Source: Zunongwangia pacifica (GTDB lineage: Bacteria > Bacteroidota > Bacteroidia > Flavobacteriales > Flavobacteriaceae). Taken from it: 63,152 nucleotides of DNA. The position numbers and the translations under genes are program-made. The notes beneath the pieces are model-generated. The model ran no database searches, was not told where the DNA came from, and was given only the letters and a program-made list of their open reading frames with translations. The DNA lies in contig NZ_JAKHSK010000027.1 of the NCBI RefSeq assembly GCF_023499215.1, positions 1 to 63,152 of the forward strand, given 5' to 3'. Numbering within the stretch: position 1 is the stretch's first letter; every line of letters begins with the position of its first letter. This document shows positions 1 through 63,152 of this stretch, piece by piece.

Positions 1-164
1 TAAATATTCGGGTTCCCATAACCATCCCCATCATTATCCCGATAATAAAGCGTGGTGCCGGGGGGACATTCATCGCCATCATCCGGTATACCAATCTGGG
101 CTAACAATGTGTCCCCTATAAGACCTATAAGAAAAAAAACGGTAAGTGATATATATTTATTCAT
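1..164 (-). CDS. Secreted protein with DxDxDG calcium-binding-like motif, truncated at window edge
   Basis: Only the N-terminal 54 codons are present; the gene runs off the left edge. It starts at the ATG whose complement is at 162-164, only 12 bases after the stop of the upstream RHS gene on the same strand, so the two are probably co-transcribed. A hydrophobic signal peptide (MNKYISLTVFFLIGLIGD, then cleavage around LLAQ) is followed by a short acidic stretch and YYRDNDGDGYGNPN. That D-x-D-G-D-G-Y pattern is the MopE/thrombospondin-3-like motif found in secreted Bacteroidota proteins and usually binds calcium. The rest cannot be judged. Confidence 0.7.
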   Translation of the reverse strand, partial: MNKYISLTVFFLIGLIGDTLLAQIGIPDDGDECPPGTTLYYRDNDGDGYGNPNI

Positions 165-176
165 AACCTAGGGGGT

Positions 177-3098
177 TTATTCACCTTTATAATGATATTC
201 ATATTCCTCTACTAACTTACCTTCGTGGTCTTTGACCATTTCCAAACGGCCGAAATCATCATAGTGATAGGTTGTTGTCCTGCCACGGGGATCGGTCATA
301 ACGGTCATCCCTACCAAAGGTTCATATTCATAGGTTGTAATCATCGCATCTTTGAAAGCACTCTTGGAGCGGAGATTATTGATTGCTGATAAGTTGGCTT
401 CATTAACATTTTTAAGTTCGCCAAGAACAGCCTGTAAAGCAGCTCCGGTCGTATTCTCTATCTTGGCTATGGGGTATTGTCCATGATAGCCCCATAGATA
501 AAAGATATGCGGACCATCTGACTTTGAGACTTCTATAGGATTGCCATAATCATCATAAGAATGAAAGCTTAACATTTCAGGCATACTATCTAAAGAAGAT
601 TCTGCTTTATTCCATAAAACCCCACTTTTAAAGAGTTTTGAGTTAAATAATTCGAAAGTATTCAACTGATGCTCTATTAAAGCTTGATCAGAGAATTTTC
701 GAATGTAAATAGGTTCTGCTATTCTATTGGTAGTCACCATAGTTGACATCCCCGTTTTCGTGTTAAGACTGAAAATGGTATCATAAGGATAATAATAATT
801 TGAGCTTATAACTCCAGAAGATGTACTTTCAATTTCACGTTTTATTTGATTTTTTGAATTATATTCATATTCATTTGTTTTCTCTACGATCTCTCCCTCT
901 TGATAAAGCTTTGTAGATTTAGTTTTTAATCGCTTCCTTCCAATTTCAATAATATAATTTTTGAAGTAATAAATTGGAATATTCCAATTTTCAGCCGCAA
1001 ATTTTTCAACGAAATAATCAGGCCTATAACTATAACCTGAAGAACTAGATATATTAGTCAATTTCTCAACCATCATTCCTTCCAGGCTCTCCTCAATTAT
1101 AGTCTCATATTTATAATTGACCCACTTTGCAATGTTATATAAAATGTTTCCATTATCGTCTAATCCATCATTCTTATAAACTGCTTCACTAATAAGTACT
1201 GGATTATCCCAATAATTATAATTATACATACAGCGTTGAATCAATTCACTATCTGTGTTAAATGTCCACAAATTCCCGCTGGGACTATTAAAAGATTTCA
1301 TTGAAAATGAAGAGCCTGTTGATAAGTTCTTATGGTCATAATGATAAACAATCTTGCCATTATCTAATCCCGATGAATTCTCAATATATTTCGTAACATT
1401 ACTATAAAATACAGGTTTTGAAGAGACAAAACTCATACTGGTATTATCTTCGGAAGAAATTTTCCGAAGTCTATAGCCAGTTTCCAATAAATGCTCTGTT
1501 GTATTTATGGTTAGGAAAAATTGTTGGCTATTGGGAGGTTTATATTTATAAAAATTGGTAAATTGGCCATTGTTATACTCAAAACGCTGAGTTTTCTTAA
1601 CAACATCGTTATAATCTTTGTTAACAATTTTCTTTATACGTAAACCAGGACCAGTTTTAATCTGACCGGCTTCAAGAAATTTGTTTTTTTCATATTCAAA
1701 TTCTGTTTTGCCTTTTGTGGGATAAGTGATGCTCTTTAATACACCATCTAAAACATAATCTGATGGGTTACGATTAGCGCCGTATCCATAATTGCGATAA
1801 CTACCATAATCGGCGCCCATATTATTAGTTCTGGTATATATTGAATAGGTAGGTAACAAATGAATTTGATTTTGATTGTTTTTATATCCCCACCAATCTC
1901 TATTGGCTTTTCTATATGTTTTAACTACCTCTGAATTATAGTAATCAAATTTATATTCTTCTTGTACGATACCAGCTTCATCTTTAAATTTAATAGCATC
2001 TAGTTTTTTCATATATTCCGTACCAGGATAGTTAGGTAAATCTAAATTGGATCTTACGAATTCGATAGTTTTAATAATATTCCCAGAGTTATTTCTAATT
2101 TGGATGGCATTGATCATGTCAGTATTTGAACCCAATACAAAAACTAATTTTCCTTGTTTGAAATTAATTTCTTTGATCCTTGTAACATCATATTTAAACA
2201 TCTGACTAAATAAAGGCTGGCTATTCCACATACTCTCATCTAAATAAGAGTTATATTTTTGATCCACAATGGTGTATTCTTCTATACTATTCACGAATTC
2301 TTTATAAACAGTATTGTAGGTGAAAGTGACTTCATCTAAATTATTCCATGATGAAATTTTAGATAATCTTAACGATGAAACGAAATTACTCTCAGGAGCC
2401 GATGGGTTTCCTTTGTAATATTCAACCTTTCCACTTCCTCCAAAAGTATATTTAATACCATCAGAATTAATTATTTCAATCATGTTTGTACCCTTTGCCC
2501 CAGATGATACTTTTCCTATTTTCAAAGGTTCTCCTTCTAGAAAAACAGGGTTAGAAGGAAAATTTTTAAACAAAAAATTACCTGATAATCCGGCAAAATT
2601 ATAGCTGTAAACATCATATTGTTCGTCGTATAACGTACCTTGGAAATCATCATAAGAAGTTTTAAACAAGCTTGAAAGATAGTTGTAACGTTCTAAAGAT
2701 GTACTACCAATTAAATCGTAATAAGATTTGCGGTTGCTAACAGGAACTCTTCCATACTTTGAATCGGCTTTCCCATAAATTGTTTTCCCAATAACCCCTC
2801 CAACGTTCAATATCCAATCCATTGCTATAGGACCGTTGTCCTGCAATACTTTTCTTCCGGAAGCATCATAACTAAGGGTTATGGGCACAGTTATATCTCC
2901 ACTTTTAACATTAAAAAGAGGTATCTGAATAGCAGGAACTCCAGTCGAATGGTTAATTGTAAACTCTTGTGCATGGAAAAGTGAAGCAACTTCAGGTGAA
3001 GGTCCAATAACTTGCGGCAATTCAATATCCTTTTGAGAATACGAGGTAAACGCCGATAAAATAAATACTAAGGTAATTAATCGATATTTATTTGACAT
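177..3098 (-). CDS. RHS/YD-repeat protein, secreted, short form
   Basis: 973 residues. A signal peptide ends near residue 22 (SYSQ). The N-terminal block (SPEVASLFHAQEF, STGVPAIQIPLF, ITVPITLSYDASG, DWILNVGGVIGK) is the conserved lead-in of Bacteroidota RHS-repeat proteins. A long beta-rich middle follows, and recognisable YD repeats occur only near the end (TYEYEPLVGMTVMTDPRGRT, then TTYHYDDFGRLEMVKD). The protein stops about 25 residues after the last YD repeat, so it lacks the usual DPxGxxxGxN core, an autoproteolysis site and a variable toxin tip. It may be a surface or secreted scaffold rather than a toxin, or one part of a split RHS system. Function not established. Confidence 0.75.
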   Translation of the reverse strand: MSNKYRLITLVFILSAFTSYSQKDIELPQVIGPSPEVASLFHAQEFTINHSTGVPAIQIPLFNVKSGDITVPITLSYDASGRKVLQDNGPIAMDWILNVGGVIGKTIYGKADSKYGRVPVSNRKSYYDLIGSTSLERYNYLSSLFKTSYDDFQGTLYDEQYDVYSYNFAGLSGNFLFKNFPSNPVFLEGEPLKIGKVSSGAKGTNMIEIINSDGIKYTFGGSGKVEYYKGNPSAPESNFVSSLRLSKISSWNNLDEVTFTYNTVYKEFVNSIEEYTIVDQKYNSYLDESMWNSQPLFSQMFKYDVTRIKEINFKQGKLVFVLGSNTDMINAIQIRNNSGNIIKTIEFVRSNLDLPNYPGTEYMKKLDAIKFKDEAGIVQEEYKFDYYNSEVVKTYRKANRDWWGYKNNQNQIHLLPTYSIYTRTNNMGADYGSYRNYGYGANRNPSDYVLDGVLKSITYPTKGKTEFEYEKNKFLEAGQIKTGPGLRIKKIVNKDYNDVVKKTQRFEYNNGQFTNFYKYKPPNSQQFFLTINTTEHLLETGYRLRKISSEDNTSMSFVSSKPVFYSNVTKYIENSSGLDNGKIVYHYDHKNLSTGSSFSMKSFNSPSGNLWTFNTDSELIQRCMYNYNYWDNPVLISEAVYKNDGLDDNGNILYNIAKWVNYKYETIIEESLEGMMVEKLTNISSSSGYSYRPDYFVEKFAAENWNIPIYYFKNYIIEIGRKRLKTKSTKLYQEGEIVEKTNEYEYNSKNQIKREIESTSSGVISSNYYYPYDTIFSLNTKTGMSTMVTTNRIAEPIYIRKFSDQALIEHQLNTFELFNSKLFKSGVLWNKAESSLDSMPEMLSFHSYDDYGNPIEVSKSDGPHIFYLWGYHGQYPIAKIENTTGAALQAVLGELKNVNEANLSAINNLRSKSAFKDAMITTYEYEPLVGMTVMTDPRGRTTTYHYDDFGRLEMVKDHEGKLVEEYEYHYKGE

Positions 3099-3609
3099 GT
3101 TGATAGTATAATTACAGCAAAGTTATATTTTATCATTCGATTTATGGTATACAAAAACATTACCTTTAGTAAGGTTTCGAGTAGACTTTTAAAAAACTTA
3201 AGAATAAGAAGTGGTGTTAAAAAAAGCGAGACCAAAACTTTTTTCTTTAAATTCTATACACCCCGAGCCTGGCCGGCCATTAGGTTTGTAGATTAATTAA
3301 TTTAAAATATGTATAATAGATAGCTCAACTTTCCAAAAGCATAAATATCGTTTCAATAGGAGCACTACAAAAAGGCATAGAAGTAGTAGCAAGATGTATG
3401 TAACGCCTAATTAAAATTATGATGCTTTGATCTTAGCCGTGAATATTTGGCTAAATTTTTGAACATAACGCTCCCATTTATTACACCATCTTATTAATAA
3501 ATATCTAATATCAAAGCACCAGTATTTGATCTTCTTCAATTTGAAACAAAATAAAACGCCTAATCTCAGGATTAGGCGTTTTATATGTTAAAATATTATC
3601 TTTCGAAAA
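3099..3609. other. Intergenic gap with possible degraded ORF
   Basis: No convincing intact gene. The minus strand between about 3545 and 3419 is open for roughly 40 codons and ends in a segment reading RWCNKWERYVQKFSQIF before a TAA at 3419-3421. It has no start codon and looks like the tail of a decayed gene, possibly a transposase, but I cannot assign a family. The fabD terminator lies at 3552-3583. Confidence 0.3.
3552..3583 (-). terminator. Intrinsic terminator after fabD
   Basis: A 13-bp perfect inverted repeat (TAAAACGCCTAAT / ATTAGGCGTTTTA) with a 6-base loop lies 27 bases past the fabD stop. It is followed on the minus strand by a T-rich stretch. The A/T-flanked stem could also stop plus-strand transcripts. 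Confidence 0.85.
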
Positions 3610-4491
3610 TTAAATCGTGGCAGAGGCAGTTTCCATCTTACGATCTACTTTTTTTACCAGTCCCTGTAATACTTTTCCCGGACCAACTTCAGTAAAACTT
3701 TTGGCACCATCTTTAATCATGTTTTGTACAGATTGTGTCCATTTTACGGGTGCAGTTAATTGAAATACCAGATTTTTCTGAATTTCTGTAGGGTCGGTTA
3801 CCGCCGTGGTACTTACATTCTGATATATAGGACAAGAAGGAGTTTTAAAAGTTGTAGCTTCAATCGCGGCAGCTAATTCTTTTCTTGCAGGTTCCATAAG
3901 TGGGGAATGAAAGGCCCCTCCAACCGGAAGAAGTAAGGCTCGTTTGGCTCCTTTTTCTTTTAAAGTTTCACAAGCTTTTTCAACCGCAGCAATTTCACCG
4001 GAAATCACTAATTGCCCGGGGCAGTTGTAATTTGCAGCGACTACGATGCCTTCTGTATCGGCGCAAACAGCCTCAACTAATTCATCTTCTAATCCTAAAA
4101 CCGCAGCCATGGTAGATGGAGTCATTTCACAGGCTTTTTGCATGGCTAAAGCACGTTGTGAAACTAACTTTAGAGCATCTTCAAATTCCAACGTATCATT
4201 GGCTACTAATGCCGAAAATTCTCCTAATGAATGCCCTGCAACCATATCTGGCTTAAAGTCTGCTCCCAGTACTTTACTTAAAATGACGCTGTGTAAAAAT
4301 ACGGCGGGCTGGGTAACTTTAGTTTGTTTTAGATCTTCAACCGATCCATTAAACATCGTATCGGTTATAGAGAAGCCTAAAATTTCGTTGGCTCTTTCAA
4401 AAAGTTCTTTTGCTTCAGCAGATTTCTCGTATAAATCTGCTCCCATTCCTGAAAATTGTGCTCCCTGTCCGGGAAAAACGTATGCTTTCAT
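3610..4491 (-). CDS. fabD: Malonyl-CoA:ACP transacylase FabD
   Basis: 293 residues, the normal length. The protein moves malonyl from CoA to acyl carrier protein to start fatty acid synthesis in the cytoplasm. Visible motifs are FPGQGAQ near the N-terminus, the nucleophile elbow GHSLG with Ser88, Arg113 in the SQRA segment, and the partner His195 in GGAFHSP. The ATG follows a typical A-rich leader without a Shine-Dalgarno. It stands alone on the minus strand with its own terminator downstream, apart from the other fab genes. Confidence 0.96.
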   Translation of the reverse strand: MKAYVFPGQGAQFSGMGADLYEKSAEAKELFERANEILGFSITDTMFNGSVEDLKQTKVTQPAVFLHSVILSKVLGADFKPDMVAGHSLGEFSALVANDTLEFEDALKLVSQRALAMQKACEMTPSTMAAVLGLEDELVEAVCADTEGIVVAANYNCPGQLVISGEIAAVEKACETLKEKGAKRALLLPVGGAFHSPLMEPARKELAAAIEATTFKTPSCPIYQNVSTTAVTDPTEIQKNLVFQLTAPVKWTQSVQNMIKDGAKSFTEVGPGKVLQGLVKKVDRKMETASATI

Positions 4492-4636
4492 TTTCTAATT
4501 TTTATCCCTTGAAAAAGGGTTTAATAGCTGTTTCGATCATCATAAACTTAGCGCGAAACTCAAAATTATAAATTATCACATCAAATTTTCCGAAGAAAAA
4601 AAATGATGAAATTTTGGTAAAAATAGGAAGAATAAA

Positions 4637-4672
4637 AAAGACCTCACAACAAAAAATAGTGATGAGGTCTTT
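4637..4672 (-). terminator. Terminator after PNPOx-like gene
   Basis: A 10-bp stem, AAAGACCTCA / TGAGGTCTTT, with a 16-base loop begins 21 bases after the stop. On the minus strand it runs into a CTTTTTTATT tract. Confidence 0.8.
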
Positions 4673-4692
4673 GATAAATACAATTTTTAAGT

Positions 4693-5193
4693 CTATAATT
4701 CTAATTTTCCTTTTTCTCCGATGTCTTTTTGTTTTCCGGTAATGGCAGATACGCCCATTTTAAATAAAGAAACATATTTATTAGATTTAGTGTCCCAGTA
4801 ATACGCTTCCTCTGGATTTACCTTTATGGCACTTAGGTTTGGATCGTCTGTACCTTTAAACCAGGTGTCATCTACTCTACTGTATAAATCTTCCAGAATA
4901 TCCTTTTCGGTTACAATCGCCGCTTTTCCGAAAATACTGATAAATTCAAAATCTTTAACGTCGCTATAGAGTAACTGAACATCGCTATCTTTTACGATAT
5001 TGGTATTATGGTCACTATTTAACCCACTTAAAAACCAGATATTACCTTCGGTATCTATTTTTTTTGTAGTCATTGGTACGGCATCTACAGGTTTACTGCC
5101 AATGTTTGTCACGAACATGGCGGTTTTAATATCTTCGACAAGAGATTTTAATTTCTTTCTAGCTTCGCTATATTCTAAATTTTCTGTGCTCAT
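4693..5193 (-). CDS. Pyridoxamine 5'-phosphate oxidase-fold protein (general-stress-protein-26-like)
   Basis: 166 residues from the ATG at 5193; an in-frame upstream start exists at 5250 but its extra 19 residues look like untranslated leader. The fold signatures are the N-terminal MFVTNIGSKPVDAVPMTTKK strand pair and IWFLSGLNSDHNTNIVKDSD, followed by VQLLYSD and FISIFGKAAIV. Proteins of this class usually bind FMN or F420-like flavins and are induced by stress; pyridoxal synthesis itself is unlikely. A lone minus-strand gene with its own terminator. Confidence 0.85.
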   Translation of the reverse strand: MSTENLEYSEARKKLKSLVEDIKTAMFVTNIGSKPVDAVPMTTKKIDTEGNIWFLSGLNSDHNTNIVKDSDVQLLYSDVKDFEFISIFGKAAIVTEKDILEDLYSRVDDTWFKGTDDPNLSAIKVNPEEAYYWDTKSNKYVSLFKMGVSAITGKQKDIGEKGKLEL

Positions 5194-5380
5194 AGTTTTT
5201 TTTAATTTGATATGAAGATACGATTCAACTTCAACCTTTGCCGCTAACAAACTGCTAAAAACAAATGTATTGCTGTTAAGAATTGTGAAATTAGATAAAC
5301 TATCTTATAAGTCATTTATTAGAAAATTATCTTCTATTTCTATGCATTCTTGCCGATAGCTATGGGGGACGGAACGGGAG

Positions 5381-5405
5381 TATTTAATCTCGATTATCAA
5401 GTAAA
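5381..5405. repeat. Dispersed 25-bp near-palindromic repeat, copy A
   Basis: The sequence matches the elements at 43731-43755 (2 differences in 25) and, in inverse orientation, 37931-37955. The core is CTCGATTATCAAG, a slightly broken version of the perfect CTCGAT-T-ATCGAG dyad in copy B. It overlaps the stop codon of the fructosamine-kinase-family gene. Confidence 0.6.
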
Positions 5406-6260
5406 GCGTGCGATAATATTTTGGCAGGAGCCTAAATAGCCAGTGCCAAATAGGTTAAGATGGACCAGTAAATAATAGAGTTGCCATATAGGTACGCGAT
5501 CTTCAAAGCCTTTTTCTACAGGAAATTCTTCAAAATACGTATTGAATAATTCTTCGGAAAATCCGCCAAAAAGTTTCATCATCGAAAGATCCATTTCTCG
5601 CGGAGCGTAAGCTACCGCAGGATCAATAAGGCAGGGGTGACCGCTAGCATTCACCAAGTAATTGCCATTCCATAAATCTCCATGAATTAAAGCCGGTTTT
5701 TCCTGCGGAATAAGATGGGATAATACGGAACAGAATTTTTTAGTGTCCCCTAAACTATAGCCCTGCTCTTTGGCTGATTTAAATTGAGGTTGAAGACGTT
5801 CTTCAATATAAAAATCTACAATGTTGTCGTGTTCGTTATTATACTGAGGTAAACTACCAATATAATTATCTTCTGGGAAGCCGAATGTTGATTGCGAGTT
5901 TTTATGTAAACCAGCCATCTGTTTCCCAAAAACAGTCCAGAAATCTGATGATTTCGTTCCTGTTTCCCGATATTCCATTAAAAGACAGGAATAGTTCGCT
6001 TCCGTATACACAGCGATCATTTGGGGAACATCAATAGCTTCTGCTTTTTTTAAGGCTTTCATGCCGGCCATTTCGGCATCAAACATTCCCGGGAATTCAG
6101 TAGTGCTATTAATTTTTACCACTTTTTTACCTTCAGTAGTGTTCAGTAAAAAAACATCATTAATATCACCGCCAGATAATTCGCTGATATTGTTGATTTT
6201 TAAACTGTTTTTTTCTTCAATTATTTTAAAAAGTGGTTGGTACGCTTTATTTACGCTCAT
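5397..6260 (-). CDS. Fructosamine kinase family protein
   Basis: 287 residues from the ATG at 6260, which overlaps the end of folA by 14 bases; a longer in-frame start at 6305 would lie further inside folA and is less likely. The fold is aminoglycoside-phosphotransferase/FN3K-like: a nucleotide-binding SGGDINDVFLL loop, VVKIN lysine strand, catalytic HGDLWNGN (193-200) and metal-binding LIDP with Asp213. The bacterial family phosphorylates glycated lysines or ribulosamines for deglycation. Translational coupling with folA is suggested by the overlap. The last codon and the stop sit inside a dispersed repeat. Confidence 0.85.
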   Translation of the reverse strand: MSVNKAYQPLFKIIEEKNSLKINNISELSGGDINDVFLLNTTEGKKVVKINSTTEFPGMFDAEMAGMKALKKAEAIDVPQMIAVYTEANYSCLLMEYRETGTKSSDFWTVFGKQMAGLHKNSQSTFGFPEDNYIGSLPQYNNEHDNIVDFYIEERLQPQFKSAKEQGYSLGDTKKFCSVLSHLIPQEKPALIHGDLWNGNYLVNASGHPCLIDPAVAYAPREMDLSMMKLFGGFSEELFNTYFEEFPVEKGFEDRVPIWQLYYLLVHLNLFGTGYLGSCQNIIARFT

Positions 6261-6738
6261 AAGTAAGGTAACTAAAAGAGTATTTATGCTTTTCGTCTTT
6301 TTCATGAAAAACCTCTTCAGTTAGCTTCCATTCTTCTTCATTGATTTCAGGAAAAAAAGTATCGGCATCGTCAAAGTTTTCATGAACACGGGTAAGTTCA
6401 ATTTTATCGGTTCTGTCTAGTCCCATTTTATAGATCTCACCACCGCCAATTATAAAGGGATTTTCATCTAAATCCTGTGCGATCTTTAAGGCAAGGGATA
6501 AACTTTTCACGACATAAACCCCTTTGCCGGGATCGTAATTCTCGTTTCGGGTAATCACAAAATGAGTGCGGTTGGGCAATAATCCATCAAAACTTTCAAA
6601 GGTTTTACGCCCCATAATAATAGGGTGGTGGCTGGTTAACTTTTTAAAACGTTTAAAGTCGTCTGGCAGTCGCCATAAAAGGTCGTTATCTTTTCCTAAA
6701 GCATTATTTTCGGCCGCAGCCGCGATCATGGTTACCAT
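6247..6738 (-). CDS. folA: Dihydrofolate reductase
   Basis: 163 residues. It reduces dihydrofolate to tetrahydrofolate with NADPH, which closes the cycle opened by thymidylate synthase; thyA lies 6.5 kb away on the same strand. Motifs seen are the N-terminal AAAAENNALGKDNDLLW, the acidic active-site pair in LPDDF (26-27), the MGRKTFES NADPH segment and FIIGGGEIY. The first ATG is chosen because MVTMIAAAAENN aligns with the usual MISxIxAxAxNN start. It overlaps the kinase-family gene downstream and is 3 bases from the 2TM gene upstream. Confidence 0.96.
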   Translation of the reverse strand: MVTMIAAAAENNALGKDNDLLWRLPDDFKRFKKLTSHHPIIMGRKTFESFDGLLPNRTHFVITRNENYDPGKGVYVVKSLSLALKIAQDLDENPFIIGGGEIYKMGLDRTDKIELTRVHENFDDADTFFPEINEEEWKLTEEVFHEKDEKHKYSFSYLTYERK

Positions 6739-6741
6739 AAA

Positions 6742-7218
6742 TTAGTGATTGTAGTTTTGGTCTGATTTATCTGGAGAAATGGGCTTGAATTTGTCGTGAG
6801 TGTCTTTATTTTCAGGAAAGTTTTTTTGATTTTCTTTCTCTGGCAGCGGATGGTCTTGTTCTACCTGCTGCTGTAATTTTGCAATTTTCTCTTTTTGTTT
6901 GGCGACTAGTTTTTCAATTTGTTTAGCCTGCCATTCTTTTCCCATAAAGGTGTTGACCAAAAGCACATTGAAAAAATGAATTAAAAAGATAAAACCCCAA
7001 ATAAGGACGATCCAAACAAACCAGTCGTAGCCTAAAGGTTTGTAAGTCTCTTTAAAACCAATAAGCACATTTAGAATAATAGCTAAAATCGAAGCGCCAA
7101 GAAATACAATAAAATGCTGAAATAGTCTTTTTTTCTGGAGTGTTCTTTTTCTGGCATTCTCGTACAACTCCCGTTGTTCGGCATCCATTTTCGAAGTATT
7201 TTTCTTTTTAGAGAACAT
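6742..7218 (-). CDS. 2TM-domain membrane protein
   Basis: 158 residues. A charged N-terminus (EQRELYENARKRTLQKKR) leads into two hydrophobic helices, about 36-54 and 66-90, separated by a short loop. A coiled-coil-like K/E/Q segment (KQIEKLVAKQKEKIAKLQ) and a hydrophilic tail follow. This is the layout of the Bacteroidota 2TM domain found alone or attached to LytTR regulators. Function unknown. It precedes folA by 3 bases, so the two are co-transcribed. Confidence 0.75.
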   Translation of the reverse strand: MFSKKKNTSKMDAEQRELYENARKRTLQKKRLFQHFIVFLGASILAIILNVLIGFKETYKPLGYDWFVWIVLIWGFIFLIHFFNVLLVNTFMGKEWQAKQIEKLVAKQKEKIAKLQQQVEQDHPLPEKENQKNFPENKDTHDKFKPISPDKSDQNYNH

Positions 7219-7282
7219 AAATAAAGGTACTTTAGTGCTTTTAACAAATTTACATTTTTTAGAACTGAATTCTTTAAGGCTT

Positions 7283-8368
7283 ATGAGTAATTTAAGAAAA
7301 GGCTTTCCCGTTTTAGAACGATATACTTACCTAAACACCGCGGCTTCCGGTTTATTACATGAAAAAGTTTTAGAATTCAGGCAAGAGCATGATCTGGATT
7401 TTTTGATCTCTGGGAGTGTTCTAAAAGAAAATCAGGGTAAACTTTTAGCGAAAGTACGGGAAGAAGTTGGCGAAACTTTTAATTGTGCGCCAAACCGGGT
7501 AGGGCTGGTGCCTAACTTTTCGTATGGCTTTAATACGTTTTTAGAGGGTATCGAAAAACCTAAAAAAGTATTGTTACTAAAGAATGATTATCCATCGATT
7601 AACTGGCCGGTAGCATCCAGGGATTTTGAAATTTGCTATGCCGAGATCAATGAGTTTTTAGAGGAAAATATTGTTGAAGTTTTAAAAAAGGAACAGCCTC
7701 ATTTTTTTGCGTTTAGTATCGTTCAATATATCAACGGAATTAAACTAAGTGCCGCTTTTCTCACCCAGCTAAAAAAGGACTTTCCAGAAGTTATTTTTGT
7801 TGCCGATGGGACGCAGTTTTTGGGAACTGAAGCATTTGATTTTGATGCGAGTGGGATAGACGTCGTTATTTCGAGTACCTATAAATGGTTAAATGCCGGC
7901 TACGGAAATGGATTTATGCTGTTCAATAAAGATATGGAAGGTAAAGTATTTCCAAAACACTTAGGTTTTGGATCGTTGCAGGGAAAGTATAAAGCACATG
8001 AAGATAATTTTCTTGGAAAATTTGAGCCCGGCCATCAGGATACGCTTAACTATGGAAGTTTAGGTGAAGCCCTAAAATTGATAAAACAGTTTGGGATTTC
8101 AACCATTGAAAGTCAGGTAAATGTATTAAAATCACAAGCGAAGCAGATTTTTACTGAAATGAATTTATTGGAAGAAGCTGTTGCAAAAAGAGGCGATCAT
8201 TCCTCGATTTTCAATATTAAAGGCGACGATAAATTATATCACTATTTACGGGAAAAGGATATCATTGTTTCCCAACGTGGAGAAGGATTGCGGGTAAGTT
8301 TCCACTATTTTAACACGGAAGAGGAATTGGAAGTTCTGGTAAAGGCTTTAGAAAATCATAAAGGCTAA
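7283..8368 (+). CDS. PLP-dependent aminotransferase class V-fold protein
   Basis: 361 residues from the ATG at 7283; an earlier in-frame start at 7235 would add 16 residues unlike the family. It is a fold-type I PLP enzyme of the cysteine-desulfurase/isopenicillin-epimerase group: YLNTAASGLL at the N-terminus, VADGTQFLG with Asp175 for the pyridine nitrogen, and STYKWLNAGYG with the Schiff-base Lys201. The substrate cannot be read from sequence. The ergothioneine genes egtD and egtB lie 1.4 kb away, and EgtE-type lyases belong to this fold, so a sulfur-lyase role is one possibility. It is divergent from the 2TM gene. Confidence 0.75.
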   Translation: MSNLRKGFPVLERYTYLNTAASGLLHEKVLEFRQEHDLDFLISGSVLKENQGKLLAKVREEVGETFNCAPNRVGLVPNFSYGFNTFLEGIEKPKKVLLLKNDYPSINWPVASRDFEICYAEINEFLEENIVEVLKKEQPHFFAFSIVQYINGIKLSAAFLTQLKKDFPEVIFVADGTQFLGTEAFDFDASGIDVVISSTYKWLNAGYGNGFMLFNKDMEGKVFPKHLGFGSLQGKYKAHEDNFLGKFEPGHQDTLNYGSLGEALKLIKQFGISTIESQVNVLKSQAKQIFTEMNLLEEAVAKRGDHSSIFNIKGDDKLYHYLREKDIIVSQRGEGLRVSFHYFNTEEELEVLVKALENHKG

Positions 8369-8421
8369 GCCTCATCTCAACTACCGAAAATCCAATATGG
8401 CAAGATTCCAAAAAGCAATTC

Positions 8422-8703
8422 TCACTCCTTAATCTCTACGCCGTTTTTAAAGGCGACATGATTTTGGATAGGTTTTGCAGCATGGCTGGCTTGTGGATAG
8501 TACCATGCAGCATCTTCGGTTTTCTCACCCTCAACTTCTATAGTGAAATAGGAAGCTAATCCCTTCCATGCGCAGCGTGTTTGCTTTTTACTATTTTTAA
8601 AGTATTCTTTTTTAATACTTTCCATGGGAAAATAATGATTGTTTTCTACCGTTTTTGTTTCAGTACTTTCCGCAATAACCGTATTTTTCCAAATTGCTTT
8701 CAT
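8422..8703 (-). CDS. DUF427 domain protein
   Basis: 93 residues, a complete single DUF427 domain. Recognised by MKAIWKNTVIAES, ENNHYFP, the basic TRCAWKGLASYF strand and DAAWYYPQASHAAKPIQNHVAF. The fold is a small beta barrel; its biochemical role is not known. It lies convergent to the PLP enzyme with 53 bases between them and just after two small secreted proteins on its own strand. Confidence 0.85.
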   Translation of the reverse strand: MKAIWKNTVIAESTETKTVENNHYFPMESIKKEYFKNSKKQTRCAWKGLASYFTIEVEGEKTEDAAWYYPQASHAAKPIQNHVAFKNGVEIKE

Positions 8704-8715
8704 AATTTAGATTTA

Positions 8716-9117
8716 TCAGGATTGTTGGTTTATAGGAAGTTTAGCATTTCCGTCAGATTTAAATAAAAAATAACTCCTAAAGTTATTTTCGGTTTCCTGT
8801 TCGCTATAGGTTTTAACTAACTCCCATCCTAAACTATCCATGTAATTTAAAGCTTGTACGATCGAATTGAAAGTTCTTTTACTTCCATCTTTATTTCTTA
8901 TATAAGAATTTTTTAGCAAGGCTTGCTCTTGGCCGTAATCAATCTGGATTTCGATATATTTCGATAAAAATTTCCCAGATGGAATAATTAAACAGTATTT
9001 TATAGGAATATCCAAACTATCTCTAGCAGGGCTATTAAATTCTTCTACAGAAGTATTTTGAGAAGTCGCTGCTTGAGTAAACAAAAACAATAAAAGACAA
9101 ATTGCTGAAAATCTCAT
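8716..9117 (-). CDS. Small secreted hypothetical protein
   Basis: 133 residues from the ATG at 9117, which places the start 4 bases after the upstream gene; an ATG at 9135 overlapping that gene is the alternative. The signal peptide MRFSAICLLLFLFTQAATSQ is clear. The mature part has no family signature I know; a YMDSLGWELVKTY segment resembles the DUF4177-like pattern of a long strand plus GWELV. No cysteine pairs or catalytic motif. It is probably co-transcribed with the secreted protein upstream. Confidence 0.6.
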   Translation of the reverse strand: MRFSAICLLLFLFTQAATSQNTSVEEFNSPARDSLDIPIKYCLIIPSGKFLSKYIEIQIDYGQEQALLKNSYIRNKDGSKRTFNSIVQALNYMDSLGWELVKTYSEQETENNFRSYFLFKSDGNAKLPINQQS

Positions 9118-9121
9118 ATAT

Positions 9122-9733
9122 TTATTTTTGTTCATTTTCGATAAAAACCTGAGGTGTTTTATTAGGAAGCTGAATCAAAATTCCGAAGCGATGATCTTTA
9201 AGTTTCGCTAAAACAACTTTAGATTTTCCGGTAGTATATACAAACCCCGTCCAGGCGCTGTTAAAAGCATTGTCTGAATGTTCAATACTCATTTTAGCAG
9301 AAAATGAATACGTTTTTTGATCAATTGAAATGCTATTGTCTTCAGTGTTTAGACTAAAATCGGGATGTGCTGTTGTAGTCGACCCAAATTCGATGCTTTT
9401 TGAAGTCTTTTTTATATCGTAAGCAAAATTTCCTTTCAGCTTAACAATTTTGAGATACTCATTTTGATTAAACGCGATGTCACTTTTTATTTTGGTCTTT
9501 TCTGAAAGGTATTTTATTACATTACCGTCTTGGATATCAACAAATGTCAGTTTTGGGTCAAAATCAGTATTTGTAGCAGATTGTTCAATCGATTCTATCT
9601 CAGAAATGCTGATTTTCCCCTGCGGAATGAATTCCTGCAAGCTTGTATTTTCTGAAATTTCAGAGTAATTCTGCACCGGGATAAATGCGAAACTTAAAAG
9701 AATCGCTGAAAAGAGGAAAAGTAGCTTTTTCAT
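9122..9733 (-). CDS. Secreted hypothetical protein
   Basis: 203 residues with a signal peptide (MKKLLFLFSAILLSFAFIPV). The mature part looks all-beta, with repeated short strands (KLKGNFAYDIKK, YSFSAKMSIEH, HRFGILIQLP). No family was recognised. It sits between egtD and another small secreted protein on the same strand, 4 bases before the latter, so the pair may act together in the periplasm or outside the cell. Confidence 0.6.
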   Translation of the reverse strand: MKKLLFLFSAILLSFAFIPVQNYSEISENTSLQEFIPQGKISISEIESIEQSATNTDFDPKLTFVDIQDGNVIKYLSEKTKIKSDIAFNQNEYLKIVKLKGNFAYDIKKTSKSIEFGSTTTAHPDFSLNTEDNSISIDQKTYSFSAKMSIEHSDNAFNSAWTGFVYTTGKSKVVLAKLKDHRFGILIQLPNKTPQVFIENEQK

Positions 9734-9758
9734 GGTGTAAGACTGTTTAATTAAAGAT

Positions 9759-10736
9759 CTAAAAATCTTTCCTTCTAAATATATAATTTTTATAGCAGTT
9801 TTCCGAATCGCTGAATTCTTCGGTTACTTTAAGTCCGGCTTCTTTTGCCAGCCATTGTACAATATGATCGTCGTATTTCTGGGAAATTTCAGTATGAATA
9901 GTTTCCCAGGCATCAAAATGAATATTCAGGCCAAGTTTATTGATTTTTACCTGCTGTTCTTTTTTACTTACCAGATAACTGCTTGCTGTTCCGCTTTCAG
10001 GATTGTAGGTTTCCCAGTGTTTAAAATCATCAGTGTTAAAGTCGGCATCCAATTCGCTATTCATTCGCACCAAAAGATTTTTGTTGAAAGCTTCGGTAAT
10101 GCCGTGCGGGTCGTTATAGGCATCAAGAATTTGTTGCGGACTTTTTTTCTGATCAAAGCCCATAAATAGCATATCTTCTTCACTCATCGCCTGGCAGATA
10201 TTCTTTAAAAAATCGATAGCTTTTTCGTGCAAAAGATTACCAATATTAGAACCTAAGACCATAATCACCTTTTTACGGGAATTATAATCGGCAAGTTTTT
10301 CCAGGGTTTTAAAATAGGTGCCCTGCTGGGTTTTGATCTTTACACCGGGAATTTCAGTTTTTAGCGCTTCTTCCAATTCATCTAAAACATGCTGACTAAT
10401 ATCGACGGGCAGGTAATTAAAATCATAATTTTTTGCGACAAGATGCTTGAGTAAAACTTTTGTCTTTTTACCGTCACCGGCACCCAGTTCAATTAAATCG
10501 AATCCTTTTTCACTATTAAATGAATCTGCTATAGAAGCGGTGTGCTTTTTAAGGATACCAAGTTCACAATTGGTTAAATAATACTCTGGCATATTCATAA
10601 TTTGCTGAAAAAGCTTATCGCCTTTTTCATCATAGATATATTTTGAAAGCAGGTATTTTGGAAAATTGGTTAGTCCTTTGGCAACATCTTCTTCAAAAGC
10701 GGTTTCGTATTTCGTGGTCGTTGGTGTGAATTTCAT
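9759..10736 (-). CDS. egtD: L-histidine N-alpha-methyltransferase EgtD
   Basis: 325 residues. EgtD trimethylates histidine with SAM to give hercynine, the first committed step of ergothioneine synthesis. Motifs are the family-specific N-terminus (LLSKYIYDEKGDKLFQQI, then MPEYYLTNCE), SAM-binding ELGAGDGKKT (83-92), VMVLGSNIGNL and MGFDQKKSP. It lies 15 bases downstream of egtB on the same strand, and both are typical lengths. The SAM needed would come from metK, which is also in this window. Confidence 0.93.
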   Translation of the reverse strand: MKFTPTTTKYETAFEEDVAKGLTNFPKYLLSKYIYDEKGDKLFQQIMNMPEYYLTNCELGILKKHTASIADSFNSEKGFDLIELGAGDGKKTKVLLKHLVAKNYDFNYLPVDISQHVLDELEEALKTEIPGVKIKTQQGTYFKTLEKLADYNSRKKVIMVLGSNIGNLLHEKAIDFLKNICQAMSEEDMLFMGFDQKKSPQQILDAYNDPHGITEAFNKNLLVRMNSELDADFNTDDFKHWETYNPESGTASSYLVSKKEQQVKINKLGLNIHFDAWETIHTEISQKYDDHIVQWLAKEAGLKVTEEFSDSENCYKNYIFRRKDF

Positions 10737-10751
10737 AATGTAAGTTGAGGA

Positions 10752-11915
10752 TTATTTTGCAAGGCGTATTCCTGTGAATTGCCAGCGTAATGGGGCATGG
10801 AAAAAATTTCTATACGTGGGTCTGGTATGTTTGTTAGCAGTAGCTACAGAGCATCCTCTTAGCACTTTCTGGTTCACCATAAATTTGCCATTATATTCGC
10901 CTAAAGCGCCTGGCACTTTGGTGTAACCAGGATAAGGAGAATAAGCACTTTCTGTCCATTCCCAACGTGATCCCCAATTGAATTTGCTGTTAGCAACTTC
11001 CCATTCCTGTTCGGTTGGTAAGCGTAACCCTTTCCATTGGGCAAAAGCAAAAGCTTCGTAATAACTAATATGACTTAGCGGCGCATCGGGAATTAGTTTT
11101 TGTAAGCCCTGTAAAGTGAATTGATGCCATTCGCCATCGATGTTATGCCAGTAGGATGGTGCTGAAATCTGATTGGTATTTACCCAATCCCATCCTTCGG
11201 CATGCCAAAGGAGCACGTCCTCATAACATCCGGCGTCGATAAATTCGATATACTCTTTATTGGTTACCAGTTTATTTGAAATTTGGTAGTCGGTTAAGTA
11301 AACTGTGTGTCTGCCAAGTTCGTTATCATAACAAAAATCATTGCTGTTATGCCCAATTTCATAATTTCCTTTCGTTACAGAGATCCATTCCTGCGGAATG
11401 TCCTGAATCGGATTTTCTTTAAACTGGTCATTATATTTTGGGAAAAGCGGGTTGTTTCCTAAAATATATTTGATATCGGTATATAGTAATTCCTGATGTT
11501 GTTTTTCGTGATGGCAACCAATCTCAATTACTTCCAGGATTTTGCTACTTAAATCTTCAGATTCGATAAAATCTTTTAAGGCTTTAGAAACATAATTTCG
11601 ATATTTATAAACCCATGCCACGGTTGGGCGCGAAAGATTTCCGCGATCGGTACGTATTACTTTTTCGCCTACGCTTTCGTAGTAACTATTAAAAACATAA
11701 GCCGAGTGATCATCAAAAAGCTGATAACCGCTTTTGTAAGGTTTTAGGACAAATTCTTCAAAAAACCAGGTGGTATGTCCCAGGTGCCATTTAGGTGGAG
11801 AAACATCTACAATAGGTTGAACCACGTAATCTTCTATTTCTAAAAAAGAACAAATAAGTTCAGATTGCGCCCGGGTTTCATTAAAGAAATCTAATAATTC
11901 AGATTGTAAAAGCAT
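10752..11915 (-). CDS. egtB: Hercynine oxygenase (EgtB family)
   Basis: 387 residues. This non-haem iron sulfoxide synthase joins hercynine to a thiol (gamma-glutamylcysteine or cysteine, depending on subtype). An N-terminal DinB_2-like iron domain supplies the three histidines: His47 in HLGHTTWFFEEF, and His136 and His140 in HHEKQHQELL. The C-terminal FGE/sulfatase-modifying domain shows LRLPTEQEWEVA and a terminal RPTYRNFFHAPLRWQFTGIRLA. No egtA (gamma-Glu-Cys ligase) or egtC (amidase) lies next to it, which favours a cysteine-using or otherwise shortened pathway. That point is inference. Confidence 0.9.
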   Translation of the reverse strand: MLLQSELLDFFNETRAQSELICSFLEIEDYVVQPIVDVSPPKWHLGHTTWFFEEFVLKPYKSGYQLFDDHSAYVFNSYYESVGEKVIRTDRGNLSRPTVAWVYKYRNYVSKALKDFIESEDLSSKILEVIEIGCHHEKQHQELLYTDIKYILGNNPLFPKYNDQFKENPIQDIPQEWISVTKGNYEIGHNSNDFCYDNELGRHTVYLTDYQISNKLVTNKEYIEFIDAGCYEDVLLWHAEGWDWVNTNQISAPSYWHNIDGEWHQFTLQGLQKLIPDAPLSHISYYEAFAFAQWKGLRLPTEQEWEVANSKFNWGSRWEWTESAYSPYPGYTKVPGALGEYNGKFMVNQKVLRGCSVATANKHTRPTYRNFFHAPLRWQFTGIRLAK

Positions 11916-12399
11916 AAAATGAGGTCTGCGGTTAGTGCGTATCTCTCAAATTTACAATTTTTTAGAGGCGATAAGTTTTCGCTTGCGTTAATCCCAAGTT
12001 AAAAAAGGAATAGCGATAGTAGCGAGGTGAAAAACGTTATTTTGAGTTTAGACCGCTTCGCTTTTAGAATATAGAACTAAGAAATTTAGAAAAGAGAGAA
12101 TAGAAAAATGCAATGTGAAAATGTGTTAATTCGATAATTTGAAAATAGAACCTCGAACTTATCAATGTTGAACTCTACCTGTAGCAGCGGCAGAGTGATG
12201 GTGACTAATGAGCAATGGTATCGCAGCCAGAGTGGAAATTGAAGCCAGAATTTAGAAGTGAGAAAAGAAATAGATAGAAGAGAGGTAATAATAATCAAAA
12301 ATTGCTGAATGAATCTTTTTTGATTTCAGAATTTTGACCTTCAGGTTTTTAATTTCCTTTAACCTTTAATCAATTGCTGAAAGCTAAACGCTAATCACG
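11916..12399. repeat. Intergenic low-complexity word tract R1
   Basis: No gene seen; a 70-codon open frame here is A/G-word sequence, not coding. The tract is made of variants of TTAGAA and TAGAAA. Bases 12054-12075 match 62957-62978 with 2 differences in 22 (CGCTTCGCT then TTAGAAT-TAGA). AATTGCTGAAAGCT at 12372-12385 recurs exactly at 61258-61271. Confidence 0.55.
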
Positions 12400-12810
12400 T
12401 TAAAGCTGCACCGGTATCGTATATTTTATCGAGATAGATTTTCCCGCTCTTTTACCGGGGGTCATTTTAGGTAATTCCTTAAGCATTTTTTCTAATGCTA
12501 CTTTTATTTTTGGTTCTTCGGTTTCGATAGTATCAATTTTAGCCACTCCTTCTTCATCAATATGCATTTTTATGGTGGCTTTTCCGCGCACAAAATCCCC
12601 GTTCTCTTTACGAGGGTATTTATAGGTGGTTTTTACAAGTTCCAGAAATTTTTTACTGAAGCAATCTTCATGGTCGGTAGCAGACTCACATCCGGGCCAG
12701 AGGGGAGCTATTTCTTTAACGGTAACAGTATTACCTTCAGTTTTTACATGCTCCTGGCCACAGCTTATAAAACTAACCAACAGACAAATACTAAGTAGTA
12801 GATTTTTCAT
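12400..12810 (-). CDS. TonB C-terminal-domain-like lipoprotein
   Basis: 136 residues. A lipoprotein signal ends at SCGQ (Cys18), so the protein is probably membrane-anchored in the periplasm. The mature part has WPGCESATDHEDCFSKKF, TYKYPRKENGDFVRGKATIK and a TonB_C-like HIDEEGVAKIDTIE...ALEKMLKELPKMTPGKRAGK. Soluble TonB_C paralogues of this kind are common in Flavobacteriia. There is no transmembrane anchor of the usual TonB type, so energy transduction is unlikely. The downstream neighbour of a close paralogue (32-base gap). Confidence 0.75.
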   Translation of the reverse strand: MKNLLLSICLLVSFISCGQEHVKTEGNTVTVKEIAPLWPGCESATDHEDCFSKKFLELVKTTYKYPRKENGDFVRGKATIKMHIDEEGVAKIDTIETEEPKIKVALEKMLKELPKMTPGKRAGKSISIKYTIPVQL

Positions 12811-12842
12811 AAAAACTGAAGATAATTTAGTTAAGTTTTAAT

Positions 12843-13220
12843 TTAGAATTTAAATGGAACGGTAAATTCCCGTGCATCAGGTTCTCCCTGAAGTGTTCCT
12901 GGTTCCATTTTTGGCATTTTTTCGATCATTTTTTTAGCGGCTTCATTTACTAAAGGTTCGTCACCTTCAATATTTAAAACATTTACTTTGCCTTCTTCAT
13001 CGACCTCAAATTTGATGGTCACTTCACCCCGAACATATTCGCCGGCGTCATTTTTCGGGTATTCGTAATTTTCTCTAACGTGTTCACTAAGTTTCTTGTT
13101 AAAGCAGGTTTTTACATTTTCGCTATCCTCACATCCCGGCCAAACTGGTGAAGTTTGTTGTGCGGCAACAGTGGTGATACTTCCAATGACAAAACTAGCT
13201 ATAAGCAATAAGCTTCTCAT
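12843..13220 (-). CDS. TonB C-terminal-domain-like periplasmic protein
   Basis: 125 residues, with a cleavable signal peptide (MRSLLLIASFVIGSITTVAAQ). The mature part parallels the next gene: WPGCEDSENVKTCFNKKL, NYEYPKNDAGEYVRGEVTIK, EVDEEGKVNVLNIEGDEP and MPKMEPGTLQGEP. The pair is a tandem duplication in which one copy became a lipoprotein. The two conserved cysteines in WPGCE...CF may form a disulfide. It sits 29 bases downstream of thyA. Confidence 0.75.
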   Translation of the reverse strand: MRSLLLIASFVIGSITTVAAQQTSPVWPGCEDSENVKTCFNKKLSEHVRENYEYPKNDAGEYVRGEVTIKFEVDEEGKVNVLNIEGDEPLVNEAAKKMIEKMPKMEPGTLQGEPDAREFTVPFKF

Positions 13221-13249
13221 AATAATTAAAAATTTAAATTAAAGATTAT

Positions 13250-14074
13250 TTAAATCGCAACCTTAGCTTTAATAGCCGGATGCGGATCATATCCCTCTAA
13301 TTTAAAATCTTCAAACGAAAAATCAAAAATATTGTTGATTTCAGGATTAATTTTCATCGTAGGAAGTGCTTTAGGTGTACGACTTAACTGAAGTTTTACC
13401 TGCTCCATGTGATTACTGTAAATATGTACATCACCAAAAGTATGAATAAAATCTCCCGGCTGGTAACCACAAACCTGTGCCATCATCATCGTAAACAATG
13501 CATAAGATGCGATGTTAAACGGAACGCCTAAAAATACATCGGCGCTACGCTGATATAACTGGCAGCTTAATTTGCCATTGGCCACATAAAACTGGAAAAA
13601 GGCATGGCAGGGCGGTAGCGCGGCTTTGCCATTTGCTACATTTTCTGAAAAAGAAACTGATGTATCTGGCATTACAGAAGGGTTCCAGGCAGAAACCAAC
13701 ATTCTACGACTATTAGGATTGGTCTTTAGAGTTTCAATAATTTCTGAAATCTGATCGATTTCTTCGCTATTCCAGTTTCTCCACTGGTGGCCATAAATTG
13801 GTCCCAGATCGCCATTTTCATCGGCCCATTCGTTCCAGATCCTTACACCGTTTTCTTGTAGATATTTGATGTTAGTGTCTCCTTTTAAAAACCAAAGTAG
13901 CTCGTAAATGATCGATTTTAAATGGACCTTTTTAGTGGTGACCATCGGGAACCCATCACTTAAATCAAATCGCATTTGGTAGCCAAAAACACTTTTAGTC
14001 CCTGTCCCGGTACGATCTCCTTTTTCTGCTCCGTGTTCTAAAATATGCTGTAGTAAGTCGTGATATTGCTTCAT
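13250..14074 (-). CDS. thyA: Thymidylate synthase
   Basis: 274 residues. It makes dTMP from dUMP using methylene-tetrahydrofolate, which it oxidises to dihydrofolate; the folA product recycles that. Motifs are [32 protein letters not shown], the double-arginine [12 protein letters not shown], the catalytic Cys156 in [13 protein letters not shown], and [18 protein letters not shown]. The classical ThyA type, full length. It shares a strand with the TonB-C-like pair and follows a broken small gene. Confidence 0.97.
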
Positions 14075-14187
14075 AATTCTGCTACCCTTTTTATCAAAAG
14101 TAGAAATAAGTTTTAAAGTAGAAATGTAAAAAGTATTAAAGTTAGACCGAATTTAGAATCTTGAAAGAGATTATGATAAATTGGATT

Positions 14188-14585
14188 TTAAAAGTCTTGA
14201 AATATTCGGTTTCTGCTAAGAATAATAAGGCTTCCGCTTTCTAGTTGTTGGTTGACTTCTTTTTCTTTAAAAGTAATTTTAAGACAGTCTATAATTTTGT
14301 TTATTTCGTTCTTTTTTTTAACTAGAATGTATCTTAAATCTTCTAATTCAAATTTTAAAGAATATTTGTCTTGGCTAAAATGAGGTTTGTTAGTTTCTCT
14401 TGAAGAATATTTTTCAAATAAATCTTGTATGATTTCATCATTTGAATTAATTATTCTTAAGAAGGTTTAAAACACTTACTTTTTAATATTTTTTCAATTG
14501 TTTCTAATTCTTGAGTGTACTGTAGAAGATGAGGAATTTTTTTGTAGTTAAAGATTTGTTCAGATATTGATATTTCCAAAGCCAT
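14188..14585 (-). pseudogene. Small gene broken by a frameshift
   Basis: A start ATG at 14585 opens MALEISISEQIFNYKKIPHL and on to LKSKCFKPS, stopping with TAA near 14460. From 14463 the -1 frame is open for about 91 codons to TAA at 14188-14190. It encodes charged, coding-like sequence (FEKYSSRETNKPHFSQDKY, FELEDLRYILVKKKNEINK, DCLKITFKEKEVNQQLESG) with no start codon of its own. One base gained or lost joins the halves into a protein of about 130 residues. I see no standard slippery heptamer at the junction. Family not recognised. Confidence 0.55.
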
Positions 14586-14603
14586 ATCAAAAAAATATTA
14601 TAT

Positions 14604-16301
14604 TTACCCAATAATCATTCCTGCGATTGTTGCAGATAGTAAAGAAGCCAGCGTTCCACCAATTACCGCTTTAATCCCAAATTCAGATAGGTTTTTACGT
14701 TGTCTCGGTGCTAAAGAACCAATCCCACCAAGCTGAATGCCTATTGAAGCAAAATTCGCGAATCCGCATAGCATATACGTCGCCATGATAATCGATTTTT
14801 GATAGGTGAAACTTAAAGCTGTAGCCGGATTTTTTAGTTCTGCTAATTGAATGTACCCCACAAATTCACTTGCCGCAAGTTTAATCCCAAGTAGTTGCCC
14901 CATAAGCATCATATCTTCTTTGGCTACACCAATAAGCCACATTAGCGGAGCGAAAATTGTTCCCAGAACTGCTTCTATAGAAAAGGTCTGGTAAGGGGTG
15001 TTAGCGGCTAAGAAATCGTTGAGGTGAGTAAACTCCCCCACTTTTGCAAAACCATAGTTAATCATCGCAATTAATGCTACAAAAACTAATAGCATCGCAC
15101 CCACATTTGCGGCAAGCTTTAAACCTTCTGTAGTACCAATGGCGATCGCATCTAATACATTAGATCCTATTTTTTCTGAAGAGACCTCGACATCGGTATT
15201 AATTTTTTCCTGTTGAGGATATAATATTTTTGAAACGACAATGGCTCCTGGTGCCGCCATTACCGATGCGGCTAATAAATGCTTGGCGAATTCTAAACGG
15301 GCAGCAGGATCATCTCCACCTAAAAAGCCTATGTATGCCGCTAAAACTCCACCGGCTACGGTAGCCATGCCACCAATCATTACCAGTAAAATTTCAGAAC
15401 GCGTCATGCGCTCTAAATAGGCTTTAATCATTAAAGGAGCTTCTGTTTGACCTAAGAAAATGTTTCCGGCCACATTTAGGCTCTCAGCGCCAGAAATCCC
15501 TAATAGCTTGGTAAGTACCAGCGCAAATCCCTTAACAACTACCTGTATGATTCCGTAGTAAAAAAGAATAGAAGTTAATGCTGAAAAGAAAATAATGGTT
15601 GGCAATACCTGAAATAAAAAGATATATCCAAAACTGGTAGTATCCATAAGTCCGCCCAAAAGAAATTCACTTCCTGCCGCGGTAAATTCGAGAATTTTTA
15701 CAAAGATTTTTCCCACAAACTCGAAAGTTGATTTCACCCAATCAATTTTTAAAACTCCGTAGGCCAGTAATAATTGCATTCCCAAACCTATTCCAACGGT
15801 TTTCCAGTTAATGGCTTTACGGTTACTGCTGAATAAAAAAGCCAGGAGGAGAAGCGAAAACATTCCCAGAATTCCGCGTAAAATTCCGGTAGTGGTAATT
15901 CCCTGATTCGGGATAATTTTTTTTGCTGTAGCGGCCGGTATAACTTCGGCTATTTTAGGCTGATAAGCTTTAAGAGAAATACCATTTTTTCCACTTTTAA
16001 GGATCATGGAAGAGTCTGATAATTTGGTGACCCGATAGTTTTCCATTTCCCTGTTAGGTTTGCCATAAAAGAAAACTAGAATGTCATTTTGATACATGTA
16101 GTCACCACGAGCTATCGTATCGTTCTCTTTAGAGAAACTAAACCTACCTTTGTTTATGGTGAGTATGTTTCCTGTTTTAAAGATTTCGGCAGCGAGGCTA
16201 TCCACATTTTTATCGATCTTCCAGCTTTTTGTAATACTTTGAGCCTGCGATGCAGGTACACTCAATACCATAAAGAAAAGAAGGTATAATAATCTCTTCA
16301 T
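14604..16301 (-). CDS. CNT-family nucleoside transporter with N-terminal lipocalin-like domain
   Basis: 565 residues. The C-terminal 400 form a concentrative nucleoside transporter: multiple hydrophobic helices from about residue 140, and the CNT signatures GNIFLGQTEAPLMIKAYL and LCGFANFASIGIQLGGIG. The N-terminus differs from standard CNT proteins. It has a signal peptide (residues 1-20) and a beta-rich segment of about 90 residues (SWKIDKNVDSLAAEIF, GRFSFSKENDTIARGDYMYQ) that resembles a lipocalin-like domain and would face the periplasm. It probably imports nucleosides with Na+ or H+. Its nearness to thyA suits pyrimidine salvage. Confidence 0.85.
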   Translation of the reverse strand: MKRLLYLLFFMVLSVPASQAQSITKSWKIDKNVDSLAAEIFKTGNILTINKGRFSFSKENDTIARGDYMYQNDILVFFYGKPNREMENYRVTKLSDSSMILKSGKNGISLKAYQPKIAEVIPAATAKKIIPNQGITTTGILRGILGMFSLLLLAFLFSSNRKAINWKTVGIGLGMQLLLAYGVLKIDWVKSTFEFVGKIFVKILEFTAAGSEFLLGGLMDTTSFGYIFLFQVLPTIIFFSALTSILFYYGIIQVVVKGFALVLTKLLGISGAESLNVAGNIFLGQTEAPLMIKAYLERMTRSEILLVMIGGMATVAGGVLAAYIGFLGGDDPAARLEFAKHLLAASVMAAPGAIVVSKILYPQQEKINTDVEVSSEKIGSNVLDAIAIGTTEGLKLAANVGAMLLVFVALIAMINYGFAKVGEFTHLNDFLAANTPYQTFSIEAVLGTIFAPLMWLIGVAKEDMMLMGQLLGIKLAASEFVGYIQLAELKNPATALSFTYQKSIIMATYMLCGFANFASIGIQLGGIGSLAPRQRKNLSEFGIKAVIGGTLASLLSATIAGMIIG

Positions 16302-16322
16302 ATTTAAATTAAATAGGGGGTA

Positions 16323-16946
16323 TTAATGTCTTTTAGAGATTTCGTCTCTTAACCTTGCTGCTTTTTCATAATCTTCGTTTTGAACAGCCTGCGATAATAA
16401 ACGCTCTAATTCACTTAAAGATAATTTTTTATAATTATTATCTTCTTTTGAGATCTCTATATCGTCTGGAAGAAGTTCTTCGGAAATGATTTCTTCCTGA
16501 TCTTCTTCTTTTTCTTTTTTCTGTTGTTCTTCGCCCTGAAGGTAAATTCCGGCTTTTTCCAGAATATTTTTGTAGGTAAAGATTGGGGCGTCAAACCTTA
16601 AGGCCAACGCAATAGCATCACTGGTACGGGCGTCTATAATTTCCTCTATTTTATCTCTTTCACAGATAAGGCTTGAGTAAAAAACGCCATCTACCAGTTT
16701 GTGAATAATTACCTGTTTAACGGTAATATCGAATCGGTCAGAAAAGTTTTTGAATAAATCGTGAGTAAGTGGTCTTGGCGGTCTAATTTCTTTTTCGAGC
16801 GCAATAGCTATCGATTGGGCCTCGAATGCACCAATTACAATGGGTAATTTTCTATCCCCACCAACTTCACTTAATATAAGAGCGTATGCTCCGTTTTGGG
16901 TTTGACTGTAAGATATTCCTTTGATATTCAGACGCACTAAACTCAT
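16323..16946 (-). CDS. Bifunctional nuclease family protein (DUF151 + UVR)
   Basis: 207 residues. An N-terminal BFN/DUF151 domain (about 1-140) includes LILSEVGGDRKLPIVIGAFEAQSIA and DARTSDAIALALRFDAPIFT. A strongly acidic and lysine-rich linker follows. The C-terminus is a UVR (UvrB/C interaction) helix pair, ENYEDYEKAARLRDEI-like (DYEKAARLRDEISKRH). The domain pair is standard in Bacteroidota. It lies 21 bases upstream of the CNT gene and downstream of etfA on the same strand. Confidence 0.9.
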   Translation of the reverse strand: MSLVRLNIKGISYSQTQNGAYALILSEVGGDRKLPIVIGAFEAQSIAIALEKEIRPPRPLTHDLFKNFSDRFDITVKQVIIHKLVDGVFYSSLICERDKIEEIIDARTSDAIALALRFDAPIFTYKNILEKAGIYLQGEEQQKKEKEEDQEEIISEELLPDDIEISKEDNNYKKLSLSELERLLSQAVQNEDYEKAARLRDEISKRH

Positions 16947-16964
16947 ATTCCATAAATTAAAAAA

Positions 16965-17003
16965 GGCTGTCTAAATAGAGCATTTTACTAAATTTAGACA
17001 GCC
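16965..17003 (-). terminator. Terminator after etfA
   Basis: A perfect 12-bp stem, GGCTGTCTAAAT / ATTTAGACAGCC, with a 15-base loop starts 27 bases past the etfA stop. On the minus strand it runs into TTTTTT, which separates etfBA from the nuclease/CNT genes. Confidence 0.88.
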
Positions 17004-17029
17004 CTTTTAAGGGGTGCAAGTTATAAAAT

Positions 17030-17998
17030 TTATGCATTTTTAGCCTTAAATTCCTTCAATTTTTCATTTAGCTTGGGAACAACTTCAAAAGCATCACCAA
17101 CAACCCCATAATCTGCGGCTTTAAAGAAAGGTGCTTCTGGATCGTTGTTAATCACGACTTTGGTTTTTGCTGCATTGATTCCGGCTAAATGCTGAATAGC
17201 TCCTGAAATCCCTACCGCAATATAAAGGTTTGAGGCTACTGGTTTTCCTGTTTGGCCTACGTGTTCACTGTGTGGTCTCCATCCCATATCACTTACCGGC
17301 TTAGAGCAGGCAGTGGCGGCACCAAGGATATCGGCCATTTCTTCAATCATTCCCCAGTTTTCAGGGCCTTTAAGTCCGCGACCACCAGAAACTACAATTT
17401 CGGCATCGGCGATAGTTACTTTGTCTTTTGCTTTATCTACAGAGTCTACGTTTACCGTAAAATCTTCAGCTGAAAGTTGTGGTTCAAATGCTTCAACTGT
17501 TGCAGCACTTTCACTTTCTTTTAATCCGAAGGCGTTTTTTGAAAGTCCTATAACTTTTACATCGGTGGTGATTTCAGTAAAGTTGAAAGCTTTATTGGTA
17601 AAAGCTGTTCTTTTTACCTGAAATGGAGAAGTGCTTTCTGGTAGTGCTACAACATTAGAAGCATAACCGGCTTCTAAATTAAAGGCAACAAGGGGTGCTA
17701 TATATTTTCCGTTAGCAGATTGGTCCAAAACCACCACTTTAGAAGCTTCTTTTTCTGCAGCCTGTTTAATAGCATCTGCATAAGCTTCTGCATTAAAATT
17801 TTTTAATTTATCGTTGCTTACACTAAGTACTTTATCCACGCCATATGTACCAAGTTCACTGGTATCCTGCGCATTAAAAGTAATGGCGGTAAGACTTGTA
17901 CTCATTGCTTCCGCGATGCCTTTGGCATACGATGCAGCTTCCAGAGCTCCCTTTTTAAATTTTCCGTCTTCTGATTCTGTATATACTAAAACTGACAT
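17030..17998 (-). CDS. etfA: Electron transfer flavoprotein alpha subunit
   Basis: 322 residues. With EtfB it carries electrons from acyl-CoA dehydrogenases to the quinone pool; an acyl-CoA dehydrogenase gene lies at 47.5-48.8 kb. The C-terminal FAD domain is clear: VVSGGRGLKGPENWGMIEEM, the SDMGWRPHSEHVGQTGKP segment, LYIAVGISGAIQHLAGI, and NNDPEAPFFKAADYGVVGD. It follows etfB by 61 bases as the second gene of the pair. Confidence 0.95.
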   Translation of the reverse strand: MSVLVYTESEDGKFKKGALEAASYAKGIAEAMSTSLTAITFNAQDTSELGTYGVDKVLSVSNDKLKNFNAEAYADAIKQAAEKEASKVVVLDQSANGKYIAPLVAFNLEAGYASNVVALPESTSPFQVKRTAFTNKAFNFTEITTDVKVIGLSKNAFGLKESESAATVEAFEPQLSAEDFTVNVDSVDKAKDKVTIADAEIVVSGGRGLKGPENWGMIEEMADILGAATACSKPVSDMGWRPHSEHVGQTGKPVASNLYIAVGISGAIQHLAGINAAKTKVVINNDPEAPFFKAADYGVVGDAFEVVPKLNEKLKEFKAKNA

Positions 17999-18059
17999 TT
18001 TTTTAATTTTAATTAGTTTAAAAAACCTTTGTTGAAAATCGATAATATCGGCTTAACCT

Positions 18060-18806
18060 TTAAATTACTTTAGCTTCATTATGCAGCAAATCGATTAGTT
18101 GGTCCAGGTTTTCAGGATCTACTAATTTTACTTCACCTTTTGGTGCTGGTTTTTCAAATTTTACGGCATTAGTAGCTGCTTCAGCTCCGGTAGGTTCAAC
18201 AACATTTAAGGGTTTTTTACGAGCCTGCATGATACCTCTCATATTGGGTATTTTAAGATCGCTTTCTTCAACTAATCCTTTTTGTCCTCCAATCACTAGG
18301 GGTAAACTAGCGGTTAACGTTTCTTTACCACCATCGATTTCGCGGATAGCCGTAGCTTTATCACCTTCGATTTCAAGACCAATACAGGTGTTTATAAAAT
18401 TAGCTTTAAGCATTCCGGCTAATATTCCAGGAACCATTCCTCCGTTATAATCGATGGATTCCCTACCACATATAATAAGATCATAATTTCCTTCGCTGGC
18501 CACTTTGGCTAATTCTTTAGCTACCTGAAAACCGTCTTTAGGTGCTGTATTAATACGTATCGCCGTATCTGCTCCAATGGCAAGTGCTTTTCGCAAGGTA
18601 GGTTCGGTTTCTGGCCCACCTACATTTATAATATCTACAGTTGCGCCCTGCTTTTCTTTAAACCACATGGCACGGGTTAAACCAAACTCATCATTTGGGT
18701 TGATTACAAATTGAACTCCGTTGGTGTCAAATTTACTATCACCATCGGTAAAGTTAATTTTTGAGGTTGTATCAGGTACATGGCTAATACACACTAATAT
18801 TTTCAT
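18060..18806 (-). CDS. etfB: Electron transfer flavoprotein beta subunit
   Basis: 248 residues. It forms the AMP-binding partner of EtfA. Family signatures: MKILVCISHVPDTTSKINF, INPNDEFGLTRAMWFKE, DLIICGRESIDYNGGMVPGI and the conserved adenine-nucleotide region around LPLVIGGQKGLVEESDLKIP with PNMRGIMQARKKPL. First gene of etfBA, divergent from pdhB across a 310-base region. Confidence 0.95.
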   Translation of the reverse strand: MKILVCISHVPDTTSKINFTDGDSKFDTNGVQFVINPNDEFGLTRAMWFKEKQGATVDIINVGGPETEPTLRKALAIGADTAIRINTAPKDGFQVAKELAKVASEGNYDLIICGRESIDYNGGMVPGILAGMLKANFINTCIGLEIEGDKATAIREIDGGKETLTASLPLVIGGQKGLVEESDLKIPNMRGIMQARKKPLNVVEPTGAEAATNAVKFEKPAPKGEVKLVDPENLDQLIDLLHNEAKVI

Positions 18807-19117
18807 ATTTAAAGTTCTTTTTCTATTAAACGATATGGTTACGAAGTTACATAAATAAATTAGAAAATGCTATGCATGCATAATAAAAAAATCATAAAAA
18901 GATGCTTAGTATTTGATTTAAGCTTAAAATATCTTGTTTTTATCGCAGTTTTGATAATAAAACACTTGGTTTTTTAATGATATAGCTATAGTGTTAAGAT
19001 GTAAAATAAGGAAGTTTTTTTCAGTGGTAAATTTTTAGTGGTTTATGTGGTAAAAACTTTATCGAATTACTATTTTTGTTGTCCTATAAGTTATAAAAAT
19101 TAATATCAAGAACTATA
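18807..19117. promoter_or_regulatory. Divergent promoter region etfB / pdhB
   Basis: No gene. TATTTTTG at 19071-19078 matches the Bacteroidota -7 box TAnnTTTG, 39 bases before the pdhB ATG; I do not see a good TTG at -33. The etfB side is A/T-rich without a clear box. Confidence 0.5.
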
Positions 19118-20095
19118 ATGAAGACTATTCAATTTAGGGAAGCCGTTCAACAGGCTATGAGCGAAGAAATGCGCAAAGATGAGTCCATTTATTTAATGGG
19201 TGAAGAAGTAGCCGAATATAACGGTGCATATAAAGCTTCTAAAGGAATGTTGGACGAGTTTGGACCAGATCGAGTAATCGATACCCCAATCTCTGAGCTT
19301 GGATTCTCAGGAATCGGTATTGGTAGCGCTATGAACGGAAACCGTCCTATTATAGAGTTCATGACCTTTAACTTTTCCCTTGTTGGAATCGATCAAATAA
19401 TAAACAACGCCGCTAAAATTCGCCAAATGAGTGGAGGACAATTTAATTGTCCTATCGTATTTAGAGGGCCAACAGCTTCTGCTGGTCAGCTTGGTGCTAC
19501 GCACTCACAGGCATTTGAGAGCTGGTATGCAAACTGTCCTGGTTTAAAAGTAATTGTACCTTCTAATCCTTATGATGCAAAAGGACTTTTAAAAGCTGCA
19601 ATTAGAGATGACGATCCTGTAATCTTTATGGAAAGTGAGCAAATGTATGGTGATAAAGGTGAAGTGCCAGAGGAAGAGTATGTAATTGAAATTGGTAAAG
19701 CCGATGTTAAACGTGAAGGTACAGATGTTACTATCGTTTCTTTTGGTAAAATTATCAAAGAAGCCTATAAAGCTGCAGACGAGTTAGAAAAAGAAGGAAT
19801 TTTTGCGGAAGTTATCGATCTTAGAACTATTCGTCCTATGGATCACGCTACAATTATTGAGTCTGTTAAGAAGACTAATCGTTTGGTTATTCTTGAAGAA
19901 GCATGGCCATTTGGAAATATTTCAACAGAAATTACTTACCAGGTGCAAGCTCAGGCTTTCGATTATTTAGATGCGCCAATTATCAAGATCAATACAGCAG
20001 ATACACCTGCACCTTATTCTCCTGTTCTTCTTAAAGAATGGTTGCCTAATAGTGAAGATGTTGTTAAAGCTGTAAAAAAGGTGATGTACAAGTAA
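19118..20095 (+). CDS. pdhB: Pyruvate dehydrogenase E1 component beta subunit
   Basis: 325 residues, a full-length transketolase-like E1-beta. It works with the E1-alpha subunit to decarboxylate pyruvate with thiamine diphosphate. Motifs: REAVQQAMSEEMRKDESIYLMGEEVAEYNGAYKASKGM, TPISELGFSGIGIGSAMNGNRPIIEFMTF region and RGPTASAGQLGATHSQAFESW. These fit the PDH group better than branched-chain E1, but the E1-alpha and E2 genes are not adjacent, so the exact substrate rests on family resemblance. It has its own terminator. Confidence 0.9.
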   Translation: MKTIQFREAVQQAMSEEMRKDESIYLMGEEVAEYNGAYKASKGMLDEFGPDRVIDTPISELGFSGIGIGSAMNGNRPIIEFMTFNFSLVGIDQIINNAAKIRQMSGGQFNCPIVFRGPTASAGQLGATHSQAFESWYANCPGLKVIVPSNPYDAKGLLKAAIRDDDPVIFMESEQMYGDKGEVPEEEYVIEIGKADVKREGTDVTIVSFGKIIKEAYKAADELEKEGIFAEVIDLRTIRPMDHATIIESVKKTNRLVILEEAWPFGNISTEITYQVQAQAFDYLDAPIIKINTADTPAPYSPVLLKEWLPNSEDVVKAVKKVMYK

Positions 20096-20115
20096 AAGAG
20101 ATAAACTATATTTGA

Positions 20116-20148
20116 CCCCTCTTCCCATCTAAGGTTGAGGGGTTTTTT
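20116..20148 (+). terminator. Terminator after pdhB
   Basis: CCCCTC (20116-20121) pairs with GAGGGG (20137-20142) around a 15-base loop and is followed by TTTTTT. It also shows that the downstream gene must start at 20159, since an earlier in-frame start at 20135 lies inside this hairpin. Confidence 0.85.
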
Positions 20149-20158
20149 GTATGTTTTT

Positions 20159-22645
20159 ATGAAGAATATTCTTTTGTCTACCCTTTTTATTCTCTGTTCC
20201 TTTCAGGTTTTTTCGCAAACCGAAGTCAGCGGCATCGTTGTAGATGAAAGTGGCGTGGGGATTCCCTTTGCCAATGTGATTTTTACCGATTCTAAGGAAG
20301 GAACTACAACAGATGGAGATGGGAACTTTTCAATCTCTTCATCTAAAGATTATACGTCGATCACTTTTTCTTTTTTGGGCTACCAAACAAAGGAGGTTAG
20401 TCTTAAGAATAAGAATTTAAATAACTTAAAAGTGACGTTATATGCGTCATCTGAGTCCCTTTCAGAAGTTAAAATATATAAAGGGAAAACTTCAAAAAAG
20501 AACAATCCTGCTATTGATATTCTACGGAAGATCTGGGCGAACAGGCGAGATAATGGAGTAAAGAAATTCGATCAATACGCCTACCGCCGATACGAGAAAT
20601 TAGAATTTGATCTTAATACTATTGATAGTGCGCTAATCAATAGCCGTATTTTTAACGGAATGGAGTTTATCTTTGAAGATCTTGATACGAACCGAATTAC
20701 GGGTAAAACCTATTTGCCTATTTTTCTAAACGAATCCGTTAGTATGGTTTACGGAGATAATACTACCGGCCAGGAGCTTACCGAGTTAAAAGGAAATAAA
20801 AACTCTGGTTTTAGTGATAACCAGGTTTTAATTTCTACGGTACGTGATATTTACGATGAGATCGATGTTTATGATAATTATCTGAAGTTTTTTGATAAAA
20901 ATTTTGTAAGTCCGCTGTCCAAAACCGGAATCAATGTTTACAATTATGTTTTAGCAGATACCGCTTATATAGATGGTAAATATTGTTACAATATTTTTTA
21001 TTATCCCAGACGGGAAAATGAGCTCACTTTTAGTGGAGACTTTTGGGTAAACGATACTACCTGGGCTATAAAAGACATTAATTTAGAAATGTCTGAAGGT
21101 GCAAATCTTAACTGGGTTAAAGGCGTTTATATAGAACAGGAATATGATGTGTTAAGCGATTCGGTTTTCTTATTAAAAAGAGACTTTTTTCAGGCAGATT
21201 TTGCTTTACGGGATAAAGAGGATGCTCGTGGGGTATACGGAAAAAGAACCGTGCTTTATGACCAATATGAATTTGATAACGAGCGGCCATCATCTTTTTA
21301 TAACAAACAGGTGAACAGGTTTAGGGAAGAAGTTTATAATCGTGAAGATGATTTTTGGAAAGAAAATAGACTTGAAGAATTAAATGGAGACGAACGCGGA
21401 GTGTATGAGATGCTGGATACGCTTAAAACCGTAAAACAGTTTAAACGTTTATACAATATTTCTACAGCACTTGCCACGGGATATATAGATTTTGATGGCT
21501 GGGATTATGGGCCTATTTTTTCTACCGTAGGATTTAATGATGTAGAAGGGATTAGGTTAAGAGGTGGTGGACGAACCTATTTTTCGCAACATGATAAATG
21601 GCGTATTGAAGGCTACGGTGCCTATGGTTTTAAGGATAACAAATTTAAATACGGTATTCAGGGGAAAATATTACTGGATCCCGATAATCGGTTAATAGTT
21701 TCAGCTGGGAATAGGCGAGACGTAGAGCAATTAGGAACTAATTTAACCAATACAACCGATGTTTTAGGGCGAAGTTTAGCTTCTTCCGCATTAATTAGTA
21801 CAAGTTCTAATAATAGTTTAAGTTCGATTAATCTATCTGTTTTGGCTGTAGAAGTAGAGCCTTTTGAAAATCTAACGTTTAGAGTAAGTGGCTCTTATCG
21901 TGAAATTGAGGCAGCTTCAGAAGGTTTTAGTTTGGATTTTTATACGGATGAAACAAGAACCCAGGTATCGTCGGAATTGCAACAAACCGAAATTTCTAAT
22001 CTTATCATGTATACGCCAGGAAGAAAGACGGCTGGATATGGTGTAGAGCGAGAAGAGCTGGAAGACGATCATCCTACTATTTTTCTAAATTATACATTAG
22101 GGGTAAAGAATATTTTTGAAAGTGATTTTGATTATAAAAAGCTTCAGTTTTTTTATAATCAACCACTAATGATCGGTGGTTTTGGGCGGGCAAATGTTAG
22201 TATAGAAGCTGGTAAAACCTATGGGGAAGTACCTTTAGCTTTGCTTAGTGTAGTACCGGGAAACCAAACCTATTTTCAGCTCTATAACACCTTCTCGCAG
22301 TTAGATTATTACGAGTTTGTGACCGATACGTATGTAGCCGCTCATTTTGAACATAATTTTAATGGTCGTTTATTTTCCCGAATTCCACTTTTACGCGATT
22401 TAAACTTGCGTGAAATTATTGGAATAAAAGGAGTGTGGGGTGAAATTTCAGAAGACAATATTCGGTTAAATGCTTCAGATATTCCTTTAGTAGCCCCTAA
22501 CGACGAGCCTTATTGGGAGTATAGCTTAGGGGTAGGAAATATTTTTAAGATCATAAGAATAGATGCTCATTTCCGCGGGAATTATTTGGATAACCCTGAG
22601 GCAAGGCAATTTGGAGTGACTATAAATTTTGGTTTTCACTTCTAA
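20159..22645 (+). CDS. DUF5686 / carboxypeptidase-regulatory-like outer-membrane protein
   Basis: 828 residues from the ATG at 20159. The signal peptide (MKNILLSTLFILCSFQVFSQ) is followed by a CarboxypepD_reg-like domain (VSGIVVDESGVGIPFANVIF, TTTDGDGNFSI). A large DUF5686 region follows, which ends in many amphipathic strands and an aromatic C-terminus (FGVTINFGFHF), as expected for an outer-membrane beta barrel. The family is often found beside TonB-dependent systems but has no assigned activity. Single gene between the pdhB terminator and ppa. Confidence 0.85.
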   Translation: MKNILLSTLFILCSFQVFSQTEVSGIVVDESGVGIPFANVIFTDSKEGTTTDGDGNFSISSSKDYTSITFSFLGYQTKEVSLKNKNLNNLKVTLYASSESLSEVKIYKGKTSKKNNPAIDILRKIWANRRDNGVKKFDQYAYRRYEKLEFDLNTIDSALINSRIFNGMEFIFEDLDTNRITGKTYLPIFLNESVSMVYGDNTTGQELTELKGNKNSGFSDNQVLISTVRDIYDEIDVYDNYLKFFDKNFVSPLSKTGINVYNYVLADTAYIDGKYCYNIFYYPRRENELTFSGDFWVNDTTWAIKDINLEMSEGANLNWVKGVYIEQEYDVLSDSVFLLKRDFFQADFALRDKEDARGVYGKRTVLYDQYEFDNERPSSFYNKQVNRFREEVYNREDDFWKENRLEELNGDERGVYEMLDTLKTVKQFKRLYNISTALATGYIDFDGWDYGPIFSTVGFNDVEGIRLRGGGRTYFSQHDKWRIEGYGAYGFKDNKFKYGIQGKILLDPDNRLIVSAGNRRDVEQLGTNLTNTTDVLGRSLASSALISTSSNNSLSSINLSVLAVEVEPFENLTFRVSGSYREIEAASEGFSLDFYTDETRTQVSSELQQTEISNLIMYTPGRKTAGYGVEREELEDDHPTIFLNYTLGVKNIFESDFDYKKLQFFYNQPLMIGGFGRANVSIEAGKTYGEVPLALLSVVPGNQTYFQLYNTFSQLDYYEFVTDTYVAAHFEHNFNGRLFSRIPLLRDLNLREIIGIKGVWGEISEDNIRLNASDIPLVAPNDEPYWEYSLGVGNIFKIIRIDAHFRGNYLDNPEARQFGVTINFGFHF

Positions 22646-22711
22646 ATCAACCATGTTAAGCATAGAATTCACTATATTTGATAATCTAATAAAGTTCAAA
22701 AAAAAAATAAA

Positions 22712-23224
22712 ATGTCAGAAACTTTTGATGTACTAATTGAAATTCCAAAAGGAAGCAGAAATAAATACGAATACGATTTTCAGTTAAAAAAAGTACGTTA
22801 CGACAGGATGATTTTTTCTTCAATGATGTATCCTGCAGATTATGGTTTTATTCCAGAGACTTTAGCTTTAGACGACGATCCCCTAGATGTGCTGGTACTT
22901 GTAAGTGAGCCAACTTTCCCAGGTATTGTTATGGAAGTAAAGCCTATTGGTGTATTTCACATGGCAGATGAAAAAGGTCCAGATGAAAAAATTATTTGTG
23001 TGCCTGTTTCAGATCCAATCTGGAATAGACTAAATGATCTTAAAGAATTAAATGGTCACTTAATTAAAGAGATCGAACATTTCTTTAAAGTTTATAAAGA
23101 CCTTGAAAAGAAAAAAGTAGATGTTGGTGATTGGGGTGATGCTGAAGAAGCAAAACAAATTATCAAGGAATGTGTTAAGCGATATAAAAATTACGAAGGT
23201 GATCAAAATCGCCTTAAGCTATAA
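22712..23224 (+). CDS. ppa: Inorganic pyrophosphatase (family I)
   Basis: 170 residues. It hydrolyses PPi to phosphate in the cytoplasm. Signatures are IEIPKGSRNKYEYD, RMIFSSMMYPADYGFIPETL and the metal-binding DDDPLDVLVLV, followed by GVFHMADEKGPDEKIICVP and the C-terminal lysine/tyrosine residues in IKECVKRYKNYEG. Monocistronic: a terminator lies 37 bases past the stop. Confidence 0.96.
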   Translation: MSETFDVLIEIPKGSRNKYEYDFQLKKVRYDRMIFSSMMYPADYGFIPETLALDDDPLDVLVLVSEPTFPGIVMEVKPIGVFHMADEKGPDEKIICVPVSDPIWNRLNDLKELNGHLIKEIEHFFKVYKDLEKKKVDVGDWGDAEEAKQIIKECVKRYKNYEGDQNRLKL

Positions 23225-23569
23225 TACATTTTAAAATATTTTAGTCCTAAAGAGGTAACGAAGCAATAACTAAATGTGGTTATTGCTTTTTTATTTTATT
23301 CCTTTTTTTCTTCAGAAGTGCACTAAGAGGCAACGATTTTTCAATTCATCTATTTTAACTTCTTTACAACGTAGGGTAGCTAATATTTCTTTTATTTTAG
23401 ATGAAATCTATATACTGAAGGTCTCACAAAAGCATCCAACTTATCAACTATTAATGATAAAAATTAATGCTGAAATTATCGAAAATCGGCTATGGAAAAT
23501 AGCAATTGATTTTATCGAATATTGATGAGTTGAACTGAAATAAAAAATTATAGAAGGAAAAGTACATTA
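23225..23569. other. Intergenic, nothing beyond ppa terminator
   Basis: An open frame of 83 codons begins inside the terminator loop, has low-complexity Phe/Leu-rich content and no family resemblance, so I do not call a gene. Confidence 0.6.
23261..23288 (+). terminator. Terminator after ppa
   Basis: A 10-bp perfect stem AAGCAATAAC / GTTATTGCTT with an 8-base loop, followed by TTTTATTTTATT. Confidence 0.9.
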
Positions 23570-24607
23570 ATGTTTAAACGAATAAAGAAGTTATTAGGGC
23601 GGTATAAGAATATGGATCAGGTACTTATAACCCCTTATCGCAGTTATGGAACCTATTCCAGATTATTTGTAAAAGGGCGGGTTTTGGATAACGCGCCACT
23701 TAAAATTCATCAGGATCAAAACAAGTGGAAAACTTTTGTAAATACCTACAAGCAATTTGATAGTTTTGAAATTCCCGATGCTGAAGTTGAGCTTGAAATC
23801 CCCGGTAAAATAACCCTGAAAACCACCACCAACGATGAAGGTTATTTTCTATTCAATCAAACTTTAGAAAATAATATAGCTGAAGTAGCAGACGAGCAGG
23901 GTTGGGTAGATTATCATTTGTATTACCGGGAAAAGCTAGAGCCAAAAACCGAACTTTTAGGCGATCCTTTTAAAGGACGTTTTTTAATCCCTTCCGTAGA
24001 TGCGGAATACGGAGTAATTAGCGATATAGACGATACGATTTTACATACCGGAGTCACTTCATTTTTAAAGTGGCGATTGCTTAAAAATTCGTTGCTTACC
24101 AATGCTTATAAAAGAATGCCATTAAAAGGCGCCCCAAATTTATATAAGCTTTTGCATAAAGGTAGGGCTGAAGGTAATCGAAATCCTGTGTTTTATTTAA
24201 GTAATAGTCCGTGGAATATGTACGAATACCTAAAGTTGTTCCTGGATTATAATGGATTCCCAAAAGGGCCAATCTTACTTAGAGATATGAGGCATCCCTT
24301 CGAGAAAAGCATAAAACCTGAAAAACCACACAAGCAGCGGGAGATTTTTAACATTCTTAAAACCTATCCCGATTTAAAATTTATTCTGATAGGGGATAGC
24401 GGAGAGCATGATGCGACAATTTATACAGATATTGCAGCACAACATTCCGATCGAATATTGGCCATTTATCTACGAAGTGTTAATCATAAAAAGCAGATGA
24501 AACGTGTGCAAAGTATTATCGACAATTTTGATAGTACCCCGGTGTTAATGGTACATAGCTCGGCTGAAGCCATTGCCCATGCTCGTGAAAACGGATTTAT
24601 AAAATAG
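23570..24607 (+). CDS. App1-family phosphatase (DUF2183)
   Basis: 345 residues. The C-terminal domain carries the HAD-like SDIDDTILHTG motif, KGAPNLYKLLHKG, the FYLSNSPWNMYEYL strand and FILIGDSGEHDATIY, which together define the App1 phosphatidate-phosphatase-like family. The N-terminal 120 residues form a beta-rich domain (FVKGRVLDNAPL, VELEIPGKITLKTTTNDEGYF). Yeast App1 removes phosphate from phosphatidic acid; the bacterial substrate is unproven. It converges with the ECF sigma gene, with 11 bases between stops. Confidence 0.88.
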   Translation: MFKRIKKLLGRYKNMDQVLITPYRSYGTYSRLFVKGRVLDNAPLKIHQDQNKWKTFVNTYKQFDSFEIPDAEVELEIPGKITLKTTTNDEGYFLFNQTLENNIAEVADEQGWVDYHLYYREKLEPKTELLGDPFKGRFLIPSVDAEYGVISDIDDTILHTGVTSFLKWRLLKNSLLTNAYKRMPLKGAPNLYKLLHKGRAEGNRNPVFYLSNSPWNMYEYLKLFLDYNGFPKGPILLRDMRHPFEKSIKPEKPHKQREIFNILKTYPDLKFILIGDSGEHDATIYTDIAAQHSDRILAIYLRSVNHKKQMKRVQSIIDNFDSTPVLMVHSSAEAIAHARENGFIK

Positions 24608-24618
24608 ATTTGTGGGTA

Positions 24619-25194
24619 CTAAAGATAGTTTAGTAATATTGTTATAAGTAGAAGCAGTAATTCATTCCTTAGCATACGCATCGCTCTAGAGACGTGGTCT
24701 TCTACCGTTTTTTCAGATATTTCAAGATAAGCGGCAATTTCTTTCTGCCTCAAGTTCTCTTTATGTTTTAATAAAAACACCTCTTTGCATTTTTTTGGTA
24801 ATTTTTCTATAGCCTGCTCTAAAAGTTGCTTTTTATAAAGCATTTTTTCTTCGCTTTCTGCTTCAGCATCTAAAACACTTTCAAGGTAAATTTTGTCGGT
24901 AAGTAGTACTTTTTTTTGATCCTGTCTGTATTTATCAATAAAGTTATTTCGGCAAACCGTAAACATATACGCTGGGATGATGGTATTCTCTGCTAAATCT
25001 TTTCTCTTCTCCCATAGTTTGATAAAGCTTTGTTGAACAAGATCTTTAGCGATCGCTTTGTCCCTGGTATATCCCATAGCAAATGCTAAAAGTTTATCGT
25101 GTAAAGTGTCAAAAATATATTCAAAAGCTTTTTCGTCGCCATTTTTTAGCGAGCTAAGAAGTTCTTCATTTTTAGAATATTTACCGGTAGCCAC
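24619..25194 (-). CDS. ECF-type RNA polymerase sigma factor
   Basis: 191 residues from a GTG at 25194; a TTG at 25224 would add 10 residues. Sigma-2 (NGDEKAFEYIFDTLHDKLLAFA, AKDLVQQSFIKLWEKR) and sigma-4 with its helix-turn-helix (LRQKEIAAYLEISEKTVEDHV) are clear. I prefer GTG because TACATTTG at 25220-25227, a good -7 box, overlaps the TTG. The C-terminus ends in a hydrophobic leucine-rich run (NELLLLLITILLNYL), typical of the Bacteroidota sigma subfamily paired with FecR. It is divergent from fecR, which probably encodes its anti-sigma partner. Confidence 0.9.
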   Translation of the reverse strand: MATGKYSKNEELLSSLKNGDEKAFEYIFDTLHDKLLAFAMGYTRDKAIAKDLVQQSFIKLWEKRKDLAENTIIPAYMFTVCRNNFIDKYRQDQKKVLLTDKIYLESVLDAEAESEEKMLYKKQLLEQAIEKLPKKCKEVFLLKHKENLRQKEIAAYLEISEKTVEDHVSRAMRMLRNELLLLLITILLNYL

Positions 25195-25492
25195 TTTATT
25201 TCTAGTTTCCTGAAATGATTTCAAATGTAAACAACTCTAAGAAATTCTTTATGACTAGGGAGTGATTTTTACAGAATGTTGGTTGGGATACAGGAGAAAT
25301 TATCTATTTCAGTTAAGGATATTGTAGTTGATGGGGTTATTTTACAATGTAAATTGATTATTATGCATTGTTTAGGGTGTCTTAACTGTAATTTAATATT
25401 TATTTAAATAATATGAAAAAAAACAATAATAGAGCAGGGGATTTGATAATTCGAAACGTTTTTAAGGAAAACAGTGAATAGTTGTAGTTGAA

Positions 25493-26611
25493 ATGAAAGA
25501 ATTGGAATATTTAATTGAAAAATATATTAATGGAGAGATTACCGATAAGGATTTAGAGGAACTGAACCATTTACTAAAAAGCGAAGAGAATAGGGCTTAT
25601 TTTAAAAAAGCAGTTGGGTTAAATTATAAACTGAATTTAAAGTATGTAAATAGTCATACAGAAGATAAAAAGGCAGTATTTAAGGGGATAAAAACCAGGG
25701 GAAGTAATGTACGGGATTTAAAACCAAGGAGAAGATATTTAAGGATCGCTGCGATAATGATCGTTGCAATGGGAACTATCTTTTTTTATTTCTTTCAAAA
25801 ACACAATACACTTACCAATGAAAGTAAATATGTGACTATAGAGACAGAGAGTGGAGCTACCGAAGTTTTAAAAGATAATAGTTTTGAAATCAAGACTAAA
25901 ACTAATGAAATTTTGGTACAACAAAAAGGAGATACCATAACTTATTCTTCGCTTTCAAATAAAGTAGCTATAAGTAAAAATGTACTAAGTGTTCCTAAAG
26001 GCAAAAAAGTAGTTATAGCCTTGGCAGATGGTAGTGTGGTGCATCTAAATTCTGGAAGTAAGCTCACCTATCCAAGCGGTTTTAAGGAGAATGAAACCAG
26101 GGAAGTTCTCTTAGAAGGAGAAGGATATTTTAAGGTTTATCATGATGAGAAGAGGCCTTTTATTGTACATTCAGCACAACTAGATGTAGAGGTGTTAGGT
26201 ACCAGTTTTAATTTTAGTGCCTATAAAAATAACTCTTATGCAACTGCAGTTTTAGTGCAGGGAAAAGTTGCTGTTAAAAGACCAGACAAACCTACTGTTT
26301 ATTTACAGCCTGGGATGATGGCAAAATATTCAAAGTCTTCAGATACCTTTAAAACGGCCGAGGTTGATACCAATATTTATACAGCCTGGATGAATGGAAT
26401 CTTGGTTTTTGAAGAGCAAAGCTTAGGGGATATTGCAAACACCCTGGAAAGGAAATTTAATAAACGGATAATTTTTGAAGATGAAAGTTTAAAAAGAGAA
26501 CGTTTTACCGCAAAATTTGAAAATCAAAGTATCAGCAAAATTTTGGAATCATTTAAACAAAGCTATGATTTTGAATATCATATAAATGATAACGAAGTGA
26601 TTATACGTTAA
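25493..26611 (+). CDS. FecR-family anti-sigma / signal transducer
   Basis: 372 residues. The N-terminal cytoplasmic part (MKELEYLIEKYINGEITDKDLEEL) would bind the sigma factor. One transmembrane helix spans about 83-101 (LRIAAIMIVAMGTIFFYFF). The periplasmic FecR domain (VPKGKKVVIALADGSVVHLN, EGEGYFKVYHDEKRPFIV, VLGTSFNFSAY) and a DUF4974 tail (LERKFNKRIIFEDESL) follow. The tail would touch the N-terminal domain of SusC and pass on the uptake signal. It sits 76 bases before susC. Confidence 0.92.
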   Translation: MKELEYLIEKYINGEITDKDLEELNHLLKSEENRAYFKKAVGLNYKLNLKYVNSHTEDKKAVFKGIKTRGSNVRDLKPRRRYLRIAAIMIVAMGTIFFYFFQKHNTLTNESKYVTIETESGATEVLKDNSFEIKTKTNEILVQQKGDTITYSSLSNKVAISKNVLSVPKGKKVVIALADGSVVHLNSGSKLTYPSGFKENETREVLLEGEGYFKVYHDEKRPFIVHSAQLDVEVLGTSFNFSAYKNNSYATAVLVQGKVAVKRPDKPTVYLQPGMMAKYSKSSDTFKTAEVDTNIYTAWMNGILVFEEQSLGDIANTLERKFNKRIIFEDESLKRERFTAKFENQSISKILESFKQSYDFEYHINDNEVIIR

Positions 26612-26687
26612 AAAACAGGACATGCTGGCACATATCCTGTTGAAATAGCGTGATTTATTAAACCACAATTATCTACAATTTAAAAGT

Positions 26688-29600
26688 ATGAAAAAAAACT
26701 CTAATGCAGAAGGGGTAAAGTCACTATGGCCCAAATTTAACGACAGTTTAAAAATAGGTTTCATTACCTTATTGTTTGCACTATTTAGTATGCAAACATA
26801 CGCAACTTCACAATCAACGATTAAAATTTCTTTGGACGAACAGCAAATAAGCTTAAAAAAGCTCTTTAATAAGATTGAAAGCATTACCGACTACTCTTTT
26901 CTGTACCATGTAGGCGATATTGATCTATCTAAAAAAGTAGACGTAAAAGCTAAAGAAAAACCATTAGAAGAAGTTTTGAAGGATGTGTTATCAAAAGAAA
27001 ATATTGATTTTCGGATGGATGATAACCAAATCATTTTAAAACTCCAAAAAAGGATTGAAGCTTCTTCAGATAAAAGAAACGCTTCAGCAAATATGCAGAA
27101 TCTGGTTCATGGGACTATTACTAGCATTGATGGAGAACCCTTAATGGGAATCACAGTTCGCATAAAAGATAAGAACAGAGGAGTTTTTACCGATGAAAAT
27201 GGAAAGTATGCTATCGCAGCCAAAATTGGGGAGACATTAGAATATACTTCTATTGGTTTCGAAAAAGTTTCAGTAACGATTAGTGATACAGCACCTTTGG
27301 ATATTGTGATGGAAGAATCTATAAGCGGTCTGGATGCGGTACAAATAACCGCTTATGGTAAAACATCAAAAAGGCTTAGTACGGGTAATATTGTTACGAT
27401 AACTGGCGAAGAAATCCAGAAAAGTCCCGTGACTAACGTTTTAGAAGCTGTTCAGGGGAAAGTTCCTGGAGTTTATATTCGGCAAACCAATGGGCAGCCA
27501 GGTTCCCCTATTAGTATTCAGATGAGGGGACAGAACTCCATTAGTTCAGTAAGCAATAGAGACCCTTTAATAGTTATCGATGGAGTAAGGTATCCCTATG
27601 GTAATTTGCCAACTGCTTCAGAAACAGGTAGTTTGACTGGAGGGAATGCCCTAAATTTTATTGATCCTAATAATATAGAAAGTATCAACTTCTTAAAAGA
27701 TGCTGATGCCACGGCTATTTATGGATCTAAAGCATCTAATGGGGCTATAATCATTACCACTAAAAAAGGACGTGTAGGGAAACCCCAAATTTCATTTTCT
27801 TCTAGAAATGGAGTGTCTTTTAGAGGGAAAACTCCAGAGTTGTTAAATACTGAGGAATACTTGAATTTTAGGCGTGAAGCCATAGAAAATGCAGGGCTAA
27901 TAATTGACTATGGAGATTGGGACTTAAATGGAAATTGGGATACGAATCGTGAAACCGACTGGATCGATTATTTTTTAGAGGATGCTGCTTTTACAACAGT
28001 TAATAATTTAAGCTATTCTGGTGGAACCGAAAATGTATCGTATTTAATACGCGCTAATTATAACGCCCAGGAAAATATTCAAAATGCGAACGGAAATAAT
28101 AAGACAGGAGGGGTTCACTTTAATTTTAATGTGAATAGTGATGATCGAAAATTTAATCTAGGCTTAACCGGGACTTACAATACCACTAAAAATACAGTTA
28201 TTCCTTTTAATAATAGCTATTTATTGTATGCGCCCAATGCACCTGAATTATATAACGAAGATGGAACTTTAAACTGGACCGATTATGATGATTCTTATTT
28301 AGCCAGAAATCCAGCATCCATATATGAACTTATACATGAAAATAAAACAGATAATTTAATCTCAAACCTAAACTTTACATATATCCCAGTTAAAGGACTT
28401 GAAATTAGTACAATGGCAGGGATTAATATTTTATCATCGAATGAGGTTTTTGCAAAACCCGATACTTATTTTCATCCCAATAGTTGGCAAGTAAGCACTA
28501 GTGAATTAAGTGTTTCTAAAATTAGAACGTTAACGGTGGAACCTAATATTAGCTACACGACAAGTTTAGGGGATTTTGGAGAACTAACGGCAAAAGTAGG
28601 AGCCACCATTATGGATGAATTGACTGAAAAAAATGACACGTATGGGACTAACCTTTTAAATAAGGAAGTGATTAAAAACCCAACGATGGCAGATCCAGAA
28701 AATGTAAATACCAACTATAGAAGTTTGACCAATCGTTACATAGGAGGTTTTGGGATTTTAAATTATAATCTGGTCAATAAATATCTTTTGAATTTTAACA
28801 TAAGAAGAGACGGCTCTACCAAATTTGGGACAGGAAATCGCTTTGGGACGTTTTGGTCTATTGGCGCGGGTTGGATTATGAGTGAAGAAAACTGGTTTAA
28901 AAAGACTATAGACTTTATAAGTTTTGCAAAACTACGAGGAAGTTACGGTACCAGTGGTATTGATGGGATAAACAATTACCAATATAAAACCATATACAGC
29001 TCTGCTTTTTCATATAATGGAAACCGAGGGTTCTTAGCTAGTGGACCGGCCAATCCCTTCTTACATTGGGAAAAAACGAAAAAAGCAGAGATAGCAATAA
29101 ACTTAGAGCTTTTAAAAGGTCGTATTGCAGTCACAGAAAGTTATTACGATAATACCTCTAATGATCAGTTAGTAGCTTTCCCTTTATCTATAGTGACCGG
29201 AGTAAATTATTTAACTATGAATTCTCCGGCAGAAGTGAGAAACTGGGGGCACGAAATTACCTTAGATACCAAAAATATAGTCACCGATAATTTTAGCTGG
29301 TCTACCAGTTTTAATGTGACTTTGCCAAAAAATAAATTAGTGTCATACCCTAATAGCGAAGCCGCTTTGCCTTCATTACAATATGAAATTGGGAAATCTG
29401 TAAATGGTATGAAATTATATAGTTACCAAGGCGTAAATCCCGAAACCGGAAATTATAATTTCTGGAAAGATGTAAATAATGACGGCCAGATGACCGATGA
29501 TGAAATTGGCGAATGGGAGAATGGTGAAATCTTAGATTATAATAGGGACCGTACTGAATTTATAGATTTAAACCCTAAATTTTTTGGAGGTTTTCAAAAT

Positions 29601-30053
29601 ACCTTTAACTATAAAAACTTTAATTTAAGTGTGCTGTTTTCATTTACCAAAAAGAAGGCACTTAATTTTATTGGTTCACAAAGCGATCAACCAGGTACTT
29701 TTAATATGAATATCGCAAAAGATATTTATAATGCCCGTTGGCAACAACCAGGTGATGTTACCAATGTAGCCAAACCAAGAGCAGGCTATCTTGGGTATAC
29801 AAATTTTGCTTATTTTAAAAACAGTACGGGGGCCTATACTAATGCCACTTATGCCCGCTTACAAAATGTGAATTTTAGTTACGACTTTCCTTCAGAATTT
29901 ACCGATAGAATCAATTTTAAAAGTATTAGGATGTATGTGCAAGGGCAAAATTTATTAACCATTTCAAAATATAAAGGTTACGATCCAGAGACACTTGAGG
30001 CTGGTACTGCACCCTTACGAACCATAGTTTTCGGGATTAATTTCACTTTATAG
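26688..30053 (+). CDS. SusC/RagA-family TonB-linked outer-membrane transporter with STN domain
   Basis: 1121 residues. After a signal peptide (about 1-42, ending QTYATSQ) comes an STN domain (ISLDEQQISLKKLFNKIESI, ENIDFRMDDNQIILK), which marks signal-transducing receptors that work through FecR. Then a CarboxypepD_reg-like domain (GEPLMGITVRIKDKNRGVF), the plug (VLEAVQGKVPGVYIRQTNG, DPLIVIDGVRYP, ADATAIYGSKASNGAIIITT) and a barrel with an aromatic end (FGINFTL). Together with SusD it should bind and import a substrate across the outer membrane. The full sigma/FecR/STN chain is present, so uptake is probably self-inducing. Confidence 0.94.
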   Translation: MKKNSNAEGVKSLWPKFNDSLKIGFITLLFALFSMQTYATSQSTIKISLDEQQISLKKLFNKIESITDYSFLYHVGDIDLSKKVDVKAKEKPLEEVLKDVLSKENIDFRMDDNQIILKLQKRIEASSDKRNASANMQNLVHGTITSIDGEPLMGITVRIKDKNRGVFTDENGKYAIAAKIGETLEYTSIGFEKVSVTISDTAPLDIVMEESISGLDAVQITAYGKTSKRLSTGNIVTITGEEIQKSPVTNVLEAVQGKVPGVYIRQTNGQPGSPISIQMRGQNSISSVSNRDPLIVIDGVRYPYGNLPTASETGSLTGGNALNFIDPNNIESINFLKDADATAIYGSKASNGAIIITTKKGRVGKPQISFSSRNGVSFRGKTPELLNTEEYLNFRREAIENAGLIIDYGDWDLNGNWDTNRETDWIDYFLEDAAFTTVNNLSYSGGTENVSYLIRANYNAQENIQNANGNNKTGGVHFNFNVNSDDRKFNLGLTGTYNTTKNTVIPFNNSYLLYAPNAPELYNEDGTLNWTDYDDSYLARNPASIYELIHENKTDNLISNLNFTYIPVKGLEISTMAGINILSSNEVFAKPDTYFHPNSWQVSTSELSVSKIRTLTVEPNISYTTSLGDFGELTAKVGATIMDELTEKNDTYGTNLLNKEVIKNPTMADPENVNTNYRSLTNRYIGGFGILNYNLVNKYLLNFNIRRDGSTKFGTGNRFGTFWSIGAGWIMSEENWFKKTIDFISFAKLRGSYGTSGIDGINNYQYKTIYSSAFSYNGNRGFLASGPANPFLHWEKTKKAEIAINLELLKGRIAVTESYYDNTSNDQLVAFPLSIVTGVNYLTMNSPAEVRNWGHEITLDTKNIVTDNFSWSTSFNVTLPKNKLVSYPNSEAALPSLQYEIGKSVNGMKLYSYQGVNPETGNYNFWKDVNNDGQMTDDEIGEWENGEILDYNRDRTEFIDLNPKFFGGFQNTFNYKNFNLSVLFSFTKKKALNFIGSQSDQPGTFNMNIAKDIYNARWQQPGDVTNVAKPRAGYLGYTNFAYFKNSTGAYTNATYARLQNVNFSYDFPSEFTDRINFKSIRMYVQGQNLLTISKYKGYDPETLEAGTAPLRTIVFGINFTL

Positions 30054-30077
30054 TTTTCAATATAAAATTCGTAAAAC

Positions 30078-31508
30078 ATGAAAATCAATATAAAAAATAT
30101 ACAATTATTATTGTGTTTAGTTGTCGCTTTATCTATAGCTAGTTGCGACGATTACCTGGATATTCCGGCTCCATCTGATGCCTTTTATGCAGAAAATACT
30201 TTTGTAAACGATGCAACAACGGCCACTACGATTAATGGTGTGTTAGCCGATCTTTCGGTTAATGCCTATATCTCAGAATTAGCATTAAATACCGGTCTTT
30301 ATACCGATGAGTTTATGTTGAATAATAGCAATTCCATCACTTATCAGCGTTTTTATAATGATGATTTAAATAGTAATAATGCACCTTCTGTATGGTCTGA
30401 TTTTTATCCATTAGTGTATCGGGTAAATGCCATAATAGAGGGCATTAATAATACAACAGCGACCCTGGTGAATAAAGATCAATACTTGGGAGAAGCTTTT
30501 TTTATAAGGGCCTTAAGTTTCTATTATCTAACCAATGTCTATGGAGATATAGCATTGCCTACAACTTCAGATTATAAGGTGAATAATAAGTTGTCTCGCC
30601 AACCCCAGGAAGAAGCATTTCAGCAGATCATTGCTGATTTAGAAATGGCAGAATCTTTGTTACCCGAAAATTACGCAGCTAGTGACGGAAGTGAAACAAT
30701 CTCTCAGGCACGGCCTAATAAAACTGCGGCAAAAGCTTTATTAGCAAGAGTGTTCCTTCATACCGAAAATTGGCAAAAAGCGCAGGAAATTTCATCCGGC
30801 ATATTAAATAGTGGCCAGCAAAGTTTAGTACCTCTAGAAGATGTTTTTAAAACAGATAGCCAGGCTATGATCTGGGAACTGATGCCCAATAATAATCCTG
30901 ATTCTTATATGAAGTATGTACCCGATTATAATATTTATTTTAGTTGGAATTCTGGTTTTCTTCCTATAGAAATGGAGTTTAGCTATGCGCCTGCGTATTT
31001 AAGTGCTAGCCAATTAGCTGCTTTTGAGGAAGGTGATCTTCGTTTTCAAAATTGGGTTTTTCCATTGGAGATAAACGATATAACCTATTATTTGCCATAT
31101 AAATATCAAAGTGATGTAGCTGGAGAAGAAGCTTCTGCTATGTTACGTATCGCCGAGCAGTATTTAATTAATGCAAGAGCTAATGCTGAATTGGGGAATT
31201 TGGGTGATGCCAATGCGAGAATTAATGAAATTCGTAATCGTGCGGGATTGCCTGCTATTAATCCAACTTCTAAAGAAGAAGTTCTAACAGCAATAGCCAA
31301 AGAGCGCAGGGTTGAATTTTTTGCTGAAAACGGATATCGATTTTTTGACCTAAAAAGAACAAATGCCATTGATGCCGTAATGAATGAAGTTGTAAAAAAC
31401 AAGACCGCTTTTGGAGAAGCCACATGGGGAAGTCACAAGCAATACTGGCCAATATCGTATGGCGAAATTAATGCTAACCCTAATTTAGAACAAACTGAAG
31501 GATATTAA
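30078..31508 (+). CDS. SusD/RagB-family lipoprotein
   Basis: 476 residues. Lipoprotein signal with Cys23 in SIASCDDYLDIP; expected on the cell surface as the lid of the SusC barrel. SusD_RagB signatures: GEAFFIRALSFYYLTNVYGDIAL, RPNKTAAKALLARVFLHTENW and, near the end, LRIAEQYLINARANAELGN, INEIRNRAGLPA and ERRVEFFAENGYRFFDLKR. It follows susC by 24 bases. No glycan-binding module or glycoside hydrolase is nearby. Confidence 0.94.
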   Translation: MKINIKNIQLLLCLVVALSIASCDDYLDIPAPSDAFYAENTFVNDATTATTINGVLADLSVNAYISELALNTGLYTDEFMLNNSNSITYQRFYNDDLNSNNAPSVWSDFYPLVYRVNAIIEGINNTTATLVNKDQYLGEAFFIRALSFYYLTNVYGDIALPTTSDYKVNNKLSRQPQEEAFQQIIADLEMAESLLPENYAASDGSETISQARPNKTAAKALLARVFLHTENWQKAQEISSGILNSGQQSLVPLEDVFKTDSQAMIWELMPNNNPDSYMKYVPDYNIYFSWNSGFLPIEMEFSYAPAYLSASQLAAFEEGDLRFQNWVFPLEINDITYYLPYKYQSDVAGEEASAMLRIAEQYLINARANAELGNLGDANARINEIRNRAGLPAINPTSKEEVLTAIAKERRVEFFAENGYRFFDLKRTNAIDAVMNEVVKNKTAFGEATWGSHKQYWPISYGEINANPNLEQTEGY

Positions 31509-31529
31509 TTGATGATATCAATAATTTCA

Positions 31530-33035
31530 ATGAAAAGTAAAAAGAAGCAGTATCTGGTATTTTTTATTATGATTGCGGGAATTCTTTCCTGTAATCATAA
31601 TAAAAAGCAGGACGAATTTACAGCGAAAAGTAATTCTAAGATAAAGAAAGAACTCGATTCTTTAGCCGGATTGCAAACAGAAGAAGCTCAAAAAAGATTA
31701 GAACAACGGCTAAAACAGTTAAGTGAAAGTAGTGACGAAAGTAAAGTGCTACTTACTTTCGATTATTTCTACACACTAGGTAAGGGTGAGAAGGCCGATT
31801 CTCTTTCGGTGGTTATGAAGGAAAAATTTCCTAACGGAATTAGTGCGCGTTTTGCCGCTTATCAAGACATTTTTTCAGGAGAAGGACCCGACAAAAAATA
31901 TGAGCTTTACAAAAGCTGGAAACAAAAATATCCACCCGAGAATTACGATTTAGAGAATCAGGATATTTATAATTCGGGTCTGTATTTTATCATCGAAGAA
32001 TATGCTGAAGCAGGAGATTTTAGCAGAATAGAAGAATTGGTAAATCAACTTATTGATCATCCAAAAATTGCAATCACTTATTTCAATATAGCGAATTTGT
32101 TTTATCAAAGCGGTCAATACGATAAGGCGCTTGGTTATTTGCAAAAAACAATGGATAGCTCTAAAAAGTGGATTGAAAATAAAAACATTTCCACTAGTTT
32201 AAAACAGACTGTTCACAACATACAAAACGATACCTACTTGTTTTATGCAAATATTTTAGCTAAAAAGGAAAACTGTGAAGAGGCTATCACTTATTACCAA
32301 AATTATAAGGATGCCGTAGATTATTTAGATATCCAGGCTAATTTAAATTATGCCGATTGTTTAGAAACGATTGGTAATAACAAAAAAGCTTTTCAGCAGT
32401 TAGATGAAATTATCAAGATGCATGGCGAAGCTTATGAAGAAAATTATGATCGTTTTAAACGCTTATTTTTAGAAACCCAGGGAAATCAAAAAGATTTTAA
32501 AGACTACGAAAAACAATTAGCCTCCCAGTTTCAGAAGCAGTTAGAAGAGGAGTTGGAAAAAGAGATGATTTCTGAAAAAGCTCCAAATGTAACTTTGGTA
32601 GATTTTGATGGGAATGAACAGCAATTGGCCGACTTAAAAGGAAAAATGTTGATTCTAGATTTTTGGGCCACCTGGTGCCACCCATGCAAAGCATCTTTTC
32701 CGGCGATGCAAAACATTAAAAAGCGTTATGAAAATGATGAAAATGTAAAATTTCTTTTTATCAATACCATGCAAAACCAATCTGAAGCTATTGTGAAAAA
32801 GGATGTGAATGATTTCTTATCAAAGCATAATTATCAATTCGATGTTTATAAAGATTCTAAAACAAAAGCTAATAGCTATCCTATAGCAGATGCCTTTAAA
32901 GTACAAGCCATCCCCTTTAAATTTATAATCGATGAAAAAGGTTTTATTCGATATAAAATAAAAGGTTATGAAGGTAATTTAGATTCCGAAGAGGCAAAAC
33001 TCATAGCGATGATCAAAATGGTAAAACAAAAATGA
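31530..33035 (+). CDS. TlpA-family thioredoxin-like lipoprotein
   Basis: 501 residues from the ATG at 31530; in-frame TTG/ATG codons at 31509-31514 would add up to 7 residues. Lipoprotein signal with Cys21 (MIAGILSCNHN). A long helical, TPR-like middle (YFNIANLFYQSGQYDKALGYL, ANLNYADCLETIGNNKKAF) is followed by a C-terminal TlpA thioredoxin domain with the WATWCHPCK redox site (Cys383, Cys386) and the cis-proline segment VQAIPFKFIIDEKG. Probably a periplasm-facing disulfide reductase. It comes right after susD, so the imported ligand may contain disulfides or the enzyme may reduce locus partners. Confidence 0.9.
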   Translation: MKSKKKQYLVFFIMIAGILSCNHNKKQDEFTAKSNSKIKKELDSLAGLQTEEAQKRLEQRLKQLSESSDESKVLLTFDYFYTLGKGEKADSLSVVMKEKFPNGISARFAAYQDIFSGEGPDKKYELYKSWKQKYPPENYDLENQDIYNSGLYFIIEEYAEAGDFSRIEELVNQLIDHPKIAITYFNIANLFYQSGQYDKALGYLQKTMDSSKKWIENKNISTSLKQTVHNIQNDTYLFYANILAKKENCEEAITYYQNYKDAVDYLDIQANLNYADCLETIGNNKKAFQQLDEIIKMHGEAYEENYDRFKRLFLETQGNQKDFKDYEKQLASQFQKQLEEELEKEMISEKAPNVTLVDFDGNEQQLADLKGKMLILDFWATWCHPCKASFPAMQNIKKRYENDENVKFLFINTMQNQSEAIVKKDVNDFLSKHNYQFDVYKDSKTKANSYPIADAFKVQAIPFKFIIDEKGFIRYKIKGYEGNLDSEEAKLIAMIKMVKQK

Positions 33036-33472
33036 TAAAAAGGTGCATGTAGCTATAGCATTTTAATCAATTTATAAAAAATTTAATAGCCTGAGGTTTG
33101 TCTTAGAAATAGAAAAATGTTTTTAAATGCTATCTCAAGGTTTATCATTGGTAAAGCTCTCAGGTTAATTAAAAACGGGAGCTTTGCCAGTATTTATAAT
33201 TAAGAAGTAAATGCAGAACGAGAACAAAATCTATCATATTTCGAGACGCTATGCTTTGAGTATCTAGGCTAGAGAGCACTCAAATTTACCATTCTTTTTA
33301 GCATTTATATTCTTAAACGATTCCACTAGGCAGATCGATGCTACCAGGATTAGTTTTGAAGATGATTAAATGTTCAAAAAACCGCTTACTATCCAGCTAT
33401 AGCGATTCACCATATTATTTAAATAACAGATCTAAAATCAATAAAATAAATTACAAAGCAAAAATTAATAAA
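33036..33472. other. Intergenic before M16 peptidase
   Basis: No gene called. An in-frame extension upstream of the peptidase (from 33338) has no family resemblance. A hairpin GGTAAAGCTC (33150-33159) / GAGCTTTGCC (33179-33188) has no T-run and is of uncertain role. Confidence 0.4.
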
Positions 33473-36286
33473 ATGAATATAAAAAAGAGTATTTTTTTAC
33501 TATTTGTATTCCTAACTAGTTTTGGTTATGGGCAACAGCAACAAATAAAACCTGCTAATATTGTTAGAGGAAAGCTTAGCAACGGAATGCATTATTATAT
33601 CATGCATAACGAAGAACCTGAAGATAGAGCTTCCTTTTATTTTGCGCAGAATGTAGGTTCTATTCTAGAAAATGATACCCAGCAGGGATTAGCCCATTTT
33701 TTAGAGCATATGGCTTTTAATGGCTCAGAAAATTTTCAGGATAAAGGAATGTTAGAGTATCTTGAAAAAAACGGAATTAAATTCGGAACAGAGATTAATG
33801 CTTTTACCAGTTTCGATGAAACGGTTTATAATATCAATCAGGTACCTGTTCAGAATGAAAAATTAATAGATTCTGTTCTATTGGTATTGCACGATTGGTC
33901 TGGATATTTATCGTTAACAGATGACGAGATTGACAATGAAAGAGGTGTCGTAAATGAAGAATGGAGAACTAGAAATACTCCCAATTATCGGGCTTCTGCT
34001 AAAATATGGTTACAGGGATATTTAAAAGACTCTAAATATGCTAACCGAATGGCTATCGGTAAAATGGAGATCATCAATAATTTTAAATACGATACACTTC
34101 GATCTTATTACCATAGATGGTATAGACCCGATGAGCAGGCGGTGATTATCGTAGGTGACATCGATACCCAAAAAATGGAAGAAAAGGTAAAATCTATTTT
34201 TTCTGAAATCCCATTAAAAGAGAATTTACCAGAAAGACCCAATTTCGATGTTCCGTTGAATAAGGAATTAATTTATCTAACAGCAACCGATGATGAATTA
34301 GGAGAGCCATCGATAAGTTATTTTGTAAAACGTCATCCAAAAGAATTGTCGGTTTTAGAACAGCAAAAAGAAGATTTAATTAATGGGTACGTTACCTATA
34401 TTTTGAACAATCGTTTTTCAGAATTAATCTTATCAGAAGATAGCCCGGTGTTAAACGCAGGTATCGGTATTCAAGAATTTGTGAGACCTTTAGAAGTATT
34501 AACTCTAAATATCATCCCTAAAAAAGATAGTTTAGCATCCGCTTTAAATTTCACCCTTACTGAATATAACCGCTTTGCTGAATACGGGGCTACTGAAGCC
34601 GAATTAGATAGAGCTAAAGCAGACTTTAAAGTGAGTTTTGAATCTGCTAAAAAGAATAGCAATAAACGTAGTAACGATTCGTATGCGTCCGAGATTTATG
34701 ACGCCTATTTTAAAGAACGTGAAATTCCAGATTACAAATGGTCTTTAGATTATAAACTTTCCTTATTAGAAAAGATCACCAACCAAGATATTATCGATTT
34801 TTTAGCCAATTACCAGGGAGAAATCGGTCAGGGGGTAGCTGCTATGGGAGCTAATGAATATACTTACCCAACAAAGGCTGAAGTTTTGGCAATTATAGAA
34901 AATGTGACCGCTAAAAAACTAGTGCCATATATAGAAAAAGAATCTGATGAAACACTAATCAATAAAGAACTGAAGGGGGCTAAAGTAGTTTCTAAAGAAA
35001 AAATAGAAGGGATTGAAGGTCATGTATACACGTTATCGAACGGAGTGAAACTTGCTTTTTATAAAACCGATTTCGAGAAAGATAAAGTTTATTTAGAAGG
35101 TTTTAGTCCCGGCGGACAGTCATTAATTGCAACTCAGGATCTGCCAAATGCAATAGTGGCACCTTATTTAGTTTCAGAATCTGGTTTAGGGACTTTAAAT
35201 AAAATTCAATTACAAAAATCATTGGCAGGTAAAGATGTGTTTGTAAATACTTCTATTAATGAGTTTAGCGATGATGTTTCAGGAATGTCCAGTACACAGG
35301 ATGCAGAAACCATGCTCCAAGAAATTTATATGTATTTTACAGCTCCTCGTTTTGATAAAAACGCTTTTAATATTTTAAAGCAAAACTTAGAGAGTAACTT
35401 AATAGCGAAAGAGAATAACGTACAGAGTGTATTTCAGGATTCCCTTTCATTAGCGAGTACCAACTATAGCGACCGTACCCTAATTTTCGATCAGTCACTT
35501 ATTGATGCAATTAAATTCGATAAAATATCAAAAATTTATACTGAACGAATTGCGAAGGCCAGCGATTTCACTTTTGTTTTCGTAGGAGATTTTGAGGAAG
35601 AAAGTTTATTGAAATTAAGCCAGAAATATTTAGGAAGTATTCCTGAAGGAAAAAAGGAGTCGATTGTAGATCACCACATGCGTCCTCAAAAAGGAATTAC
35701 CACAGTACATATTTCAGAAGAAATGCAAACTCCGCAAACCACTATAAGTGTGTCTTATAATGGCGAAATAAACTATACTCCAGAAAATGATATGGCAATG
35801 TATATGATCGCAGAATTGCTGAATAAAAAGTATATGGAAAGTATTCGCGAAGAAGAAGGCGGAAGCTATGGAGTTAGCGTTAGTGGAAACATAGCAATTA
35901 AACCAATAAACAACTTTAATCTTAGCGTTAGTTTTAACTGTAATCCTGATAAAAAGGATACATTGTTAGAAATTGTTTACGATGAAATTAAAAAAATAGC
36001 CATGACAGTTGATGAGGAGCAATTGCAGCAAGTAAAAAATAACATTAAGAAGAATAGAAAAGAAGCCCTAAAAGATAACGGTTTTTGGTTGTCGCAAATA
36101 GTAGCTAGTTTAGATAAAGAAATTCCGGTGAGAACACAAGAAAGCTTCGAAAAACTTGTAGATCATATCTCTGCGGCCGATATAAAAGAAATTGCCAAAA
36201 CTATAAATGCAGAGCCTGGAATTGTAGAAGGTGTTTTAAGTCCGGTGAAAGAAAGTGATGCTAATCACTCTAATGTTGAGGATTAA
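33473..36286 (+). CDS. M16-family (pitrilysin/insulinase-like) zinc peptidase, two-domain
   Basis: 937 residues from the ATG at 33473, chosen because it begins a proper signal peptide (MNIKKSIFLLFVFLTSFGYG). The N-terminal half has the inverted zinc motif H75-F-L-E78-H79 and the downstream glutamate region ERGVVNEEWRTR. The C-terminal half (FAFYKTDFEKDKVYLEGFSPG-like, VGDFEEESLLKLSQKYLG) is the inactive partner that closes the chamber. M16 enzymes degrade oligopeptides, so this peptidase supports a peptide-uptake role for the preceding SusCD pair. A strong terminator follows. Confidence 0.92.
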   Translation: MNIKKSIFLLFVFLTSFGYGQQQQIKPANIVRGKLSNGMHYYIMHNEEPEDRASFYFAQNVGSILENDTQQGLAHFLEHMAFNGSENFQDKGMLEYLEKNGIKFGTEINAFTSFDETVYNINQVPVQNEKLIDSVLLVLHDWSGYLSLTDDEIDNERGVVNEEWRTRNTPNYRASAKIWLQGYLKDSKYANRMAIGKMEIINNFKYDTLRSYYHRWYRPDEQAVIIVGDIDTQKMEEKVKSIFSEIPLKENLPERPNFDVPLNKELIYLTATDDELGEPSISYFVKRHPKELSVLEQQKEDLINGYVTYILNNRFSELILSEDSPVLNAGIGIQEFVRPLEVLTLNIIPKKDSLASALNFTLTEYNRFAEYGATEAELDRAKADFKVSFESAKKNSNKRSNDSYASEIYDAYFKEREIPDYKWSLDYKLSLLEKITNQDIIDFLANYQGEIGQGVAAMGANEYTYPTKAEVLAIIENVTAKKLVPYIEKESDETLINKELKGAKVVSKEKIEGIEGHVYTLSNGVKLAFYKTDFEKDKVYLEGFSPGGQSLIATQDLPNAIVAPYLVSESGLGTLNKIQLQKSLAGKDVFVNTSINEFSDDVSGMSSTQDAETMLQEIYMYFTAPRFDKNAFNILKQNLESNLIAKENNVQSVFQDSLSLASTNYSDRTLIFDQSLIDAIKFDKISKIYTERIAKASDFTFVFVGDFEEESLLKLSQKYLGSIPEGKKESIVDHHMRPQKGITTVHISEEMQTPQTTISVSYNGEINYTPENDMAMYMIAELLNKKYMESIREEEGGSYGVSVSGNIAIKPINNFNLSVSFNCNPDKKDTLLEIVYDEIKKIAMTVDEEQLQQVKNNIKKNRKEALKDNGFWLSQIVASLDKEIPVRTQESFEKLVDHISAADIKEIAKTINAEPGIVEGVLSPVKESDANHSNVED

Positions 36287-36323
36287 TTTTAGTCCCTTAA
36301 AACAAGTTAATTTCTTGAAATTA

Positions 36324-36371
36324 CAATAAAAAAGAGGCTGTTTTTCTTTAAAAACAGCCTCTTTTTTATTG
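36324..36371. terminator. Bidirectional terminator, 22-bp stem
   Basis: A perfect 22-bp stem (core AAAAAAGAGGCTGTTTTT / AAAAACAGCCTCTTTTTT) with a CTTT loop between two convergent genes. A- and T-runs on both sides make it usable from either strand. Confidence 0.93.
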
Positions 36372-36394
36372 TATGAAAAAATAGGAAAAGATAC

Positions 36395-37087
36395 TTAGTG
36401 CGTATGTGCTTTTCCTTGATTGTCATCATCTATACTTTTTCCTACCGCAGTTTTGGCACTGGCAGGTGTTTCTCTGGGCATTGTTCTAAAAACATGATCC
36501 CAAAACGGCGAAGAAACTCCAAAAGCACGATCTGGTTCACGATAATGGTGAATACTGTGATGGTGCCATAAGATTTTTAAAAAGTTGTTAGGCACTTTAA
36601 AAGCATGTACCGAATAGTGTACCGCAAGATAACTAGCATACCCCACTAAGAACCCCGCTAAAAAACCAAATACATAATCGCCCAATATCGCTCTGTAAAT
36701 TATAAACAATACAGAAGCAACAATTAAACTGAGTACTGGCGGCATGGCCAATCTCGATTTATCTTTTGGGTAATCATGGTGTACCCCGTGCATGGTGTAC
36801 GAAATTTTTTGCCTTCTTGGTGTAGTGGCCGGGATATGGTATAAATAGCGATGTGCTAAATATTCAATTAAAGTAAAAAATAATAGTCCACCAGCAAACC
36901 AGGCTAATATTTCAGGGGTTCTAAACCCTTTTTCAAAAATTCCGTAGTAAATAAGTGCCGCAGATGTACCAAAGAAAATAATTAACGGTGCAGAAATGTG
37001 CGTATGTGTTAATTTTTCTAAAATAGGATTTTCAAAAAGCTTTGGGGAGCCCTTATGTTTTGGTCGTTTTAGTTTAGTAGATTCCAT
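36395..37087 (-). CDS. Fatty acid hydroxylase / sterol desaturase superfamily protein
   Basis: 230 residues with four hydrophobic segments. The di-iron histidine boxes are complete: EYLAHRYLYH, MHGVHHDYP, AVHYSVH and WHHHSIHHY. The short length and box spacing fit fatty acid 2-hydroxylases better than sterol enzymes. In Bacteroidota these may hydroxylate sphingolipid or ornithine-lipid acyl chains; that specific role is inference. It lies 10 bases downstream of the deoxynucleoside kinase gene on the same strand. Confidence 0.9.
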   Translation of the reverse strand: MESTKLKRPKHKGSPKLFENPILEKLTHTHISAPLIIFFGTSAALIYYGIFEKGFRTPEILAWFAGGLLFFTLIEYLAHRYLYHIPATTPRRQKISYTMHGVHHDYPKDKSRLAMPPVLSLIVASVLFIIYRAILGDYVFGFLAGFLVGYASYLAVHYSVHAFKVPNNFLKILWHHHSIHHYREPDRAFGVSSPFWDHVFRTMPRETPASAKTAVGKSIDDDNQGKAHTH

Positions 37088-37097
37088 AATCTAAAGT

Positions 37098-37712
37098 TTA
37101 AAATAGTCCGTTTATTTCTCCGTCAATTTTGTTAATAATGTCGCCAAGATCTTCGGGATTATCTACAAAGTTAATGTTATCTACATCAACGATTAATAAA
37201 TTTCCTTTGTCGTAATTGTGAACCCAGGCTTCATAGCGTTCGTTAAGCCGACTTAAATAGTCGATGGAAATCGAGTTTTCATACTCTCTTCCCCGTTTTT
37301 GTATTTGGGCAACCAAATTAGGGATACTGCTTCGTAAATAAATAAGCAAATCTGGGCCTTGTACTACACTTTCCATTAGTTCGAACAAGGATCTGTAATT
37401 CTCAAAATCCCTATTGGTCATCAAACCCATGGCATGTAGGTTAGGAGCAAAAATATGGGCGTCCTCATAAATGGTACGATCCTGAATGATTTTTTTACCA
37501 CTTTCCCTAATCTGCAATATTTGTCTAAACCTGCTGTTTAGAAAATAGATTTGCAGATTAAAAGACCAACGTTCCATCTTGTTGTAGAAATCTTCAAGAT
37601 AAGGGTTTTCCAGAACGTCTTCATAATGGGGTTCCCATCTATAGTGTTTGGCGAGTAATCTTGTTAGTGTGGTTTTACCAGCACCAATATTCCCTGCAAT
37701 CGCTACATGCAT
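37098..37712 (-). CDS. Deoxynucleoside kinase
   Basis: 204 residues from the ATG at 37712; an in-frame start at 37820 would add 36 residues of non-family sequence. The P-loop GNIGAGKTT (7-15), the IQDRTIYEDAHIF motif with the catalytic/ERS-like acidic and arginine residues, and RGREYENSIS lid arginines place it in the dCK/dGK-like family. It phosphorylates salvaged deoxynucleosides, which fits the CNT importer elsewhere in the window. Confidence 0.92.
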   Translation of the reverse strand: MHVAIAGNIGAGKTTLTRLLAKHYRWEPHYEDVLENPYLEDFYNKMERWSFNLQIYFLNSRFRQILQIRESGKKIIQDRTIYEDAHIFAPNLHAMGLMTNRDFENYRSLFELMESVVQGPDLLIYLRSSIPNLVAQIQKRGREYENSISIDYLSRLNERYEAWVHNYDKGNLLIVDVDNINFVDNPEDLGDIINKIDGEINGLF

Positions 37713-38026
37713 AATCGTTATTCTTCGCTTAGTTTGTTTGGATAAATTTTTAGGGTGTAAAGATACAAGATTTACTTCAGCATACTTTTTACAAACGCCA
37801 CTAATTCTTACAAAATACAAAAATCCTGAAACTTAAATCACTTTCATCGAAATTTAAGTAACTGAGGCCTAAGGTATAGAATCTTAACTTTCTTATGTAA
37901 GAATACGATGATTTTATGTTTTTTTTAAACTTTATTCGATAGCCGAGATTAAATGTTCCCAGACTTGTCGCGTTTTAAAAATGTATTATGCAAATTAAAT
38001 GTTTTGTGGCTTTGTCCCGAAGATAG
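37713..38026. other. Intergenic with repeat copy C
   Basis: No gene. It holds one copy of the dispersed 25-bp repeat (37931-37955), described separately. Confidence 0.5.
37931..37955. repeat. Dispersed 25-bp near-palindromic repeat, copy C (inverse orientation)
   Basis: Read on the minus strand it differs from copy B at 43731-43755 in 3 of 25 positions. The core on the plus strand is TTCGATAGCCGAG. Confidence 0.6.
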
Positions 38027-38950
38027 TTAAGAAGCATACGTGTTAGCCCGCACACTTTTTCGGTATTGGTTAGGGGTAATACGTTCCAGTTTTTTAAACT
38101 GGCGGTTAAAATAGCTAACATTATTAAATCCAGCCTGAAATGCAATATCGGCCAGTTTATCTGAAGTTTGCTGAATTAACTTCTTTGCAAACTTTATACG
38201 TTCACCGTTTAAATAATCGATAGGGCTTTCACCAAGCGTATTCCTAAAGGTTTTATAGAAGTTAGAGCTACTCATACAGGCTTTTGCGGCCAATTCGTCT
38301 ACAGAAATGTTTTTGGACAAATTTTCACGCATATATTTTACAATAAAAGCCATACGATTATTATCAAAAAGGGAAGAATTATCCAGCAATATTAATTTTG
38401 CTTTGGTTTGAAGAAGCCTAATGACCAGTTCTTTTACCATAAGATCCAGCAAAACATCTTTAGCTTTTTCGTCACTTAAAAAAGTTTTAAAAATACGATT
38501 TAAAACATATTGTACCTGTACGTTATTTTCCAGATGGGCTGAAGTTACCTGAAGGTCGTAATTGTCGTTTTCAAACTCTACCCTTGTATTCTCATTAAAG
38601 TAATTTACGGTCTCCTGAATTTTATCGGGATCTATACCAAGCGCCAGGCAGCGGGTAGGCGAGGCTGTTGTCGCCATAGGGAAATCGATAATCATTTTTT
38701 CGTGAGAAGGGAGAACTACACTTTCACCGGGAAAAAAATCGAAAGGTTCATGGTTTTTTAAATGCATAATCTTTTTACCAGAAAGCATGCTGGCTATAAT
38801 GGGATAAGAAAATTGTAAGTCCACTTTCTCTACCACCTGTTGCGTTTCAAAAACATTGAGCTCGGCATAATCTGCACTGTAAATCGTACGGTTCTCAATA
38901 AAGGTTTGCAGCTTTCTGCAACTCTCATATTTTAAAAGATTATCATTCAA
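38027..38950 (-). CDS. AraC-family transcriptional regulator
   Basis: 307 residues. The start must be TTG at 38950 (or the ATT before it): an in-frame TAG stands three codons upstream, and the nearby ATG at 38946 is out of frame. The N-terminal sensor half has LSGKKIMHLKNHEPFDFFPGE. The C-terminal AraC double helix-turn-helix reads NISVDELAAKACMSSSNFYK and LADIAFQAGFNNVSYFNRQFK. It is divergent from an aldehyde dehydrogenase-DUF779 pair, which it most likely controls. Confidence 0.92.
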   Translation of the reverse strand: MNDNLLKYESCRKLQTFIENRTIYSADYAELNVFETQQVVEKVDLQFSYPIIASMLSGKKIMHLKNHEPFDFFPGESVVLPSHEKMIIDFPMATTASPTRCLALGIDPDKIQETVNYFNENTRVEFENDNYDLQVTSAHLENNVQVQYVLNRIFKTFLSDEKAKDVLLDLMVKELVIRLLQTKAKLILLDNSSLFDNNRMAFIVKYMRENLSKNISVDELAAKACMSSSNFYKTFRNTLGESPIDYLNGERIKFAKKLIQQTSDKLADIAFQAGFNNVSYFNRQFKKLERITPNQYRKSVRANTYAS

Positions 38951-39063
38951 AATTCGCTAAATTATTAAATCGATAGAAATGTAGTAATTAAAAATAGGAA
39001 AGTTCAATTTTTAAAACAAATAATTATAGAATTTTAAGTTTAAATATTAAAAACATAGTTATT

Positions 39064-40563
39064 ATGAGTTATTCTAAACCAAAATTCCAAGAAAAATATG
39101 GCAATTATATTAACGGAGCATTTGTAGATCCTATCGATGGCGAGTATTTTGATAATTATTCTCCGGTAGATAATTCGCTTATTGCAAAGTTTCCAAGATC
39201 TAAAGAAGCCGATGTAAAAAAGGCGATCGAAGCTGCTAATGCCGCTAAAGAAGAGTGGGGGGATACCTCGGTTACCGAGCGTTCGGCCATACTTAATAAG
39301 ATCGCAGATATTCTAGAAGAAAACCTGGAGCATTTTGCGCAAATTGAAACTTCAGATAATGGTAAAGCCATTCGTGAAACCTTGAATGCCGATCTTCCCC
39401 TGGCAGTAGATCATTTTAGATATTTTGCTTCAGTAATTAGAGCTGAAGAAGGCAGTGCTTCAGAATTAAATAAAAATACCCTCTCATTAATCATTCAGGA
39501 ACCATTAGGAGTGGTGGCACAAATTATTCCGTGGAACTTTCCGTTGTTAATGATGGCCTGGAAAGTAGCGCCCGCCTTAGCTGCCGGAAACTGTATCGTG
39601 TTAAAACCGGCAGAACAAACTCCGGCTTCAGCAACGATATTTGCTGAAAAAGTAGGGCATTTATTACCAAAAGGCGTATTAAACGTGATTCATGGTTTTG
39701 GTCCAGAAGCTGGGAAACCTTTGGCTTCCAGCCCAGATGTAGATAAAGTGGCTTTTACGGGAGAAACTACAACCGGGCAGTTGATTATGCAATATGCTTC
39801 TAAAAACCTGCATCCGGTAACGATGGAACTTGGAGGGAAATCGCCTAATGTTTTCTTTAATAGCGTGATGGATCATGATGATGAGTTTTTAGATAAATGT
39901 ATTGAAGGCGCGGTTTTATTTGCCTTAAATCAGGGGGAAGTGTGTACCTGTCCTTCCCGGTTATTAATTCAGGAAGATATTTATGAAGCTTTTATCGAAA
40001 AGGTTATCGCCAGGACAGAGGCTATAAAAATGGGCGATCCGTTTAATCCCGATACCATGATGGGAGCACAGGCTTCTAACGATCAGCATGAGAAAATTCT
40101 ATCATATATAAATATTGGTAAAGAAGAAGGTGCTGAAATTTTAACAGGTGGGGAGGCTGCAAAACTGGACGGCGATTTAGGTAATGGATTTTATGTAAAA
40201 CCAACAATTTTAAAAGGACACAATAAAATGCGCGTTTTTCAGGAAGAGATTTTTGGCCCGGTAGTTTCGGTCTGTACTTTTAAGGATGAAGCTGAAGCTA
40301 TAGAAATTGCCAATGATACCCTTTATGGATTAGGCGCAGGAGTATGGACAAGGGATGCGCATCAATTATATCAAATTCCGCGAGCGATAAAAGCAGGTCG
40401 TGTTTGGGTAAATTGCTATCACGATTATCCTGCACACGCGCCGTTTGGGGGGTATAAAAAATCTGGTTTTGGTCGCGAAAATCACTTAATGATGCTTAAT
40501 CATTATCGCCAATCTAAGAATATGCTTATTTCTTACGACAAGAATAAACTGGGATTCTTTTAG
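39064..40563 (+). CDS. Aldehyde dehydrogenase (NAD-dependent)
   Basis: 499 residues, full length. The class motifs are all present: [25 protein letters not shown], general-base Glu255 in [10 protein letters not shown] and the nucleophile Cys294 in [11 protein letters not shown], with a second cysteine at 296 as in acetaldehyde dehydrogenases of the ExaC/AldB group. It would oxidise short aldehydes to acids. AraC upstream and DUF779 3 bases downstream form a well-known gene set with this enzyme. Confidence 0.94.
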
Positions 40564-40566
40564 AAT

Positions 40567-40929
40567 ATGACTTATAAACGAGTGGATATAACCAAACAGG
40601 CTGCAATGTTGTTAAAAGAGCTTAAAGCAGAACACGGTGAGGTGATTTTTCACCAAAGCGGTGGCTGTTGCGATGGTTCGTCGCCAATGCTGCTGCCAAA
40701 AGAAGATTTCTATCTGGACGATAATGATATTTATTTAGGTGAAGTGGGACAGGTATCTTTTTATATGAGCCACGATCAATTTGAATATTGGAAACATACG
40801 CATCTTACTGTAGATGTCACCCCGGGTAGAGGAGCGAGCTTTTCTTTGGAAATCCCTAAGGGTAAAAGGTTTATTATAAGATCCCGAATGCTTACCAAAG
40901 AAGAGCATGAGCATTTTAATTCTTTATAG
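40567..40929 (+). CDS. DUF779 domain protein
   Basis: 120 residues, a complete DUF779: AEHGEVIFHQSGGCCDGSSP, FYMSHDQFEYWKHTHLTVDV and GRGASFSLE. The paired cysteines in GGCCDGS suggest metal or thiol chemistry. It directly follows the aldehyde dehydrogenase, the usual partner of this family; its activity is not known. Confidence 0.9.
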   Translation: MTYKRVDITKQAAMLLKELKAEHGEVIFHQSGGCCDGSSPMLLPKEDFYLDDNDIYLGEVGQVSFYMSHDQFEYWKHTHLTVDVTPGRGASFSLEIPKGKRFIIRSRMLTKEEHEHFNSL

Positions 40930-41081
40930 AGTTATAAAAAAAAAATTGCTCTATATCGATCATATTGATGCTGAAAATACGAATTTTAAAAAGTCGAAAT
41001 TCGATAAAAAGCAATAAACTTTTTGCAATGAAGAACATAGAATTTAAAGTTGGTTAGGTTTAGGTTGTTATTTCCATTTGC

Positions 41082-41109
41082 ACAAGCCGTTTTTAATTAA
41101 ACGGCTTGT
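41082..41109. terminator. Hairpin terminator between convergent genes
   Basis: An 11-bp stem ACAAGCCGTTT / AAACGGCTTGT with a 6-base loop. ATTTTTTAT follows on the plus strand, so it ends the aldehyde dehydrogenase operon and may also serve the opposing gene. Confidence 0.85.
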
Positions 41110-41114
41110 ATTTT

Positions 41115-41495
41115 TTATAAACTGTTTGAGATAAGTTGTTTTAAGGCTGAATTTTCATAACATTCACCGCATTTTGAGAATGTCCATAGGCAATCTGAAA
41201 AATCGGTAAGCATGTGGAAACACAAGCCTATAAAAATCAGTTTAAAAATGCCTTTTTTCAGGAAAACAGCCCCTAGAATATAGCAGATAATGGCAATTTG
41301 CGAATGTAACGGATGAAAACCAATTCCGCAGCGATGTGGATCAAAAACAGGACTGGCAAAAACATGATCTAAATCTACCAGCATTGTTGCTGCCAAGATG
41401 ATCCAATTTTGTTTCCAGTTTTTTTTGTCAAAAAAATAGGCGATAAATCCTATCGCCAAAAAATGCATGGAGTAATGAAAAATAGACTGTAGCAA
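41115..41495 (-). CDS. DUF6122 membrane protein
   Basis: 126 residues from a TTG at 41495. The N-terminal LQSIFHYSMHFLAIGFIAYFF is part of the conserved family block, so the ATG at 41468 would remove it. The family core LVDLDHVFASPVFDPHRCGIGFHPLHS is present, with several membrane segments. The histidine and aspartate pattern resembles membrane metal-dependent hydrolases (YdjM/LexA-binding-like), but the function is unknown. Last gene of a three-gene operon. Confidence 0.82.
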   Translation of the reverse strand: MLQSIFHYSMHFLAIGFIAYFFDKKNWKQNWIILAATMLVDLDHVFASPVFDPHRCGIGFHPLHSQIAIICYILGAVFLKKGIFKLIFIGLCFHMLTDFSDCLWTFSKCGECYENSALKQLISNSL

Positions 41496-41503
41496 AATAG
41501 AAC

Positions 41504-41827
41504 TTAAGATTCGTTATTTTCTGAAGGTGTTTCGGGACGTAATAATTTGATTAATTTTCTATTAAGGTGAATATACCTTACAATCCCAACCGACAAAAAT
41601 ATAATACTCACTGAAAATGCACCGTATCCTAGCCAATGTAATTCTGGATACTCTTTAATTTGAAGCAAAGCAAGCCCGCCAATAAGTAAATACAGGGACG
41701 CTCTAATATAGGCAAGTAACGTGCGCTCGTTGGCAAGTTTTGTTCTTTCCAACGCAAGATGTTCCCTGATGAGTTTCTCATCGATGATCCTTGTTTTAAA
41801 TGGGTTACTCAGTTTTACTTTTCTCAT
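41504..41827 (-). CDS. DUF202 membrane protein
   Basis: 107 residues from the ATG at 41827; a TTG at 41842 is less likely. DUF202 core: LALERTKLANERTLLAYIRASLYLLIGGLALLQI, then a second pair of membrane helices. The family occurs in bacteria and in yeast Vtc proteins, with unknown biochemical role. It sits between the DASS permease (18 bases) and the DUF6122 gene (8 bases). Confidence 0.88.
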   Translation of the reverse strand: MRKVKLSNPFKTRIIDEKLIREHLALERTKLANERTLLAYIRASLYLLIGGLALLQIKEYPELHWLGYGAFSVSIIFLSVGIVRYIHLNRKLIKLLRPETPSENNES

Positions 41828-41845
41828 AATTAAAAGCTTCAAAAA

Positions 41846-43636
41846 TTAAACTTCAAATGGGAAAAACATTGGGATGATAAACGATGCTGCAATCCAAATA
41901 ATGAAATTTAATGGTGTTCCAAACTTTAAAAAATCATTAAACTTATAGTTTCCGGCGCCATAAACCATGGTGTTCGTTGGGTAGCTCACCGGTGTCATAA
42001 AAGTTAAGGAGCAGGCAAACATCACCCCAATCAAAAATGGTTTCTCACTTAATTGTAAAGTACCGGCAAGGCTTATCACGATAGGAGCCATTAATGCTGC
42101 TGCGGCTTTACTGCTTAAAATATTTGTAGATAGAAAGGTAATAAGAAATATTAAACTTAATATAATACGTGGATCAAGATCGCCAATTTGCTCAAAGATA
42201 AATTGAGAAATCACTTCAGATCCGCCTGTTTTTTCTAGCGCTTTTCCCATAGAAAGTACCCCGGCCATCATAAAAATAACTTTCCATTCTATAGCATCGT
42301 AGGCTTCTTTAGGTTTTAAAATAGAAGTGGTAACCAGCAATAAACTACCAATCATTGCGCTTATTAGTATCGAGGTTAGGTTTAAGGCTGCCGATAAAAC
42401 GACCCCCAGCGTGATGAGTAAAGCCGGGATCGCTTTTTTATAATTTACTTTTTTAGCCTGATAATTCGATAAAACCACCATTAATTTTCTTGAAGTTAAC
42501 GCCTGAATATCTTTTTGTGCGGCATACAATAATAGCATATCGCCTTCTTTTAAAACCACATTCGAGAAATCCTGAGTAATAATTTCTTTACGGTGCCTAA
42601 GTGCCAGTACTGAAGCATAATAAATATTCCTAAAGTTTAACTGTCGTAAAGAACGCTCGGCTAAAGGAGAGCCGTAAGGGATCATTACTTCGTAGATCGT
42701 TTTTTCCTCTTTATTCTCGTTTTTCTTTTCAGCTTCAAGAAGATCTGTTTTATCCCCAATTAAGGCATAACCGCCTTTATCCATCAATTCTGAAAGATGT
42801 TGAGGATCGATTAAAATTTTCATCGAATCTTCAGCTCTTAGCACCGTATCACCATTAATTTCGTACATACGATGATGCTTTCTTTTAATCGAAAGAATTT
42901 GTGCCCCATACTGGCTTACCAGTTTCGATTTCACGATAGAATGGTCTACATCTGTACTATCCTTACTTAAAACTACTTCGGCTAAATAATTTTGCGCTTC
43001 CTTGGTTAAACCACTTTCGTGAGCCTCTACGCGTTTAGGTAACAACCACGGACTTACAAAAATAAGGTAGGTTAAACCAATGGCCAGTAAACATAAAGCC
43101 GGTAAAGTAAACTCGAACATATTAAACGGCTCCAGTCCGCTTTTTTTTGCAATTCCACTCACCAAAATGTTTGTTGAGGTCCCTATTAAAGTACAGGTGC
43201 CCCCAAATAAAGCCGAAAAAGAAATTGGGATTAGTAATCGTGCCGGGCTTATACCGGTTTCTCTACAAACCAGTAAGGCCATGGGGATTAAAATAGCGAC
43301 TACAGCGGTATCATTTATAAATGCTGAAAATAAGGCAGCAGAAAAGCAGAAAATCATGAGGGCAAAAACATAATTGATTTTTGCGATCCTAATAATCTTA
43401 TCGCTAAAACTATCGATAATCCCACTTTTAAAAATAGCGGCGCTAACCACAAACATACAGCCCAGCGTGATGGTAGCAGGATGATTAAATCCTGAAAAGC
43501 CTTCTTCAGGACTAAGAACCCCGCTTACAATAAAAAGCGCCATGATAAGGATCGATGTGGTATCGATCGAGAAATAATCCTTAATAAAGAGGAATATTCC
43601 TATAAAAATAATCGCCGTAGTAATGTAAAGTTCCAT
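41846..43636 (-). CDS. SLC13/DASS-family permease with two TrkA-C (RCK_C) domains
   Basis: 596 residues from the ATG at 43636. Two transporter halves with signatures such as FSGFNHPATITLGCMFVVSA, FINDTAVVAILIPMAL and GTCTLIGTSTNILVSG flank a soluble middle with two RCK_C-like domains (GAQILSIKRKHHRMYE, then YGSPLAERSLRQLNFRNIYY). Such proteins move sulfate, dicarboxylates or other anions with Na+. Sulfate is possible given the sulfur genes 10 kb away, but nothing in the sequence decides it. Confidence 0.88.
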   Translation of the reverse strand: MELYITTAIIFIGIFLFIKDYFSIDTTSILIMALFIVSGVLSPEEGFSGFNHPATITLGCMFVVSAAIFKSGIIDSFSDKIIRIAKINYVFALMIFCFSAALFSAFINDTAVVAILIPMALLVCRETGISPARLLIPISFSALFGGTCTLIGTSTNILVSGIAKKSGLEPFNMFEFTLPALCLLAIGLTYLIFVSPWLLPKRVEAHESGLTKEAQNYLAEVVLSKDSTDVDHSIVKSKLVSQYGAQILSIKRKHHRMYEINGDTVLRAEDSMKILIDPQHLSELMDKGGYALIGDKTDLLEAEKKNENKEEKTIYEVMIPYGSPLAERSLRQLNFRNIYYASVLALRHRKEIITQDFSNVVLKEGDMLLLYAAQKDIQALTSRKLMVVLSNYQAKKVNYKKAIPALLITLGVVLSAALNLTSILISAMIGSLLLVTTSILKPKEAYDAIEWKVIFMMAGVLSMGKALEKTGGSEVISQFIFEQIGDLDPRIILSLIFLITFLSTNILSSKAAAALMAPIVISLAGTLQLSEKPFLIGVMFACSLTFMTPVSYPTNTMVYGAGNYKFNDFLKFGTPLNFIIWIAASFIIPMFFPFEV

Positions 43637-44005
43637 GGTTAAAAAGTAAACCACCTCAGGGCAAACCCGTGAGGCATTGGTTAAGACATTATTTTTATTC
43701 CAAGGTCTTCCGATCCCATCAGGATCATAGCATTTAATCTCGATTATCGAGTAAACCTAGGTTGACCGATTTAATTTTAATACTTGTAATTAAGCATTGG
43801 TTAATCTGATAAATAACGTATATTTTTTAAGCATTTAATTTTAAAGAAATCATAAACTATTTATAGCTGATGCAAAATAGTTGGTATTCCAGATTGGATT
43901 TGAATATCAGTCAACTAAAAGATGATGATCAAATTTACACTTATTAAAAATAGAATAGAGACAGTAGGCTAGAAGTTAAAATTGCCTATTTTGTCGTAAA
44001 AAATA
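43637..44005. other. Divergent intergenic region with repeat copy B
   Basis: No gene. It holds the repeat at 43731-43755 and A/T-rich sequence. The promoters of the permease and of the DinB gene should lie here, but I see no confident TAnnTTTG box. Confidence 0.45.
43731..43755. repeat. Dispersed 25-bp near-palindromic repeat, copy B
   Basis: Contains the perfect dyad CTCGAT-T-ATCGAG. It shares 23 of 25 bases with 5381-5405 and 22 of 25 with the inverse of 37931-37955. Confidence 0.65.
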
Positions 44006-44515
44006 ATGATGAAAAATAACCAACCTGAAGTCTGGTTAAGAGGAGCATTACCAGATATCCCAAAATTATTGCAACCGGCTGCACATGCGCTTTTACAATC
44101 TAAAGAAGAGGTTTTTAAATATACCGAAGATTTTCCTGAAGCGTTACTTTGGGAGAAACCTGCCGGAAGAGCCAGTGTTGGCTTTCATCTACAACATATT
44201 ACCGGAGTTTTAGACAGGATGTTAACTTATGCCGAAGAAAAACCGCTCTCTAAAAAACAATTTGAATACCTGCGCAATGAAGGTGTAGAAAATCCAGAAG
44301 TGAAAATGGATGATTTGACTCATGCTTTTTCTGAAAAAGTAGATGAGGCGTTGAAAATTTTTAAAAACACTCCTGAAGCGATCCTGACTGAACAAAGAGG
44401 TGTGGGCCGAAAACAATTACCTTCTAGTGTTATTGGATTGTACTTTCATGCCGCAGAACACAGCCAACGGCATATTGGGCAAATGCTGGTAACGATTAGT
44501 GTGTTGAAACCGTGA
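44006..44515 (+). CDS. DinB-family protein
   Basis: 169 residues. Helical DinB/YfiT-like fold with the metal-binding histidine set: GFHLQHITGVLDRML, then YFHAAEHSQRHIGQML near the C-terminus. Members are putative thiol-dependent S-transferases or metal-dependent hydrolases; the substrate is unknown. Standing alone, divergent from the DASS permease operon. Confidence 0.85.
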   Translation: MMKNNQPEVWLRGALPDIPKLLQPAAHALLQSKEEVFKYTEDFPEALLWEKPAGRASVGFHLQHITGVLDRMLTYAEEKPLSKKQFEYLRNEGVENPEVKMDDLTHAFSEKVDEALKIFKNTPEAILTEQRGVGRKQLPSSVIGLYFHAAEHSQRHIGQMLVTISVLKP

Positions 44516-44702
44516 ATTTTAAAAATTCGAAACATTATAAAATCAATAGCAACTTGTTTTTAGCCTAAAAATCGATTATTTTTAATGCTCATCTTTTGAA
44601 GTCATTGTTACTGCCATTTCTAAAAAAAAATCAATAAATGATCCATAATGCCAATAATAGTACTCCGGTTAAAAGTGTTTTTATGTTGAGAAAATTCTTA
44701 AC

Positions 44703-45653
44703 CTAAAACAATTCCGATAATTTCCCTAAATCTACGTTTCCGCCTGAAATGATTAAGCCTATTTGCTTGTTTTTAAATTTGGCGGGTTCTTTTAAAATGG
44801 CAGCTAATGCAACAGCGCTGGAAGGTTCTACGACAATTTTCATGCGTTCCCAGATTAATTTTAGCGCATTTTTAATTTCGTCTTCAGTAACCCGAATAAT
44901 TTCTTCAACGTGTTTTTGAATGATCGGGAAGTTTTTGTCGCCAAGTTGCGTTTTTAGTCCGTCAGCAATGGTATTAATGCTTTCGTTGGTCTCAATCTTT
45001 CCTGAAATTAGGGAGCGATACGCATCGTCTACTTCAAAAGGTTCCGCGCCTATTGTTTTTGTGCTTTGAGCAAATAAATTTACAGCCAGGGCAGTACCAC
45101 CAATAAGTCCGCCACCACCAACGGGCGTTATCACGATATCAAGATTGGGCTTTTTTTGAAGCAATTCTAGAGCAGCTGTTCCCTGTCCTAAAATCACCTC
45201 GATGTCATTAGAAGGATGTACAAAAGTAGCTCCTTTTTCATTTACGATTTTTAGAGCTGTTTCTTCACGATCTTTTAGGGTAGCAGGGCATTCGGTAATA
45301 TTTCCGCCGTAGGTTTTTACTGCATCTTTTTTAACCTGCGGAGCATTCGAGGGCATCACAATATAAGCAGGAACACCTAAACTTTTTGCGGCCAGCGATA
45401 AAGCCTGCGCGAAATTCCCCGAAGAATGGGTTACGACTCCCTTTTGCTGATCCTCCCGGCTAAGCTGTAAAATGGCATTGGTGGCGCCACGCATCTTAAA
45501 AGCACCCATTTTTTGAAAATTCTCACATTTAAAAAAGATAGCGCATCCCGCAATTTCGTTGATTAAGGTTGAACTTAAAATTGGCGTTTTATGAATATAA
45601 GGAGCGATACGCTCGTGTACTTGTAATAATCTTTCTTGGTTGAAAACTTCCAT
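44703..45653 (-). CDS. Threonine/serine dehydratase or serine racemase-like PLP enzyme
   Basis: 316 residues from the ATG at 45653; an upstream start at 45680 is less likely. A fold-type II PLP enzyme: KCENFQKMGAFKMRGA with Lys53, the asparagine loop SSGNFAQALSLA, and the phosphate-binding glycines TPVGGGGLIGG. The short form lacks a C-terminal ACT domain, so it is not the allosteric biosynthetic IlvA. The candidates are catabolic threonine dehydratase, serine racemase or hydroxyaspartate dehydratase. Confidence 0.88.
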   Translation of the reverse strand: MEVFNQERLLQVHERIAPYIHKTPILSSTLINEIAGCAIFFKCENFQKMGAFKMRGATNAILQLSREDQQKGVVTHSSGNFAQALSLAAKSLGVPAYIVMPSNAPQVKKDAVKTYGGNITECPATLKDREETALKIVNEKGATFVHPSNDIEVILGQGTAALELLQKKPNLDIVITPVGGGGLIGGTALAVNLFAQSTKTIGAEPFEVDDAYRSLISGKIETNESINTIADGLKTQLGDKNFPIIQKHVEEIIRVTEDEIKNALKLIWERMKIVVEPSSAVALAAILKEPAKFKNKQIGLIISGGNVDLGKLSELF

Positions 45654-46039
45654 AAAAATAACTGCTGAAATTGAGTGCAAAAGTAACCAATTTCAGCAGT
45701 AGTAAAAAGATCTTTTAAGACTTAAATTGAATTTAACCGGATAGTTTTAATCGGTTATTTTATGATGTATTTTGTGTTATTTTTTTCTCCTATTTTTTTA
45801 ATCTTTATGCGCTTTGAGAAAGAAAATTTCGTCATCTGCGTGGCGAATTTAGTTTTTAATGGGGATCGATAACATTTAATGTTTCGATTTCATCCTTTGG
45901 TAGTGTTATATGATACTATCAAGGATAAGGAGTAAAGCTTAAAACTTAAACCTTCAATAATTTTTTTTTCAAAATTTATGTGGCAAACCTGCCAGATTAA
46001 GTTATCACTGGCAGGTTTGCATTTTTCATCGTAGTATTA
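45654..46039. other. Intergenic, hairpin only
   Basis: No gene. A perfect 13-bp hairpin lies at 45983-46020; the rest is A/T-rich. Confidence 0.5.
45983..46020 (-). terminator. Probable terminator after the USP gene
   Basis: GCAAACCTGCCAG (45983-45995) and CTGGCAGGTTTGC (46008-46020) form a perfect 13-bp stem with a 12-base loop, 19 bases past the stop. No good T-run follows on the minus strand; ATTTTT follows on the plus strand. Confidence 0.65.
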
Positions 46040-46483
46040 TTACTCTTCAATAGGAACCGTAAACACCGGAATTTTCGATTGCTTTAGGATTTCCATAGCA
46101 ACACTTTCAGCAAAAAGATGATAAAAGAATCCGTGTTTATGGGTGCCCACTATCATCATGTCTGTTTTAAGCTTTTTCGCTTCTTCCAAAATAGTCTCAA
46201 CAGTAGATCCCTGAATAAGCAGGGCTTCAGACGCTATATTTTTTTCGATAAAAGAATCGCAAAGCTGTTGTAACATGCGGTGTTCCTGCCTAAACTCTTC
46301 GGCTTTGGTATTACGAATATATTGTGGGCCAACGTTGTATCCTATAAAATCGGGATCGGGCTCAGCGACATGAACCAACCATACTTTAGCTTCAAATTTT
46401 TCAGCGAAGCTTTCGGCATACGTAAGCATTTCGCCTACGGTTTCATTAAAGTCTACGGCAACTAAGATGTTTTTGATGAGCAT
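46040..46483 (-). CDS. Universal stress protein
   Basis: 147 residues, one UspA domain: ILVAVDFNETVGEML at the start, the DMMIVGTHKHGFFYHLFAESVAMEIL nucleotide-loop region (G-x2-x-G-x9-G/S style) and IPVFTVP at the end. Cytoplasmic, nucleotide-binding. It follows the hydroxyacid dehydrogenase by 10 bases, so the two are probably co-transcribed. Confidence 0.92.
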   Translation of the reverse strand: MLIKNILVAVDFNETVGEMLTYAESFAEKFEAKVWLVHVAEPDPDFIGYNVGPQYIRNTKAEEFRQEHRMLQQLCDSFIEKNIASEALLIQGSTVETILEEAKKLKTDMMIVGTHKHGFFYHLFAESVAMEILKQSKIPVFTVPIEE

Positions 46484-46493
46484 AATTTATCGA

Positions 46494-47423
46494 TTAATAG
46501 CCGCGATCTTGTTCTACCAGATTTTTAAGTTCTTCACCCTCCTGGAAACGTTCGTAATTTTCTACAATCTGGGGAACAACAGATTCGGCTTGTGTTAAAC
46601 TTGCTGTATGCGGAGTAATACTGATTCTTTCGTGAGTCCAAAAGGCATGGTCTTCAGGTAAAGGTTCTTCTTTAAAAACGTCTAATGCGGCACCGGCAAG
46701 ATGCCCGCTATCGATCATTTCTATAAGGTCGTTTTCTTCTAAATGCTCACCACGACCAACATTGATCACGTAAGCACCTTTTGGAAGTTTTTCGAACAAT
46801 ACTTTGTTTAAGATTCCGCTAGTTTCATCGGTTAGCGGTAAAAGGCATATCAGGATCTCAGATTCTTTTAAAAACTCATCCAGACTATTGTCACCGTAAT
46901 AAGAGGTAATATCTTCACAATCTTTTTCTGAACGGGACCATCCTGAAACTTTAAATTTATTTTTGGCTAAAAGTTGAGCGGTGGCTGTACCAATAACGCC
47001 CATTCCCATTACCCCAACTTTCATATCACTATTATGACAATATTTTAAAACATTCCAATTGCTGTCTTTTTCCTGATGTTTATAAGCTGAAAGATGACGA
47101 GTATGATTCATTACTAACGCCAGAACAAATTCACTAAGATCACTGGTTAACTGCTTATCGACCACTCTTGTGATTTTTACGCCTTCGGGAAATTCAGGGT
47201 CCGAGGTAATGTGATCTACCCCCGCGCCCATCGATGCTACCACTTTTAAATTGGGGTAATTTTTAAAGAGTCCGCGGGGATGTTTCCAGCTAATAGCAAA
47301 TTCAACTTCTTCTTTGTCGTGATCTTCAGGGTATACATAAACATTCATTCCCGGATGCTGACTTTTAAGGGTTTCTACCCAATGGGATACATCTCTTCCG
47401 GGAGATACAACTAATACAGACAT
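46494..47423 (-). CDS. D-2-hydroxyacid dehydrogenase, glyoxylate/hydroxypyruvate reductase A-like
   Basis: 309 residues. NAD(P)-binding GMGVIGTATAQLLA, the NVGRGEHLEENDLIEMI segment with the catalytic Arg and acidic residue, and the catalytic His in ISITPHTASLTQ. The GhrA-like branch reduces glyoxylate or hydroxypyruvate. Followed by the USP gene; 55 bases from the acyl-CoA dehydrogenase. Confidence 0.9.
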   Translation of the reverse strand: MSVLVVSPGRDVSHWVETLKSQHPGMNVYVYPEDHDKEEVEFAISWKHPRGLFKNYPNLKVVASMGAGVDHITSDPEFPEGVKITRVVDKQLTSDLSEFVLALVMNHTRHLSAYKHQEKDSNWNVLKYCHNSDMKVGVMGMGVIGTATAQLLAKNKFKVSGWSRSEKDCEDITSYYGDNSLDEFLKESEILICLLPLTDETSGILNKVLFEKLPKGAYVINVGRGEHLEENDLIEMIDSGHLAGAALDVFKEEPLPEDHAFWTHERISITPHTASLTQAESVVPQIVENYERFQEGEELKNLVEQDRGY

Positions 47424-47478
47424 TTAATTCTAATTTTTTGCCCTCATCGAGGGTTTTGATTTTTAATTTGATTTTTTG

Positions 47479-48843
47479 TTAGCTAACAAAAGCACTATAG
47501 CCGGTAATTGCCCTACCAACAATGAGCGAGTTTATTTCTTTGGTACCCTCGTAACTGTAGATCGCTTCAGCATCGGCAACAAAACGGGCAACATCGTGTT
47601 CCAGTAAGATTCCATTACCTCCCATTACTTCACGCGCACGGCTCACTACATCACGCATTCGCATACTACAATATACTTTGGCTAAAGAAGCATGCTCATC
47701 GGTAAGCATATCCTGATCCTGCATTTCAGATAACCTAAAACATAAGGTTTGCATGGCAGTAAGGTTAGAAACCATTTCTACCAAATGATTTTGGATTAGC
47801 TGATAAGAAGCAATAGGACGCCCAAATTGTTCTCTTTTACGAGTATATTTAAGCGCACTTTCGTAAGCACCACGAGCACAACCTACGGCCTGCCAGGCAA
47901 CACCGGCACGTGTCATTCGTAATACATTGGCGGTATCTTTAAACGAATTGGCATTTTGCAATCGATCATTTTCGGCTACTTTACAATCGGTAAGCGTGAT
48001 AAGGGCATTTTGGACTATACGAAGCGCCATTTTATCTTCCATTTTTTCCGCTTTAAAGCCGGGATTGTCTTTTTCTACCAAAAATCCTTTAACCTGATTG
48101 CTTTCTTCATCGCGAGCCCAAATAATAATCACATCGGCAAAAGTGGCATTACCAATCCATTTTTTTTGTCCGTTTAAGATCCAGTTTTCACCATCAAATT
48201 TACAGGTCGTTTCTAAGCCACCTGCAACGCCAGATCCTACGTTTGGCTCGGTTAATCCAAAAGCACCGATTTTCTCCAGTTTTTGCATCTGCGGAAGCCA
48301 TTTTTGCTTTTGTTCCTCGCTACCACATAAATAAATAGATCCCATGGCCAGGCCGCTGTGCACACCAAAAAAGGTTGAGGTAGAAACATCTACCCTTGCA
48401 ATTTCCTGTGCAATAATCCCTTCCATTAAGAACGGAAGATTTGGGCAGCCATATCCTTCGTAAGGTATCCCGGCAATATTCAGCTTTTTGAATTTTTCGA
48501 TGATCTCGAATGGGAATTTTGCCCTATTCCAATGATCATTGATTAAAGGTCTGATCTCATCTTCCATAAGAGTACGTACTTCCATCTGAAGTTTGCGCTG
48601 TTCTTCGGTAAGCTTATAATCCAGATTATAAAAATCACCATCGATAGGAGGGAGGTCACTTTGCGATTTATGTCGCTTGGTTTTTAACATTTTCATGAGC
48701 CCCGCAAGCTGGCGCTCATCTAATTTACCTAAAGTCTTCATGGCTTCAGATAAATCGATTTGTTTATTGATTTTTGCCAGCTGATCCATATCAACCGACT
48801 TTAACAGGTCTACGGTATTTCTTACTTTCTTGAAAAATGACAT
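47479..48843 (-). CDS. Acyl-CoA dehydrogenase family protein
   Basis: 454 residues. The catalytic core begins near residue 75 (LTEEQRKLQMEVRTLMEDEIRP) and includes GAFGLTEPNVGSG, NGQKKWIGNATFADV, TRKREQFGRPIASYQLIQ and the catalytic glutamate in AIYSYEGTKEINSLIVGRAITG. It resembles glutaryl-CoA or short-chain type enzymes. The first 70 residues, rich in charged helices, are an extra N-terminal segment. Electrons would pass to EtfAB. Confidence 0.9.
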   Translation of the reverse strand: MSFFKKVRNTVDLLKSVDMDQLAKINKQIDLSEAMKTLGKLDERQLAGLMKMLKTKRHKSQSDLPPIDGDFYNLDYKLTEEQRKLQMEVRTLMEDEIRPLINDHWNRAKFPFEIIEKFKKLNIAGIPYEGYGCPNLPFLMEGIIAQEIARVDVSTSTFFGVHSGLAMGSIYLCGSEEQKQKWLPQMQKLEKIGAFGLTEPNVGSGVAGGLETTCKFDGENWILNGQKKWIGNATFADVIIIWARDEESNQVKGFLVEKDNPGFKAEKMEDKMALRIVQNALITLTDCKVAENDRLQNANSFKDTANVLRMTRAGVAWQAVGCARGAYESALKYTRKREQFGRPIASYQLIQNHLVEMVSNLTAMQTLCFRLSEMQDQDMLTDEHASLAKVYCSMRMRDVVSRAREVMGGNGILLEHDVARFVADAEAIYSYEGTKEINSLIVGRAITGYSAFVS

Positions 48844-49293
48844 GGGATTACTTTTGTTATGATTTTCAATTTAAGGATTAAAAAGCCCCGCCGCTGTTAA
48901 AGGTTTCCGAAGAAAAGGATAAAATCGAGATCGATTTAGTTGGAGATATTTTTCCACTAAAAAACTGTCTGGAAAGTATCCAAATATGTCATTCTGAACC
49001 TGCCTTTCGGCAGACAGGTTTATTTCAGAATCTCATCATGCTAATTGATAGTTATGTAAGATGCGCAATAATTTTAGGTTGACGAAAATTGTTTTTTATA
49101 TAGCTTGTTTTTTCGCTTTAAGAACCTGAGTTCGATTTAAGATGATCCCGGATACGGATTGAAACCTATGCGAAAGAATTTATATCGAAGCTTCCATTTT
49201 TTGGTTGTATTTCGATACAAATAAATTTTCTTTGAAAATTCACTCAATGTCCTAAAATCCTGAAATAATCGACCTCGGGTTAAGAATATGTTT
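48844..49293. other. Intergenic with palindromic element
   Basis: No gene. It contains the palindromic element at 48991-49031, listed separately. Confidence 0.5.
48991..49031. repeat. Palindromic intergenic element (TTCTGAA...TTCAGAA type)
   Basis: ATTCTGAA (48991-48998) pairs with TTCAGAAT (49024-49031). Inside, AACCTG pairs with CAGGTT, and CTGCC with GGCAG, which gives a nested hairpin capped by TTTC. It looks like the small REP-type elements scattered through flavobacterial genomes; only one copy is in this window. Confidence 0.55.
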
Positions 49294-51894
49294 TTAAGAA
49301 TTCACCGAACCTTGATTTTCTTGTAGATTCATGTTCTCGATATCTGTCGTTTCAATATTTTGCTTTTTATATCTATTTACAAAAGTGTCTTTAACCCTTT
49401 CAGAAATAGCGAAATAAGGGATCCAGATTAAACAGGCAATTAGTGATTTAAATAACTCCCTATATAGATCGGGTTCGGGAGTTATAGAATTTACGGCGGG
49501 AATGATTGCGGCCACAAAAGTATCTAAACTTACCCCTATAAAATTGAAAACATAAAAAGCAATTATGAGTTTTGGCGCTATTGTTCTTCTTTTAAAGAAA
49601 ATAATCAATATAAAAATATTGAAAGCAAGAGAAGCAGCATTGAAAATGATTTCAAAAAATACAAGTCCTACTAAAGCTTTATTCCCTGTAGACCAAAGTA
49701 ATAAATAATTGGAGGTGAAATACTCATTATAAATCATTGGAGATAACGTGAGTAAAGGGGAAATGCAAAGGCCTATTGCTATTAAAATTAACCAGCCACC
49801 AATGGGGCGATGATCGTTTGGATGCGATTTAGATGGGATATCGTAGTTTACGTAAATTAAGTAACATATAAAACCCGCCCCGGTAAATACAACTAAAAAT
49901 AAGATAACCGCAAACCACGAAATGTTAGAGTTATCGGTAGTAGCAACACTATTGGCAAAGCCTGGATTATAAGTGAGGTAATACGAAATATTTTCTGCCG
50001 CTTTTTCATGGGCTTTTAGAAATTCAGAATAATCCTCGGCGGGGACATTGTCGCTTAAAGTTTTGTACTTATGGATAAGGTCTATCCTGGCATTCGAGTA
50101 TTTGGTTTGGTACGTATATTCAAAGTAAGGGTTGTCTGATTTATAATACTCGGTTTCAACATTCCATTTTTCAGGAGTGAAAATGACGATATTATAATCG
50201 ATATTGGTACCTTCATTGATGTAATATGGCGATTTTCGCTTTGCTGTTTTTTGTGGAAACATAAAATTATCGATGGCCAAAGCATAGTATTGTGAATAAA
50301 TCTGGCTGGAGTCCTCTGGCATCGGCTTCCAATGACCAGGAATCACATATTCCTCGTTCACCGTAAAAGCGTTTTTTTCGTTACGCTCATCATTAAAATA
50401 CAAATCCTGAGCGACTTCGATGTCGGGATAGGCAAGACTGTAAAAATCGAGATAGCTTTTTTGAATGCTGCTTAAACCATTGGCATTAAACTCAGCTCTC
50501 GTATTATCTGCTTTCGAGCCCGTATAGACGGTTTCCACTTTAAGTCGGGTTGGCCCGCCAATAGAATCGATAATAAAAGTTTCGGTGATGTTTGCCTTTC
50601 CATAATCGGGTTTTTCAAACTTTGTAAGTTTTTTAGTGTCATCATCCAAAATGAGTCCGTATCCGTAATCCGGGGTGAAAATTTGTTCAGCATCACCCCC
50701 CTGATTGCCTATAGTTGGATCTATAAAATAGTCCTTATTAAACCGGTGATATTGAACGATGCAGTGATCAAAAGAATTTGGTGATGGTAAATCTTCATTG
50801 ATAGTATTTCCAGAAGAGGAGTTTACCAGAATAGGATGGGCATCGATTTGATAGGCCTTTAAAAGTTCACAGAGTAAAAAGGATTTGTCTTTACAATCGC
50901 CATATCTGCGATTAAAAATATCTTTTGGGTTGCTGGGTTTATGGGAACTTAAACCATTTTCAAAACCTAAGTATCTTATTTTATCCTGAACAAACCTTGT
51001 GAGCGGAACAACAGGATCGTCGAAAATAGTATCAGTTTCTACAATTTCTTTGGCCTTTTTGTGTAACCATTCTCTATCTGAAGCGGATATTTTATAATAC
51101 TGATGATAATTTTTAGCAACATCATTCCACGACTGAAACTGGGAAACCTGATAGGATTGCGAGGCATCATACCAAATGGGTGAATTGGTGTCGTAAACGG
51201 TGGTTTCAGGATTGGTGCTTTCTATAACATATTCTGTATGGGTAGGATGCTCTGTAATTTGAGGTGTAGACGACCCATTAAAAAATTTGATCTCAAAATT
51301 TTCATTTTTAGGAACAAGATACCTTCCGTAGATGTTTACCACCGGAAGCGCATATTCCAAATACTCTTCTGTAGAAAACTTTCCATGATGTACCGGGTTA
51401 AAGCCATTGCGCGTGTAGCTGTATTCAATAATATCACCTACTCTTACGTCTGTTAGATTAAAAAGGGCAGAGAGGGAGCCATCATATAAATAACGTTCTA
51501 AATTGGTTTCCCGCTGTACGGTTTTAATTCGGTTTAAATCTAATTGATCGATTACTTCAGCATTACGATAGATGTTTATTTTATGTAAAAAAAGCTGTTG
51601 ATAATCGGGATCATATTCTATAGTGAAATCGCTCATTTCCTGTACCCCTTCACTGTTAAGAACTTTAAAGGCTAAATGATAAAATGCTTTTTCTTCTATT
51701 AAATTGTATTGTGAATCTATCAAAAGGTAAAGAAAAGGAGCATTGTCGAGTTCTTTTTTTTCTGAAGAGAGTTCAGCTTCTACTGGAGTAACCCATTCTG
51801 GTGTTTTTGATTGAAAAACCTGATTATTTTGTGCTGAAATTGCACAAATCCAAAGACACGCGATAAACGTGCAGATTGATTTTAAGCGTTTCAT
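49294..51894 (-). CDS. DUF3857 / transglutaminase-like protein fused to DUF2569 membrane domain
   Basis: 866 residues. Signal peptide (residues 1-21), a DUF3857 domain (about 50-240), then a transglutaminase core with the Cys-His-Asp triad: RRYGDCKDKSF (Cys334), FDHCIVQY (His377), FIDPTI (Asp392). A beta-rich stretch follows to about 650. The C-terminus then has several membrane helices starting with RPIGGWLILIAIGLCISPLL, the DUF2569 signature. The protease/transglutaminase part would be periplasmic and anchored by DUF2569. No neighbours on its strand give a hint of substrate. Confidence 0.87.
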   Translation of the reverse strand: MKRLKSICTFIACLWICAISAQNNQVFQSKTPEWVTPVEAELSSEKKELDNAPFLYLLIDSQYNLIEEKAFYHLAFKVLNSEGVQEMSDFTIEYDPDYQQLFLHKINIYRNAEVIDQLDLNRIKTVQRETNLERYLYDGSLSALFNLTDVRVGDIIEYSYTRNGFNPVHHGKFSTEEYLEYALPVVNIYGRYLVPKNENFEIKFFNGSSTPQITEHPTHTEYVIESTNPETTVYDTNSPIWYDASQSYQVSQFQSWNDVAKNYHQYYKISASDREWLHKKAKEIVETDTIFDDPVVPLTRFVQDKIRYLGFENGLSSHKPSNPKDIFNRRYGDCKDKSFLLCELLKAYQIDAHPILVNSSSGNTINEDLPSPNSFDHCIVQYHRFNKDYFIDPTIGNQGGDAEQIFTPDYGYGLILDDDTKKLTKFEKPDYGKANITETFIIDSIGGPTRLKVETVYTGSKADNTRAEFNANGLSSIQKSYLDFYSLAYPDIEVAQDLYFNDERNEKNAFTVNEEYVIPGHWKPMPEDSSQIYSQYYALAIDNFMFPQKTAKRKSPYYINEGTNIDYNIVIFTPEKWNVETEYYKSDNPYFEYTYQTKYSNARIDLIHKYKTLSDNVPAEDYSEFLKAHEKAAENISYYLTYNPGFANSVATTDNSNISWFAVILFLVVFTGAGFICYLIYVNYDIPSKSHPNDHRPIGGWLILIAIGLCISPLLTLSPMIYNEYFTSNYLLLWSTGNKALVGLVFFEIIFNAASLAFNIFILIIFFKRRTIAPKLIIAFYVFNFIGVSLDTFVAAIIPAVNSITPEPDLYRELFKSLIACLIWIPYFAISERVKDTFVNRYKKQNIETTDIENMNLQENQGSVNS

Positions 51895-51960
51895 GAGAAT
51901 GTTAATGATTTATCAAAGAAACGTTAATATTTTAAAATATGGAAATATGATCCATAAAAA

Positions 51961-52000
51961 AATCCCCTTAAAAACAGGGGATTTTTCTCGAAAATCGAGA
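51961..52000 (-). terminator. Double-hairpin terminator after metK
   Basis: On the minus strand a short stem (TCTCGA/TCGAGA, 51986-52000) is followed by AATCCCCT / AGGGGATT (51961-51983) and a T-run. It starts 22 bases after the metK stop. Confidence 0.85.
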
Positions 52001-52021
52001 TTTTTATATGCGTTTTGGGCT

Positions 52022-53278
52022 TTAAATTCTAAAAGCCTCTTTTACTTTATCTACATAGTCTAATTTTTCCCAGGTAAATAATTCAACCTCTTTCTTGATT
52101 TCTCCGTTATACGGACTTTTAAAGATCTTGGTTACCTTTTTAGGTTCTTTACCCATGTGGCCGTACGCAGCCGTTTCACGGTAAATAGGATTTCTTAGGT
52201 TTAAGCGCTCTTCAATAGCAAAAGGACGCATATCGAAAATTTCACCTACTTTTTTAGCAATCTCGCCATTGCTCAACTCAACCTTAGAAGTTCCATAAGT
52301 GTCTACAGAGATCGACGTAGGCTCTACTACACCAATAGCATAAGAAACCTGAACCAAAACTTCGTCTGCAACACCGGCAGCAACAAGGTTTTTGGCAATA
52401 TGTCTTGAAGCATACGCTGCAGAGCGGTCTACTTTACTTGGATCTTTTCCAGAAAAAGCCCCACCACCGTGAGCACCTTTACCACCATAGGTATCTACAA
52501 TAATCTTTCTACCAGTCAGCCCGGCATCACCGTGCGGCCCGCCAATAACAAATTTTCCAGTAGGATTTATATGGTATTTAATATTGTTGTTGAATAATTT
52601 CTGAACATATTCAGGGAGCTGAGTAATGACACGTGGCATTAAGATCTCAATAATATCTTTCTTGATTTTAGCCAGCATTTCTTCATCATCTTCCATAAAC
52701 TGGTCATGCTGTGTAGAAAGTACAATGGCTACGATGCGTTGCGGAATATTATCATCGCTATACTCAATAGTCACCTGGCTTTTCGCATCTGGACGTAAAT
52801 AAGGAATTTCCTTTCCTTCACGTCTCAGTTCAGCAAGCTCGTACACCATTTTGTGGGAAATATCTAAAGCCAGAGGCATAAAGTTAGCAGTTTCTGTGGT
52901 AGCATAACCAAACATCATTCCTTGATCACCGGCACCCTGTTCTTCCTTGGTAGCACGATCTACCCCCTGATTAATATCTGGTGACTGCTCATGGATTAAA
53001 GAAATCACGCCACAGGAATCCCCACTAAATTGATAAGCACCTTTAGTGTATCCTATATCGTTAATAACATCACGGGCAATTTGTTGTACGTCCAGATAGG
53101 TGTTAGAACGAACTTCGCCGGCTAATACTACCTGTCCTGTAGTGACTAATGTTTCGCAGGCTACTTTCGATTCTTCATCAAAAGCCAGAAAGTTATCCAA
53201 TAAAGTATCACTAATCTGATCTGCAATCTTATCTGGGTGTCCTTCAGAAACACTTTCTGAAGTAAATAAATAAGCCAT
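52022..53278 (-). CDS. metK: S-adenosylmethionine synthetase
   Basis: 418 residues. It makes SAM from methionine and ATP. Motifs: [20 protein letters not shown], the [12 protein letters not shown] loop, [20 protein letters not shown] and [19 protein letters not shown]. Full length. The 5' UTR carries a SAM-II-type riboswitch core behind a good TTG-N18-TACATTTG promoter, so the gene is probably repressed by its own product. SAM also feeds EgtD and CobA in this window. Confidence 0.97.
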
Positions 53279-53344
53279 AAACTTCTATTTACATTATAAA
53301 AGACGGGCTAAATTTGACGTGAAGGCAGACTATAAAAAGTATCA

Positions 53345-53433
53345 CTGCTTTAGCATTTTAACCAAATTTTTTATTTGGCATACTTCTAAAATTATAAGAA
53401 GTATTAGGGTTGCAATCAGTCAAATCTTTCCCC
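53345..53433 (-). promoter_or_regulatory. SAM-II-type riboswitch core in metK 5' UTR
   Basis: Read on the minus strand: GGGG (53433-53430), GAUUUGA (53426-53420), CUG (53419-53417), UUGCAA (53415-53410), CCC (53409-53407), then GCUAAAG (53354-53348) and CAG (53347-53345). GGG/CCC is P1 and ACUG/CAGU is the pseudoknot P2; GAUUUGA, UUGCAA and GCUAAA are the conserved SAM-II positions. Between the halves lie two extra hairpins, AUACUUCU/AGAAGUAU and CCAAAU/AUUUGG. The assignment is by eye to the class pattern. Confidence 0.75.
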
Positions 53434-53449
53434 GTTATTAAATTGGATA

Positions 53450-53478
53450 CAAATGTATGAAAATTGTTTTTACTCCAA
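53450..53478 (-). promoter_or_regulatory. metK promoter
   Basis: On the minus strand, TTG (53478-53476), 18 bases, then TACATTTG (53457-53450). This is a full match to the Bacteroidota sigma consensus and gives a UTR of about 165 bases that contains the riboswitch. Confidence 0.7.
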
Positions 53479-53659
53479 CTTGCTTTAACTTCTTTTTAGT
53501 CTGAAATATTTTTTGAATAGGCATTATTAGAAGTTTTAATATTTTTAATTCTGATAGAAAGTTGCGTATTTTACTGATGCTTACGCATGAAATTAGATGT
53601 ATTGTTGTAGAATTCTTAGATGGGTAACTATAAATAATTGAATTTTTTATTCTAAAAAT

Positions 53660-53692
53660 TTTGGTTAAGAAATATTTTCGCATTTATCTTTG
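53660..53692 (+). promoter_or_regulatory. Promoter of the Met leader / metYZ
   Basis: TTTG (53660-53663), 21 bases, then TATCTTTG (53685-53692), matching the TAnnTTTG box. The transcript would begin near 53697-53700, about 15 bases before the leader-peptide ATG. Confidence 0.75.
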
Positions 53693-53712
53693 TAGCAACA
53701 AAAAGAGAAAAA

Positions 53713-53781
53713 ATGAATTTTATCAATATGATGCGCTTTATGATGATGTGGAGAATTTCCGCAGTGCGCACTATTGCTTAA
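53713..53781 (+). CDS. Methionine-rich leader peptide (22 residues) of a metYZ attenuator
   Basis: ATG at 53713 to TAA at 53779-53781. The peptide begins MNFINMMRFMMMW and continues RISAVRTIA: six of 22 residues are Met, with in-frame ATG codons at 53728, 53731, 53740, 53743 and 53746. It lies just downstream of a strong promoter and upstream of an intrinsic terminator placed before metY. Ribosome stalling at the Met codons under methionine shortage would favour the antiterminator. It shares MNFI, MMW and R-T/S-I with the leader at 57859. No family record is known to me. Confidence 0.8.
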   Translation: MNFINMMRFMMMWRISAVRTIA

Positions 53782-53815
53782 AATTAGAAAATATAATTTG
53801 CAAAAGAGCCGCTGT
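53761..53815 (+). promoter_or_regulatory. Antiterminator fold of the Met attenuator
   Basis: Hand pairing gives a long imperfect hairpin: 53761-53766 with 53810-53815, 53768-53769 with 53808-53809, 53771-53772 with 53805-53806, 53774-53777 with 53800-53803, and 53781-53786 with 53794-53799. It uses the left arm of the terminator, so the two folds exclude each other. A small hairpin TGTGGA/TCCGCA (53747-53763) over the last Met codon could act as the protector stem. Confidence 0.65.
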
Positions 53816-53836
53816 AAAAAACAGCGGCTTTTTTTT
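53807..53836 (+). terminator. Attenuator terminator upstream of metY
   Basis: AGCCGCTGT (53807-53815) and ACAGCGGCT (53821-53829) around AAAAA, then an eight-T run to 53836. It is 25 bases after the leader stop codon and 145 bases before the metY start. Confidence 0.92.
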
Positions 53837-53981
53837 GCGATAAATTGTAATAGTGCAAATTATGATATGTAAAAGCATGATTTGCTATTGTCTAAAACGT
53901 AAAGGTTAATCGAATAAGATCTCCCAGGCAATAGCAAGATAAAAGGGGATCGATCGAATATTAACTATAAAAAGTAAAAAA

Positions 53982-55259
53982 ATGAGTTCAAATAAATTTG
54001 CAACAAACGCTTTACACTTTGGTCACGATGTCGCCAATAATGCAGGTACCCGTGCAGTGCCTATCTACCAGACAACGTCTTATGTTTTTAAGGATTCTGA
54101 TGAGGCCGCCGGCAGATTTTCTCTGGCGCAACCGGGATACATTTATACACGATTAAATAATCCTACTAACGATATTTTAGAGCAACGGCTAGCTGCTTTA
54201 GAAGGAGGAATTGGCGCGGTAGTCACCGCGTCTGGAACAGCTGCTATCAATACCACCTTGTTAACGCTTTTAAAAGCCGGAGATCATATTGTCGCTTCAA
54301 ATAGTTTGTATGGTGGTACTTACAACCTTTTAAGCGTTACACTGCCAAGACTTGGGATTACCACTACTTTTGTGGACCCGTCGAAACCAGAAAATTTTGG
54401 GGAAGCTGTCCGGGAAAATACCAGAGCTATTTTTGCAGAGTCTCTAGGAAACCCCAAATTAGATGTTTTAGACTTAAAAAATATCGCTAAACAAGCCCAG
54501 GCGCATAAAATCCCTTTTATTGTAGACAATACGGTAGCCACTCCTTACTTGTTAAAACCAATTGAATTTGGTGCCAATATCGTCATAGAATCGTTAACCA
54601 AATATATTAGTGGTAACGGAACCTCTTTAGGAGGTGCTATAATCGATGCAGGGACTTTTGACTGGTCGAGTGGAAATTTCCCTGAATTTACCGAACCTTC
54701 ACCAGGATATCATGGCCTAGTATATCATGAGGCCTTAGGCAATGCGGCTTTTATTGCTAAAGTGAGGGTAGAAGGCTTGCGTGATCACGGTGCAGCCTTG
54801 AGTCCGTTTAATGCTTTTCAGATCATACAGGGGCTGGAAACTTTAAAAATAAGAATTAAACAGCATAGTGAAAACGCTTTGGCATTGGCGCAATGGTTGC
54901 AACAACAGGAAGTAGTAACCTGGGTGAATTATCCGGGATTAAGCGATAGTACCTATTACGAGCTGGCAAAAGAGTATTTGCCCGAAGGCCAGAGTGGTAT
55001 CGTTACTTTTGGGGTTAAAGGAGGATATGATGCCGCTAAGATTATAGCAGACGAAACAAAATTATTCTCCTTACTGGCCAATATTGGTGATACCAAATCT
55101 TTAATTATCCATCCTGCCAGTACCACCCATCAGCAACTTGATGACGAAGCTCAAAAATCGACCGGTGTTTCTAAAGATTTAATACGTTTGTCTGTAGGTC
55201 TGGAAGATATCGAGGATTTAAAAGAAGATCTGAAATTGGTATTTTTAAAAATAAAATGA
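53982..55259 (+). CDS. metY: O-acetylhomoserine sulfhydrylase / aminocarboxypropyltransferase
   Basis: 425 residues. A Cys/Met-metabolism PLP enzyme that makes homocysteine directly from O-acetylhomoserine and sulfide. Motifs: YIYTRLNNPTNDILEQRLAALEG, VVTASGTAAINTTLL, VDNTVATPYLLKPIEFGANI, the Schiff-base lysine in ESLTKYISGNGTSLGG, and LGDTKSLIIHPASTTHQQL-type ending. The longer form with an insertion before the C-terminal domain is typical of MetY. It is controlled by the attenuator upstream and would consume sulfide made by the sulfite reductase 4 kb downstream. Confidence 0.93.
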   Translation: MSSNKFATNALHFGHDVANNAGTRAVPIYQTTSYVFKDSDEAAGRFSLAQPGYIYTRLNNPTNDILEQRLAALEGGIGAVVTASGTAAINTTLLTLLKAGDHIVASNSLYGGTYNLLSVTLPRLGITTTFVDPSKPENFGEAVRENTRAIFAESLGNPKLDVLDLKNIAKQAQAHKIPFIVDNTVATPYLLKPIEFGANIVIESLTKYISGNGTSLGGAIIDAGTFDWSSGNFPEFTEPSPGYHGLVYHEALGNAAFIAKVRVEGLRDHGAALSPFNAFQIIQGLETLKIRIKQHSENALALAQWLQQQEVVTWVNYPGLSDSTYYELAKEYLPEGQSGIVTFGVKGGYDAAKIIADETKLFSLLANIGDTKSLIIHPASTTHQQLDDEAQKSTGVSKDLIRLSVGLEDIEDLKEDLKLVFLKIK

Positions 55260-55335
55260 GAATAATATATTGAGTACTTTTGGATAGTTACTCAATAGAA
55301 TTACTAGTAATTAAAAGATATAAAACCCTTACAGT

Positions 55336-56502
55336 ATGTCTACTCCACATTTCGAAACCGAAGCTATACGTACGCAGATAGAACGTTCACAGTTTTTAGA
55401 ACATTCGTCCCCGTTGTACCTAACCTCAAGTTATATCTTTGAAGATGCCGAAGATATGCGGGCTTCCTTTTCCGAAGAAAAAGAACGGAATATTTATAGC
55501 AGGTTCTCGAATCCTAATACTTCAGAATTTGTTGAAAAAATAGCCAAAATGGAGGGAGCAGAAGCAGGATTTGCTTTTGCTACCGGAATGAGTGCCGTGT
55601 TTTCTTCACTGGCAGCTTTATTAAATGCCGGTGATCATATAATTTCAGCACGATCTGTTTTTGGGAGTACGCATTCTTTGTTTACCAAATTTTTTCCGAA
55701 GTGGAATATTTCGCATAGCTATTTTAAGGTGAATGAAGTAGATTCGATTGAAAGCTTAATTAAGCCTGAAACAAAAATCATATTTGCGGAAACGCCAACC
55801 AATCCTGGGGTAGACATTATCGATTTAGAACTTTTAGGTAAGATTGCTAAAAAGCATAACTTAATTTTGGTGATCGATAACTGCTTTGCCACACCTTACA
55901 TTCAAAATCCTATTAAATACGGGGCAGATTTGGTGATCCACTCGGCTACAAAAATGATCGATGGGCAGGGAAGGGTTTTAGGCGGAGTTACGGTTGGAAA
56001 CGCCGATCTTATTCGGGAGATTTATTTATTTTCCAGAAATACCGGTCCGGCGCTGAGTCCGTTTAACGCCTGGGTACTTTCAAAGAGTTTGGAAACTTTA
56101 GCCGTACGTTTAGAAAAACATTCTGAAAATGCACTAAAATTAGCCGAATTCTTAGAAAGCCACCCCAATGTGCAGCATGTTAAATATCCATTCCTAAAAT
56201 CACATCCACAGTATGAGATTGCAAAAAAGCAAATGCGTTTAGGAGGAAATATTATTTCTTTTGAAATTAAAGGCGGGATCGATGCCGGTAGGAAATTTGT
56301 GAATTCAGTAAAAATGTGTTCCAGAAGTGCCAATTTAGGGGATACCAGAAGTATTGTAACGCATCCGGCAAGTACAACCCATAGCAAGCTAAGTGAAGAA
56401 GATCGGTTAGAAGTGGGGATTACTGACGGGTTAATCAGGACATCGGTTGGTTTAGAACATATCGATGATATTATTGAAGATATAAAACAAGCTTTATCTT
56501 AA
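55336..56502 (+). CDS. metZ: Trans-sulfuration family PLP enzyme, O-succinylhomoserine sulfhydrylase-like
   Basis: 388 residues, same fold as the preceding gene but shorter. Motifs: SRFSNPNTSEFVEKIAKMEG, GFAFATGMSAVFSSLAALL, VIDNCFATPYIQNPIKYGADL, the PLP lysine in HSATKMIDGQGRVLGG and GDTRSIVTHPASTTHSKL. The MIDGQGRVLGG wording is characteristic of MetZ rather than cystathionine lyases or synthases, but the group is hard to split by eye. It is 76 bases downstream of metY and in the same transcript. A weak 8-bp hairpin (ATTGAGTA/TACTCAAT) lies in the gap. Confidence 0.85.
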   Translation: MSTPHFETEAIRTQIERSQFLEHSSPLYLTSSYIFEDAEDMRASFSEEKERNIYSRFSNPNTSEFVEKIAKMEGAEAGFAFATGMSAVFSSLAALLNAGDHIISARSVFGSTHSLFTKFFPKWNISHSYFKVNEVDSIESLIKPETKIIFAETPTNPGVDIIDLELLGKIAKKHNLILVIDNCFATPYIQNPIKYGADLVIHSATKMIDGQGRVLGGVTVGNADLIREIYLFSRNTGPALSPFNAWVLSKSLETLAVRLEKHSENALKLAEFLESHPNVQHVKYPFLKSHPQYEIAKKQMRLGGNIISFEIKGGIDAGRKFVNSVKMCSRSANLGDTRSIVTHPASTTHSKLSEEDRLEVGITDGLIRTSVGLEHIDDIIEDIKQALS

Positions 56503-56578
56503 ACGCTGTTAGTTAATATAAAGCTTTGCGACTATCCAATTATACGTTCTTTAAAATTGAATGAATTTTGAGAAAGTT

Positions 56579-56620
56579 TATGGCGAAGTTGAAATATTAA
56601 AATTATTTATCTTCGCCATA
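56579..56620. repeat. Inverted repeat overlapping the Rrf2 start codon
   Basis: TATGGCGAAG (56579-56588) and CTTCGCCATA (56611-56620) are perfect 10-bp arms 22 bases apart; the right arm runs into the ATG. It may be an autoregulatory operator or an mRNA hairpin that hides the start. Confidence 0.55.
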
Positions 56621-57027
56621 TGCTTTCAAAGAAAACAAAATACGGAATTAAAGCCTTAACCTTTATAGCAAGGCAGCCAGAGAGAAATCCTGTGCAAACT
56701 TCAGAAATTGCCAAGAGTGAAAATATCTCGCAAAAGTTTCTGGAAAGTATTCTATTAATACTTAGGAAATCTGGTTTTTTAGGCTCGAAAAAAGGAAAGG
56801 GCGGAGGTTATTATCTTATTAAGGAACCCGAAGATATTAAAATGACAGCGATCATTAGAGTCTTAGAAGGTCCTATAGCAATGGTACCCTGCGTAAGTCT
56901 TAATTATTACGAGAAGTGTGAAGATTGCCCAGAAGAGAAAACCTGCTCTGTCCACAAATTAATGATCCAGGTTCGTGATAGTACTTTAAACGTCCTTGGG
57001 GAAAATACCCTGGCCGATTTGACCTAG
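56620..57027 (+). CDS. Rrf2-family transcriptional regulator with four-cysteine cluster
   Basis: 135 residues. The winged helix is clear: MLSKKTKYGIKALTFIARQP, TSEIAKSENISQKFLESILL and the wing LGSKKGKGGGYYL. The C-terminal loop carries Cys91, Cys100, Cys103 and Cys109 (VPCVSL, EKCEDCPEEKTC). IscR-type members bind [2Fe-2S] through three cysteines; the four here suggest an Fe-S cluster or other metal. Its place directly before cysH and the sulfite reductase argues that it senses sulfur status and controls this operon, like CymR in Bacillus. That is inference. Confidence 0.9.
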   Translation: MLSKKTKYGIKALTFIARQPERNPVQTSEIAKSENISQKFLESILLILRKSGFLGSKKGKGGGYYLIKEPEDIKMTAIIRVLEGPIAMVPCVSLNYYEKCEDCPEEKTCSVHKLMIQVRDSTLNVLGENTLADLT

Positions 57028-57083
57028 GTGTATTTTTTAGAAAATATAAAAATGTTAAAAATCGAAAAATAATCAACAATTTG

Positions 57084-57114
57084 TTGGTGTATAACAAAAT
57101 GAAGATTACTTTTG
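57084..57114 (+). promoter_or_regulatory. cysH promoter
   Basis: TTG (57084-57086), 20 bases, TACTTTTG (57107-57114), a good Bacteroidota-type promoter. The expected start is about 57120, with the inverted repeat at 57121-57143 lying right on top of it. Confidence 0.65.
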
Positions 57115-57120
57115 TGTTAA

Positions 57121-57150
57121 TAACCTACTAAGTCGATAGGTTAATAGGTT
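57121..57150. promoter_or_regulatory. Candidate Rrf2 operator at the cysH start site
   Basis: TAACCTA (57121-57127) is inverted as TAGGTTA (57137-57143), and TAGGTT recurs at 57145-57150. The position over the predicted transcription start suits repression by the Rrf2 protein encoded just upstream. Confidence 0.5.
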
Positions 57151-57195
57151 TTAAGAAATTAGAAGAGAAAAGTGGACTTCAGGAAAGATAAGATT

Positions 57196-57825
57196 ATGAA
57201 AAGGTATACAGAGAAAGAACTAAAAATCCTTAATCAGCAATTAAAAGGCATAAGCCCTGAAGAAATTATCCAGTGGGTAATTTTAAACAGTAAGCGACCC
57301 GTAGTAACTACTAATTTTAGACCGTACGAGGTAGCCATTTTACATGCAGTTTCAAAAATAAAATCTGATGTTCAGGTGGTTTGGTGTGATACGGGTTACA
57401 ATACTCCGCAAACCTATAAGCATGCTAAAGAAGTGATCGATATCTTAGACCTAAATGTGAAAATTTACATTCCTAAACAAACAGCAGCCTATCGTGATGC
57501 AATGTTTGGGGGCATTCCACAGGTAGATAGTTTAGATCATGATGAGTTTACACGCCAGGTAAAATTAGAGCCTTTTCAAAGAGCCATGAGAGAACAGCAG
57601 CCAGATATCTGGTTTACCAATCTTCGTAAAGGGCAAACTGCTTTTCGCGATAGTATAGATATTCTTAGCTACAGTAAAGATGGTCTTTTAAAAGTAAGTC
57701 CTTTTTATCACTGGAGCGACGAAAAACTGGATCTTTATTTAGAAGAGCACAATCTTCCTAACGAACATAAATATTTTGATCCAACAAAAGTACTGGCCAA
57801 TAGAGAATGCGGTTTACACGCGTAA
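57196..57825 (+). CDS. cysH: Phosphoadenosine phosphosulfate (PAPS) reductase
   Basis: 209 residues from the ATG at 57196; a GTG at 57172 would add 8. It reduces activated sulfate to sulfite. Signatures: PVVTTNFRPYEVAILHAVSK, VVWCDTGYNTPQTYKHA, TNLRKGQTAFRDSID and the C-terminal catalytic RECGLHA. It lacks the paired-cysteine motifs of Fe-S APS reductases (the usual CC...CxxC), which favours PAPS as substrate. The ATP sulfurylase genes cysD/cysN, often next to it in this phylum, are not here. Confidence 0.9.
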   Translation: MKRYTEKELKILNQQLKGISPEEIIQWVILNSKRPVVTTNFRPYEVAILHAVSKIKSDVQVVWCDTGYNTPQTYKHAKEVIDILDLNVKIYIPKQTAAYRDAMFGGIPQVDSLDHDEFTRQVKLEPFQRAMREQQPDIWFTNLRKGQTAFRDSIDILSYSKDGLLKVSPFYHWSDEKLDLYLEEHNLPNEHKYFDPTKVLANRECGLHA

Positions 57826-57858
57826 TAAAAGTGGTGCTTAATTTAATTAATATTAAAA

Positions 57859-57930
57859 ATGAATTTTATAATCAATACAAAAATGATGTGGTGTAACTCG
57901 ATGTGTTTGCGTAGCATAATATGCACTTAA
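57859..57930 (+). CDS. Met/Cys-rich leader peptide (23 residues) of the sulfite reductase attenuator
   Basis: ATG at 57859 to TAA at 57928-57930, 33 bases after the cysH stop. The peptide begins MNFIINTKMMWCNSMCLRS and ends IICT: four Met and three Cys in 23 residues. The control codons are ATG-ATG-TGG-TGT at 57883-57894 and ATG-TGT at 57901-57906. It aligns with the metY leader at MNFI, N, MMW, S and R-S/T-I. Its last codons and stop form one arm of the antiterminator, the classical arrangement for ribosome-mediated attenuation. Confidence 0.8.
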   Translation: MNFIINTKMMWCNSMCLRSIICT

Positions 57931-57975
57931 AAGTCATAATTGTATTTAGTTATATATAAAGTCCTTTTAAGTGTA
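57922..57975 (+). promoter_or_regulatory. Antiterminator stem of the sulfite reductase attenuator
   Basis: CACTTAAAAG (57924-57933) is perfectly complementary to CTTTTAAGTG (57964-57973); two more pairs (one wobble) extend it to 57922 and 57975. It shares 57964-57968 with the left arm of the terminator, so only one can form. A short GCAT/ATGC hairpin (57914-57924) could be the protector. Confidence 0.78.
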
Positions 57976-57996
57976 AACTAAAAAAGGACTTTTTTT
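57958..57996 (+). terminator. Attenuator terminator upstream of sulfite reductase
   Basis: AAAGTCCTTTT (57958-57968) and AAAAGGACTTT (57982-57992) give an 11-bp stem with a 13-base loop, and the T-run extends to 57996. It lies between cysH and the sulfite reductase start at 58045. Confidence 0.92.
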
Positions 57997-58044
57997 ATTT
58001 ACATCTGTTCTAAGCAGATCCCTCTCAAACAAAATAATTTACCC

Positions 58045-60138
58045 ATGCAAAGTTTTAGAACCGAAATTGAAAATCCTGTTGTCGAAAAAGACATCATCGA
58101 TTTAGAAAAGAAAATTCGTCTGTTCCGCGAAGGCAAAGCAGACGAAGAGAAATTCCGAAGCCTGCGTCTTGCGCGTGGAGTTTACGGCCAAAGGCAGGCT
58201 GGTGTACAAATGGTTCGTATAAAACTGCCTTTTGGAAAAGTAACTTCAGAACAATTACATCGTATAGCCGAGGTATCTGATGAATATTCTACCGGAAGAT
58301 TGCATATCACCACCCGTCAGGATATCCAGATTCATTATGTGAGTTTAGATCGTACGCCCGAGCTTTGGGCACAGCTTGAGAAGGATGATATCACACTTCG
58401 TGAAGCTTGCGGGAATACCGTAAGAAACGTAACGGCTTCCCCAACAGCCGGGATAGATGTCGACGAGCCTTTTGATGTGTCGCCTTATGCCGATGCTACC
58501 TTTAGATTTTTTCTGCGGAATCCTATTTGCCAGGAAATGGGGCGTAAATTTAAAATCGCTTTTTCTGCAACAGACGAGGATACGGCACTAAGCTATATTC
58601 ACGATCTGGGCTTTATCCCAAAATTACAGGATGGAAAACGCGGATTTAAAGTGATGCTGGGTGGCGGATTGGGTTCACAGCCACGCCATGCCGATAAATT
58701 ATATGATTTCATTGAAGCCGAAGAAATTATCCCACTTATAGAATCGGTACTTCGAGTTTTTGATCGTCACGGTGAACGTGCAAAGCGATTAAAAGCAAGA
58801 ATGAAGTTCTTAATTAAAGATATTGGTTTAGAAGCTTTTTTAGAATTAGTCGACGAACAGAAAAAAGCTTTATCTCAGGAAAAAGCAGAATTTCACATCG
58901 AAAAATTTGAAGCTGCCCCGCCACTTCAGGATGTAGAGGTTCCTTCAGTAGAGATTGAAGATCAGAAAGACTATGAAGTTTGGAGAAATACCAATGTTAT
59001 TCCGCAGAAACAGGAAGGATTATTTGCTGTAGGAATCCGAGTTCCGTTAGGTGATTTTTATACCGGTGGAGCAAGACAACTGGCCGATTTGATTAAGAAA
59101 TATGCAGGGAATGAAATACGTTTAAGCCTACGTCAGGATATTTTAATTCGCCACGTACGCGAAGCATTTTTACCATTTTTCTATACCGAATTAAAGAAAT
59201 TGGGATATGCAGAAACCGGTTACAACAAAACCGTAGATATCACGGCTTGTCCAGGTACCGATACCTGTAATTTAGGGATCGCCAGTAGTACAGGAATTGC
59301 AGATGTGTTAGAGGATGTTTTAAAAGAAGAATATCCGCAATTCATTAACGGAAAAGATATCACCATTAAAATTAGTGGTTGTATGAATGCCTGCGGGCAG
59401 CATAATATGGCTGAAATTGGTTTCCAGGGAATGTCTATCAAATCGGGTAAAGCGGTAGCACCGGCCTTACAGGTCTTACTTGGTGGAGGTATTTTAGGAA
59501 ATGGAGAAGGCCGTTTTGCGGATAAAGTGGTAAAAGTACCCAGTAAACGTGGCCCTGAAGCATTGCGATTACTGCTAAATGATTTTGATGCAAATGCTGA
59601 AAGTGACGAGAAATTTATTCAATATTACGATCGTCAGGGAAAAACGTATTTCTATGATCTGTTAAAAGATCTGGCAGATACCTCAGATCTTAGTGAGAAT
59701 GATTTTATCGATTGGGGACATGAAAAACCCTACATCAAAGCAGTTGGTGTTGGTGAATGTGCCGGGGTGGTGATCGATCTTATTGCAACCTTACTTTTTG
59801 AAAGTGAAGAAAAAATTGATAACGCACAAAGCGCGATCGATCGCAAAGCATGGTCCGATTCCATTTATCATTCGTATACCTCTATCGTAAATTCAGCAAA
59901 AGCTTTATTGCTTGCAGACGATGTAAAAACCAATACACAGGCAGGGATTATTGCGCAATTTGACGAGTTATTCGTAGAAACCGGTAAAATCGAACTTTCA
60001 ACTTCTTTTAAAGAGTTCACGTATCAATTAAATGAACACGAACCAAGTGAAGAGTTTGCTCATAAATATATCGAAGACGCGCGTTTATTCTTAAAAAGAG
60101 TAGATGCCTATAGAACAAAGGAGGTGCAAGATGTATAA
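58045..60138 (+). CDS. Sulfite (nitrite) reductase hemoprotein with C-terminal HEPN-like domain
   Basis: 697 residues. Two ferredoxin-like/siroheme repeats: LRLARGVYGQRQAGVQMVRIKLPFG with STGRLHITTRQDIQIHYV, and again GVRVPLGDFYTGG with RLSLRQDILIRHV-type sequence. The [4Fe-4S]-siroheme cysteines are Cys402 and Cys408 (TACPGTDTCNLG) and Cys446 and Cys450 (SGCMNACGQH). After about residue 540 come some 150 helical residues (SAIDRKAWSDSIYHSYTSIV, HKYIEDARLFLKRVDAY) that resemble a HEPN domain, an uncommon fusion. Neighbouring cysH and siroheme genes favour sulfite over nitrite. Confidence 0.88.
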   Translation: MQSFRTEIENPVVEKDIIDLEKKIRLFREGKADEEKFRSLRLARGVYGQRQAGVQMVRIKLPFGKVTSEQLHRIAEVSDEYSTGRLHITTRQDIQIHYVSLDRTPELWAQLEKDDITLREACGNTVRNVTASPTAGIDVDEPFDVSPYADATFRFFLRNPICQEMGRKFKIAFSATDEDTALSYIHDLGFIPKLQDGKRGFKVMLGGGLGSQPRHADKLYDFIEAEEIIPLIESVLRVFDRHGERAKRLKARMKFLIKDIGLEAFLELVDEQKKALSQEKAEFHIEKFEAAPPLQDVEVPSVEIEDQKDYEVWRNTNVIPQKQEGLFAVGIRVPLGDFYTGGARQLADLIKKYAGNEIRLSLRQDILIRHVREAFLPFFYTELKKLGYAETGYNKTVDITACPGTDTCNLGIASSTGIADVLEDVLKEEYPQFINGKDITIKISGCMNACGQHNMAEIGFQGMSIKSGKAVAPALQVLLGGGILGNGEGRFADKVVKVPSKRGPEALRLLLNDFDANAESDEKFIQYYDRQGKTYFYDLLKDLADTSDLSENDFIDWGHEKPYIKAVGVGECAGVVIDLIATLLFESEEKIDNAQSAIDRKAWSDSIYHSYTSIVNSAKALLLADDVKTNTQAGIIAQFDELFVETGKIELSTSFKEFTYQLNEHEPSEEFAHKYIEDARLFLKRVDAYRTKEVQDV
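60117..60126 (+). promoter_or_regulatory. Unusually strong Shine-Dalgarno before cobA
   Basis: AAAGGAGGTG ends 4 bases before the cobA ATG at 60131. Most genes here have A-rich leaders without such a site. It decides the start and lies inside the end of the upstream reading frame, so it may secure reinitiation. Confidence 0.75.
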
Positions 60139-60928
60139 TCTACCAAAACTGAGCGTAGTGGGCGCAGGTCCTGGTGATCCAGAACTTATAACATTAAAAG
60201 CGCTTAACACGCTAAAATCGGCTAAAGTAGTGCTTTACGATGCGCTTATTAATCGTGAGTTACTGGAATATGCGCCGCAAGCCGAGCATATTTACGTTGG
60301 AAAACGTAAAAATAAGCATCGTTATTCTCAGGATGAAATCAATGATCTTATTGTGAACTATGCCAATGAACGTGGACATGTAGTGCGACTTAAAGGTGGA
60401 GATCCTTTTATCTTCGGAAGAGGTTCTGAAGAGATTAATTACGCCAAAAGCAAAGGTTTAGATACTGCAGTGGTTTCAGGAATCACTTCATCAATCGCCG
60501 TGCCGGCCAATGTAGGGATTCCGCTTACACAACGCGGAACAGCAGAAAGTTTTTGGGTGATTACCGGAACAACTTCCGCGAGAAAATTATCCAGTGATGT
60601 TTACCTGGCAGCACAATCTACAGCGACAGTAGTTATTTTGATGGGAATGAGTAAGCTTGCTGAAATTGTAAATATTTTCAGTGAATTTGGAAAAGAAGAT
60701 ATGCCGGTAGGGATCATTCAGAATGGTACTACGGTCAATGAACAGTCGGGCTTTGGAACCATAAAAACCATAGAAAAAGTAGTGACTGAAAAGAGTTTAA
60801 CCGCACCCGCAATTATCGTTATTGGCGAGGTGGTGAAAGAAAGTCATCAATTGCCGAAAGAACTAAAAGAAGCAAGCGGATTTTCAGCTTCAGCATATTC
60901 AAAATTTTTGAAAATCGGAGCAGCGTAG
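60131..60928 (+). CDS. cobA: Uroporphyrinogen-III C-methyltransferase
   Basis: 265 residues from the ATG at 60131, which overlaps the sulfite reductase stop by 8 bases. It uses two SAM to make precorrin-2, the siroheme precursor. Motifs: VVGAGPGDPELITLKAL, YVGKRKNKHRYSQDEIN, VVRLKGGDPFIFGRGSEE, VVSGITSSIAVPANVGIPLT and VILMGMSKL. Standard length for the stand-alone enzyme. It makes the cofactor for the preceding gene. Confidence 0.94.
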   Translation: MYNLPKLSVVGAGPGDPELITLKALNTLKSAKVVLYDALINRELLEYAPQAEHIYVGKRKNKHRYSQDEINDLIVNYANERGHVVRLKGGDPFIFGRGSEEINYAKSKGLDTAVVSGITSSIAVPANVGIPLTQRGTAESFWVITGTTSARKLSSDVYLAAQSTATVVILMGMSKLAEIVNIFSEFGKEDMPVGIIQNGTTVNEQSGFGTIKTIEKVVTEKSLTAPAIIVIGEVVKESHQLPKELKEASGFSASAYSKFLKIGAA

Positions 60929-61292
60929 TTAGAAGTTAGAGTATAGAGAAGAGACTAAAGAACCAAGAAACATAAATTATTTTGAATGCAATGTTGAATG
61001 GTTAATTATAAAAGTAATGAATATTTCAAATTGAGTGAACGTTTAGATTTTTAAAGAAAAGCTGAAAGCTGACTTCTGAAAGCCTTAAATTATCAACTAT
61101 GAATGATTTTAAGCTGTAATCAGATTATAAAATCAATAAAATAGAACCTAGGTCATATTCTATGAAATTTTAAATCCTGAATATTGAATTTTTTTAAAAA
61201 GCGCAGTGAACAGTCAATTATAAACTTTAAACTTTTTTCAAATTTCCGCTGAGGGCTAATTGCTGAAAGCTTTGAGCTAATAGCTAAAAAAT
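60929..61292. repeat. Intergenic low-complexity word tract R2 inside the siroheme operon
   Basis: No gene. It begins with TTAGAAGTTAGAGTATAGAG-like words and ends with GCTGAAAGCT words, including AATTGCTGAAAGCT at 61258-61271, which also occurs at 12372-12385. It splits an otherwise tight set of genes. Confidence 0.55.
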
Positions 61293-61886
61293 ATGCAAGC
61301 AAGAAACGAATTATATCCTGTTTTTCTAAAAGTAAACAACTTAAACATCCTTGTTGTAGGTGGAGGCAACGTTGGGCACGAGAAACTTCATTTTTTACTG
61401 AAGTCGAGCCCAAATGCCAATGTTGAGGTCGTGGCCAAATGGTTCGCGCCAGAAACTGAAGCCCTAGCCAAAAAACACGGAGTGAAATTGATTAAAAGCA
61501 GGTATAAAAGAAAATTTCTTAAGAAACGTCACATCGTAGTAGCCGCAACAAACGATGCCAGACTTAATAAGCGAGTACATAGGCATGCGAAAAAGAGATA
61601 TTTACTCGCAAATATTGCCGATACGCCCGAGTTATGTGATTTTTATATGGGCGGAATTGTAAATAAAGGCAACGTGAAAATAGCGATTTCCACCAACGGA
61701 AAATCGCCAACAACGGCCAAGCGTTTACGTCAGTTTTTCGAAGAGGTGATTCCGGAAGATGTAAATAGAATGGTCGAAAATCTTAACGAATATCGAAAAA
61801 CCATCAAAGGTGATTTTGAAGCCAAGGTGGAACAATTAAATACTATAACCGAATCCTTAATTGTAAAGAGAGATAAAAATGATTAA
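61293..61886 (+). CDS. Precorrin-2 dehydrogenase / sirohydrochlorin ferrochelatase (Met8/CysG-N type)
   Basis: 197 residues. It oxidises precorrin-2 with NAD and inserts iron to finish siroheme. Motifs: YPVFLKVNNLNILVVGGGNV, the NAD-binding GGGNVGHEKL, VVAATNDARLNKRVH and the catalytic-aspartate region NIADTPELCDFYMGGIVNKG, then ISTNGKSPTTAKRLRQF. Its stop overlaps the next gene by 8 bases, which points to translational coupling. Confidence 0.92.
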   Translation: MQARNELYPVFLKVNNLNILVVGGGNVGHEKLHFLLKSSPNANVEVVAKWFAPETEALAKKHGVKLIKSRYKRKFLKKRHIVVAATNDARLNKRVHRHAKKRYLLANIADTPELCDFYMGGIVNKGNVKIAISTNGKSPTTAKRLRQFFEEVIPEDVNRMVENLNEYRKTIKGDFEAKVEQLNTITESLIVKRDKND

Positions 61887-62940
61887 AACAGATATCCTAA
61901 TTATAGGAGCAGGCCCCACAGGATTATTTACCGTTTTTGAAGCGGGATTGTTAAAATTAAAAACACATTTAATCGATGCCTTACCACAGCCAGGTGGGCA
62001 GTGTTCAGAAATTTATCCAAAGAAACCTATTTATGATATTCCGGCGTTCCCGGAAATCAATGCAGGTGATTTGGTAAATAACCTGATGGAACAAATAAAA
62101 CCTTTTGAACCTGGATTTACGTTAGGGGAGCGTGCAGAAACTTTAGAAAAGTTAGACGATGGTACTTTTATCGTAACTACCAATAAAGGAACAAAGCATC
62201 ACGCTCCCGTGGTAGCCATTGCAGGAGGTTTGGGTTCTTTTGAACCACGTAAGCCACCTATTCAGAATATTGCCGATTATGAAGATAAAGGCGTAGAATA
62301 TTTTATTAAAGATCCAGAAATCTATCGTGGTAAAAAAGTAGTGATTGCCGGGGGTGGAGATTCTGCTTTAGATTGGGCCATTTATTTAGCCGATGTTGCC
62401 GAAGAAGTAGCACTGGTACATAGAAGAAAAGAGTTTAGGGGCGCTTTAGATTCCGTAGAAAAGGTGTCTGAATTATCGAAACTTGGAAAAATTGAAATGA
62501 TTACCAATGCTGAGGTAGTTGGCCTAAATGGAGAAAATGATCTAGAGCAGGTAGTGATTCGCCATAAAGATGAAGCACGGGGTGAAGAATTTAGAGATGT
62601 AGATCATTTTATACCGTTATTCGGATTATCACCAAAATTAGGTCCCATTGGAAACTGGGGATTAGAGATCGAAAAGAATGCGATTAAAGTAGATAATTCT
62701 TACGATTATGCCACTAATATTCCGGGAGTCTATGCGATTGGAGATGTAAATACTTATAAAGGAAAATTAAAACTGATCTTATCTGGTTTCCATGAAGCAG
62801 CGATTATGTGCCAGAGTGCCTATCAAAGAATTTTCCCAGATAAAAAATACGTACTTAAATATACTACGGTTGGTGGAGTAGAAGGATTTGACGGATCTAA
62901 AAAAGAAGCCAAAAAAGAAGTAGTGCAGAGTATAGGGTAG
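61879..62940 (+). CDS. Ferredoxin/flavodoxin-NADP reductase, thioredoxin-reductase-like
   Basis: 353 residues. FAD motif IIGAGPTGLFTVFEAGLL, the PQPGGQCSEIYPKKPIYDIPAFP segment, the NADPH motif VVIAGGGDSALDWAIYLAD and the FAD end VYAIGDVNTYKGKLKLILSGFHEAAI. There is no redox-active CxxC, so it is the TrxB-like FNR type rather than thioredoxin reductase. Placed last in the siroheme/sulfite operon and overlapping the Met8-like gene, it probably delivers electrons, through a ferredoxin, to the sulfite reductase. Confidence 0.9.
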   Translation: MIKTDILIIGAGPTGLFTVFEAGLLKLKTHLIDALPQPGGQCSEIYPKKPIYDIPAFPEINAGDLVNNLMEQIKPFEPGFTLGERAETLEKLDDGTFIVTTNKGTKHHAPVVAIAGGLGSFEPRKPPIQNIADYEDKGVEYFIKDPEIYRGKKVVIAGGGDSALDWAIYLADVAEEVALVHRRKEFRGALDSVEKVSELSKLGKIEMITNAEVVGLNGENDLEQVVIRHKDEARGEEFRDVDHFIPLFGLSPKLGPIGNWGLEIEKNAIKVDNSYDYATNIPGVYAIGDVNTYKGKLKLILSGFHEAAIMCQSAYQRIFPDKKYVLKYTTVGGVEGFDGSKKEAKKEVVQSIG

Positions 62941-63031
62941 AAGTTAGATTTTAGAACGCTTCGCTGTTAGAATTTAGATAATAGAAATTAGACAAGAGAA
63001 TATAGAAGAGAGAAACAAGAATCAGGAATCA
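62941..63031. repeat. Low-complexity word tract R3
   Basis: TTAGAA/TAGAAA words again; 62957-62978 matches 12054-12075 with 2 differences in 22. It ends where the insertion sequence seems to begin. Confidence 0.5.
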
Positions 63032-63152
63032 TGTACGTCCCTGATATAGGTTGACCATAACAGGTTAAATCTATGAAGTCAACAATCAAATTAATTCAAA
63101 AGTCCCGTAAGTATTCAGAGGCTTTTAAAAAATCTATTGTAAAAGATTTTGA
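63032..63152 (+). mobile_element. Left end of an IS3-like insertion sequence (truncated by window)
   Basis: The tract change near TGTACGTCCC at 63032 probably marks the left terminal repeat, followed 41 bases later by a transposase start. The right end is outside the window, so the boundary is an estimate. Confidence 0.5.
63073..63152 (+). CDS. IS3-type transposase OrfA, N-terminal fragment
   Basis: 26 codons from the ATG at 63073, running off the right edge. The reading SRKYSEAFKKSIVKDF is the opening of the IS3/IS911 OrfA helix-turn-helix (YSxEFKxxIV pattern). Nothing more can be judged. Confidence 0.65.
   Translation, partial: MKSTIKLIQKSRKYSEAFKKSIVKDF

Follow-up and report, generated by a model that had tools for sequence, protein, structure and literature searches.

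A putative methionine/cysteine leader attenuator ahead of sulfite reductase within a sulfur operon of Bacteroidota

Background

The classic leader attenuators of the trp, his and leu type consist of a leader ORF containing control codons, followed by an antiterminator and a terminator which exclude each other, and the position of the ribosome decides which of the two is formed. Mycobacterial polycysteine leader ORFs have reportedly been described by Canestrari in 2020. Attenuation in general is dealt with in the portions of PMC2965389 and PMC7366714 considered here. For cysteine, a predicted uORF with Cys codons, followed by an intrinsic terminator, lies upstream of cysS in Rhodobacterales (uORFC-8-2, in the relevant part of PMC8632094), and the Cys-rich leaders found in Actinobacteria upstream of cys operons feature a Cys run near the stop codon and no conserved terminator hairpin, according to the portion of PMC1262725 devoted to them. 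In Flavobacterium psychrophilum, strong clues for leader-peptide attenuation before amino-acid biosynthesis operons are given in a section of PMC9723704. The portions of PMC4833913, PMC13236596 and PMC1183508 considered contain nothing contrary to the reading presented below. The literature searched, in which few subscription journals were covered, yielded no report of Met/Cys leaders from Bacteroidota or upstream of sulfite reductase.

The window analysed here is the whole contig of a flavobacterium, 63,152 nucleotides long. Its sequence makes it highly probable that a ribosome-mediated transcription attenuator, located in a sulfur operon and reading the charging of both Met and Cys tRNAs, controls sulfite reductase.

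Results and discussion

Leader, terminator and neighboring genes

The features identified are reported in Table 1. The first-pass annotation had described an ORF of 23 codons with four Met and three Cys between cysH and sulfite reductase; it is present, the four Met including the start codon, with internal Met at positions 9, 10 and 15 and Cys at 12, 16 and 22. These make up 6 of the 22 internal residues (binomial P 1e-5). When both strands of the 63 kb were scanned, 17 pairs of a short ORF and a terminator were obtained, and only the ORFs at 57859 and 53713 were enriched in Met/Cys. The leader/terminator anatomy of the window is real, and chance is an unlikely source of it. The stop codon of the cysH-like gene lies 33 nt upstream of the leader ATG, and the start codon of the sulfite reductase-like gene 48 nt past the last T of the T-run.

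Table 1. Coordinates of the leader region, its neighboring genes and the sister leaders in the window
Feature	Coordinates	Strand	Sequence	Basis or remark
Leader ORF	57859..57930	+	MNFIINTKMMWCNSMCLRSIICT (stop)	Met/Cys-rich ORF similarly placed in 23 loci
Segment 2, antiterminator 5' arm	57922..57933	+	TGCACTTAAAAG	Spans codons 22-23, the stop codon and 3 nt more
Segment 3, antiterminator 3' arm	57964..57975	+	CTTTTAAGTGTA	57964-57968 common to the terminator
Terminator 5' arm	57958..57968	+	AAAGTCCTTTT	3/11 pairs changed on both sides; 0/500 shuffles reach
Terminator 3' arm	57982..57992	+	AAAAGGACTTT	11-bp stem with 57958-57968
T-run	57990..57996	+	seven Ts	Read from sequence
Possible protector hairpin	57903..57926	+	GUGU 57903-57906 (Met15-Cys16 codons) with GCAC 57923-57926	4 bp, RNAalifold; weak
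cysH-like phosphoadenylyl-sulfate reductase	57196..57825	+		NCBIfam PAPS reductase matches below curated cut-offs
Sulfite reductase-like gene (nitrite/sulfite reductase superfamily)	58045..60138	+		Presumed attenuated gene; sulfite/nitrite reductase models, all below cut-offs
Promoter-like sequence upstream of cysH	57084..57114	+	TTG-N-TACTTTTG	Presumed operon promoter; match to the assumed consensus
Sister leader 1	53713..53781	+	MNFINMMRFMMMWRISAVRTIA (stop)	Met, no Cys; before O-acetylhomoserine sulfhydrylase (53982); found in 14/18 loci
Terminator of sister leader 1	53803..53836	+		Sequence
Sister leader 2	53862..53909	+	MICKSMICYCLKRKG (stop)	12-bp antiterminator to hairpin 53918-53951; hairpin here without T-run

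The name sulfite reductase is based on model matches below the cut-offs, together with the genomic context. In the genome collection, the nearest named sulfite reductases are those of Christiangramia, Gramella, Salegentibacter and Gillisia, with up to 88% identity. The ORF which follows (60104-60928) presumably encodes a uroporphyrinogen methyltransferase. NCBIfam curated cut-offs are exceeded by the O-acetylhomoserine sulfhydrylase at 53982 (subfamily model) and by the Rrf2 regulator at 56620. The gene of this Rrf2-family regulator (56620-57142 region) adjoins cysH, and an inverted repeat, AACCTA...TAGGTT, is found at 57122-57142, directly past the presumed cysH promoter, as a possible operator. 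An NCBIfam search with five leader peptides matched no family. Described riboswitches, SAM riboswitches included, were discarded as candidates, since the Rfam covariance models gave 0 matches in the window at gathering scores.

Alternative helices and ribosome position

The antiterminator of 12 pairs claimed in the first-pass annotation does form all of them, one being a G.U pair, and the stretch common to both helices, the 11-bp stem and the T-run, of seven Ts, are located as described there. Its view that the ORF ends where the antiterminator arm begins had to be corrected: the arm instead extends from codon 22 through codon 23 and the stop codon to three bases beyond; a ribosome held at Cys22 would therefore cover segment 2, and a stall at this codon would favour termination. 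The last control codon upstream, Cys16, is placed 15 nt before segment 2. Antiterminator strength was matched by 1 in 2000 dinucleotide shuffles.

Folding was then evaluated for various ribosome positions. With the ribosome on codons 9-16 and the transcript extending to 57980, the antiterminator is predicted with a probability of 0.91-0.98 (0.98 for Cys16), while from codon 22 onward segment 2 is covered. The expectation that RNAfold would give two folds of similar energy did not hold, as the complete free RNA adopts the terminator, with a mean pair probability of 0.92. For a ribosome placed on Cys16, the computed energies are -16.0 kcal/mol for all of the RNA downstream and -14.5 kcal/mol when the transcript stops at 57980 and adopts the antiterminator. 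Every ribosome state computed, stalled ones included, favours the terminator once the RNA is complete (0.85-0.92); the scheme would therefore rely on kinetics, with the antiterminator forming first and lasting long enough. The transcript to 57980 still has an antiterminator probability of 0.59 when no ribosome is present, which means that a strong protector hairpin is missing. The 4-bp 1:2 hairpin proposed by RNAalifold has 95.6% of its cells paired, with covariation within the range of shuffles, so that this possible protector hairpin is statistically too weak to be claimed.

Conservation before sulfite reductase

The regions preceding sulfite reductase were collected from 133 loci (L001-L027, L031-L110 and L111-L136), which include the same or near species from two collections and are to be counted as loci, not as independent events. 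Leaders were recognized in 24 loci, 21 by the automatic scan and three by eye (L043, L044 and L046, whose terminators were not accepted by the scan). One locus, L112, was omitted from all counts because its leader peptide and terminator are identical to those of L034, leaving 23 distinct loci with a Met/Cys-rich ORF and a terminator just before sulfite reductase. They comprise six genomes of the window's genus, three Christiangramia, two each of Gramella, Salegentibacter and Gillisia, three Kordia, a Flavobacteriaceae MAG (L044), the family genomes G293, G138 and G379, and G050, from another family of the order. No leader was found within 450 nt of sulfite reductase in 109 of the 133 loci; L114 and L115 have none, though their sulfite reductases are 83-84% identical. 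Outside the count, a Met/Cys-rich ORF with a terminator was seen by eye 0.8 kb upstream in L022 (G038). The sulfite reductase match of G050 (L027, L029) is split in two, and its first piece contains a stop codon.

Met/Cys enrichment of the 23 ORFs ranges from P 5e-9 to 0.004. Internal Met and Cys are both kept in all of them, for a Met:Cys total of 61:60, and the distance from the last Met/Cys codon to segment 2 is 9-20 nt in 20 loci (range 6-25), segment 2 having been placed differently by two analyses in L034 and L044.

Covariation in relatives, suggested as a check in the first-pass annotation, was evaluated on an alignment of 17 sequences, and was found for one helix only. In the terminator, 97.9% of pair cells are formed and the covariation score is reached by 0 of 500 shuffles. 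The antiterminator has 89.5% of its pair cells formed, compared with at most 55.5% when slid, but within the clade its covariation score is reached by 138 of 500 shuffles and is thus not significant. For this reason, weight was placed on changes between groups. The window's clade pairs CACTTARAAG with CTTTTAAGTG; in Kordia, CAAAAGGA pairs with TCCTTTTG, differently placed relative to the stop codon, and in G050 GAAAGGTT pairs with AGCCTTTC. When single loci are tested against shuffles, the antiterminator is near 5% in L046, L054 and L127, and no better than shuffles in L036 and L044 (749 and 894 of 2000).

A covariance model built on the 17 sequences was used to search 397 family genomes, scoring up to 8 candidates per genome. 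Strong matches (83-121 bits) were obtained in 6 of the 397, all at sulfite reductase, along with a weak one in G379 (31 bits) and another in G124, at sister leader 2 of the sulfhydrylase. A wider regulon was considered and rejected: of ten weak matches inspected (L161-L168, L170, L171), nine resemble ordinary gene-end terminators, and L164 is ambiguous, its terminator following a short ORF whose internal residues include one Met and one Cys.

Position within the operon

Promoters were sought with the consensus TTG-N-TAnnTTTG, which we assume to apply. The full consensus is absent from all 23 loci, both in the 200 nt before the leader and between leader and gene, so that a promoter between leader and sulfite reductase was discarded; a lone TAnnTTTG occurs in L035, between terminator and gene, and in L038, inside the upstream gene. 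An upstream gene ends close by in 19 loci, with its stop codon 4-68 nt before the leader ATG. Taken together, these two results place the leader inside the operon. In addition, only 17-30 nt separate the end of the T-run from the start codon in 8 of the 23, where readthrough of the terminator is the simplest way for the gene to be transcribed. No upstream gene was found in three loci, and in G050 the distance to the nearest one is 699 nt, a stretch that contains another Cys-rich ORF.

The upstream gene of the 19 loci is cysH in 10, by its C-terminus, and in the other 9 presumably cysN, from a C-terminal motif that we take to be diagnostic. In G293, G379 and G138 the gene preceding it is cysD, in agreement with cysN. 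The cysD of the window's genus is on another contig or far away, so that the split there would concern cysH. The gene that would be split off is thus cysH in some genera and cysN in others.

Sister leaders before O-acetylhomoserine sulfhydrylase

The second enriched ORF of the window belongs to a Met leader with its own promoter consensus and terminator (53661-53836). In the upstream regions of 18 sulfhydrylase loci, leader 1 with its terminator was found in 14 (that of L143, with five Ts, was below the scan threshold and added by eye), a SAM-I riboswitch (RF00162) in three, and neither in one. In the three riboswitch loci (L147, L152, L153) no Met leader was detected: the SAM-I riboswitch replaces it, an exchange of sensors. 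Upstream of the sulfhydrylase, L138, L139, L140, L142, L143 and L148 carry a SAM-II riboswitch on the other strand; none reaches the gathering score in the window, where the divergent ORF 52022-53278 resembles, as we take it, an S-adenosylmethionine synthetase.

Unlike the sulfite-reductase leaders, leader 1 has the full promoter consensus upstream in 11 of its 14 loci, at -44 to -53. Segment 2 begins 11-12 nt after the last Met/Cys codon in 13 of 14; in L146 the program chose another segment 2. Segment 2 is mostly GCAGCG or GCAGTG, and becomes GCAAGGGC in L150 and GCAAGGGT in L151, where the terminator arms are changed to match, all three arms shifting together. Leader 1 is followed in seven loci by a second, tandem leader with a terminator. 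The hairpins of sister leader 2 in L142, L143, L146, L148 and L149 do have a T-run.

Internal Met:Cys totals are 65:16 for leaders 1 (n=14) and 52:25 for leaders 2 (n=7), start codons of the latter being chosen by hand. Cys is present in 23/23 sulfite-reductase leaders versus 6/14 leaders 1 (Fisher P 8e-5, relatedness uncorrected). In five genomes of the window's genus in which the two can be paired, the sulfite-reductase leader has 2-3 Met and 2-4 Cys, and leader 1 five Met and no Cys. In three paired genomes from other genera, leader 1 also contains Cys (Met:Cys 4:2, 5:2 and 4:4, against 3:2, 2:3 and 3:4 for sulfite reductase), and here the contrast is slight.

Leaders in other families of the class

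Of the 345 genomes of the class, 83 yielded a sulfite reductase, 76 of them outside the family. From these 76, 60 stretches of up to 5 kb upstream were taken, the first 20 being chosen for family diversity; eight are under 5 kb, and L226 is only 494 bases long. An ORF of 8-60 codons, with a Met/Cys P below 1e-3 and a terminator within 75 nt, was accepted as a leader. This rule selected 41 sense leaders, distributed over 29 of the 60 stretches and 14 of 23 families; applied to the opposite strand of the same stretches, it selected none. Among all 97 sense pairs of ORF and terminator, 37 are enriched in Cys and 13 in Met, while every other residue is enriched in 0 or 1; the 30 reverse-strand pairs gave Cys 0, Met 0, His 2, Ser 1 and Ala 1. 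The full promoter consensus precedes 18 of the 29 first leaders within 150 nt, and at least TAnnTTTG precedes 24, which indicates that most of these leaders stand first in a unit. A P of 0.05 is reached by the antiterminators of 20 of the 41 leaders, and not by those of the other 21.

Two tandem Met/Cys leaders with terminators precede sulfite reductase in L202, L208, L213, L225, L233-L238, L247 and L248; in several tandem cases the final codons of the second leader (RMRK) supply the antiterminator. ORFs with a Cys run at or near their end (e.g. ...LTRSARVSTQATCCCC), after which no terminator was detected, are found in L027 (-329 to -242), L022 (-568), L201 (-2952), L206 (-1694) and L215 (-3715), all positions being relative to sulfite reductase.

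Proposed mechanism

Once past cysH, or past cysN in other genera, RNA polymerase would transcribe the short ORF rich in Met and Cys codons. When charged tRNA-Cys or tRNA-Met is scarce, the ribosome would halt on the Met-Cys codons just before segment 2, which could then pair with segment 3 while segment 4 is yet to be transcribed; the terminator would come too late, and sulfite reductase would be transcribed. When both tRNAs are plentiful, the ribosome reaching the stop codon would cover segment 2, and the 3:4 terminator would end transcription, the upstream gene being made without the siroheme enzyme. The sulfite-reducing enzyme is thus very probably switched on only when Met or Cys is short. 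Met and Cys control codons are cognate to the pathway in which sulfite reductase and O-acetylhomoserine sulfhydrylase act.

The scheme is built on the ORF, the alternative helices, the terminator, their conservation, the spacing and the lack of a nearby promoter consensus, all read from sequence; translation of the ORF, dependence on charging, the size of the effect and an action of Met as well as Cys are presumed in it. The attenuator reading of the first-pass annotation is supported in both structure and logic, since helices, control codons and the place within the operon are conserved across genera.

Alternative explanations

A plain intrinsic terminator, constitutively leaky and lowering sulfite reductase relative to cysH, with an incidental ORF, would explain why the terminator is the best-paired and best-covarying helix, and why it is the equilibrium fold of the complete RNA whatever the ribosome state. 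Such a terminator would leave without explanation a Met/Cys-rich ORF similarly placed in 23 loci, the enrichment before terminators of other families of just Cys and Met, and an antiterminator complementarity kept in several letter versions; it is considered very unlikely. Control coupled to translation or dependent on Rho, as in the mycobacterial polycysteine ORFs, is suggested by the Cys-rich ORFs without a detected terminator found elsewhere upstream of sulfite reductase (the first ORF of L027, L201, L206, L215), but in the window a strong stem and a T-run follow the leader, which makes this highly improbable here. The lowest probability is assigned to a sensor of cysteine or another sulfur compound, bound either by a leader peptide that then halts the ribosome or by an aptamer. 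PHT forms the C-terminus of six of the 23 leader peptides, but this ending is accounted for by segment 2 and, outside Met and Cys, the peptides vary; the window also has no Rfam match at gathering scores.

A sub-form of the preferred reading, in which only the charging of tRNA-Cys is read and the Met codons serve for pairing, through AUG, or for ribosome speed, is unlikely, though far from negligible. It agrees with Cys being the top-enriched residue in other families, 37 cases against 13 for Met, and with the possibility that AUGUG is held by the weak 1:2 pairing; it is opposed by the internal Met accompanying Cys, in nearly equal numbers, in every sulfite-reductase leader, and by the leaders of the window's genus that contain Met but lack Cys and precede a Met gene. 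An attenuator reading both tRNAs remains the best explanation.

With odds slightly better than even, sulfur assimilation in Bacteroidota may be governed by class-wide Met/Cys leader attenuators, often in tandem, with a Met:Cys ratio tuned to the position in the pathway, about 1:1 before sulfide formation and Met-biased before homocysteine formation; in the window's clade and in Kordia, one of them would lie within the operon and part sulfate activation or PAPS reduction from the siroheme enzyme. If so, a large bacterial class would control sulfur amino acids by reading two tRNAs at once, with codon ratios matching the pathway branch, and would provide a natural example of attenuation within an operon, as well as one of a sensor, the SAM-I riboswitch, placed where relatives use another, the Met leader.

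Comparison with known systems

Attenuation of this kind is already known; its Met/Cys form before sulfite reductase appears to be undescribed in the literature searched. As presented in the relevant part of PMC8632094, uORFC-8-2 has two tandem Cys codons and belongs to a tRNA synthetase gene of alpha-proteobacteria, with no sulfate-assimilation gene, whereas the window leader precedes a sulfite reductase-like gene and has dispersed Cys codons. This dispersion, and the presence of a terminator, also set it apart from the mycobacterial polycysteine ORFs as far as these are described in the sources considered, and it does not fit that type. The section of PMC9723704 considered deals with the same bacterial family, and names no Met/Cys leader or sulfite reductase. 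The SAM-I riboswitch precedes the same O-acetylhomoserine sulfhydrylase gene as the Met leader but, unlike it, senses SAM directly. With the trp, his and leu type the window shares a leader ORF with control codons, alternative helices and an intrinsic terminator; it differs in having Met and Cys together, in its place between genes of an operon, and in belonging to Bacteroidota.
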